Below are positions 1-32,026 of a DNA stretch of 32,026 nucleotides, piece by piece. Source of the stretch: Lentisphaeria bacterium (GTDB lineage Bacteria > Verrucomicrobiota > Lentisphaeria > Victivallales > UBA1829); assembly GCA_017646015.1 (NCBI GenBank), contig JAGCNI010000053.1:1-32026 (forward strand), written 5' to 3'. Within the stretch, counting starts at the first letter, position 1; every line of letters begins with the position of its first letter. The position numbers and the translations under genes are program-made. Below the pieces are notes generated by a model that searched no databases, was not told where the DNA came from, and worked only from the letters and a program-made list of their open reading frames with translations.

Positions 1-553
1 CAGTTCCGGTCTTTGTCCAAGCGTCAGAAGCACGGGAAACGCTCAATGTCGGAGCTTCACGGTCAAGTTTGGTCACTTCCATGCTCTTGGTCACAACATT
101 TCCGGCGTTATCAGTTGCACGGAAATAGACTGTTCCGTTGGAATTTACATCGACCTTGTTGCCACTCTTCCAACTTTTACCGTCGAGACTGTATTCAACT
201 CCCTTGAGACCGCTCACCCAGTCAGAAGCCTGTGCGGCAAGAACCACTGCACCGTTTGTCCAGGAGGAAATATTTCCTGCAATCGAAAGATTCGGCGCAG
301 TATTATCCACACAGTGAACTTTGAAACTTTTGGTGATAACGTTGCCATTATAATCCGACGCACGAAAATAGATCGTGCCGTTATAATTCATATTCACGGA
401 AGAACCACTGCGCCAAGTCTTATTATCATAGCTGTATTCAATCGTTTTTGTTCCGACTCCGGCATCTGATGCACTGGCAGAAACAGTAACACCTGTCTGA
501 ATCCAACTTGCAGGAGCATTGGCGGAAAGAGTAAGTTTCGGCGGAGTGGAATC
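1..553 (-). repeat. Tandem Ig-like (OmpL47-type) protein repeats, about 81 residues each
   Basis: Three successive units start with a D-x-x-x-P motif at residues 733, 814 and 895 of the large surface protein, giving periods of 82 and 81 residues (about 245 bp). Each unit carries a W-x-x-G, an EYSxDxKxWxSG and an NGTxYFRAxDxxGN block. The third unit is cut by the window edge, so the total number is unknown. Such domains usually act as spacers or sugar- and adhesion-binding modules on exported proteins. Confidence 0.75.
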
Positions 554-2749
554 TATGGTAAATGTATTCAAAGAATTCCAGTTGGAACAATTCCCCAGGA
601 AATCGACCGCACGGACTTGCCAGTAATAACTGCCCTCTGCAAGGTTCTCAAAAGAAAAACTGTTTTTCCGGATCGTATAAGTCGTTGCTCCGGAAAAATC
701 AGGTTTTGCCCCTCCATTTTTACGGATCAGTTGCAATTCATACTTATCCACTCCGTTATTATCCGTCGATGCTCCCCAGCTGAGATTGACATTATTATTT
801 TTTGTCTGAGCATAAGTATTGGACGGCTTGCTCGGAGGCGTCCCGTCAACAACCGAGACTGATATTAACTCAATATTGTTATCTTCATTTTTTTCATCAA
901 TAAGATCTGTTGCATCAGCAATCAGAGCGAATTTATGATCTCCGGCAGAGAGTGTACCAGGAGCAAAAGTATAAGTATATGTTGAAGATAGTGACATTGA
1001 ATCTAACGAAGAGATGTACCACTCTGAGATTTTTTTATTACCATCATAGAGATACACATAGAAACCTGATGCATCGGCCTTCCCTGCATTAAAAACATCA
1101 AAGGTCAAAACCAGAGATTGATCATCTGTCAGATTTGAAGTATTAGCCGAAGCAGTCATCAGTAGTGCTGGTCTTTCATACAAGTCAAATTTCAGCTCAC
1201 AACTATTATTGCTGACATCTGCATCATCATTCCAAGAATCTGCGATGACAGAAAGAGAATGAGAACCTGCAGGCAGAGAATAAGTATGTACATATATTTT
1301 TGTATTCACAGTTCCTGAACTTCCAGGATTGGCTACAATATAATCCCCCGCAAATTTGTTCCCGTCAAGCAAGAAATCAAAACTGAATGGAGTGGAAACG
1401 GCACCGACATTCGCCCAATCAAATGAGACGTATATGCTTAAATCTGAAACATCAAGAGGTTCTGTAATTTGGAAATTTGTGATGACGATGTCCGGCAATT
1501 TTACAGGATTTGAAGAAACGCTCACGATCTGCGTTGACGAATAATTGTTTGACTCATTTGATTCTGCTACTTTATGTTCTCCATCAGCCATGAGTCTTAA
1601 AGAATGGATGCCAGTACTTAATTTTCCAACCTCTCCAGCACTGAGTGTATATGATTTTGTTATAGACTCGCCTGCTTTCAGTGGTTCTGTAGCATACGAT
1701 GCCAAAAGTGTATCGCCATCATACAAGTAAGTTCTGAAAACATTATTATCCACAGTTCCTTGATTTTTGACAGTAAAAGTAATTGTTAATGCATCACTGT
1801 CATATTGAGGATCCGTCAGGATGGAATTTGATGAAACTGTAAAAGAAGTAATCACCAAATCTGGTGAGCCGGAGGGAGTAGATGGATTTGACGGTGTTGA
1901 TGGATTTGACGGTGAACTGCTATTACCTGAGATTGTTATGCTATAAGAATAAGAGGAAGTATCAAACGAACTATATATCCAGGAAGACAGTTGATACGTT
2001 TTTCCCGCAGTTAAATAGTAGGAAACTGATTCTCCACAAGTGAATGTTTTAGGATTAGGCTTCTCTTCATACGCTTTGATCGTTACAGATAGTTTAGAAG
2101 AACCATAGCTGCTGAATGTATATGTTCCGCTGGTTGCAACACTGAAATATATAAATTCTGTGCGAGTTGGGTTGATTGCTCCAGATTCAATTTGTCCGGA
2201 AAAAGTAGAAGGCACACTGATTGTCCCCAACCAATTTGTATTCTGAGTGATATTATAACTTGTCGCATAATCATAGAGATCACCATACTCAACGCTATGG
2301 GACGTTCCCTTGACGATATGATCAGTTTCATGGGCAATTACAGAAATGATAGAAAGATCGCTGTGGTTTTGATCCAACAGAACAAACGCATTGTCATTTT
2401 TGATCTGATTATCAGTATCGATCGTTTCTGCCAAACCGTAAAATTCACCGTAGGGTTTGAAAGATTCTGTCGCACCGATATAAACCGTAGAATATTCTTC
2501 GTCTGCCGGAAGCGTGGAAACAAACAATACATTGTCATCCGCATATTGACGGTTCAGTTCATTGGTAATTTCATCAATACGTTCCTGAGAAAGCCCGCTG
2601 TCTTTGACATTTACGGAAATATTCAAATCCAGCGCACTGTTTTGATAGATGGTATCCGCACCATCAAAATCAAGATAAATGATTTGCTGTTCTTTTGCAA
2701 TCTGCGGAGTTTCCAGTTTACCATTGGCAAGTATCTGATCCTCTTTCAT
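1..2749 (-). CDS. Large metzincin-like, CARDB/FnIII/Ig-repeat surface or exported protein (3' end outside window)
   Basis: The reading frame is open for 916 codons and leaves the window, so the C-terminus is missing. It starts at the ATG at 2749 behind a GGGAG/AGAG ribosome site. Residues 24-31 (IYLDFDGA) and 140-151 (HETDHIVKGTSH) resemble the first strand and zinc helix of the LDFDG-type metzincin-like peptidases; H140, E141, H144 and H151 would be the active-site set. Residues 172-276 look like a PPC-type beta domain, followed by an Asn/Ser/Pro linker at 276-295 that contains two SNPSTP copies. Three CARDB-like domains follow (about 296-413, 418-525, 528-633), each ending in an acidic Asn-rich stretch such as ESNESNN. 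A fibronectin III domain (638-732) and Ig-like repeats of 81-82 residues (733 onward) come next. There is no N-terminal signal peptide, so export by a C-terminal signal (type I style) is possible but cannot be seen. Peptidase activity is inferred from the motif only. Confidence 0.85.
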   Translation of the reverse strand, partial: MKEDQILANGKLETPQIAKEQQIIYLDFDGADTIYQNSALDLNISVNVKDSGLSQERIDEITNELNRQYADDNVLFVSTLPADEEYSTVYIGATESFKPYGEFYGLAETIDTDNQIKNDNAFVLLDQNHSDLSIISVIAHETDHIVKGTSHSVEYGDLYDYATSYNITQNTNWLGTISVPSTFSGQIESGAINPTRTEFIYFSVATSGTYTFSSYGSSKLSVTIKAYEEKPNPKTFTCGESVSYYLTAGKTYQLSSWIYSSFDTSSYSYSITISGNSSSPSNPSTPSNPSTPSGSPDLVITSFTVSSNSILTDPQYDSDALTITFTVKNQGTVDNNVFRTYLYDGDTLLASYATEPLKAGESITKSYTLSAGEVGKLSTGIHSLRLMADGEHKVAESNESNNYSSTQIVSVSSNPVKLPDIVITNFQITEPLDVSDLSIYVSFDWANVGAVSTPFSFDFLLDGNKFAGDYIVANPGSSGTVNTKIYVHTYSLPAGSHSLSVIADSWNDDADVSNNSCELKFDLYERPALLMTASANTSNLTDDQSLVLTFDVFNAGKADASGFYVYLYDGNKKISEWYISSLDSMSLSSTYTYTFAPGTLSAGDHKFALIADATDLIDEKNEDNNIELISVSVVDGTPPSKPSNTYAQTKNNNVNLSWGASTDNNGVDKYELQLIRKNGGAKPDFSGATTYTIRKNSFSFENLAEGSYYWQVRAVDFLGNCSNWNSLNTFTIDSTPPKLTLSANAPASWIQTGVTVSASASDAGVGTKTIEYSYDNKTWRSGSSVNMNYNGTIYFRASDYNGNVITKSFKVHCVDNTAPNLSIAGNISSWTNGAVVLAAQASDWVSGLKGVEYSLDGKSWKSGNKVDVNSNGTVYFRATDNAGNVVTKSMEVTKLDREAPTLSVSRASDAWTKTGT

Positions 2750-2809
2750 TCTCTACTCCCATAAAGCTATAAAAATCATTATAAACACACGTAAATCATT
2801 AAATTTCTT

Positions 2810-2838
2810 ACTATATTGCATGATTCAGAAAAATACAA
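2810..2838 (-). promoter_or_regulatory. Sigma70-type promoter for the large surface protein
   Basis: On the minus strand, TTGTAT (2838-2833) and TATAGT (2815-2810) are separated by 17 bp in a very AT-rich gap. Transcription would start near 2803, leaving a leader of about 54 nt before the ATG at 2749. The call rests on sequence pattern only. Confidence 0.45.
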
Positions 2839-2894
2839 GTCCATTTCAATTAAAACCTTTTATTTTTAAACGGACAATACAAACAAATGAGAAA

Positions 2895-2932
2895 TTAAAA
2901 AAAAAGCCGGGATCTGGAAAAGAGCCTGGCTT
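2895..2932 (-). terminator. Rho-independent terminator of the mutarotase-murC-TPR operon
   Basis: The minus strand reads AAGCCAGG, a 13-nt loop, CCCGGCTT and then a run of T. This is an 8-bp stem with one A-C mismatch. It lies 22 bp after the stop of the TPR gene. Confidence 0.75.
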
Positions 2933-2953
2933 GCTATTTATTGAGAGACAATA

Positions 2954-3745
2954 TTACCGCGGAAGTTGAGCTGTAAAAGAACTCTCTTTGTAATTCTGTT
3001 TCAACATCTCTGCGATCTTTTCTTTGTCCGGATCCTGCAACGCACTCAGAAGTGTATAACAGGTATAGAGTGCTTCCGCACTCCGGGGATCATTCGGGAA
3101 TAAAAGAACTGTACGGTAATACAACATCGCCGCTTCCGGCTTCCGATCCAATTTCTGCAAAATATCCGCCCGCCGGATGTGGGCTGCAAAAACCAGAGAC
3201 GAATCATTCAGACGGAGTTGTTTCTGCAACAGTTCCAACGCTTCATCAAAGGCATTGACGTCAATCAGAAGTTTGGCAAGAAAATCACGGGCTTGATTGA
3301 GTCCGGAAATCTGTCCCGGATCCGATTGTGATTCCTTTTCCAATTGGGACAAGGCAAGAATCGCTTCATTCTTTCTGCCCATATTGTCAAGTGCCAACGC
3401 TTCATTGTAAACACAATACACTCGCCAACCTGTTTTACGGTGGTCATTGCCAGCTTTCCGATACAGAGCAGCGGCATCTTCCCATTGACGGGATTTGAAT
3501 TTTTTATCGGCATTCTTCACCTCTTCCGGCTGAGGCAGACGGGCATAAAGATATGCATCATTTCCGATCACGGATTTTTTCAATTCTCCGGACAGACGGT
3601 ATTCCAATGCACCATCATTACGGAGCGTAACAGAAGTTGGATGAATCGTTTTTCCGGAAGAAGTAACGATCAATATCTTTTCCGTGGCTCCGGCAGAAAT
3701 CAAACCGGTAAAAACCAAAAGAAACAGTAATATTTTTCCTGTCAT
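2954..3745 (-). CDS. Secreted tetratricopeptide-repeat protein
   Basis: This protein has 263 residues from the ATG at 3745, which overlaps the stop of the upstream Mur ligase gene as TGATG, a sign of translational coupling; AAGGAA precedes it at a suitable distance. A start 24 bp further upstream also exists but would put eight polar residues before the signal peptide. Residues 1-20 form a signal peptide (short basic start, a Leu/Phe-rich core, then SAGA). The mature part begins with about 60 residues of beta-type sequence, followed by degenerate TPR-like helix pairs at about 85-250 (for example the KSRQWEDAAALYRKAG and DEALELLQKQL segments). It therefore probably acts in the periplasm or on a membrane face as a protein-binding scaffold. 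The cotranscribed Mur ligase hints at an envelope role, but the partner is unknown. Confidence 0.75.
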   Translation of the reverse strand: MTGKILLFLLVFTGLISAGATEKILIVTSSGKTIHPTSVTLRNDGALEYRLSGELKKSVIGNDAYLYARLPQPEEVKNADKKFKSRQWEDAAALYRKAGNDHRKTGWRVYCVYNEALALDNMGRKNEAILALSQLEKESQSDPGQISGLNQARDFLAKLLIDVNAFDEALELLQKQLRLNDSSLVFAAHIRRADILQKLDRKPEAAMLYYRTVLLFPNDPRSAEALYTCYTLLSALQDPDKEKIAEMLKQNYKESSFTAQLPR

Positions 3746-5181
3746 CACGCAAGTTCCTTTCCGCAGCAACTCTCCACCGCCAGCTGTTTTGCCCAGGAGG
3801 AAAGAGAATTATCCCGCGCCCCCATGATCAGAACCACATCGCCCGGTTCTGTATTCTGACAGATGAAATGCAAAGCATCCTCTCTGTCTTTCATGGAGAA
3901 ATAATGTTTGTTCCCCTCTGCCCGGTAACCATCAACGACTTCATCGGAAGAGGGTTTGAAACTGCTGGTCCCTCCGGCATAATAAACCGGCAGAAAAGCA
4001 AACAATTCTTTGTCCAGCAACTCCTGTTCCAAAGCCCGGAACAACTCTTCCCGCATGAAACCAAGCGGGCCGTATCCATGCGGCTGAAAAAAGGCGATCA
4101 CTTTGCCGGAAGAAATCTCACGCCCTGCCCGCAGACAGGAGATGATCTTTTCCACATTATGGGCATAGTCATCAAAGAACTGTACCCCGCAATCATTTTT
4201 GCCCGCAGGATCAAATCGCCGCCATACACCATGGAAAGATTCCACAGCGGCACATGCCTCTTCTTCGCTGAATCCGAGTGCCAGAAGTTCTACAAAAATC
4301 GCCAAAGCATTGGCTGCCTGATGTATTCCGGGTCCCGGCAGACGGACTTTACGGGAAGAGGTACTGAACCGGGCAAACGATCCGGCTGGAGTGGAACTGT
4401 ACTCTGCCAGATGCACTGCGGAAGAGTTCTGATTCAAACTGAAAAGATGGATCTTCAAGGAGGACGGCAACGGACCGTAATGTTCCAGAATGGCTTGGTA
4501 CGCTTCTTCTTCGATCACAGCAAAATCCCGGATCGAACTGAGAAATGTTCCGAACACACGCGCCAATTCCTCTTTCGGATAATGATCGGTTCCAATGTTC
4601 AGGATCATGGCACTGTCTGCGGAATAATTGACAAGACTTTTATCGCTCTCATCCGCTTCCAGCACAAAGTATCTGCCGTTGCCTTTTACATAATTCCCGG
4701 CATTGACTTCCGATCTGAAAACATTGATCAGACCGCCGGAAAGTACACCGGGATCCTGTTTCAGAAAAGCAAGCGATTCCGCCAGCCACGCACTGACAGA
4801 GGTTTTACCGCAAGTCCCTGTAACAGCAACCGTATGAGCCGCTTTCAGTTGTCCGACAGCTGCCCCCATTGCAGCAGAACGATGCAGACGGGGAATTCCT
4901 GCTCCGGCTGCAAAATCCGGATTGCCTTCTTCAATGGCTGTTGAATAAACCAACGCTTCCGGAGGCGGATTCCCATCCGCAAAACGGGAGCCATCCTGAT
5001 CGTACAATTCAATTCCCTGAGCCTTGAGAGCCTGAAAAACAGCCTGATTTTCAGGAGCATGAAGTGCCCGGTCACTCCCGGACACATGATGCCCCAGAGA
5101 TCGTGCCATTTGAGCCAGACCACTCATGCCGATACCACCGATACCGACAAAATGCAGAGAATGCGGCAAAACTTCGCTCAT
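3745..5181 (-). CDS. murC: MurC-like UDP-N-acetylmuramate ligase (Mur ligase family)
   Basis: This 478-residue protein has the three-domain layout of Mur ligases. Residues 11-23 (FVGIGGIGMSGLA) are the MurC-type Rossmann motif for the UDP-sugar. Residues 121-128 (TGTCGKTS) are the ATP P-loop, 175-180 (EADESD) the metal and ATP site, 196-200 (NIGTDH) the usual Asn/Asp-His site, 318-323 (GVWRRF) and 337-342 (DDYAHN) the C-terminal domain motifs. MurC adds L-alanine to UDP-MurNAc, the first step of the peptidoglycan stem peptide, in the cytoplasm. Some positions differ from textbook MurC (GTCGKTS for GTHGKTT, DHYP for DHLD, DDYAHN for DDYGHHP), and the gene lies outside a division/cell-wall cluster. 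It could instead be an Mpl-like or other Mur-ligase paralogue. It follows the mutarotase-like gene by 24 bp and overlaps the TPR gene. Confidence 0.8.
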   Translation of the reverse strand: MSEVLPHSLHFVGIGGIGMSGLAQMARSLGHHVSGSDRALHAPENQAVFQALKAQGIELYDQDGSRFADGNPPPEALVYSTAIEEGNPDFAAGAGIPRLHRSAAMGAAVGQLKAAHTVAVTGTCGKTSVSAWLAESLAFLKQDPGVLSGGLINVFRSEVNAGNYVKGNGRYFVLEADESDKSLVNYSADSAMILNIGTDHYPKEELARVFGTFLSSIRDFAVIEEEAYQAILEHYGPLPSSLKIHLFSLNQNSSAVHLAEYSSTPAGSFARFSTSSRKVRLPGPGIHQAANALAIFVELLALGFSEEEACAAVESFHGVWRRFDPAGKNDCGVQFFDDYAHNVEKIISCLRAGREISSGKVIAFFQPHGYGPLGFMREELFRALEQELLDKELFAFLPVYYAGGTSSFKPSSDEVVDGYRAEGNKHYFSMKDREDALHFICQNTEPGDVVLIMGARDNSLSSWAKQLAVESCCGKELA

Positions 5182-5205
5182 CAGATCACATCTCTTTCCA
5201 ATTCA

Positions 5206-6363
5206 TTATTTTTTGCAGAGAAAATCCCAGTGAACAGCCGCTTCAACAGAGTGTCCGGCTTCATCCGTGAAGATCACTTTGCCATCTTCAAATACAGCAG
5301 ATGCAGTTTTTCCATAGTCGGCAGGAATACGGACAACCCCCTGGATCGCACTGACAGTAAAGGGTTTATCCGGGCTGAATTCGCCGCAGGTCTTCCAGCC
5401 TTTACGGGTCAGAGCATTTTCTTCAATAGAGGGTTTCCAGCCGTCAGCAAAATAAGAACAGCTTTCTTCCACTGCAAAACAGCGGGTCACACTGTTCCAC
5501 GGAGCACCATGACGTCCGCCATTGGCGACCCACAAGGTCGTGGCAGGCAATTCTTCCGCATTTTTCAGGGAGAAATAAAGATAGCCCTGATCCGGATAGG
5601 ATGCAGCAGCCCATGCCGGTGTGTCAGACGGTTTTTTCAGCATGGCAAAAAGATCGGTATAACCAACAGGATAAGGATAGACAGAACAATCAAGATATGC
5701 CGGTTTCTTGAATGCAGTCGGAACCGCTTCGAGGGAAGTGAATTCTTCGCCGGATGCAAGATACTGATATTCAAGATTTGCAGGATCAGAGAAGACAGAA
5801 GTTGGGGTCATCCCCAAATCAAACTTGCCGCAGGAGAAGTACATTTTTTCATTGGCTTCCGGCATTTTCATGATCGCATGATGACCATACGGCATTTTTC
5901 CACTCAGTCCGGTCACAGTATGACGGATATAAATGGCGGATTCACCTTTACGCATTTCATAATGTTTGACAACATGAGCCGGCTTGATCTTTGTATCCAG
6001 TTCCAGTTCAAAAATCGTAACATCCCCATTTTCTTCGGCAGATGTCAGTGTCCAGTTGGCAGCACTGGTTTCACCATGACACTGATACTGGAACCCATCC
6101 ACAGGATCACCGTTTCCACCGAAAGGCAAACAGAAGAAATCACCACGGAGATACTGGAGCAGCGGAAGAAAAGAAAGATCCGGATGCTCATCCTGCCACG
6201 GGGTAAGATAATACGGCTGAACAGGTTTTTCAGAATCTGCAAAAAATGTCACAGGCGCATGCTGACCGCCCTGCTCTGTAATAAACAATTCAATCTCGCC
6301 ACCTTTCAGATACCACCCCTGAGCTTTATGATTCTCACCTTTGCGAAACAGTTTTTCATTCAT
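5206..6363 (-). CDS. Galactose-mutarotase-like (aldose 1-epimerase fold) protein
   Basis: This protein has 385 residues; the start at 6363 is supported by AAGGAGAGA upstream. There is no signal peptide or membrane segment, so it is probably cytoplasmic. The sequence is rich in beta strands and aromatic residues, and segments such as the FFCLPFGGNGDP stretch (about 76-87) and the GKMPYGHHAIMKMP stretch (about 155-168) resemble aldose-1-epimerase-like beta-sandwich proteins, which bind a sugar in a cleft lined with His and Glu. Family assignment is by general resemblance only, and the catalytic pair cannot be fixed by eye. It is the first gene of the operon with the MurC-like ligase, so the sugar might be an envelope or storage sugar. 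An alternative is a non-catalytic carbohydrate-binding relative. Confidence 0.5.
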   Translation of the reverse strand: MNEKLFRKGENHKAQGWYLKGGEIELFITEQGGQHAPVTFFADSEKPVQPYYLTPWQDEHPDLSFLPLLQYLRGDFFCLPFGGNGDPVDGFQYQCHGETSAANWTLTSAEENGDVTIFELELDTKIKPAHVVKHYEMRKGESAIYIRHTVTGLSGKMPYGHHAIMKMPEANEKMYFSCGKFDLGMTPTSVFSDPANLEYQYLASGEEFTSLEAVPTAFKKPAYLDCSVYPYPVGYTDLFAMLKKPSDTPAWAAASYPDQGYLYFSLKNAEELPATTLWVANGGRHGAPWNSVTRCFAVEESCSYFADGWKPSIEENALTRKGWKTCGEFSPDKPFTVSAIQGVVRIPADYGKTASAVFEDGKVIFTDEAGHSVEAAVHWDFLCKK

Positions 6364-6416
6364 GATTACATCTCTCCTTATTTTATATTTCGAGTTAAAT
6401 TTCTCATCAAAAGCAA

Positions 6417-6445
6417 ACTATAGACCCCTTTTTCCGGAAATTCAA
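6417..6445 (-). promoter_or_regulatory. Promoter of the mutarotase-murC-TPR operon
   Basis: The minus strand carries TTGAAT (6445-6440), a 17-bp spacer and TATAGT (6422-6417). It is about 50 bp upstream of the ATG at 6363 and diverges from the V-ATPase promoter about 100 bp away. Confidence 0.6.
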
Positions 6446-6542
6446 GCTCAAAATCTCATTTTCAATAATATTTTACAAATTTATTTAAGGCAATAATTTA
6501 TTTTATTTTTAAAACATTAAGATATTTTTTTATAAAAGGCTA

Positions 6543-6571
6543 TTGAAATATCAGAAAAAAGGTGTTATATT
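6543..6571 (+). promoter_or_regulatory. Promoter of the V-ATPase operon
   Basis: TTGAAA (6543-6548), a 17-bp spacer and TATATT (6566-6571) give a near-consensus sigma70 promoter. The leader to the ATG at 6635 is about 57 nt. No clear operator is visible. Confidence 0.7.
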
Positions 6572-6634
6572 GGTAACGTATTGTTTACAGAAAAATCTTG
6601 TTTTCTATCAGACAACATAATCAGGAGAGAAGAA

Positions 6635-7231
6635 ATGGCAGAAGACATTCAGGGCTTATTGGAAAAGATCCATACTGACGGAATCCAGAAAGCAGAAACA
6701 GAAAAAGCAGCAATCATCGCCTCCGCAAAAGAAGAAGCTGCACGGATCATCGCGGCAGCAAAAGCAGAAGCAGAAACTTATACCAATAAAGCAAAACAGG
6801 AAGCGGAAGCAAGTGAGAAGAAAGCAGCAGAAGTGATCCGTCAGGCAGCACGGGATACCGTGATCGCTCTGAAAGCAGATCTTCTGGCAAAACTCAATAA
6901 CGTTGCTCATGCCTGTATTGCAGATGCCATGACACCGGAAATGATGGAACAGCTCATTCTTGAAATGGCAAAAACATACGCTGCCGATACCGGTTCCGTT
7001 GAACTGCTTCTGCCCCAGAAAGAACAGGATAAAGCGGCAACATATCTCAAAGCAAAACTCTTGGAAAAACTCAAAGCACAGCCGGTGATCAATCTGACAA
7101 ATGATTTCAACTCCGGACTGCAGATCTCTTTCCGCGACAGTGATGTATATTTTGATTTCAGCGATGATGCTCTGGCAGAAATCATCTGCCGCTTTGTCGG
7201 TCCGAAACTTGCAGCTGTCATCAAAGGCTGA
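6635..7231 (+). CDS. atpE: V-type ATPase subunit E (peripheral stalk)
   Basis: This protein has 198 residues. The ATG at 6635 is chosen because AGGAGAG sits 6 bp upstream; an in-frame ATG at 6581 has no ribosome site and would fall at the promoter's transcription start. Residues 1-95 are an Ala/Glu/Lys-rich coiled coil, and residues 100-198 form the globular domain that binds the A3B3 head. Subunit E is the peripheral stalk that stops the head from turning with the rotor. It is the first of seven genes in the order E, DUF2764, A, B, D, I, K, the order known from Chlamydia and Borrelia. No separate G/H stalk partner is present in the window, so a partner must be encoded elsewhere or another subunit must fill the place. 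Confidence 0.9.
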   Translation: MAEDIQGLLEKIHTDGIQKAETEKAAIIASAKEEAARIIAAAKAEAETYTNKAKQEAEASEKKAAEVIRQAARDTVIALKADLLAKLNNVAHACIADAMTPEMMEQLILEMAKTYAADTGSVELLLPQKEQDKAATYLKAKLLEKLKAQPVINLTNDFNSGLQISFRDSDVYFDFSDDALAEIICRFVGPKLAAVIKG

Positions 7232-7287
7232 AAAAATCCGGCTCCGGCTGGAATAACATCCGGAACAAAAGTCAGGAAACTCTACTT

Positions 7288-7923
7288 ATGAAAAAACAAT
7301 ATTTTGCATTGAAGTCTTCTCTTCCGATGCTTCGTTTTGACGAGCTTCCGCCGATAACATCTGCCCGTTTTCTGGAAATGTGCGAGGCATTTGTTGCCCC
7401 GAAACTGCTGCATTTTCTGGAAGCACTGACACTGGCACCGAAAGAAATTCCGCAAGTGGAAAAAAATTTCAAAGAAGCCGCTATCCCGACCGGTTCTTCA
7501 TGGAAATCGGATTTCATTGCAATGGAAAAATATGTGCAATGGGAAATCACTTTGAGAAATACATTGGCGGCTCTCCGGGCAGGAAAACAAGCGAAAGATC
7601 CGGCTCAATTCCAAATCCGGGATACAGCTCTTGACAGTACAGCTGTCGCAGCGGCTCAAAATATTTTCGGAATGACTGCTGATCCATTGGAAAAAGAACG
7701 GGCTCTTGATCTGGCACGCTGGAATTTTCTCGACGGAATGGAATGGAATCATGCATTCAATTTTGAAGCTCTCTGTATTTACCGCTGCAAGCTGATGATC
7801 CTCGAAAAATGGGCTGTACGCAAAAAAGGCGATCCGGTGAAAAACCTCGATTCAGCTGCAGAAAAATCGGAAAACGCATTGAAAGATCAGAACAACAATT
7901 ATAACATACAAAATCAGGAGTGA
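7288..7923 (+). CDS. DUF2764-type protein of bacterial V-ATPase operons
   Basis: This soluble protein of 211 residues has no membrane segment. Its place between subunits E and A and its size match the conserved hypothetical gene (DUF2764) found at the same position in Chlamydia and spirochaete V-ATPase operons. The second half is helical and rich in Trp, Leu and Glu (for example the EKERALDLARWNFLDGMEW stretch at about 148-166). The last 25 residues are Asn/Gln/Lys-rich and probably disordered. Because these operons lack a recognisable subunit C, a role as the link between the rotor shaft and the membrane ring is a reasonable guess, but it is not shown by the sequence. AGGA lies 10 bp before the ATG. 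Confidence 0.75.
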   Translation: MKKQYFALKSSLPMLRFDELPPITSARFLEMCEAFVAPKLLHFLEALTLAPKEIPQVEKNFKEAAIPTGSSWKSDFIAMEKYVQWEITLRNTLAALRAGKQAKDPAQFQIRDTALDSTAVAAAQNIFGMTADPLEKERALDLARWNFLDGMEWNHAFNFEALCIYRCKLMILEKWAVRKKGDPVKNLDSAAEKSENALKDQNNNYNIQNQE

Positions 7924-7932
7924 TGGAACATC

Positions 7933-9669
7933 ATGACGGACAACAACAAAGGACATATTGTCGGGGTCAACGGCAATCTGCTTACCGTCGAATTTGACAC
8001 CGCTGTCACGCAGAATGAAGTGGCGTATGCTGTACTCGGTGATATCCGCCTCAAAGCTGAAGTGATCCGTGTCCGCGGACAACGTGCAGACCTTCAGGTT
8101 TTTGAAGGAACAGAAGGTCTGAAAGTCGGCGACCCCATTGAATTCACCGATGACCTGTTGAGTGCTGAACTCGGTCCCGGACTGCTGACCAAAGTTTTTG
8201 ACGGTCTGCAAAACCCCTTGAACAAACTGGCTGAAAAATCAGGATTCTTTCTCCAGCGTGGGATCTATATGGATCCACTGGAATATGATTCAGAATGGGA
8301 TTTCACTCCCATTGCAAAACCCGGCGATACTCTCTTTGCCGGGGATCGCATCGGATTTGTTCCGGAAGGGATCTTCAAACATTATATCATGCTGCCCTTC
8401 TCTTTCCTCGGCAGCTGGGAAGTCATCTCTGTCGCTCCCGCCGGAAAATACAATCTCCGCGCCTGCATGGCAAAAGTACGGAATGCCCGGGGTGAAGAAC
8501 GTGATGTGACAATGGTTCAGAAATGGCCGGTCAAAATTCCGGTTTCCTGTTACAAAGAAAAACTCATGCCGGTCAATCCGTTGATCACACAGCAGCGTAT
8601 CATCGACTCTTTCTTCCCCGTGGCTCAGGGGGGAACATTCTGTACTCCCGGACCTTTCGGTGCTGGAAAAACTGTTTTGCAGCATGCAATCAGTCAGCAT
8701 GCAGAAGCCGACGTTGTGATCATTGCAGCCTGCGGTGAACGAGCCGGGGAAGTTGTGGAGATCCTGCGGGAATTCCCCGAACTGAAAGACCCCCGTACAG
8801 GCAAGAGCCTTATGGACCGCTCCATCATCATCTGCAATACAAGTTCCATGCCGGTCGCAGCCCGTGAAGCATCTGTCTATACCGCTGTCACACTGGCAGA
8901 ATATTACCGTCAGATGGGATTGAACGTCCTGCTTCTGGCAGACTCGACTTCCCGTTGGGCGCAGGCTCTCCGTGAAATGTCCGGACGTCTGGAAGAAATC
9001 CCCGGTGAAGAATCATTCCCCGCATATCTTGAATCCCGTATTGCCAGCTTCTACGAACGCGCAGGTCTCGTTGTTCTGAATGACGGCTCCAAAGGTTCTA
9101 TCACGATCGGCGGATCTGTTTCTCCGGCAGGCGGTAACTTTGAAGAGCCGGTCACTCAGGCTACACTCAAAGTGGTCGGGGCATTCCTCGGCCTCTCCCG
9201 TGACCGTTCCTCCGCACGCCGTTTCCCGGCGATCCACCCCTTGGACAGCTGGAGCAAATATCAGAGTATTGTGGATGAATCCAAATTGCAGTTGGCACGC
9301 CAGACACTCCGCCGCGGAACTGAAGTCAATCAGATGATGAAAGTTGTCGGGGAAGAAGGAACCACCACGGATGACTTTGTGATCTATCTCAAAAGTGAAT
9401 TTCTGGACTTTGTCTATCTGCAGCAGAATACCTTTGATGCAGTGGATGCCGCCACCAGCAAAGACCGTCAGGTCTATACTTTCAACAAAGTGATCGATGT
9501 GCTGAATACAGATTTCGACTTTGAAGATAAAGATATCGCCCGCCGTTACTTCCTCGAACTGCGTCTGCTCTTCACTGATCTGAATTACATTGCATTTGAT
9601 GATGCAAAGTTCAAAGAACAGGAAGAAAAGATCATTGCTAAAATCAGCGAAAGGGCACAACATGCGTAA
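7933..9669 (+). CDS. atpA: V-type ATPase catalytic subunit A
   Basis: This 578-residue protein, close to the usual length for subunit A, carries the ATP site: Walker A GPFGAGKT at residues 240-247, followed by the catalytic GERAGE segment and the [16 protein letters not shown] region. The bulge domain typical of subunit A lies before the P-loop. Three A and three B subunits form the head that hydrolyses or makes ATP. The start at 7933 has AGGAG 12 bp upstream, a slightly long spacing. The 3' end overlaps the start of the subunit B gene by 8 bp, which favours coupled translation of the two partners in equal amounts. Confidence 0.97.
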
Positions 9670-10963
9670 GGTATATCATAAAATCATTCAGATCGCCGGC
9701 AACGTGATCACTGTGGAAGCGGAAAATGTCGGCAACAATGATCTTGCAGAAGTGACAACCACCCGCGGCACCTCGCTGGCACAGGTGATCCGTCTGCAGG
9801 ACAACAAAGTTTATCTTCAGGTCTTCGCCGGATCACGCGGGATCAGTACCGGTGATGAAGTCCGTTTCCTCGGACATCCCATGCAGGTTTCCGCTTCGGA
9901 TGATCTTCTGGGCAGAATCTTCACCGGGTCCGGACAGCCCCGCGACTCCCGTCCTCCGATCGAAGAGGACATGATCAACATCGGCGGTCCCTCTGTCAAT
10001 CCGGCAAAACGTGTCATTCCCCGGAAAATGATCCGTACCGGGATTCCCATGATCGACGTGTTCAATACTTTGGTCGAATCTCAGAAACTCCCGATCTTCT
10101 CTGTGGCTGGTGAACCCTACAATGAACTGCTTGCACGTATTGCCATGCAGGCGGAAGTCGATGTGATCATCCTCGGCGGTATGGGATTGAAATATGATGA
10201 CTATCTGAAATTCCGGAATACACTGGATGAACACGGGGCACTCTCCCGTTCCGTTCTTTTCATCCACACTGCATCCGATCCGATTGTGGAAAGTCTGCTG
10301 GTTCCGGATATGTGTCTGGCGGTGGCTGAACAATATGCTCTGCGGGATAAACGGGTGTTGGTTCTGCTCACAGATATGACAAACTTCTCCGATGCGCTGA
10401 AAGAAATCGCCATCACCATGGAACAGATCCCCTCCAACCGCGGATATCCCGGAGACCTTTACAGTCAGCTCGCAGCCCGTTATGAAAAAGCGGTTGACTT
10501 TGACGGTGCAGGCTCCATCACAATTCTGGCGGTCACAACCATGCCCGGTGATGACGTGACTCACCCGGTTCCGGACAACACCGGATACATTACCGAAGGA
10601 CAGTTCTATCTCCGCAACGGACGCATTGAACCGTTCGGTTCTCTGAGCCGACTGAAACAGCAGGTCAACGGCAGAACACGCGGTGACCATCGTGTCATCA
10701 TGGATACAATGATCCGTTTCTATGCAGACTTCAAAGAAACACTGGAAAAACAGTCCATGGGTTTCCAGATGAGTTCCTGGGACAACAAACTGCTGAAATT
10801 CGGTAAACGTTTTGAAACAGAAATGATGGATCTCTCTGTCAATATCCCGCTTGAAGAGGCACTGGATCTCGGGTGGAAGATCCTTGCGGACTGTTTTGAC
10901 CCGACTGAAACAGGAATCAAAACGGATTTGATCCGGGAATATTGGCCGAAAGACGCTCAATAA
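9662..10963 (+). CDS. atpB: V-type ATPase regulatory subunit B
   Basis: This protein has 434 residues from the ATG at 9662, inside the end of the A gene. An in-frame ATG at 9590 would add 24 residues unlike the family, and the N-terminus from 9662 ([20 protein letters not shown]) matches the usual beta-barrel start. The P-loop region is degenerate ([18 protein letters not shown]), as expected for B, which contributes to nucleotide binding at the A-B interface without being the main catalytic subunit. The segments around [13 protein letters not shown] and [17 protein letters not shown] are strongly conserved in this family. Confidence 0.96.
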
Positions 10964-10981
10964 GCGTGTGGAGAGTAAATT

Positions 10982-11590
10982 ATGGCGAAAGTCAAACTGA
11001 CAAAAACAGCACTGAAACAACAGAGGGATGACCTCAAGCAGTTTCAGCGTTTTCTTCCGACGCTGCAGTTAAAAAAACAGCAGCTTCAGGTGGAAATGCG
11101 TCTTTGTCTTGACCGGATCGAAAAAAATGAAGAACGCGAAAAAGAGAGTAAACGCTCTTTGGAAAACTGGCTTTCTCTTTTCGGTTCTTCAGAAGATGCA
11201 GACAAAATTGCGGCACTGGTCCGTGTTGAACAAATCAACACGGATACACTCAACATTGCCGGAGTGGATGTCCCGCGTTTTCAGAGTGTCATATTTGAAA
11301 ATGTGCCGTATGACCTCTATATGGAAGACCTCTGGATCGATGATGCAGTCAATGCAGTCAGAAAGATCGTGGAACTCCGTATTGAGCGTGAGATCATACG
11401 CCGTCAATATGATTTGATCCGTCAGGAACTCCGCGTTACCACTCAGCGCGTCAATCTCTTTGAAAAAGTCAAGATCCCGGAATGCAAGGAAAATATCCGC
11501 ATCATCGGAATCTATCTCGGTGACATGGATACCAGTGCTGTGGCACGATCCAAGATCGCCAAGAAAAAACTGCAGGAGACCGTGGCATGA
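10982..11590 (+). CDS. atpD: V-type ATPase subunit D (central rotor shaft)
   Basis: This 202-residue protein has long N- and C-terminal helices (about 5-75 and 120-175) that would pair as the coiled-coil shaft inside the A3B3 head; the N-terminal VKLTKTALKQQRDDLKQFQRF stretch is typical. It lies 18 bp after the B gene, and its stop overlaps the start of the I gene as ATGA. In other V-ATPases D works with subunit F, but no F gene is present in this operon, as in Chlamydia. Confidence 0.93.
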   Translation: MAKVKLTKTALKQQRDDLKQFQRFLPTLQLKKQQLQVEMRLCLDRIEKNEEREKESKRSLENWLSLFGSSEDADKIAALVRVEQINTDTLNIAGVDVPRFQSVIFENVPYDLYMEDLWIDDAVNAVRKIVELRIEREIIRRQYDLIRQELRVTTQRVNLFEKVKIPECKENIRIIGIYLGDMDTSAVARSKIAKKKLQETVA

Positions 11591-13434
11591 TCGTTCCTAT
11601 GAAAAAAATCAATCTTCTGTGTCTGGAGCATGAGCGGACAGCCGCTCTGGAAAAACTCCGGGAACTGGGGATTATGCACGTCGATATTGCCGTCAAACCG
11701 GAATCAGAGAGTGTGAATGTACTCGAACAATCTCTGCAAGACACGGCAAAACTCTATAATATTCTTACAGGGTTCAAGACAAAAAATCAGGATATTCCTG
11801 CCGGGCTCACCGGAAAAGAAATCCTGAAAAAAGGTCTCGAACTTCTTGAAAAACAAAATGATCTGGAAAAAGAAAGAGAACTGCTGATCCGTGATTTGGA
11901 TACATTGAGCAAATGGGGTGATTTCCAGCCGAAACTGCTTGATACACTTGCGAAAAACGGGATCTACGTTTCTTTCCATCTGGCATTCAAAGATGTTTAC
12001 GACCACATGGAACTGCCGGAAGGAATCACCCGTATTCTCATCAGCCGGATCAAAACAGAACGTTATTTTCTGTTGATCACGCAGGATAAATCTCTTGAAC
12101 TGCCCTGTGCGCCTCTGGTTCTTCCGGAAAAATCTCTTTCGGCAGTCAGAGCAGAACTCATCTCTGTGGAAAAAGAGATTGCAGACTGCAAGGAATCCAT
12201 GCAGAACCTTGCCCCTGCCGCCGGACGCCTCAAAGAATATTTTGAACAACTGGGATCCGAATATGAGTTTGTTGCCAACCGCGACACCATGGTATCGGAT
12301 GGCAGAATCGCTTATCTGACCGGATATGTACCTGCACCGGAAATGGAAAAACTGGTGGAGGCAGCCCATCAGAATGGCTGGGCATTGACAGCAGAAGATC
12401 CGGAACTGACAGATGCACGTGTTCCGACCTGCATCAAAAAACCGGCATGGATGAAGATCATTGATCCGCTTTTTGACTTTATCGGGATTGCCCCCGGTTA
12501 TCGTGAAAATGACGTATCACTCTTCTTTCTGATCGCATTTCCGATTTTCTTCGGGATGTTGATCGGTGACACTGCTTACGGAGCTCTTTTCATTGTTACA
12601 GCATTGATCTGTAAATATGTATTCCGGAAAAAGAGTGCGGCACAACTGCCGTTGAATCTGTTGATCCTGCTCTCGATCTTCTCAATCATCTGGGGCTTGC
12701 TCACAGGATCCTGTCTCGGACTGCCGCGGAATGTTCTGCCGGGATTCCTGCAGGGTCTCGACTTCCTTGCAGATCCGAAAGAAAGTGAAGCAGCCAGATC
12801 TCTGGCAGAAAAACTGAAAATCTCCAATCCGGATGATTTGAAAGACAAATTCATCCAGTGGTTCTGTTTTCTGCTGGCAGCCCTGCATCTCTCTTCGGCA
12901 CGTTTGTATAAGTGCTTCACAGAAATCCGCAACTGGCGCAGCTGGGGAAATCTGGGTTGGGCATGTCTGATCTGGGGAAACTTCTTCACAGCAGTCAATC
13001 TGGTGGTATTCCCCGGTACATTCCCGGGTTATATCGGCTACGCTCTGTATGGTGTGGGACTTCTCTTCATCGTGGCAACGACCACAGCGGAAGCGGCATT
13101 GAATCTGCCGTTTTCTGTTGTCGGCAGTTTTGTGGATGTGCTTTCTTACATCCGCCTCTTTGCTGTCGGACTTTCGGGTGTCTATGTGGGAACCTGTTTC
13201 AATGACATGGGAAAAATGGTGTTGGATGCGCTGCCCAAAGATCTGATGGCGATCGGGATCATCGGTCTGCTGCTGGTCGCTCTTGCCGGACATATTCTGA
13301 ACATCATTCTCGGATTCATGGGCGTTCTGGTTCATGCGATCCGTCTGAACACATTGGAATTTTCCAATCATATTGAAATGCAGTGGACTGGGATCAATTA
13401 CCGTCCGTTCAAGAAAAAAGAAAAAAAAGATTAA
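11587..13434 (+). CDS. atpI: V-type ATPase membrane subunit I (a-subunit)
   Basis: This 615-residue protein has an N-terminal cytoplasmic half (1 to about 305) with coiled-coil segments that meets the peripheral stalk, and a membrane half (about 310-600) with several hydrophobic helices. R523 in the LSYIRLFAVGLSG segment matches the arginine that faces the rotor ring and is needed for ion passage. The start is the ATG at 11587 in the ATGA overlap with the D gene; a second ATG four codons later is an alternative. Together with subunit K it forms the ion channel. Confidence 0.95.
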   Translation: MIVPMKKINLLCLEHERTAALEKLRELGIMHVDIAVKPESESVNVLEQSLQDTAKLYNILTGFKTKNQDIPAGLTGKEILKKGLELLEKQNDLEKERELLIRDLDTLSKWGDFQPKLLDTLAKNGIYVSFHLAFKDVYDHMELPEGITRILISRIKTERYFLLITQDKSLELPCAPLVLPEKSLSAVRAELISVEKEIADCKESMQNLAPAAGRLKEYFEQLGSEYEFVANRDTMVSDGRIAYLTGYVPAPEMEKLVEAAHQNGWALTAEDPELTDARVPTCIKKPAWMKIIDPLFDFIGIAPGYRENDVSLFFLIAFPIFFGMLIGDTAYGALFIVTALICKYVFRKKSAAQLPLNLLILLSIFSIIWGLLTGSCLGLPRNVLPGFLQGLDFLADPKESEAARSLAEKLKISNPDDLKDKFIQWFCFLLAALHLSSARLYKCFTEIRNWRSWGNLGWACLIWGNFFTAVNLVVFPGTFPGYIGYALYGVGLLFIVATTTAEAALNLPFSVVGSFVDVLSYIRLFAVGLSGVYVGTCFNDMGKMVLDALPKDLMAIGIIGLLLVALAGHILNIILGFMGVLVHAIRLNTLEFSNHIEMQWTGINYRPFKKKEKKD

Positions 13435-13469
13435 CCAGGATCAAAACATAAAAAAAGGAGAAAAAGAAA

Positions 13470-14036
13470 ATGATTCTCGAAATTGCAACACAGGCAGCAG
13501 CGGCTGCAACAGAACTGAAACCCTTTGTTTACACCCAGGAACACCTGAACTACTTCTTTCAGGCAATGACCTATGCTGGCGCATTTGCCGCCATCGGCTT
13601 TGCTGCAATGGGTTCCGCTTACGGATGCGGGATCGCATGTTCTTCTGCGATCGGGGCATGGAAAAAATGCTATTCCCAGAATAAACCGGCTCCGTTCCAG
13701 CTGCTGGTCTTCGCCGGAGCTCCGCTCTCTCAGGTCATCTATGGTATGATCATCATGTTCATCATCATGGGTAAACAGCATGTCACACAGGCAGCATGGA
13801 TGGTCTATCTGTTTGTCGGGCTCGTTGCAGGGATCGCAATGGGTATCTCCTCTCTCTGGCAGGGAATTTCCGGTGCGGCAGCTTGCGATGCGTTTGCAGA
13901 AAACGGAAAAGGATTTACAAACCAGCTGATGGTTCTCGGTATCGTGGAAACGGTTGCTATCTTCGTGATGGCATTCTCTATCGTTCTGCTGGGAAAAGTT
14001 GTTCCTGTGGCAGCAGCCGCAACTGCAGCCCTCTGA
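13470..14036 (+). CDS. atpK: V-type ATPase rotor ring subunit K, four-helix, probably sodium-binding
   Basis: This 188-residue protein has four membrane helices arranged as two fused hairpins (about 34-62, 76-100, 110-132, 150-177). The carboxylate is E160 in the GIVETVAIF segment of helix 4. The first hairpin has no acid at the matching place, the V-type arrangement with one ion per four helices. The segment PLSQVIYG (85-92) and Q131 in WQGISGAAA align with the sodium ligands of Enterococcus hirae NtpK (Thr64, Gln65, Tyr68, Gln110, Glu139), giving S87, Q88, Y91, Q131 and E160 here. Sodium coupling is therefore likely but inferred. AAGGAG precedes the ATG. It is the last gene of the operon. 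Confidence 0.95.
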   Translation: MILEIATQAAAAATELKPFVYTQEHLNYFFQAMTYAGAFAAIGFAAMGSAYGCGIACSSAIGAWKKCYSQNKPAPFQLLVFAGAPLSQVIYGMIIMFIIMGKQHVTQAAWMVYLFVGLVAGIAMGISSLWQGISGAAACDAFAENGKGFTNQLMVLGIVETVAIFVMAFSIVLLGKVVPVAAAATAAL

Positions 14037-14064
14037 TCCGGCAATAAACAATTACCGGATTTTA

Positions 14065-14107
14065 CCGGAGATACCGTTCTTTTTCAATAACAAAACGGTA
14101 TCTCCGG
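14065..14107 (+). terminator. Terminator-like hairpin after the V-ATPase operon
   Basis: A perfect 14-bp stem (14065-14078 with 14094-14107, starting CCGGAGATACC) encloses a 15-nt loop. It lies 28 bp after the atpK stop. The T-run after it is poor, so it may end transcription inefficiently or protect the 3' end of the mRNA. Confidence 0.6.
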
Positions 14108-14211
14108 ATATCTGTTTATAAAAATCAAATCCAGAATCGGATCAATATATTCAATCGTATCAAAAGGTTTATCAAAAAAATAACACTCACAAACAGACAG
14201 GGATAACAGAG

Positions 14212-15369
14212 ATGAATCATATTACAGAACTTTTTGAAAAACAGTTCAACCGGAAACCGACAGTTGTTTCACGAGCCCCCGGACGTCTTGAAATTCTGGG
14301 AAATCATACCGATTACAACGAAGGTTTTGTCTTGAGTACAGCCACAGAACAAGCTACCTCTTTTGCCATGGCTCCTGCAAAGGGAACAGTATGTACTCTT
14401 GCCAATGCCGCTTTTCCGGGACAGATATTCACGATCGATCTTGCAGATCTTGATACGCCGAAACAGGGAGACTGGACCAATTATGTCAAAGGTGCTCTGG
14501 TCGAAATGAAAAAACGGGGATTGAATCCCGGAGCATTTGATGCTATGGTTGACAGTACCGTTCCGCTTTCAGCAGGGATGAGCAGTTCAGCCGCATTGGA
14601 AATGGCATTCTGTTTTGCGCTCAAAACGATTTATGATCTGGAACTTACCAATGCAGACTGGGCAAGAGTCGGTCAGGGAGTAGAAAACAATTATATGGGG
14701 CTGAAATCCGGATTATTGGATCAGTTCAGTTCTATTTTCGGCAAGAAAGATGCTTTGATCCTCTGTGACTTCCGTACGGTCGAAGTTCTTGCCAATGTTC
14801 CGCTTCCGCAGGGATATGGATTTCTGGTTGCCAATACGCTGGTAAAACATAATCTGGTGGAATCCGATTACAACCGCCGTCGTGAAAGTTGCGAACGTGC
14901 CCGGGATATTCTGGCGAAAAATGATCCGTCTGTCAAAATGCTCCGCGATGCTGACCGTGCCATGTTGGAACGCGGTAAAGATCAGATGGATATCACAGAT
15001 TACCGGAGAGCACTCCATGTTATCGGCGAAAATGAAAGAGTCATGCAGGGAGTCGAACTGCTCAAACAGGGCAAGATCGAAGATTTCGGTAAACTTCTGT
15101 TTGAAAGTCATGAAAGTTCCCGCATGAATTTTGAAAATTCCTGTATGGAACTGGATGCGCTGGTGGAAATTGCAAAATCTCTGCCGGAATGTCTGGGAGC
15201 ACGCCTCAGCGGTGGTGGATTCGGAGGGATCACAATCCATCTGATCCGTTTGCAGGATGCAGAATCCTACCGGACCCGTTTGGAAACAGCATACAAGGCC
15301 ATGACAGGAAAAGAAATTTCAACGATTCTCTGCGCAATCGGTGATGGTGCAAGTGCTGAAAAAATATGA
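14212..15369 (+). CDS. galK: Galactokinase (GHMP kinase family)
   Basis: This 385-residue protein has the usual galactokinase length. Residues 21-38 (RAPGRLEILGNHTDYNEG) form the galactokinase signature, 118-130 (PLSAGMSSSAALE) the GHMP phosphate-binding loop, D170 in GLLDQFSSIFG the likely catalytic base, and the GARLSGGGFGGITIH segment near residue 330 the third GHMP motif. It phosphorylates galactose at O1 in the Leloir pathway, in the cytoplasm. The residue that is Glu in the classic GEHTDYN is Asn here (N31). No gene for galactose-1-phosphate uridylyltransferase or UDP-galactose epimerase is adjacent. The ribosome site is weak (AGGGATAACAGAG) and no clear promoter is visible in the 104 bp after the upstream hairpin. 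Confidence 0.92.
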   Translation: MNHITELFEKQFNRKPTVVSRAPGRLEILGNHTDYNEGFVLSTATEQATSFAMAPAKGTVCTLANAAFPGQIFTIDLADLDTPKQGDWTNYVKGALVEMKKRGLNPGAFDAMVDSTVPLSAGMSSSAALEMAFCFALKTIYDLELTNADWARVGQGVENNYMGLKSGLLDQFSSIFGKKDALILCDFRTVEVLANVPLPQGYGFLVANTLVKHNLVESDYNRRRESCERARDILAKNDPSVKMLRDADRAMLERGKDQMDITDYRRALHVIGENERVMQGVELLKQGKIEDFGKLLFESHESSRMNFENSCMELDALVEIAKSLPECLGARLSGGGFGGITIHLIRLQDAESYRTRLETAYKAMTGKEISTILCAIGDGASAEKI

Positions 15370-15375
15370 TTTTTC

Positions 15376-15408
15376 AGAAAAAACGTATTTTCTGCTGAAT
15401 CTTTTTTG
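15376..15408 (+). terminator. Weak intrinsic terminator after galK
   Basis: A 7-bp stem, CAGAAAA with TTTTCTG, around a 6-nt loop begins 6 bp after the galK stop and is followed shortly by TTTTTT. The stem is AT-rich, so strength is doubtful. Confidence 0.45.
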
Positions 15409-15438
15409 ATTTTTCCGTGTCAAAAATAACAGAAAAAA

Positions 15439-15468
15439 CCTCTCGGCGAATTGAAATCCGCCGAGAGG
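15439..15468. terminator. Perfect 10-bp GC-rich inverted repeat between galK and prc
   Basis: CCTCTCGGCG (15439-15448) pairs perfectly with CGCCGAGAGG (15459-15468) around a 10-nt loop. A run of six A precedes it, so the T-run follows the hairpin only when read on the minus strand. On the plus strand the next T-run is 14 nt away and leads into a TATAAT at 15488-15493. It may be a minus-strand terminator, or a leader or operator structure for prc. Confidence 0.55.
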
Positions 15469-15518
15469 TGTGGTATGGTACATTTTTTATAATAAACAAC
15501 ATTACATAGAGGAATACA

Positions 15519-17672
15519 ATGAGCAGAAAAATACGTTTTTACGAAAAATTTGCAGCAGGGATCACCTTTCTTCTGCTGTCTGCGGTTCTGTTTGCGGCAG
15601 AAGTTACAACAAAAGAACTTGCTCCGACTCCCACGATGTCGCATATCAGTAAACTCACATCCATGCTGCTGACCAACAAACATTATACACAACGCCAGTT
15701 GTCGGAAGAGGTTTCGGTTCTTTTGTTTGAAGATTATTTCAAAGCACTGGATCCGACAAAAATGTTTTTCACACAGCAGGATATTGCCCAATTTGAAAGT
15801 GAAAAAAAGGAATTGGGTAAAAAATTGAAAAACGGCGATGTGCAGTTTGCATTTGATGTTTTCAAGCTCTTTCTGAAACGATTGGATGAATATGAAAACT
15901 TCACGAGAACTTACCTCAAAACAAATCCCTCGCTGAATACAGTTGAAACCTTTGAATTCAACCGTACAAAACTGCCATGGGTCAAAACCGATGCAGAACT
16001 CGAATCCCTCTGGAAGAAAAAAATCCGTAACGATCTGATCCTGATCGAATTGATGGACAGATCCAAAAAAGAACTCCGGAAAAATTTCCCTGCGGACAAA
16101 AAGGTTGAACAGAAACAAGCCAAGACTGCCCGGAAGGAAAAACCGGTGAAAGTCAATGTGCCCCGGCAGAAAACGCCGCAGGAAAGAACCTTGCAGAGAA
16201 TTTCACAATTTCTTCAGTATTACAGAAATATGGAGGCAATCGAAGTCCTTGAGCTCTACATTTCTGCACTGACAAAAATCTATGATCCGCATTCTGAATA
16301 CATGTCTCCGCGTACTCAGGAGGATTTTGATATCAACATGCGTCTCTCTCTGGTTGGGATCGGAGCTGTACTGACCAGCGAAGACGGTTATACAAAAGTA
16401 GTCAAACTTGTTCCCGGAGGTCCTGCTGATCTCGACGGCAGATTGAAAACAGAAGATAGAATCATCGCTGTCACTCAGGAAGATGGAGAACCGGTGGACA
16501 CTTTGGATATGCCTCTGACTAAAGTGGTGGATCAGATTCGCGGGAAAGAAAATACAAAAGTGACTCTGACGATTCTGGAAGGCTCTAAAGGAACATCAGC
16601 GGTTCCGGTCAATATCACTCTGACCCGTGCCAAAGTCCGTTTGCAGGAATCTGAAGCATCCGGAAAAGTGCATGAGCTCCAAACCAAAAACGGAGTCAGA
16701 CGCATTGCTGTCCTTACCCTGCCCTCTTTTTATATCGACTTTAATGCAGCTTACCACGGCGATGCCAATTACAAAAGTTCAACGCGTGACATGAAAGCAT
16801 TGATCCAGAAACTTTCCAAAGAGAAACCTCTGGATGCCGTGATCATTGACCTGCGTTCCAATGGCGGCGGCAGTCTTTTGGAAGCTGTGAATCTGACCGG
16901 ACTCTTTATCAAGGAAGGACCAGTGGTTCAGGTCACATCCGGACAGAAATGTACAGTGGATGAAGATCAGGACGGTGGTTTGGTCACTTATTCCGGACCT
17001 CTGGCGGTACTGACCAACCGTTTCAGTGCCTCAGCGGCAGAAATTTTTGCCGGAGCGATCAAGGATTATCAGCGCGGCATCATCCTCGGAGATTCCAAGA
17101 CACATGGAAAAGGTACAGTTCAAACGCTGTTGGATCTGCAACCTTATGCGGATATTTTCAATGCCCGGAAACCGCTCGGTTCTCTCAAACTGACAAGCGG
17201 AAAATTCTACCGGATCAATGGAGATTCCACTCAGTTGAAAGGAATCGTGCCGGATATTATTTTCCCCTCCTTTTCGGATGCAATGGAAATCGGTGAAGAA
17301 AATATCCCTCATGCCATGAAATGGGATACAGTCAAACCGGTGAAATATCAGATCGCCGATCCCACTCTGCCGTCTCTCATTCCCGTACTGCGGAACAAGA
17401 GTATGAAACGTCTTGCGGCAAGCAGAGAATTTACCAAACTGAAAAAAGATATTGATACTTTCAGCAAAATCCGGAATCGTAAAACGATCGTGCTCAATTT
17501 GGAACAACGCTGGAAAGAATATCTGGCAGAAAAGAAATTGCAGGAAGAACAGGATAAACTCCTGAAACTGGATACAGAAGATTCCAAAAAGAATACCATC
17601 AAGGATCTGTATCTGGAAGAAACGATCAATGTTGTCAGAGACATGATCGATATGGCAAGAACAAATCAGTAA
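15519..17672 (+). CDS. prc: Tail-specific (C-terminal processing) protease, S41 family
   Basis: This 717-residue protein is slightly longer than E. coli Prc (682). Residues 1-27 form a signal peptide, so it acts in the periplasm. The LDPTKMFFTQQDI segment (about 75-87) is typical of the Prc N-terminal domain; a PDZ domain (about 272-370, with LVGIGAVL) recognises C-termini of substrates. The S41 core contains the Ser-Lys pair: S505 in RFSASAAEIFAGA and K531 in THGKGTVQ, aligning with Ser452 and Lys477 of E. coli Prc. A helical C-terminal domain (about 600-717) follows. In other bacteria Prc trims envelope proteins and peptidoglycan hydrolases. GAGG lies 9 bp before the ATG. A TATAAT is present at 15488-15493 without an obvious -35 box. 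Confidence 0.93.
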   Translation: MSRKIRFYEKFAAGITFLLLSAVLFAAEVTTKELAPTPTMSHISKLTSMLLTNKHYTQRQLSEEVSVLLFEDYFKALDPTKMFFTQQDIAQFESEKKELGKKLKNGDVQFAFDVFKLFLKRLDEYENFTRTYLKTNPSLNTVETFEFNRTKLPWVKTDAELESLWKKKIRNDLILIELMDRSKKELRKNFPADKKVEQKQAKTARKEKPVKVNVPRQKTPQERTLQRISQFLQYYRNMEAIEVLELYISALTKIYDPHSEYMSPRTQEDFDINMRLSLVGIGAVLTSEDGYTKVVKLVPGGPADLDGRLKTEDRIIAVTQEDGEPVDTLDMPLTKVVDQIRGKENTKVTLTILEGSKGTSAVPVNITLTRAKVRLQESEASGKVHELQTKNGVRRIAVLTLPSFYIDFNAAYHGDANYKSSTRDMKALIQKLSKEKPLDAVIIDLRSNGGGSLLEAVNLTGLFIKEGPVVQVTSGQKCTVDEDQDGGLVTYSGPLAVLTNRFSASAAEIFAGAIKDYQRGIILGDSKTHGKGTVQTLLDLQPYADIFNARKPLGSLKLTSGKFYRINGDSTQLKGIVPDIIFPSFSDAMEIGEENIPHAMKWDTVKPVKYQIADPTLPSLIPVLRNKSMKRLAASREFTKLKKDIDTFSKIRNRKTIVLNLEQRWKEYLAEKKLQEEQDKLLKLDTEDSKKNTIKDLYLEETINVVRDMIDMARTNQ

Positions 17673-17705
17673 AAAAATAACCTCTGCCATACATTCTGCG
17701 GATAC

Positions 17706-17752
17706 AAAAAATTCCGGAAAACAAATTGTCAGATGTTTTCCGGAATTTTTTT
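17706..17752. terminator. Bidirectional terminator between prc and the GumN-like gene
   Basis: The arms AAAATTCCGGAAAACA and TGTTTTCCGGAATTTT pair over at least 16 bp around a 10-nt loop, flanked by A on one side and T on the other. It serves the two convergent genes, 33 bp after prc and 18 bp after the GumN-like gene. Confidence 0.9.
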
Positions 17753-17770
17753 ATATGTTTGAAAAATGGA

Positions 17771-18667
17771 TCACGGCTGGATTTTGCCTTTGACACCGGA
17801 ACGATTGACCTGTTCAATCAAACAATCTCTTTCCCGGAGATAATCCAGAAGGCTGTCTTTTCCTGTCAGATGAGCTGCCCCGACAAGAATGAAAACGGTC
17901 TGTTTTTTCTTCATCAACCGATAAATCTTCTGTCCCATCAACTGATTCCGGTCAGCGATCAGAGATTGATAAAAAGCGGGATAACGGAATGCCATTGTGG
18001 TCGTGATCGGCACAAGATGAGCGGGATCACCTGTTTCAAAAGCCTGAAAAATCCGTTCAAGATCCCGTCCTGCATTTTTGAAATCCCGGATCGAATCAAG
18101 AAGCATCCGTAACACGATCGAATCCTGAACCTTTGACATGGATTGCACCTGTAACTGAATCGTCTCAAGGCTGAAAGAAGGTTTATCGCTGAATGTTTTG
18201 GTGAAAACAGACTCCAGTCCGCACTCTCTGCTGAGATCTTTCCGGGTTTGCAGATACGCTCCCGCAACTTCCAGATTCAAAAGCCAGGGGCGGAAACGTT
18301 CAACCAGATAAACCGGAACAGATTTACTGTATTGGGACATAAAATTTTTAATTGTAACAAGTTCAGACATATTTGCAATATGGGAAAGGTTTTCATTTCC
18401 CGGAAAAAATCCATGCTGCATACTGATCTGTGCGGCTTCCATTTTATCCACTTTATGGATTTCATAATAAATTGCAGAAGACTCATTCACAAGCTTATCA
18501 TAGGCACTATCCAACGGATACCAACTTTTTTTTCCGATATGAACCGATCCGGCGAGATAAAGTTTTCCCGGCAAATTCGGGGATGTTGCCTGCCATACCA
18601 GAATCTTTTCCCCGGCAGCAAGGATCAGAACAAAAAAGAACAACAGCATGCTCAAGAAACAACGCAT
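17771..18667 (-). CDS. TraB/GumN family protein, secreted
   Basis: This protein has 298 residues from the ATG at 18667, chosen because GGAGG sits 7 bp upstream; the earlier in-frame ATG at 18700 lies within the end of the ABC transporter gene. Residues 1-18 form a signal peptide (MRCFLSMLLFFFVLILAAG), so the protein is exported. The family motifs are present: LAGSVHIG (38-45) near the start and VGAAHLTGKDSLLDYL near the C-terminus, where paired His residues and a Glu could bind metal. Members of this family have been linked to pheromone shutdown (TraB) and to proteolysis (TIKI). The bacterial function is mostly unknown. It follows the exporter gene by 29 bp and is probably cotranscribed. Confidence 0.85.
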   Translation of the reverse strand: MRCFLSMLLFFFVLILAAGEKILVWQATSPNLPGKLYLAGSVHIGKKSWYPLDSAYDKLVNESSAIYYEIHKVDKMEAAQISMQHGFFPGNENLSHIANMSELVTIKNFMSQYSKSVPVYLVERFRPWLLNLEVAGAYLQTRKDLSRECGLESVFTKTFSDKPSFSLETIQLQVQSMSKVQDSIVLRMLLDSIRDFKNAGRDLERIFQAFETGDPAHLVPITTTMAFRYPAFYQSLIADRNQLMGQKIYRLMKKKQTVFILVGAAHLTGKDSLLDYLRERDCLIEQVNRSGVKGKIQP

Positions 18668-18696
18668 TGCAATACCTCCATTTCTATTAAAAAAAC

Positions 18697-20478
18697 TCAA
18701 AAAGAATGCATTTCATACAATGTCTTGTAATATCCGTTCACAGCCAGCAAATCAGCATGAGAACCATGTTCCACCAGTTCACCGCCACGCAAACAATAAA
18801 TATAATCTGCATTTTTCACAGTGGAAAGACGGTGTGCTATGATGATCGTGGTGCGTCCCTTGCAAAGTTTTTCCATGGATTGCTGCACCAACGCCTCTGA
18901 TTGATTATCCAATGCCGAAGTTGCCTCATCAAAAATCAGGATCGGCGGATTCTTCAGAAAAACACGGGCAATGGCGATCCGCTGTTTCTGTCCACCGGAC
19001 AAGCGGACACCATGTTCTCCGGTCAGCGTATCAAAACCATCCGGCAGAGTACGGATGAAATCATAAATATTTGCCTCTTTTGCGGCGACGATCAACTCTT
19101 CTTCCGTGGCATTCATTTTACCGAAAAGAATATTCTCACGGATCGTGGAATCAAAGAGGAAGGGAGTCTGCTGAACCACACCGATATTCTGACGCAGATA
19201 ACGGAGTGAATAATCCCGTACATCCTGCCCGTCAATACGGATCACACCGGAACAGACATCATAGAAGCGGGGCAGCAAAGCGGCAAGAGTTGTTTTTCCT
19301 GCCCCGGATTCGCCGACCAGAGCAATCGTTTTCCCCGCATCGATATGCAGAGAAAGATCTTTCAGCACCTCTTCATCGTCATTATATGAAAAATGAATGT
19401 GATCCAATTCGATTTCACCTTTCAAGGGGTCATTTCCGCTCAGAGGATCTGTTTTTTCTGCAACTTCCGGAGCGATTTGCAGGATTTCATAAAAACGTTC
19501 GTAAGCAGTCAGCCCCATGTGGAACTGTTCCGCAAATTCAACAAGACGGAACACCGGCATTGTAATGTATTTGGAATACATGAAAAATGTCATTACATCC
19601 ACCACCGTCGCACGGTTGTAATACACCAGAATGATCCCGGCACCGATGAAGAGTAAGGAATAACCGTGGATAAAGAAATGGATTCCGGAATGGAACAGCC
19701 CCAGAGTAAAAAATATTTTTTCCCGGATATGCCGGTATCTGGAATTGACATGCCGGAATTTACCGATTTCACGCCGTTCATTGGTGAAGGATTTGACCTC
19801 ACGGATCCCCTGAAGAGAGTTTTCCACCTGACTGTTGATCTCGGCTACTTCCTTGCGGGCATCACGGAAGCCGCTGCGCATTCTGCCCTGAAACAGTCCT
19901 GCCCAGAAAATCACCAGCGGAAACGGCAGCATCGTAATCAATGTCAGCAATGGATTGATATACAACATCACAGCGACCCCACCGCAAAAAAGAAGGATGG
20001 AGGACACAATATCTTCCGGACCATGATGCGCCAATTCTGAAATCATTGTCAAATCATTGGTAATACGGGACATAAGATGTCCTGTCTTGGATTTATCAAA
20101 AAAACTGAAAGAAAGTTTCTGCAAATGAGAGAACAGATCCCGGCGCATATCGGCTTCCATCCGGACACCGAGCACATGACCGTAACGGACATTGATATAC
20201 ATGGTCAGAGAAATCAGGAACATCAAAATCAACATTCCACCAATCAGCCAGGTCAACATCGTAAAATCTTTTGCCGGCAGATATTTATTAAATGCTGCAT
20301 ACACCAGCAGCGGCACAAGCGTTGTCAGCCCGGCATTGGCAAGTGCACAGAAAATCGAAAGCCAGAACAAACGCAAATGCGGACGGTAATAATGCACAAA
20401 ATTACGGAGAACATCACGGACATAACGAAATGTCAAGGGTTTCTTGACCAGATCATTACTGAATCGCATCGGAGGCAT
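18697..20478 (-). CDS. MsbA-like ABC exporter, fused permease and ATPase
   Basis: This 593-residue half-transporter is expected to form a homodimer. Residues 35-330 hold six membrane helices of the type I exporter fold. The ATPase domain has Walker A GESGAGKTT (389-397), the Q-loop in VVQQTPFLFD, the signature LSGGQ (493-497), Walker B ILIFDE (513-518) and the H-loop His549 in IIIAHRLS. The family includes lipid A flippases and drug or peptide exporters; the substrate cannot be told from the sequence. GGAGAA precedes the ATG, only 4 bp after the prfA stop, so it is in the prfA operon. Confidence 0.93.
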   Translation of the reverse strand: MPPMRFSNDLVKKPLTFRYVRDVLRNFVHYYRPHLRLFWLSIFCALANAGLTTLVPLLVYAAFNKYLPAKDFTMLTWLIGGMLILMFLISLTMYINVRYGHVLGVRMEADMRRDLFSHLQKLSFSFFDKSKTGHLMSRITNDLTMISELAHHGPEDIVSSILLFCGGVAVMLYINPLLTLITMLPFPLVIFWAGLFQGRMRSGFRDARKEVAEINSQVENSLQGIREVKSFTNERREIGKFRHVNSRYRHIREKIFFTLGLFHSGIHFFIHGYSLLFIGAGIILVYYNRATVVDVMTFFMYSKYITMPVFRLVEFAEQFHMGLTAYERFYEILQIAPEVAEKTDPLSGNDPLKGEIELDHIHFSYNDDEEVLKDLSLHIDAGKTIALVGESGAGKTTLAALLPRFYDVCSGVIRIDGQDVRDYSLRYLRQNIGVVQQTPFLFDSTIRENILFGKMNATEEELIVAAKEANIYDFIRTLPDGFDTLTGEHGVRLSGGQKQRIAIARVFLKNPPILIFDEATSALDNQSEALVQQSMEKLCKGRTTIIIAHRLSTVKNADYIYCLRGGELVEHGSHADLLAVNGYYKTLYEMHSF

Positions 20479-20482
20479 TTTC

Positions 20483-21577
20483 TTATTCTCCTTTCAAAAG
20501 ACTTTCAAAAGACATTCGACCGACTTCTTCCAAAACAATATTCAACAACAGATCCAAATCACCCTCCATCAGTTCCGGAAGATCATAAACAGACACTCCA
20601 TAACGGTGATCTGTCACACGACTCTGCGGAAAATTATACGTCCGGATCCGTTCACTGCGATCTCCGGTTCCCACCTGCTGACGTTTGGAATCAGCATGTT
20701 TTTTCGCCTCCTCCTGCTGACGAATCTCCAATAATTTGGAACGCAAGATCCTCATGGCGATCTCACGATTCCGGATCTGGGAACGTTCCTGCTGACTGGC
20801 AACCGTGATTCCACTGGGTTTGTGTACGATCCGGACAGCAGAATCAGTACGGTTCACATTCTGACCGCCGGGACCTGAAGAACGGAATGTGGAGATTTCA
20901 AGATCTTCCGGCAATAATTGGATCTCATCCATCTCTTCCGCTTCCGGCAAAACAGAAACGGTGATCGTGGATGTATGGATCCGCCCCCCGGCTTCTGTGA
21001 CCGGAACACGCTGTACCCGATGAACACCACTCTCAAATTTCATCCGTGAAAAAACGTCATCGCCGGAGAGGGAAAAGACAACCTCTTTGATCCCGCCCAA
21101 CTCACTGTCAGACAAATCCAGCAACTCCTGTTTCCAACCGCGTTTCTCCGCATATTTGGAATATAAACGATAGATCGAAGAGGCAAAAAGAGCTGCTTCT
21201 TCGCCCCCTGCCGCCGGACGGATCTCCACGATCGTATTTCTGCCATCGTTCGGATCAGGCGGGAGCAAACGACGGATCAGGGCACGTTCTGCTGAAGAAC
21301 TCTGCTCCTCCAAACGCTGGATCTCACTCTCGATCAACTGACAGAAAGAGAGATCCTGTTCCTCCTGAAGCATGAGACGGTTCTCTTCCAATTCAGTCAA
21401 CGCTTTCGACCAATCTTCATACATCTTGAAAAATTCTTCCAGATTTCCACGTTCACGGGAAAGTGTCCGGCTACGGAAACGATCCGCATATACAGCGGGA
21501 TCCGAAAGGATCGTTTCCAACTCAGCAAGGCGGATTTTCATTTTTTCCACAGGAACTGCGAGCTCTTCAGGTCTCAT
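20483..21577 (-). CDS. prfA: Peptide chain release factor 1
   Basis: This 364-residue protein has the normal length. It carries the RF1-type tripeptide P-x-T (PVT, 192-194), which reads UAA and UAG stops, and GPGGQNVN (235-242) with the GGQ (237-239) that triggers peptide release in the ribosome. The [12 protein letters not shown] segment is typical of class I release factors. The start is the ATG at 21577 with GGAG 11 bp upstream. rpmE upstream and the ABC exporter downstream lie on the same strand. The Asn in GGQNVN, where many RF1 proteins have His, occurs in other release factors and is not a defect. Confidence 0.95.
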
Positions 21578-21613
21578 AAAGAATCATACTCCAAGATGAA
21601 TTCCGGATTCCGT

Positions 21614-21642
21614 TTAACAGGGAAACGCTGGAAAAGTGACAA
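21614..21642 (-). promoter_or_regulatory. Possible prfA promoter
   Basis: TTGTCA (21642-21637) and TGTTAA (21619-21614) are separated by 17 bp on the minus strand. The -35 box is good and the -10 box weak. It would let prfA be expressed independently of the terminator after rpmE. Confidence 0.3.
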
Positions 21643-21650
21643 CAAAAAAA

Positions 21651-21718
21651 CCCGTTCTTCCGCGCAAAATCCCGGAAACGGGAAATTTAGTGCAATGCGG
21701 ATTGAACGGGCTTTGCGC
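21651..21718 (-). terminator. Terminator with a competing pairing between rpmE and prfA
   Basis: On the minus strand CCCGTTC (21710-21704) pairs with GAACGGG (21657-21651), directly followed by seven T, enclosing a small hairpin (21682-21671). A second 7-bp pairing, GCGCAAA (21718-21712) with TTTGCGC (21668-21662), overlaps it in an interlaced way, so both cannot form as simple nested stems. The element begins 13 bp after the rpmE stop. Confidence 0.65.
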
Positions 21719-21731
21719 AAAAAAGCAACGA

Positions 21732-21938
21732 TTACTTCGCAGCTTTCTGATAGCGGCGGTTGAATTTTTCAACGCGACCTGCAGCGTCAACAAGTTTCTG
21801 TTTCCCGGTGAAGAACGGGTGGCAGTTGGAGCAGATGTTGACTTTGTATTCTTTACGGGTGGACATGATTTCCCAGACTTTACCGCAGGCACAGCTGACA
21901 GTTGCGGGACCGTAGTTCGGATGCACATCTTTTTTCAT
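21732..21938 (-). CDS. rpmE: 50S ribosomal protein L31, zinc-binding form
   Basis: This 68-residue protein has the normal length. The four zinc ligands of the C+ form are present: C16 and C18 in VSCACGKVW, and C36 and C39 in [11 protein letters not shown]31 bridges the ribosomal subunits. Cells with this zinc form often hold a zinc-free paralogue elsewhere for zinc limitation. GAGG precedes the ATG. It has its own promoter and a terminator-like element before prfA, a gene neighbour also seen in other bacteria. Confidence 0.96.
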
Positions 21939-22001
21939 TGTAAAAACCTCATTATTGTGTTTTTTATTGTATTTAAATCATTCTGATCTTCATACCTGAA
22001 T

Positions 22002-22056
22002 CCAAAACATAATGTTTCGGGATTAAGTAATATACTCATTATTTTCCAGTTTGCAA
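22002..22056 (-). promoter_or_regulatory. rpmE promoter and 5' leader hairpin
   Basis: The minus strand carries TTGCAA (22056-22051), a 16-bp spacer and TATATT (22034-22029). Transcription would start near 22022. The first nucleotides of the transcript (22020-22002) can fold into a 7-bp stem with one mismatch and a 3-nt loop, about 63 nt before the ATG. Confidence 0.5.
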
Positions 22057-22133
22057 ATCATTCCGTAAAAATATAATGTTTTTTTTCAAAAAAAATGATC
22101 TCTCCGGAAAAAATCCATGAAAACATCAGCCAA

Positions 22134-23381
22134 TTACTCTTTTTGAACAGGCTTATACACCAGCTCTTTTGTGTCAGGAGCAGGAGTACGGTGTCCGGCG
22201 GTCTGCTGATAAACCAGTTTTTTGGGACAGGTCATTGCATTATATAAAGCAAACATCCCGGAAGCCGGACAGATCCTGTCACCGAGTCCGACAAATAACG
22301 TTACCGGACATTTCAAACGTTTGGCTGCATTGACTGCATCAAAATAATCCAGTCCCCGCACATACTTCGGACGATGTCCCGGAAAACGGGCTTCTTGAAT
22401 CCCCCCGATATTGACACACCAGGGAACAGAAACATGCACAGCAGAAACAGCCGGTTCAAGCGATGCCAGGAGGATCGCCTGCATCCCCCCCATACTGACA
22501 CCACGCATTTCCAAATCTTTCCGGTTCCATTCAGGATATTTTTTCAGATATTCCAATGCCCGCAAGTTCCGCAGCATCATATAATTAAAATCTGAATTCT
22601 CCGGTTTTTCATTATTCCGGAACCCGAAATTCTTTAATTCTGTAAGTTTCATAAAATCATAAAATTTTTCATTTTTTCCCTGCGGCAGACCGAAACGGCT
22701 GACAGACATGGAAATATATCCCTTACTGGCAAGCTCATCGCATTTATCAATGGGCTCAAAACCATAACTGTGAAAAGTCATACACGCTTTCAAAGAGCGG
22801 GGTTTGGCATTTTCCGGCATGGAAACAAATCCTGTTGCGGGAGCCGGACCGGGTGCCGAAATCTCGAAATACCAGCTCTTTACGTTTTTATATTTGCTCT
22901 TGACCGGAATCAACCGCATTTTCTCCTTGAAATTATCTGCCAAATTTTTCTGTTTGGTCCAGAACTCATCATAATCTGCCGGTTCAGATACGGTCTGTCG
23001 GATTTTATCGACCTCGGCTCCGGCTGATGCACTCAAAGGAGACATCCCTTTACGGGGTTTCCCATCTTTATCCAACGGATGAACCTTGAGATACAGAAAA
23101 CCGGGTTTAAAAAGTTTTCCCGTGACCTGCAACACCAGATCTTTCCGGAAAATACCTTTTCCCTCCTGAGTCTGATTATCCTCATCATACAGGAACCAGA
23201 TATACGGGATCCCCTCTTCCGGCAATGTTCCGTTTTTTACAGAAACAGTAAAAACGATCTCCTCATTGCAACGGTAAGAGAGCGGATCTTTGGAGGTTTT
23301 CACACTCAGATACAAATCATCATCTGCATGACAGAAGAAAATTTGCATCATCAATAGAAATATGGTAAAAAAGCGAATCAT
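22134..23381 (-). CDS. Secreted acetyl xylan esterase-like alpha/beta hydrolase
   Basis: This protein has 415 residues from the ATG at 23381, which has GAGG 10 bp upstream and begins the signal peptide (1-19, Phe/Leu-rich, ending HA); an ATG 30 bp earlier adds ten basic residues and is less likely. Residues 20-125 form a beta-type N-terminal domain. The hydrolase part starts with PADYDEFW, the entry motif of the AXE1 (cephalosporin C deacetylase/acetyl xylan esterase) family, and has S296 in GVSMGG, D368 in GLGDRICPAS and H397 in AGHRTP as the triad. It probably removes acetyl groups from plant or host polysaccharides outside the cytoplasm. It appears to be a single-gene unit. Confidence 0.85.
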   Translation of the reverse strand: MIRFFTIFLLMMQIFFCHADDDLYLSVKTSKDPLSYRCNEEIVFTVSVKNGTLPEEGIPYIWFLYDEDNQTQEGKGIFRKDLVLQVTGKLFKPGFLYLKVHPLDKDGKPRKGMSPLSASAGAEVDKIRQTVSEPADYDEFWTKQKNLADNFKEKMRLIPVKSKYKNVKSWYFEISAPGPAPATGFVSMPENAKPRSLKACMTFHSYGFEPIDKCDELASKGYISMSVSRFGLPQGKNEKFYDFMKLTELKNFGFRNNEKPENSDFNYMMLRNLRALEYLKKYPEWNRKDLEMRGVSMGGMQAILLASLEPAVSAVHVSVPWCVNIGGIQEARFPGHRPKYVRGLDYFDAVNAAKRLKCPVTLFVGLGDRICPASGMFALYNAMTCPKKLVYQQTAGHRTPAPDTKELVYKPVQKE

Positions 23382-23432
23382 ACAGTTTTTTCCTCTACAA
23401 TATTTTTTCATTTCCCCAAAAACGAAGTCCGG

Positions 23433-23460
23433 AATGTATCATACAACGTTATTTTTCCAA
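23433..23460 (-). promoter_or_regulatory. Possible promoter of the esterase gene
   Basis: TTGGAA (23460-23455), a 16-bp spacer and TACATT (23438-23433) lie on the minus strand about 50 bp upstream of the ATG at 23381. Confidence 0.4.
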
Positions 23461-23550
23461 TTTTATTTTATAAATCATTCTTTATTTTCTGAAAAAAATA
23501 ATATTCTGTTGTAAAAATGAAAAAAATATTGATTTTTTATATTTTTCAAC

Positions 23551-23578
23551 TTGAAAAAGATTCACTCTGCGATATAAA
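23551..23578 (+). promoter_or_regulatory. Promoter of the NfeD-flotillin operon
   Basis: TTGAAA (23551-23556), a 16-bp spacer and TATAAA (23573-23578) lie 60 bp upstream of the first start codon. Confidence 0.6.
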
Positions 23579-23638
23579 TATTGGATAAAGGCGTTCGAAT
23601 ATTGATGTATCAATGAATCTTTACGGAAAGGGGTGGAC

Positions 23639-24244
23639 ATGGAAGATTTGGTCAGCAGTGCAGGAGAATTTCTTGCTGGAGCAAAAGTGGCAATGGCATA
23701 TTGGTTTCTTGCGATCTTCGGAAGTATTTTCTTTGCGATCACCGGGCTTATGACAATGCTCGGATTCGGCGGTTTGGATGATGTAGAATTGGATGCGGAC
23801 GGTGCCATGCCGGATCATCTGGATTCCGGAGCATTGGATTTCAAACTGTTTTCGATCCGTTCCATTCTGGCATTTCTGACAGTCTTCGGTTGGGGTGGTG
23901 TCCTTTGGGGGAAATACGGGATCTGGGGATTTCTGTTTGCATTCGCAGCGGGATTTGTCACACAGGTTATTACTGCCCTGCTCTTCTGGATGGTCATGAA
24001 ACTGCAATGCTCCGGAACTGTTCATAATAAAGATTACGTCGGCAGCAAAGCAACAGTTTATATCGGGATTCCCGGAGGACGGAAGGAATCGGGAAAGATC
24101 AAAGTCTCTTTTCAGGGGGCGACCCGGGAATTGCGGGCTGTCGCAGATGAAACACTTGAAACGGGCTGTGCGGTTGTCATTGCAGAACAGATCGACGATC
24201 AGCTCTTTCTTGTGAAGAAAATAGATGAAACAACTCAGAAATAA
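23639..24244 (+). CDS. NfeD-like (YuaF/YqiJ-type) membrane protein
   Basis: This 202-codon protein starts at the ATG at 23639, with GGAAAGGGG just upstream; a GTG two codons earlier is an alternative. It has three membrane helices (about 17-42, 73-93 and 95-120), an acidic segment between the first two (DDVELDADGAMPDHLD), and a C-terminal beta-rich domain (about 125-195) of the NfeD OB-fold type. The order NfeD-like then flotillin, 37 bp apart, is the same as yuaF-floT in Bacillus and yqiJ-yqiK in E. coli, which supports the call. Such proteins work with flotillin in membrane organisation and the response to envelope stress. Confidence 0.8.
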   Translation: MEDLVSSAGEFLAGAKVAMAYWFLAIFGSIFFAITGLMTMLGFGGLDDVELDADGAMPDHLDSGALDFKLFSIRSILAFLTVFGWGGVLWGKYGIWGFLFAFAAGFVTQVITALLFWMVMKLQCSGTVHNKDYVGSKATVYIGIPGGRKESGKIKVSFQGATRELRAVADETLETGCAVVIAEQIDDQLFLVKKIDETTQK

Positions 24245-24281
24245 CTTATAACCAATCTAAAATAAGGAGTAAAGAACAGTT

Positions 24282-25880
24282 ATGAGTCCGCAAATCGTTA
24301 TGGCAGCTTCCATTTCCGGAGGCGGGGTTTTATTGATCACCATTATGTTATTCATCATTTTTGTGATCCTGGCAGGGATCTGCACCCGTGTTAAAAAATG
24401 TCCGTCAGACCGGATCATGGTCATTTACGGAAAAACGACTACACAGGCTACCCGTTGTATTCATGGCGGTGTGGCATTTATCTGGCCGGTATTCCAGGAT
24501 TACGGCTTTATCTCTCTGCGTCCGATCCAGCTGGAAGTGAATCTGCGGAACGCTTTGTGCAAACAGAATATCCGAATCAATGTTCCCTCTGTTTTCACAG
24601 TCGGTGTCAGTACGGATGAAACCCTGATGGGCAATGCTGCCAACCGTTTGCTCGGTTTGAATCCGGATTCGATCGGTGAATTGGCAAAAGATATTATTTT
24701 CGGACAGCTGCGTCTGGTGATTGCCTCCATGACGATCGAGCAGATCAACTCCGACCGTGAAACATTTCTGCGGAGTATTGAAGCCAACGTGGCGGAAGAA
24801 CTCAACAAAATCGGTCTTCTGCTCTTGAACGTCAACATAACTGACATCACAGATGAAAGCGGATATATTGATGCGATCGGGAAACGTGCAGCCTCCGAAG
24901 CGATCAATAAAGCCCGTATCGAAGTGGCAGAAGAAGAACGCAAAGGGGGAATCGGGGAAGCCGAAGCCCGCAAAGCACAACGTATCGCTGTTTCTCAGGC
25001 AGAAGCCGCCGCTCAATCAGGAGAAGCCGATGCCGATAAACAACGCCGTATCGCCGTAACACAGGCGGAAGCCGCCGCTCAGGCTGGTGAAGCGGATGCA
25101 GACAAACAACGCCGTATCGCGATCAAACAGGCAGAAGCCGAAGCCATGATCGGGGAAGCCGAAGCTGATAAACAACGCCGTATCGCAACAAAACAGGCGG
25201 AAGCCTCTGCAATCGAAGGAGAAAACGTTTCTGCCATCGAAATCGCACAGTCCAATGCAAACCGTATCGAAAAAGAAGCCGACGCCTATCGTCAGGCAGA
25301 AGCCGCAAAACGGATCGCGGAAGCAAAAATCAAACAAGCCGATTACGAAGCGGAAGAAGTCGCCCAGTCTGCCAGAGCAAAAATGGAAATGGAAAGACAG
25401 AAAGCCGATACTCTCGTTCAGGCGGAAATCGAAAAAGAACAGGTCATCATCAAAGCCGAAGCTGAAGCCGAAAAACTCCGTCGTGAAGCAAAAGGTCAGG
25501 CAGATGCGATCTATGCAAAACTCGAAGCCGAAGCGAAAGGAAATTATGAGATCCTCAAAGCGAAAGGCGAAGGTTATAATCAGATCATTGCCGCATGCGG
25601 AACCGATCCGGATGCAGCCGCAAAAATGCTCCTCATCGAAAAACTCGAAGCAATCGTTCAGCTCCAGACCGAAGCAATCCGTAATATCAAGATCGATAAG
25701 GTCACTGTCTGGGACAGCGGCAAAAATGAAAACGGAAAAAATTCAACTGCCAACTTTCTCAGCGGCATGATGCAGAGTCTCCCCCCACTGCATGATGTGG
25801 CAGGAATGGCAGGTGTCGAACTGCCCAACTATCTCGGAACAGTTAAAGATTCTGCAAAATCAGAATCTCCTGCTGAATAA
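24282..25880 (+). CDS. Flotillin-like SPFH protein (YqiK/FloT type)
   Basis: This 532-residue protein has one N-terminal membrane helix (about 13-35), an SPFH/band 7 domain (about 40-220) and a long Ala/Glu-rich coiled coil (about 220-450) with four exact-length 22-residue repeats at 225-312. The C-terminal part (450-532) is less regular. Flotillins assemble into large cages or microdomains on the inner face of the membrane and affect signalling and secretion. AAGGAG precedes the ATG. It follows the NfeD-like gene and ends at a strong terminator, so the two form a complete operon. Confidence 0.92.
   Translation: MSPQIVMAASISGGGVLLITIMLFIIFVILAGICTRVKKCPSDRIMVIYGKTTTQATRCIHGGVAFIWPVFQDYGFISLRPIQLEVNLRNALCKQNIRINVPSVFTVGVSTDETLMGNAANRLLGLNPDSIGELAKDIIFGQLRLVIASMTIEQINSDRETFLRSIEANVAEELNKIGLLLLNVNITDITDESGYIDAIGKRAASEAINKARIEVAEEERKGGIGEAEARKAQRIAVSQAEAAAQSGEADADKQRRIAVTQAEAAAQAGEADADKQRRIAIKQAEAEAMIGEAEADKQRRIATKQAEASAIEGENVSAIEIAQSNANRIEKEADAYRQAEAAKRIAEAKIKQADYEAEEVAQSARAKMEMERQKADTLVQAEIEKEQVIIKAEAEAEKLRREAKGQADAIYAKLEAEAKGNYEILKAKGEGYNQIIAACGTDPDAAAKMLLIEKLEAIVQLQTEAIRNIKIDKVTVWDSGKNENGKNSTANFLSGMMQSLPPLHDVAGMAGVELPNYLGTVKDSAKSESPAE
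24954..25217 (+). repeat. Four tandem 66-bp units coding a 22-residue repeat in flotillin
   Basis: Units start at 24954, 25020, 25086 and 25152. The protein consensus begins GEADADKQRRIA and ends with a QAEA-rich part. Units 2 to 4 share nearly identical DNA over the KQRRIA codons (aaacaacgccgtatcgc), which points to fairly recent duplication. A fifth unit decays after its first two residues. Confidence 0.9.
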
Positions 25881-25904
25881 TAACTGAAATACGATCGTTA
25901 TTCT

Positions 25905-25941
25905 GCGGACAGGATCATCAAAAAATCCTGTCCGCTTTTTT
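25905..25941 (+). terminator. Intrinsic terminator after the flotillin operon
   Basis: A perfect 11-bp stem, GCGGACAGGAT with ATCCTGTCCGC, encloses a 9-nt loop and is followed by six T. It begins 25 bp after the flotillin stop. Confidence 0.92.
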
Positions 25942-25997
25942 ATCGGGGAACATACTGACTTTTTTGCGGTCAATAGCAGAAAAAGGAGGTTTGAACA

Positions 25998-27143
25998 ATG
26001 GATAAAACAATCAATATTCTGAAAGCAGTTCTTTGTATCACACTCACAGGTTCACTTCTGACAGTTGTATGGTTTCTTTCCGGGATCTATCACAGCAGAA
26101 CAGCTCCGCAACCGGCGGAAGTTGTCCGCACAAAAACGGTGGAAGTTCCACTTGCCGTATCAGCTCAATCCGCCCGGACTTTACAGGATGACTTTGCCCG
26201 GATCGCCGAACAGAGTCTTCCCTCTGTTGTCGTGATCAATACAGGCAGAACAGTCCGTCGCTGGCAGCATTCCGGGATCACCGATCAGCTCCAGGATTAT
26301 TATTACGGAACAAAAGAAAAGGTCCCCACAGGTCAGGGGTCCGGTTTCTTCGTAAATGAAAAGGGATATATCCTTACGAACTATCACATTATCCGCGGAC
26401 AGGAATATTTCCGGGTGACACTGCATGACGGTAAGGAATTTGATGCAAAATTGATCGGCAGTGATCCTCTTTCCGATCTTGCTGTGTTGAAGATCGATCA
26501 TCCCGGAAAAACGCCGTATCTGCGTTTCGCGGATTCAGAAAAGACCAAAGCCGGACACTGGGCGATAGCGATCGGGGCACCGTTCAGTCTCTCCCATACA
26601 GTCACTGTCGGAGTGGTCAGCTTCAACCGCAGAACTGTCGGTCTGAATGCCCACGAAAACTTCATTCAGTTCGATGCTTCGATCAATCCGGGAAACAGCG
26701 GAGGACCTCTGCTTGACATTACCGGAAATGTGATCGGGGTCAATGACTTCATTCTCTCTCCGCAAGGGGGTAATATCGGGCTTGGATTTGCTATTGCCGG
26801 AAATCTTGCAAAACGTATTTGTGATGATCTGATCCGGGATGGGAAAGCAAAACGTTCCTGGCTCGGGATCCAGATGGGACAGCTTCCGGAAAATCTCCGT
26901 TTGAACAGAGGTCTGCCGAAAGGAACTCTTATCACCGGAGTCTATCGCAACTCACCCGCTCATAAAGGTGGATTGCTGCCAGGGGATATCATTCTCAAAA
27001 TCGACTCCAGAGAGGCTGATGAAATCAATAAAACACGGATGTTGATCTTCTCCAGACGTCCCGGAGATACAATCACTCTCCGGATATACCGACAGGGGAA
27101 AAACATAGATCTCCGGATCACAGCCGGAACAATGCCATTCTGA
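25998..27143 (+). CDS. HtrA/DegP-type serine protease with one PDZ domain
   Basis: This 381-residue protein has an N-terminal hydrophobic helix (about 9-30) that serves as signal anchor, so the protease domain faces the periplasm. The trypsin-like triad is H130 (TNYHII), D160 (PLSDLAVLKI) and S234 (NPGNSGGPL), with the same spacing as in DegP. One PDZ domain (about 285-375) follows; DegP has two, DegS one. It probably degrades or senses misfolded envelope proteins. GGAGG lies 8 bp before the ATG. It sits between the flotillin terminator and a YqaA-like gene that starts 8 bp after its stop. Confidence 0.92.
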   Translation: MDKTINILKAVLCITLTGSLLTVVWFLSGIYHSRTAPQPAEVVRTKTVEVPLAVSAQSARTLQDDFARIAEQSLPSVVVINTGRTVRRWQHSGITDQLQDYYYGTKEKVPTGQGSGFFVNEKGYILTNYHIIRGQEYFRVTLHDGKEFDAKLIGSDPLSDLAVLKIDHPGKTPYLRFADSEKTKAGHWAIAIGAPFSLSHTVTVGVVSFNRRTVGLNAHENFIQFDASINPGNSGGPLLDITGNVIGVNDFILSPQGGNIGLGFAIAGNLAKRICDDLIRDGKAKRSWLGIQMGQLPENLRLNRGLPKGTLITGVYRNSPAHKGGLLPGDIILKIDSREADEINKTRMLIFSRRPGDTITLRIYRQGKNIDLRITAGTMPF

Positions 27144-27151
27144 AATTCAAT

Positions 27152-27598
27152 ATGATCGAAACACTTTCCATTACATTCAGTTTATTCTGGGCGGCATTTC
27201 TTGCCGCCACCATTCTGCCATTCAGTTCAGAAGCGGCATTGAGCGGAGCATTACTGAGCGATGTTCCGCACTGGCTGCTGCTCCTTGCCGCCGGAACAGG
27301 AAACAGCCTTGGAAGTTTGACTACATTTCTTCTGGGACATTTCGGAAAAATATCCCTCCTTGTCAACTACTGTCATCTGGATCCGGAAAAAGCAGAAAAG
27401 TGGCGGCAAAAACTGACAGCTCACGGCGGATGCGGTGCATTTCTCTGTTTCCTGCCGTTCATCGGTGATCTTTTTGCTATTGTTCTCGGATTGATCCGTT
27501 ATCCCGTCAGAAAATTTATTGTTCTGATGACAATTGGCAAGTTTCTGCGTTATTTTCTCTGGTATCTGCTCCATATCACCATTGCAGGAACGATCTGA
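27152..27598 (+). CDS. YqaA-like (DedA-related) inner membrane protein
   Basis: This 148-residue protein has three to four membrane helices and the family start FWAAFLAATILPFSSEAAL (about 12-30), close to the FLAATxLPxxSE pattern of E. coli YqaA. The GNSLGSLTTFLLG segment and a Gly-rich FLPFIGDLFAIVLGLIRYP segment also fit. DedA-type proteins are thought to move lipid carriers or phospholipids across the membrane, but YqaA itself is uncharacterised. The gene starts 8 bp after the protease gene with a weak ribosome site, so translation is probably coupled. Confidence 0.8.
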   Translation: MIETLSITFSLFWAAFLAATILPFSSEAALSGALLSDVPHWLLLLAAGTGNSLGSLTTFLLGHFGKISLLVNYCHLDPEKAEKWRQKLTAHGGCGAFLCFLPFIGDLFAIVLGLIRYPVRKFIVLMTIGKFLRYFLWYLLHITIAGTI

Positions 27599-27631
27599 TT
27601 CCTCTTTTACAGATTAAAGATAAATTCGGTC

Positions 27632-27659
27632 TTGAAAAAAATCTTTCCGGCATTATATT
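27632..27659 (+). promoter_or_regulatory. Promoter of the barrel protein-LacI pair
   Basis: TTGAAA (27632-27637), a 16-bp spacer and TATATT (27654-27659) end 30 bp before the ATG at 27690. No palindromic operator is obvious around it. Confidence 0.6.
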
Positions 27660-27689
27660 TTGCTGAATTTACAACAAAAGGAGATTCTT

Positions 27690-28808
27690 ATGTTTGATAT
27701 TACATTCCCGCGTCAGGGTGCAGTTCTGAACCGTCATGACGGTATTGAAAATAACACCTCGCTCAAGATCAAAGTTACCGGGGTCTGTGATATGCCCGGG
27801 ACGATCAAGATCAATGGTATTCCGGCACAGCGTTCCGGCAAAGATTTCTCTGCTGAAATCGAACTCAAAGAACCGTTCAATACCATTTGTGCTGAAATGG
27901 AAGATGATTTCGGTTTGCTTGCAAGAACCGTCCGGGTACTCTGGGATAAAGCCTCCTTTTTGCGTTATGACTTTTTTATTGATGACAATATATTCTTTCT
28001 TACTGATATTGCAAAAGAACGTCCCCGTTCGCTTTTCGATCATTTCTATCTGAAATTCCTCAAAACAATGAATGAACGTTACGGAACCTGTTTCACGATC
28101 AATCTGTTTTACAAGAATGATTACGAATCCTTTGATCTGACACAGTTCCCGGACAGTTACAAAGGGGAATTTGCTGATAATGCGGACTGGTTGCGGATGT
28201 CATTCCACGCATTCAGTGAATTTCCGGATCGTCCCTATCAGAACACACCGCCGGAAAAAATTGCAGCGGATTATGATTTGATTCTCAATGAGATCTTCCG
28301 TTTCGCCGGAGAAAAAAGCTATATTCCCATGGCAGCCCTTCACTGGGCAATGGCAAGACCTTCCGCTTTTGCTGAACTTCATAAACGCGGAGTGCGCCTG
28401 TTGGAAGGTCAATTCCTTTCCCCGCGTACAGGCATCACGGATGATGGTGAAAATGACTACATCACAGATGTGGGATATTTCCGGAATCTGAACGATGCAC
28501 TGTATCTTGAAGAAAGACGGTATCTTTATGATTTCCGTCACAACATGCTTTTCTGGCGGAATGACTGTACTGCGAACCTCTGGGATGTGGAAACATGCCG
28601 GAACCTGGTCAACAATGTTCAACGGGATACTATCGGACTCGCCACCCACGAACAGTACAGCTATCCCCGGTATTTCAATCATCTGCCCGATCACTTTGAA
28701 CGTATGGAAACAGCGATCCGTACCGCTTCCGAACGTGGCTACAAACCGGTTTTCTTCCAGGAAGGAATTCTCGGCAATCAGAGCTGGGGCAAAGATATTC
28801 TTCCCTGA
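27690..28808 (+). CDS. Uncharacterised protein, possible polysaccharide-deacetylase-like barrel
   Basis: This protein has 372 residues from the ATG at 27690, which has AAGGAG upstream; an in-frame ATG at 27660 lies right at the -10 box and is unlikely to be used. There is no signal peptide. Residues 1-87 look like a small Ig-like beta domain (KITGVCD... pattern with alternating hydrophobics). The rest alternates helices and strands like a TIM or NodB-type barrel, with possible metal or catalytic residues D98-D99 (FFIDDN), H173 (MSFHAFSEFPD) and H320-E321 (LATHEQYS). The deacetylase comparison is weak and inferred. A LacI-type regulator starts 12 bp later and a glycosidase follows, so a role in sugar metabolism is likely. 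Confidence 0.5.
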   Translation: MFDITFPRQGAVLNRHDGIENNTSLKIKVTGVCDMPGTIKINGIPAQRSGKDFSAEIELKEPFNTICAEMEDDFGLLARTVRVLWDKASFLRYDFFIDDNIFFLTDIAKERPRSLFDHFYLKFLKTMNERYGTCFTINLFYKNDYESFDLTQFPDSYKGEFADNADWLRMSFHAFSEFPDRPYQNTPPEKIAADYDLILNEIFRFAGEKSYIPMAALHWAMARPSAFAELHKRGVRLLEGQFLSPRTGITDDGENDYITDVGYFRNLNDALYLEERRYLYDFRHNMLFWRNDCTANLWDVETCRNLVNNVQRDTIGLATHEQYSYPRYFNHLPDHFERMETAIRTASERGYKPVFFQEGILGNQSWGKDILP

Positions 28809-28820
28809 AATCGGTCATAT

Positions 28821-29750
28821 ATGCAGAAAAAAGTCACATTGCGTTCTCTGGCTCAAGAGCTCGGAATTGCTCCGGCAACAGTATTCCGGGCTTTGACAGA
28901 TCATCCGAATGTGACTCTTTCTCTGCGTAGAAAAGTTTTGGCTCTTGCTCAAAAACGGGGCTATCAACTTCCGGAACACAGAACAAAACTGGCGGCAATC
29001 ATCATTCCCGGCTATCAGTTGGAAGGCTACTCAGGATTATTGCTTTCCCCGCTTCTCCGGGAACTTTCCGAACACGGACTCCATGCAGAAATTCTTTCCA
29101 TTCACGATTCTGAGATCCTGCAGGATCATATTTATGACGGAGTGATTTCCATTGTCTGGAATGAGGGATTGGAAAAACAGTGGCACGAAAAATATGCCAC
29201 GCCATTGGTCGTGCTCAATGCTGCGTCCAACTTGCGGGAGGGAATCTACCGGGTGGCATCCGATGAAAAACAAGGCATGACTCTGGCATTGGATCATCTC
29301 TATACGAAAGGCCGCCGCAGAATTGCATTGGTCTCCCCTCCCCTCAACAATAATCCCGGAGCAAAATTACGCACGCAGCTCTATCAGCAATTCTGTTCTG
29401 CTCATCATCTGCCATGCCTGCCGTTTTATTCCGGCAATATGCAGAAAACAGCCGGAGAAATCCTGGAAAATCACCCCGATGCAGTCTTCAGTGTATGCGA
29501 AACACATGCTCCGGAATTGTTGTATCATTTCCTGAAAAAAGGTCTCAGGATCCCGGAGGATATTGCCCTGCTGGGATTGGAACACAGAGGATTCACTCCA
29601 TTTACCATTCCCCCGCTGACTGCACTGGAACAGGATTTTAAAGAGTTGGCAAAACAGGCTGTTCAACTTCTGCTCCACAGGATCAACGGGGAACCATCGG
29701 AAAAAGAAATCCTTGTCCCATACAGCTTCCACTTACGGGAATCCACCTGA
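28821..29750 (+). CDS. LacI-family transcriptional regulator
   Basis: This 309-residue protein has a LacI-type helix-turn-helix at 5-26 (VTLRSLAQELGIAPATVFRAL) and a hinge up to about 60. A periplasmic-binding-like sensor domain (about 60-305) follows, with the SDEKQGMTLALDHLYTKGRRRIALVS segment typical of the family. It is short for LacI proteins (about 330-340). It is probably cotranscribed with the upstream barrel gene. The palindrome at 29759-29780, just behind its stop and before the glycosidase promoter, is the best candidate operator. The effector is likely a sugar derived from the glycosidase substrate, an inference from context. Confidence 0.92.
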   Translation: MQKKVTLRSLAQELGIAPATVFRALTDHPNVTLSLRRKVLALAQKRGYQLPEHRTKLAAIIIPGYQLEGYSGLLLSPLLRELSEHGLHAEILSIHDSEILQDHIYDGVISIVWNEGLEKQWHEKYATPLVVLNAASNLREGIYRVASDEKQGMTLALDHLYTKGRRRIALVSPPLNNNPGAKLRTQLYQQFCSAHHLPCLPFYSGNMQKTAGEILENHPDAVFSVCETHAPELLYHFLKKGLRIPEDIALLGLEHRGFTPFTIPPLTALEQDFKELAKQAVQLLLHRINGEPSEKEILVPYSFHLREST

Positions 29751-29758
29751 AAAAAAAT

Positions 29759-29780
29759 CTGTTTCAAATGTTTCAAACAG
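29759..29780. promoter_or_regulatory. Candidate operator for the LacI-type regulator
   Basis: A 22-bp imperfect palindrome with outer arms CTGTTT and AAACAG and a core of AAA/TTT; 18 of 22 positions are symmetric. It lies 17 bp upstream of the -35 box of the glycosidase promoter. Size and symmetry fit LacI-type sites, though the central CG usual in that family is absent. Confidence 0.55.
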
Positions 29781-29797
29781 AAAGCACCTTTCCCCTC

Positions 29798-29825
29798 TTG
29801 CCAAAAATTGTTTTGCTGTTATAAT
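29798..29825 (+). promoter_or_regulatory. Promoter of the glycosidase gene
   Basis: TTGCCA (29798-29803), a 16-bp spacer and TATAAT (29820-29825) give a strong promoter 47 bp before the ATG. An 11-bp perfect inverted repeat, GTTTCAGAAAC, lies at 29840-29850 in the early leader and shares the GTTTC/GAAAC theme of the upstream palindrome. Confidence 0.7.
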
Positions 29826-29872
29826 ACATTCTATCGACAGTTTCAGAAACGAGACAGGAAGGAACAGTTTTT

Positions 29873-31807
29873 ATGAAAAAAGAGGAACACAGAGATCCAT
29901 TCGCAAAATATGGTTTTCTTTTGGGAGTCAACTACTGGCCGCGGAAAAGCGGTGTCCGCATGTGGAAAGAATTTGATGCTGCGGAAATTGATGCTGAATT
30001 CGCCCAGATGAAAGAATTGGGCATGAATACGGTTCGAGTCTTTCCGCTTTGGGATGATTTTCAGCCGATTTATGAACTGCCGGGATGTGCAGATGAACCT
30101 CATGACATCGGAATGCGTCATGACTGGACGATCAATCCGGTGGAATGTCCGGAAATGGTCGATCCCGCTATGATGGAAAAATTTGACATCGTTGTTCAGA
30201 CTGCACGGAAATATGATCTGAAACTGATCGTTGCCCTGCTGACAGCATGGATGAGCGGAACTCTTTTCAATCCCTCCTGGAAAAACGGCCGTAATCTTTT
30301 TGAACATCCTTTCATGTTGAAATATCAGATGCTCTATTGCCGGGCATTTGCAAAACGTTACGCAAACTGTCCAGAGATCATTGCATGGGAATATGGAAAC
30401 GAACAGAACTGTACCGACAAATGCAGCTCCCCTGAAGCAGCATGGGTCTGGCTGCACGCATTGGCTTCTGAACTCAGACTGCACGACCCGGAAACTCCGA
30501 TCGCATCCGGAATGCACGGCTTGACCAATATTCCAAGCATCACAGACAATAAATGGGGCATTCAGGATAATGCCGATGCGGTCGATATTCTGACAACACA
30601 TCCTTATCCGCCATTCACACCGGGCTGTCTGATGGGATCTCCCACCGGGCTGCGTACAGGACTCCATGCCGTCGCTGAAAGCGGATATTATACCGACCTC
30701 GGAAAACGTCCGACACTTTGCGAAGAAATGGGAACTCTCGGCAATAGTGCTCTTTCCGAACCGCTGACAGCAGACTTTCTCCGGATGCGTCTTTACAGCC
30801 TTTTTGCCAACCGGTTTGAAGGCTGTCTCTGGTGGTGTTACAGCGATTTCCTCTGCGGACATACTCCGCCGTACCGGGATCAGCAGATGGAATATGACGG
30901 ACTCGGACTGACCCGGAAAAATGGGGAAGCCAAACCTGCCGCACTGGAAATGCAGGCTTTCCGGAAAGTAGTCGATCAATTCGGCGGCAGAATGCCGGAA
31001 ATCAAACGCGAAACAGCGATCATTGTCAGTGATCTGCAAAACAACTGGCTCGGATTGTATAACTGCTACACATTCTGTATCCAGGCAGGACTTGCCCCCC
31101 GGTTTGTCCGTCCGGATCAGGACGATCTTTCCGGATACAAACTGCTCCTTGCCCCCTCCATGATCGAGTTTGCTCCGATCTCTGTTCCGGCATGGGAAAA
31201 AGTCACAGAAGCAGTCAAAAATGGCGCAGTTCTCTATACCTCCGGTGATGGTCTCAGTCTCTGCAATATGAAAGAGCTTTTCGGAATCGATGAAATGGAA
31301 AAGAATCCCTTGCAGACCTCCGAAAAAATCAAATTCGATATGGGATTTGAATGTGACATCTCTGCAAAATACAGAAACAGGTTCCATGCATGGCGTGGAA
31401 CTCCGACCGCATGGTATCAGGATGGAACCCCGGCAATGTTCAAGCATAAATACGGAAAAGGAACGGCCTGTTTCCTCTCCCTCCCCCTGGAATTGTCGCT
31501 TGCAAATACCCCCTATGCTCTCGAAAAATATGATGCATGGAAGTTGTATGAAGAGCTCAAAAAAGAAGCCGGCATCAAACTGACTGCTGATTATCCGGAT
31601 CCTCATTGCGAACGCTATTGGAACGAAGACCGTCCCGGTCATGGGTTCATGACTGTGATCAATCACAGACGTCAGAATATCTCTTTGGAACTGCAGCATT
31701 CCGCTCCGGTCAAAGCGATTTCCATCGTTGCCGGAAAAGGTTCTTTGCTGAATACAACTCTGACTCTCGAACAACATCAGGCTGCAATCGTAGAGATCAC
31801 CTTTTGA
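29873..31807 (+). CDS. Clan GH-A glycoside hydrolase (GH5-like) with GH42-like C-terminal part
   Basis: This 644-residue protein has no signal peptide, so it acts on sugars taken into the cell. Residues 15-350 form a TIM barrel: LGVNYWPR at the first strand, the MKELGMNTVRVFPLW segment, acid/base E177 in WEYGNEQ and nucleophile E285 in CEEMGTLG, the pattern of clan GH-A retaining enzymes. Residues about 385-520 resemble the beta-galactosidase trimerisation domain (IIVSDLQNNWLGLYN, YKLLLAPSM, GAVLYTSGDG), and a beta domain ends the protein. The substrate could be a mannan, glucan or galactan fragment. AGGAAGGA precedes the ATG. Control by the adjacent LacI protein is likely. Confidence 0.85.
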   Translation: MKKEEHRDPFAKYGFLLGVNYWPRKSGVRMWKEFDAAEIDAEFAQMKELGMNTVRVFPLWDDFQPIYELPGCADEPHDIGMRHDWTINPVECPEMVDPAMMEKFDIVVQTARKYDLKLIVALLTAWMSGTLFNPSWKNGRNLFEHPFMLKYQMLYCRAFAKRYANCPEIIAWEYGNEQNCTDKCSSPEAAWVWLHALASELRLHDPETPIASGMHGLTNIPSITDNKWGIQDNADAVDILTTHPYPPFTPGCLMGSPTGLRTGLHAVAESGYYTDLGKRPTLCEEMGTLGNSALSEPLTADFLRMRLYSLFANRFEGCLWWCYSDFLCGHTPPYRDQQMEYDGLGLTRKNGEAKPAALEMQAFRKVVDQFGGRMPEIKRETAIIVSDLQNNWLGLYNCYTFCIQAGLAPRFVRPDQDDLSGYKLLLAPSMIEFAPISVPAWEKVTEAVKNGAVLYTSGDGLSLCNMKELFGIDEMEKNPLQTSEKIKFDMGFECDISAKYRNRFHAWRGTPTAWYQDGTPAMFKHKYGKGTACFLSLPLELSLANTPYALEKYDAWKLYEELKKEAGIKLTADYPDPHCERYWNEDRPGHGFMTVINHRRQNISLELQHSAPVKAISIVAGKGSLLNTTLTLEQHQAAIVEITF

Positions 31808-31815
31808 AACAGAAT

Positions 31816-31865
31816 AATCCCGGTAAGACGGAATCAGAAAAAATCCGTTCAAAATCGGGATTTTT
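31816..31865 (+). terminator. Intrinsic terminator after the glycosidase gene
   Basis: AATCCCG (31816-31822) pairs with CGGGATT (31856-31862), with an inner ACGGA/TCCGT stem (31828-31832 with 31844-31848) and a following T-run. It begins 9 bp after the stop. Confidence 0.8.
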
Positions 31866-31887
31866 ACGTTTTTTTCATTTTGAGTCC

Positions 31888-31915
31888 TTGAAAAAAAATG
31901 ATTTTATGTTATAAT
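31888..31915 (+). promoter_or_regulatory. Promoter of the last, truncated gene
   Basis: TTGAAA (31888-31893), a 16-bp spacer and consensus TATAAT (31910-31915). The leader to the ATG at 31955 is about 32 nt. Confidence 0.7.
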
Positions 31916-31954
31916 AAATTACAGAATAAATTTTTACAGGGGATTGATTTCAAT

Positions 31955-32026
31955 ATGAACAGCACAGCAACATCATGTATAAAACAGACAAATGATACAA
32001 AAATCATTCTGTCTTCCCTTGTTGCG
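31955..32026 (+). CDS. Start of an unrecognised gene, cut by the window edge
   Basis: Only the first 24 codons are visible, beginning with MNSTATSCIKQTNDTKIILS. The ATG has AGGGG 12 bp upstream and a strong promoter, so the gene is probably real. The residues show no signal peptide and are not enough to assign a family. A short N-terminus leading into a helix would fit a DNA-binding regulator, but this is only a guess. Confidence 0.55.
   Translation, partial: MNSTATSCIKQTNDTKIILSSLVA

Follow-up and report, generated by a model that had tools for sequence, protein, structure and literature searches.

The first ~163 residues of a large repeat protein from a Lentisphaeria bacterium appear to form a zinc peptidase domain derived from the metzincins, shortened after its third zinc-binding histidine and, in most members of the family that it belongs to, with that histidine shifted by one residue; we give this reading a probability of roughly 0.55. 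Metzincins are defined by the spacing of their zinc motif together with a Met-turn, and a natural family that keeps the ligands and the general base, with the third ligand shifted and the turn dropped, would help to tell the requirements of the active site from its habits. The domain also marks a peptidase-like family that is absent from the libraries searched here.

Layout of the window protein

The protein is encoded at the start of the window, by which we mean the whole stretch of 32,026 nucleotides that was analysed. The start of the window coincides with a contig end, and the open reading frame runs off it with its 3' end missing. The features of the protein are as follows.

2..2749, minus strand: whole open reading frame (916 aa), with the metzincin-like domain at the N terminus, then CARDB and Ig-like/OmpL47-type repeats
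2687..2749, minus strand: N-terminal leader, residues 1-21, short, without a hydrophobic signal peptide by eye
2261..2686, minus strand: metzincin-like domain, residues 22-163, matching classical LDFDG metzincins (hhalign probability 98.9, E 1.1e-17)
2660..2686, minus strand: strand 1, QIIYLDFDG, residues 22-30 (F28 in 90/91 aligned domains, G30 in 88/91, L26 in 86/91, D27 in 85/91)
2372..2395, minus strand: DNAFVLLD, residues 119-126 (A121 in 91/91, V123 in 88/91, F122 in 87/91), likely an edge strand
2297..2332, minus strand: zinc motif HETDHIVKGTSH, residues 140-151, with H140, E141, H144 and H151, and Gly at position 9
2264..2278, minus strand: LYDYA, residues 158-162, the conserved L-x-x-[YF]-A (Tyr in 77 and Phe in 11, Ala in 84, of 91)
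1535..1867, minus strand: CARDB domain, residues 295-405, the best of two stretches (E 3.2e-32)
89..262, minus strand: OmpL47-type repeat, residues 830-887, the best of two stretches (E 2.9e-19)

The earlier note had read an HExxH followed by xxxGxxH at residues 140-151, and its coordinates, strand and residue numbers are correct. The IYLDFDG strand, which occupies residues 24-30, lies upstream of the motif, and judging from the alignment DNAFVLLD would be the edge strand that precedes the zinc helix. The absence of a signal peptide from the leader was judged by inspection, not by a predictor. When residues 1-183 were compared with Pfam and NCBIfam, no significant match was returned and Peptidase_M10 appeared at E 0.1; against PF00413 the window domain scored 12.9 bits, below the gathering cut-off of 24 bits. 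A PDB search with the single window domain gave non-significant matches alone, mostly to caspase and plasmepsin.

Sampling and distribution of the family

The window's own genome (2.5 Mb in 137 contigs, 78.8% complete) holds a single copy of the domain. A first search found it in 2 of 41 genomes, this one included, and a contig scan with one protein yielded two relatives, both from Lentisphaerae MAGs. With a five-row profile, the domain was detected in 47 of 197 Lentisphaeria genomes at up to 12 matches per genome, and 21 of the 81 high-quality Lentisphaeria genomes carry it. The profile search did not find it in the two other genomes of the window's genus. Three pattern scans of viral contigs matched 8, 30 and 5 stretches, none of which encoded a relative.

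We aligned 91 domains, that is, 95 profile matches minus four duplicate loci, with about 14 short or partial places left out; their class (Lentisphaeria) is assigned by inference. Measured between stops, complete relatives have 519-4061 aa, and a further reading frame, which is open, has 5099 aa. The domain profile matches twice within a single open frame of locus L085 (G131:C74), at contig positions 5710-6072 and 6121-6591.

The zinc motif across 91 domains

The residues of the motif are widely kept: H140 in 87, E141 in 83 and H144 in 89 of the 91 aligned domains. The third His stands at position 12 of the motif in 72 domains and at the classical position 11 in 11, and HExxH has been lost in the remaining 8. 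A third His at either position accompanies HExxH in 83/83 rows and is found in 0/8 rows without it, an association that was not built into the set of 91. The profile check that the earlier note had proposed thus shows its one-residue insertion to be conserved, and the longer spacing is a family trait, not chance. The note had also held that homologues losing the His or Glu residues would count against its reading: 83 of the 91 domains retain HExxH and the third His, and the other eight have indeed lost the motif. The two positions of the Gly, the classical spacing within the family, the absent Met-turn described below and the loss of the motif in 8/91 go beyond what that note contained.

Among the 72 rows with His at position 12, the Gly occupies position 8 in 50 (the HLLGTLDH type), position 9 in 21 and both in 1; the window motif belongs to the Gly-9 group (the HIVKGTSH type). 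Snapalysin uses Asp as its third ligand, and we considered whether position 11, which is often Asp, could be the real third ligand here. This was ruled out because the residue at position 11 is not fixed (D 35, E 17, N 10, S 5, T 3, K 1 and A 1) while His 12 is constant, although its 72/72 holds by definition of the set. In a tree built without the motif columns, the position of the Gly changes at least eight times and the spacing four times, and Gly position differs between the close relatives L027 and L034. Conservation mostly concerns the total motif length of 12 rather than the place of the Gly.

An outgroup of six classical metzincins roots the tree on a long branch, with a warning of long-branch effects. 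A single clade for the His-12 rows, motif-less rows included, was not rejected (p-AU 0.09), and the root is unsure. Spacing requires four changes in either tree, and the 11 classical-spacing rows fit equally well as ancestral or as reverted.

All but one of the eight motif-less rows group in a single supported clade (100/93), and these seven are sited inside longer proteins. N-terminal placement was seen in 80/83 motif-bearing rows versus 1/8 motif-less ones; the three motif-bearing exceptions include one at the edge of a locus and one just above the chosen cut-off. Because a Fisher p ignores kinship, we treat motif loss and internal placement as roughly one event. Four rows keep H140 and H144 without the Glu, and in these the third His is gone too. 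Outside the motif, E108 (2426-2428) and G105 are invariant in 91/91 domains, the motif-less members too, and E108 is absent from the classical relatives.

Descent from metzincins

Across 387 genomes of the phylum, a search gave weak matches in other classes. Those classical relatives (L130-L134) carry LDFDG or LDFNG, HExGHxLxLxHDG and a WxPIMG Met-turn (5/5), and a sixth, L162, comes from the same class as the family and brings the total with WxPIMG to 6/6. In hhalign, 63 family members aligned with the five classical LDFDG metzincins at the probability of 98.9 and E value of 1.1e-17 listed above, so that the link to LDFDG-type peptidases proposed in the earlier note was borne out. The alignment runs from strand 1 as far as the Tyr that follows the motif and places a one-residue gap between the second and third His. 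The window's own subgroup of five alone gave 97.6 (E 3.4e-12), and an unrelated HlyD alignment, used as a negative control, gave a probability of 0.8 (E 0.069).

Matches of single members point in the same direction. When ten members were compared with Pfam, L081 reached Peptidase_M10 at 24.6 bits (cut-off 24), the one of the ten to reach the PF00413 cut-off, and L038 touched Reprolysin_5 at 27.0 bits (cut-off 27); both have classical spacing. Among 63 members scanned against Pfam, M10 and Reprolysin_3 each appeared in 20 (E up to 0.1), and NCBIfam returned weak matches alone, to archaemetzincin in 5 and snapalysin in 4. In the PDB at E up to 5, 14 of 15 sequences were metzincins by name, with the best metzincin at E 0.21 and singly non-significant; the top match (E 0.064) is an unrelated pyrophosphatase. 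AlphaFold models, each made from three sequences (the window, L006 and L007), had pLDDT values of 39.8 and 37.2.

Together, the profile comparisons and the members at Pfam cut-offs show common descent with metzincins; with the 91-domain alignment, they support the idea of a diverged metzincin-type subfamily at the head of a repeat protein.

Missing Met-turn and clan membership

The family domain ends at about L-x-x-[YF]-A, from which the chains pass into repeats, whereas the classical relatives go on to the WxPIMG of the Met-turn. We found no conserved Met after the third His: over 83 rows and up to 60 residues on, Met occurs in at most 6 rows at any offset. The window domain has no Met in the 60 residues past its third His, and the classical-spacing rows of the family follow the general pattern. 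The metzincin clan places the third ligand at position 11 (HExxHxxGxxH/D) and a Met-turn below the zinc; in the window domain the third His is at position 12 and the turn is missing. Because these are the defining features, we do not file the domain as a strict metzincin, and would call it a metzincin relative by descent. In mutants of other metzincins, as described in PMC1266349, replacing the Met has effects that run from little or no loss of the enzyme's function to compromised kinetics or instability, and the turn itself is retained in them.

Probable export of the repeat proteins

The repeats after the domain vary from member to member. In a Pfam scan of five complete relatives, two had RTX and AIDA repeats above cut-off, one AIDA and FG-GAP, one FG-GAP and one CARDB, which puts RTX or AIDA repeats in 3/5; RTX-like tails were recognised by eye in 8 of 20 complete relative reading frames. 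In the window's own genome, the first reading frame at three of four inspected contig starts (C41, C104 and C64; loci L189, L190 and L191, respectively) is the 3' end of a repeat protein. All three tails end in KGMIA, RTX repeats occur in C41 alone, and similar tails are found in relatives. Each of these 3' ends is treated here as separate, and one of them may belong to the window gene.

At the locus of one relative (L193:601-7504), genes for a C39-like ABC transporter and HlyD adjoin a 906-aa AIDA/CARDB protein, and another relative has ABC and HlyD genes together. The generic models TIGR01843 and TIGR03375 stayed below their cut-offs in the genomes searched, the window's included, and weak matches to them also occurred in 13 and 14, respectively, of 14 control genomes. 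For this reason the case for type I export, by which the window protein family is probably secreted, is built on the anatomy of the proteins and on the two relatives.

At the leader, 42 of the 91 relatives carry GG[VLIMT][QRM], where the window protein has ANGKL. The idea of an N-terminal Gly-Gly as a C39-cleaved leader was dropped: the pattern occurs in just those 42 rows, and by eye the C39-like domains of two relatives' transporters, that of L193 among them, have no Cys at the usual catalytic place.

Proposed function and alternatives

We propose that the first ~163 residues derive from LDFDG-type metzincins and form a zinc-peptidase domain; the catalytic zinc would be bound by H140, H144 and H151, with E141 as general base. 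The extra residue may be absorbed where the zinc helix ends. In the window form this would lengthen the helix by one residue ahead of the Gly; the commoner form would leave the Gly at position 8 and have a longer loop after it. The C-terminal subdomain with its Met-turn would have been lost, and within about a dozen residues the chain would enter extracellular repeat domains. The whole would be a large, adhesin-like protein, secreted or on the cell surface, that has no N-terminal signal and is probably exported by a type I system reading its C terminus; the peptidase would act extracellularly, on the end of the long stalk.

The domain most likely works like a metzincin, and we put catalysis at about even odds. 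The Glu that accompanies the three His argues for it and the missing turn against it: the Met-turn segment, a defining part of active metzincins, is missing entirely. The fold also seems to have a use without zinc, because the 8/91 members that lost the motif persist in their proteins. A bolder reading, which we hold to be somewhat less probable than not, is a metzincin lineage that has remained catalytically active without a Met-turn, its third ligand displaced by one residue and its Gly hinge alternating between position 8 and position 9 in close relatives. If true, this would be a natural test of what a metzincin active site needs, carried by adhesin-like proteins that leave the cell by type I export.

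The family-wide absence of the Met-turn segment, the persistence of a clade of seven without the motif at internal places and the attachment of the domain to adhesin-type repeats would also suit a metzincin fold serving as an N-terminal cap or a ligand-binding adhesin head, stiffened by zinc and devoid of peptidase activity. In metzincins the Glu equivalent to E141 is not a zinc ligand. Its presence wherever the three His are (83/83), and the loss of the third His from the four rows that keep H140 and H144 but no Glu, speak against such a purely structural or binding role, which we consider unlikely but worth keeping in mind. That the domain is no metzincin at all, its HExxH having arisen by chance in an unrelated alpha/beta domain, would agree with the want of a significant PDB or NCBIfam match for the window domain alone and with its Pfam M10 match at just E 0.1; it is opposed by the profile comparisons and by the members that reach Pfam cut-offs, and we regard it as highly improbable.

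Proteins exported by type I systems leave the cell with their N terminus last. A peptidase at that end might fold last after export and cut its own stalk or a neighbouring repeat protein for release or maturation, as the consistent N-terminal placement of the motif-bearing domains and the type I-kind C termini of several relatives would allow. Such self-processing is improbable in our view, given that the repeats behind the domain differ between members. The targets suggested in the earlier note, the protein itself or host glycoproteins, are guesses.

Comparison with known systems

The closest counterparts are the LDFDG-type metzincins (L130-L134 and L162), for which we found no family name. 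They have in common with the window family the LDFDG strand, the domain order, HExxH, the third His and a Tyr soon after it, but their third His is at position 11 and they continue into WxPIMG and a C-terminal segment, whereas in the window family the Met-turn is missing and the third His is mostly at 12. By eye, L162 starts with a signal-peptide-like stretch. Matrixins (M10, PF00413) and reprolysin-like M12B peptidases (PF13688, PF13582) are the models whose cut-offs classical-spacing members reach or touch; compared with them, the window family has an extra residue ahead of the third His in 72/91 domains and no Met-turn.

Serralysins (M10B) carry a metzincin domain without a Sec signal on RTX proteins that are type I exported. 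The window family resembles them in its metzincin-type domain, its apparent lack of a Sec signal, the RTX repeats of some relatives and its probable type I export; serralysins differ in having a classical motif and a Met-turn and no giant CARDB/AIDA stalk. Leishmanolysin (M8) keeps the rest of the metzincin fold. In its motif, 62 residues are inserted between Gly and third His (PMC9321319), a precedent for a tolerated insertion at this point, although a whole segment there compares with one residue here. In ADAM pseudopeptidases, also a metzincin-derived family with motif-less members, ligands or base are lost and the Met-turn is typically kept (PMC11266112); they are a mirror image of the window family, which keeps ligands and base with the Met-turn gone.

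In the literature searched, the longer spacing written as a motif string occurred once, given as the general metzincin motif, and we read it as a misprint. LDFDG returned unrelated matches alone, and among the papers listed for Lentisphaerae with metalloproteases, or with RTX, adhesins or type I secretion, none dealt with the window family.

Other genes in the window

Most genes around it in the window have housekeeping roles, and the neighbourhood offers no clue to the function of the repeat protein. A V/A-type ATPase gene cluster, with a DUF2764 protein, lies at 7288-14036. Further along, a 66-bp tandem repeat of 3.9 copies (24950-25205) lies inside the reading frame of a Band_7 (SPFH) domain protein (24282-25880).
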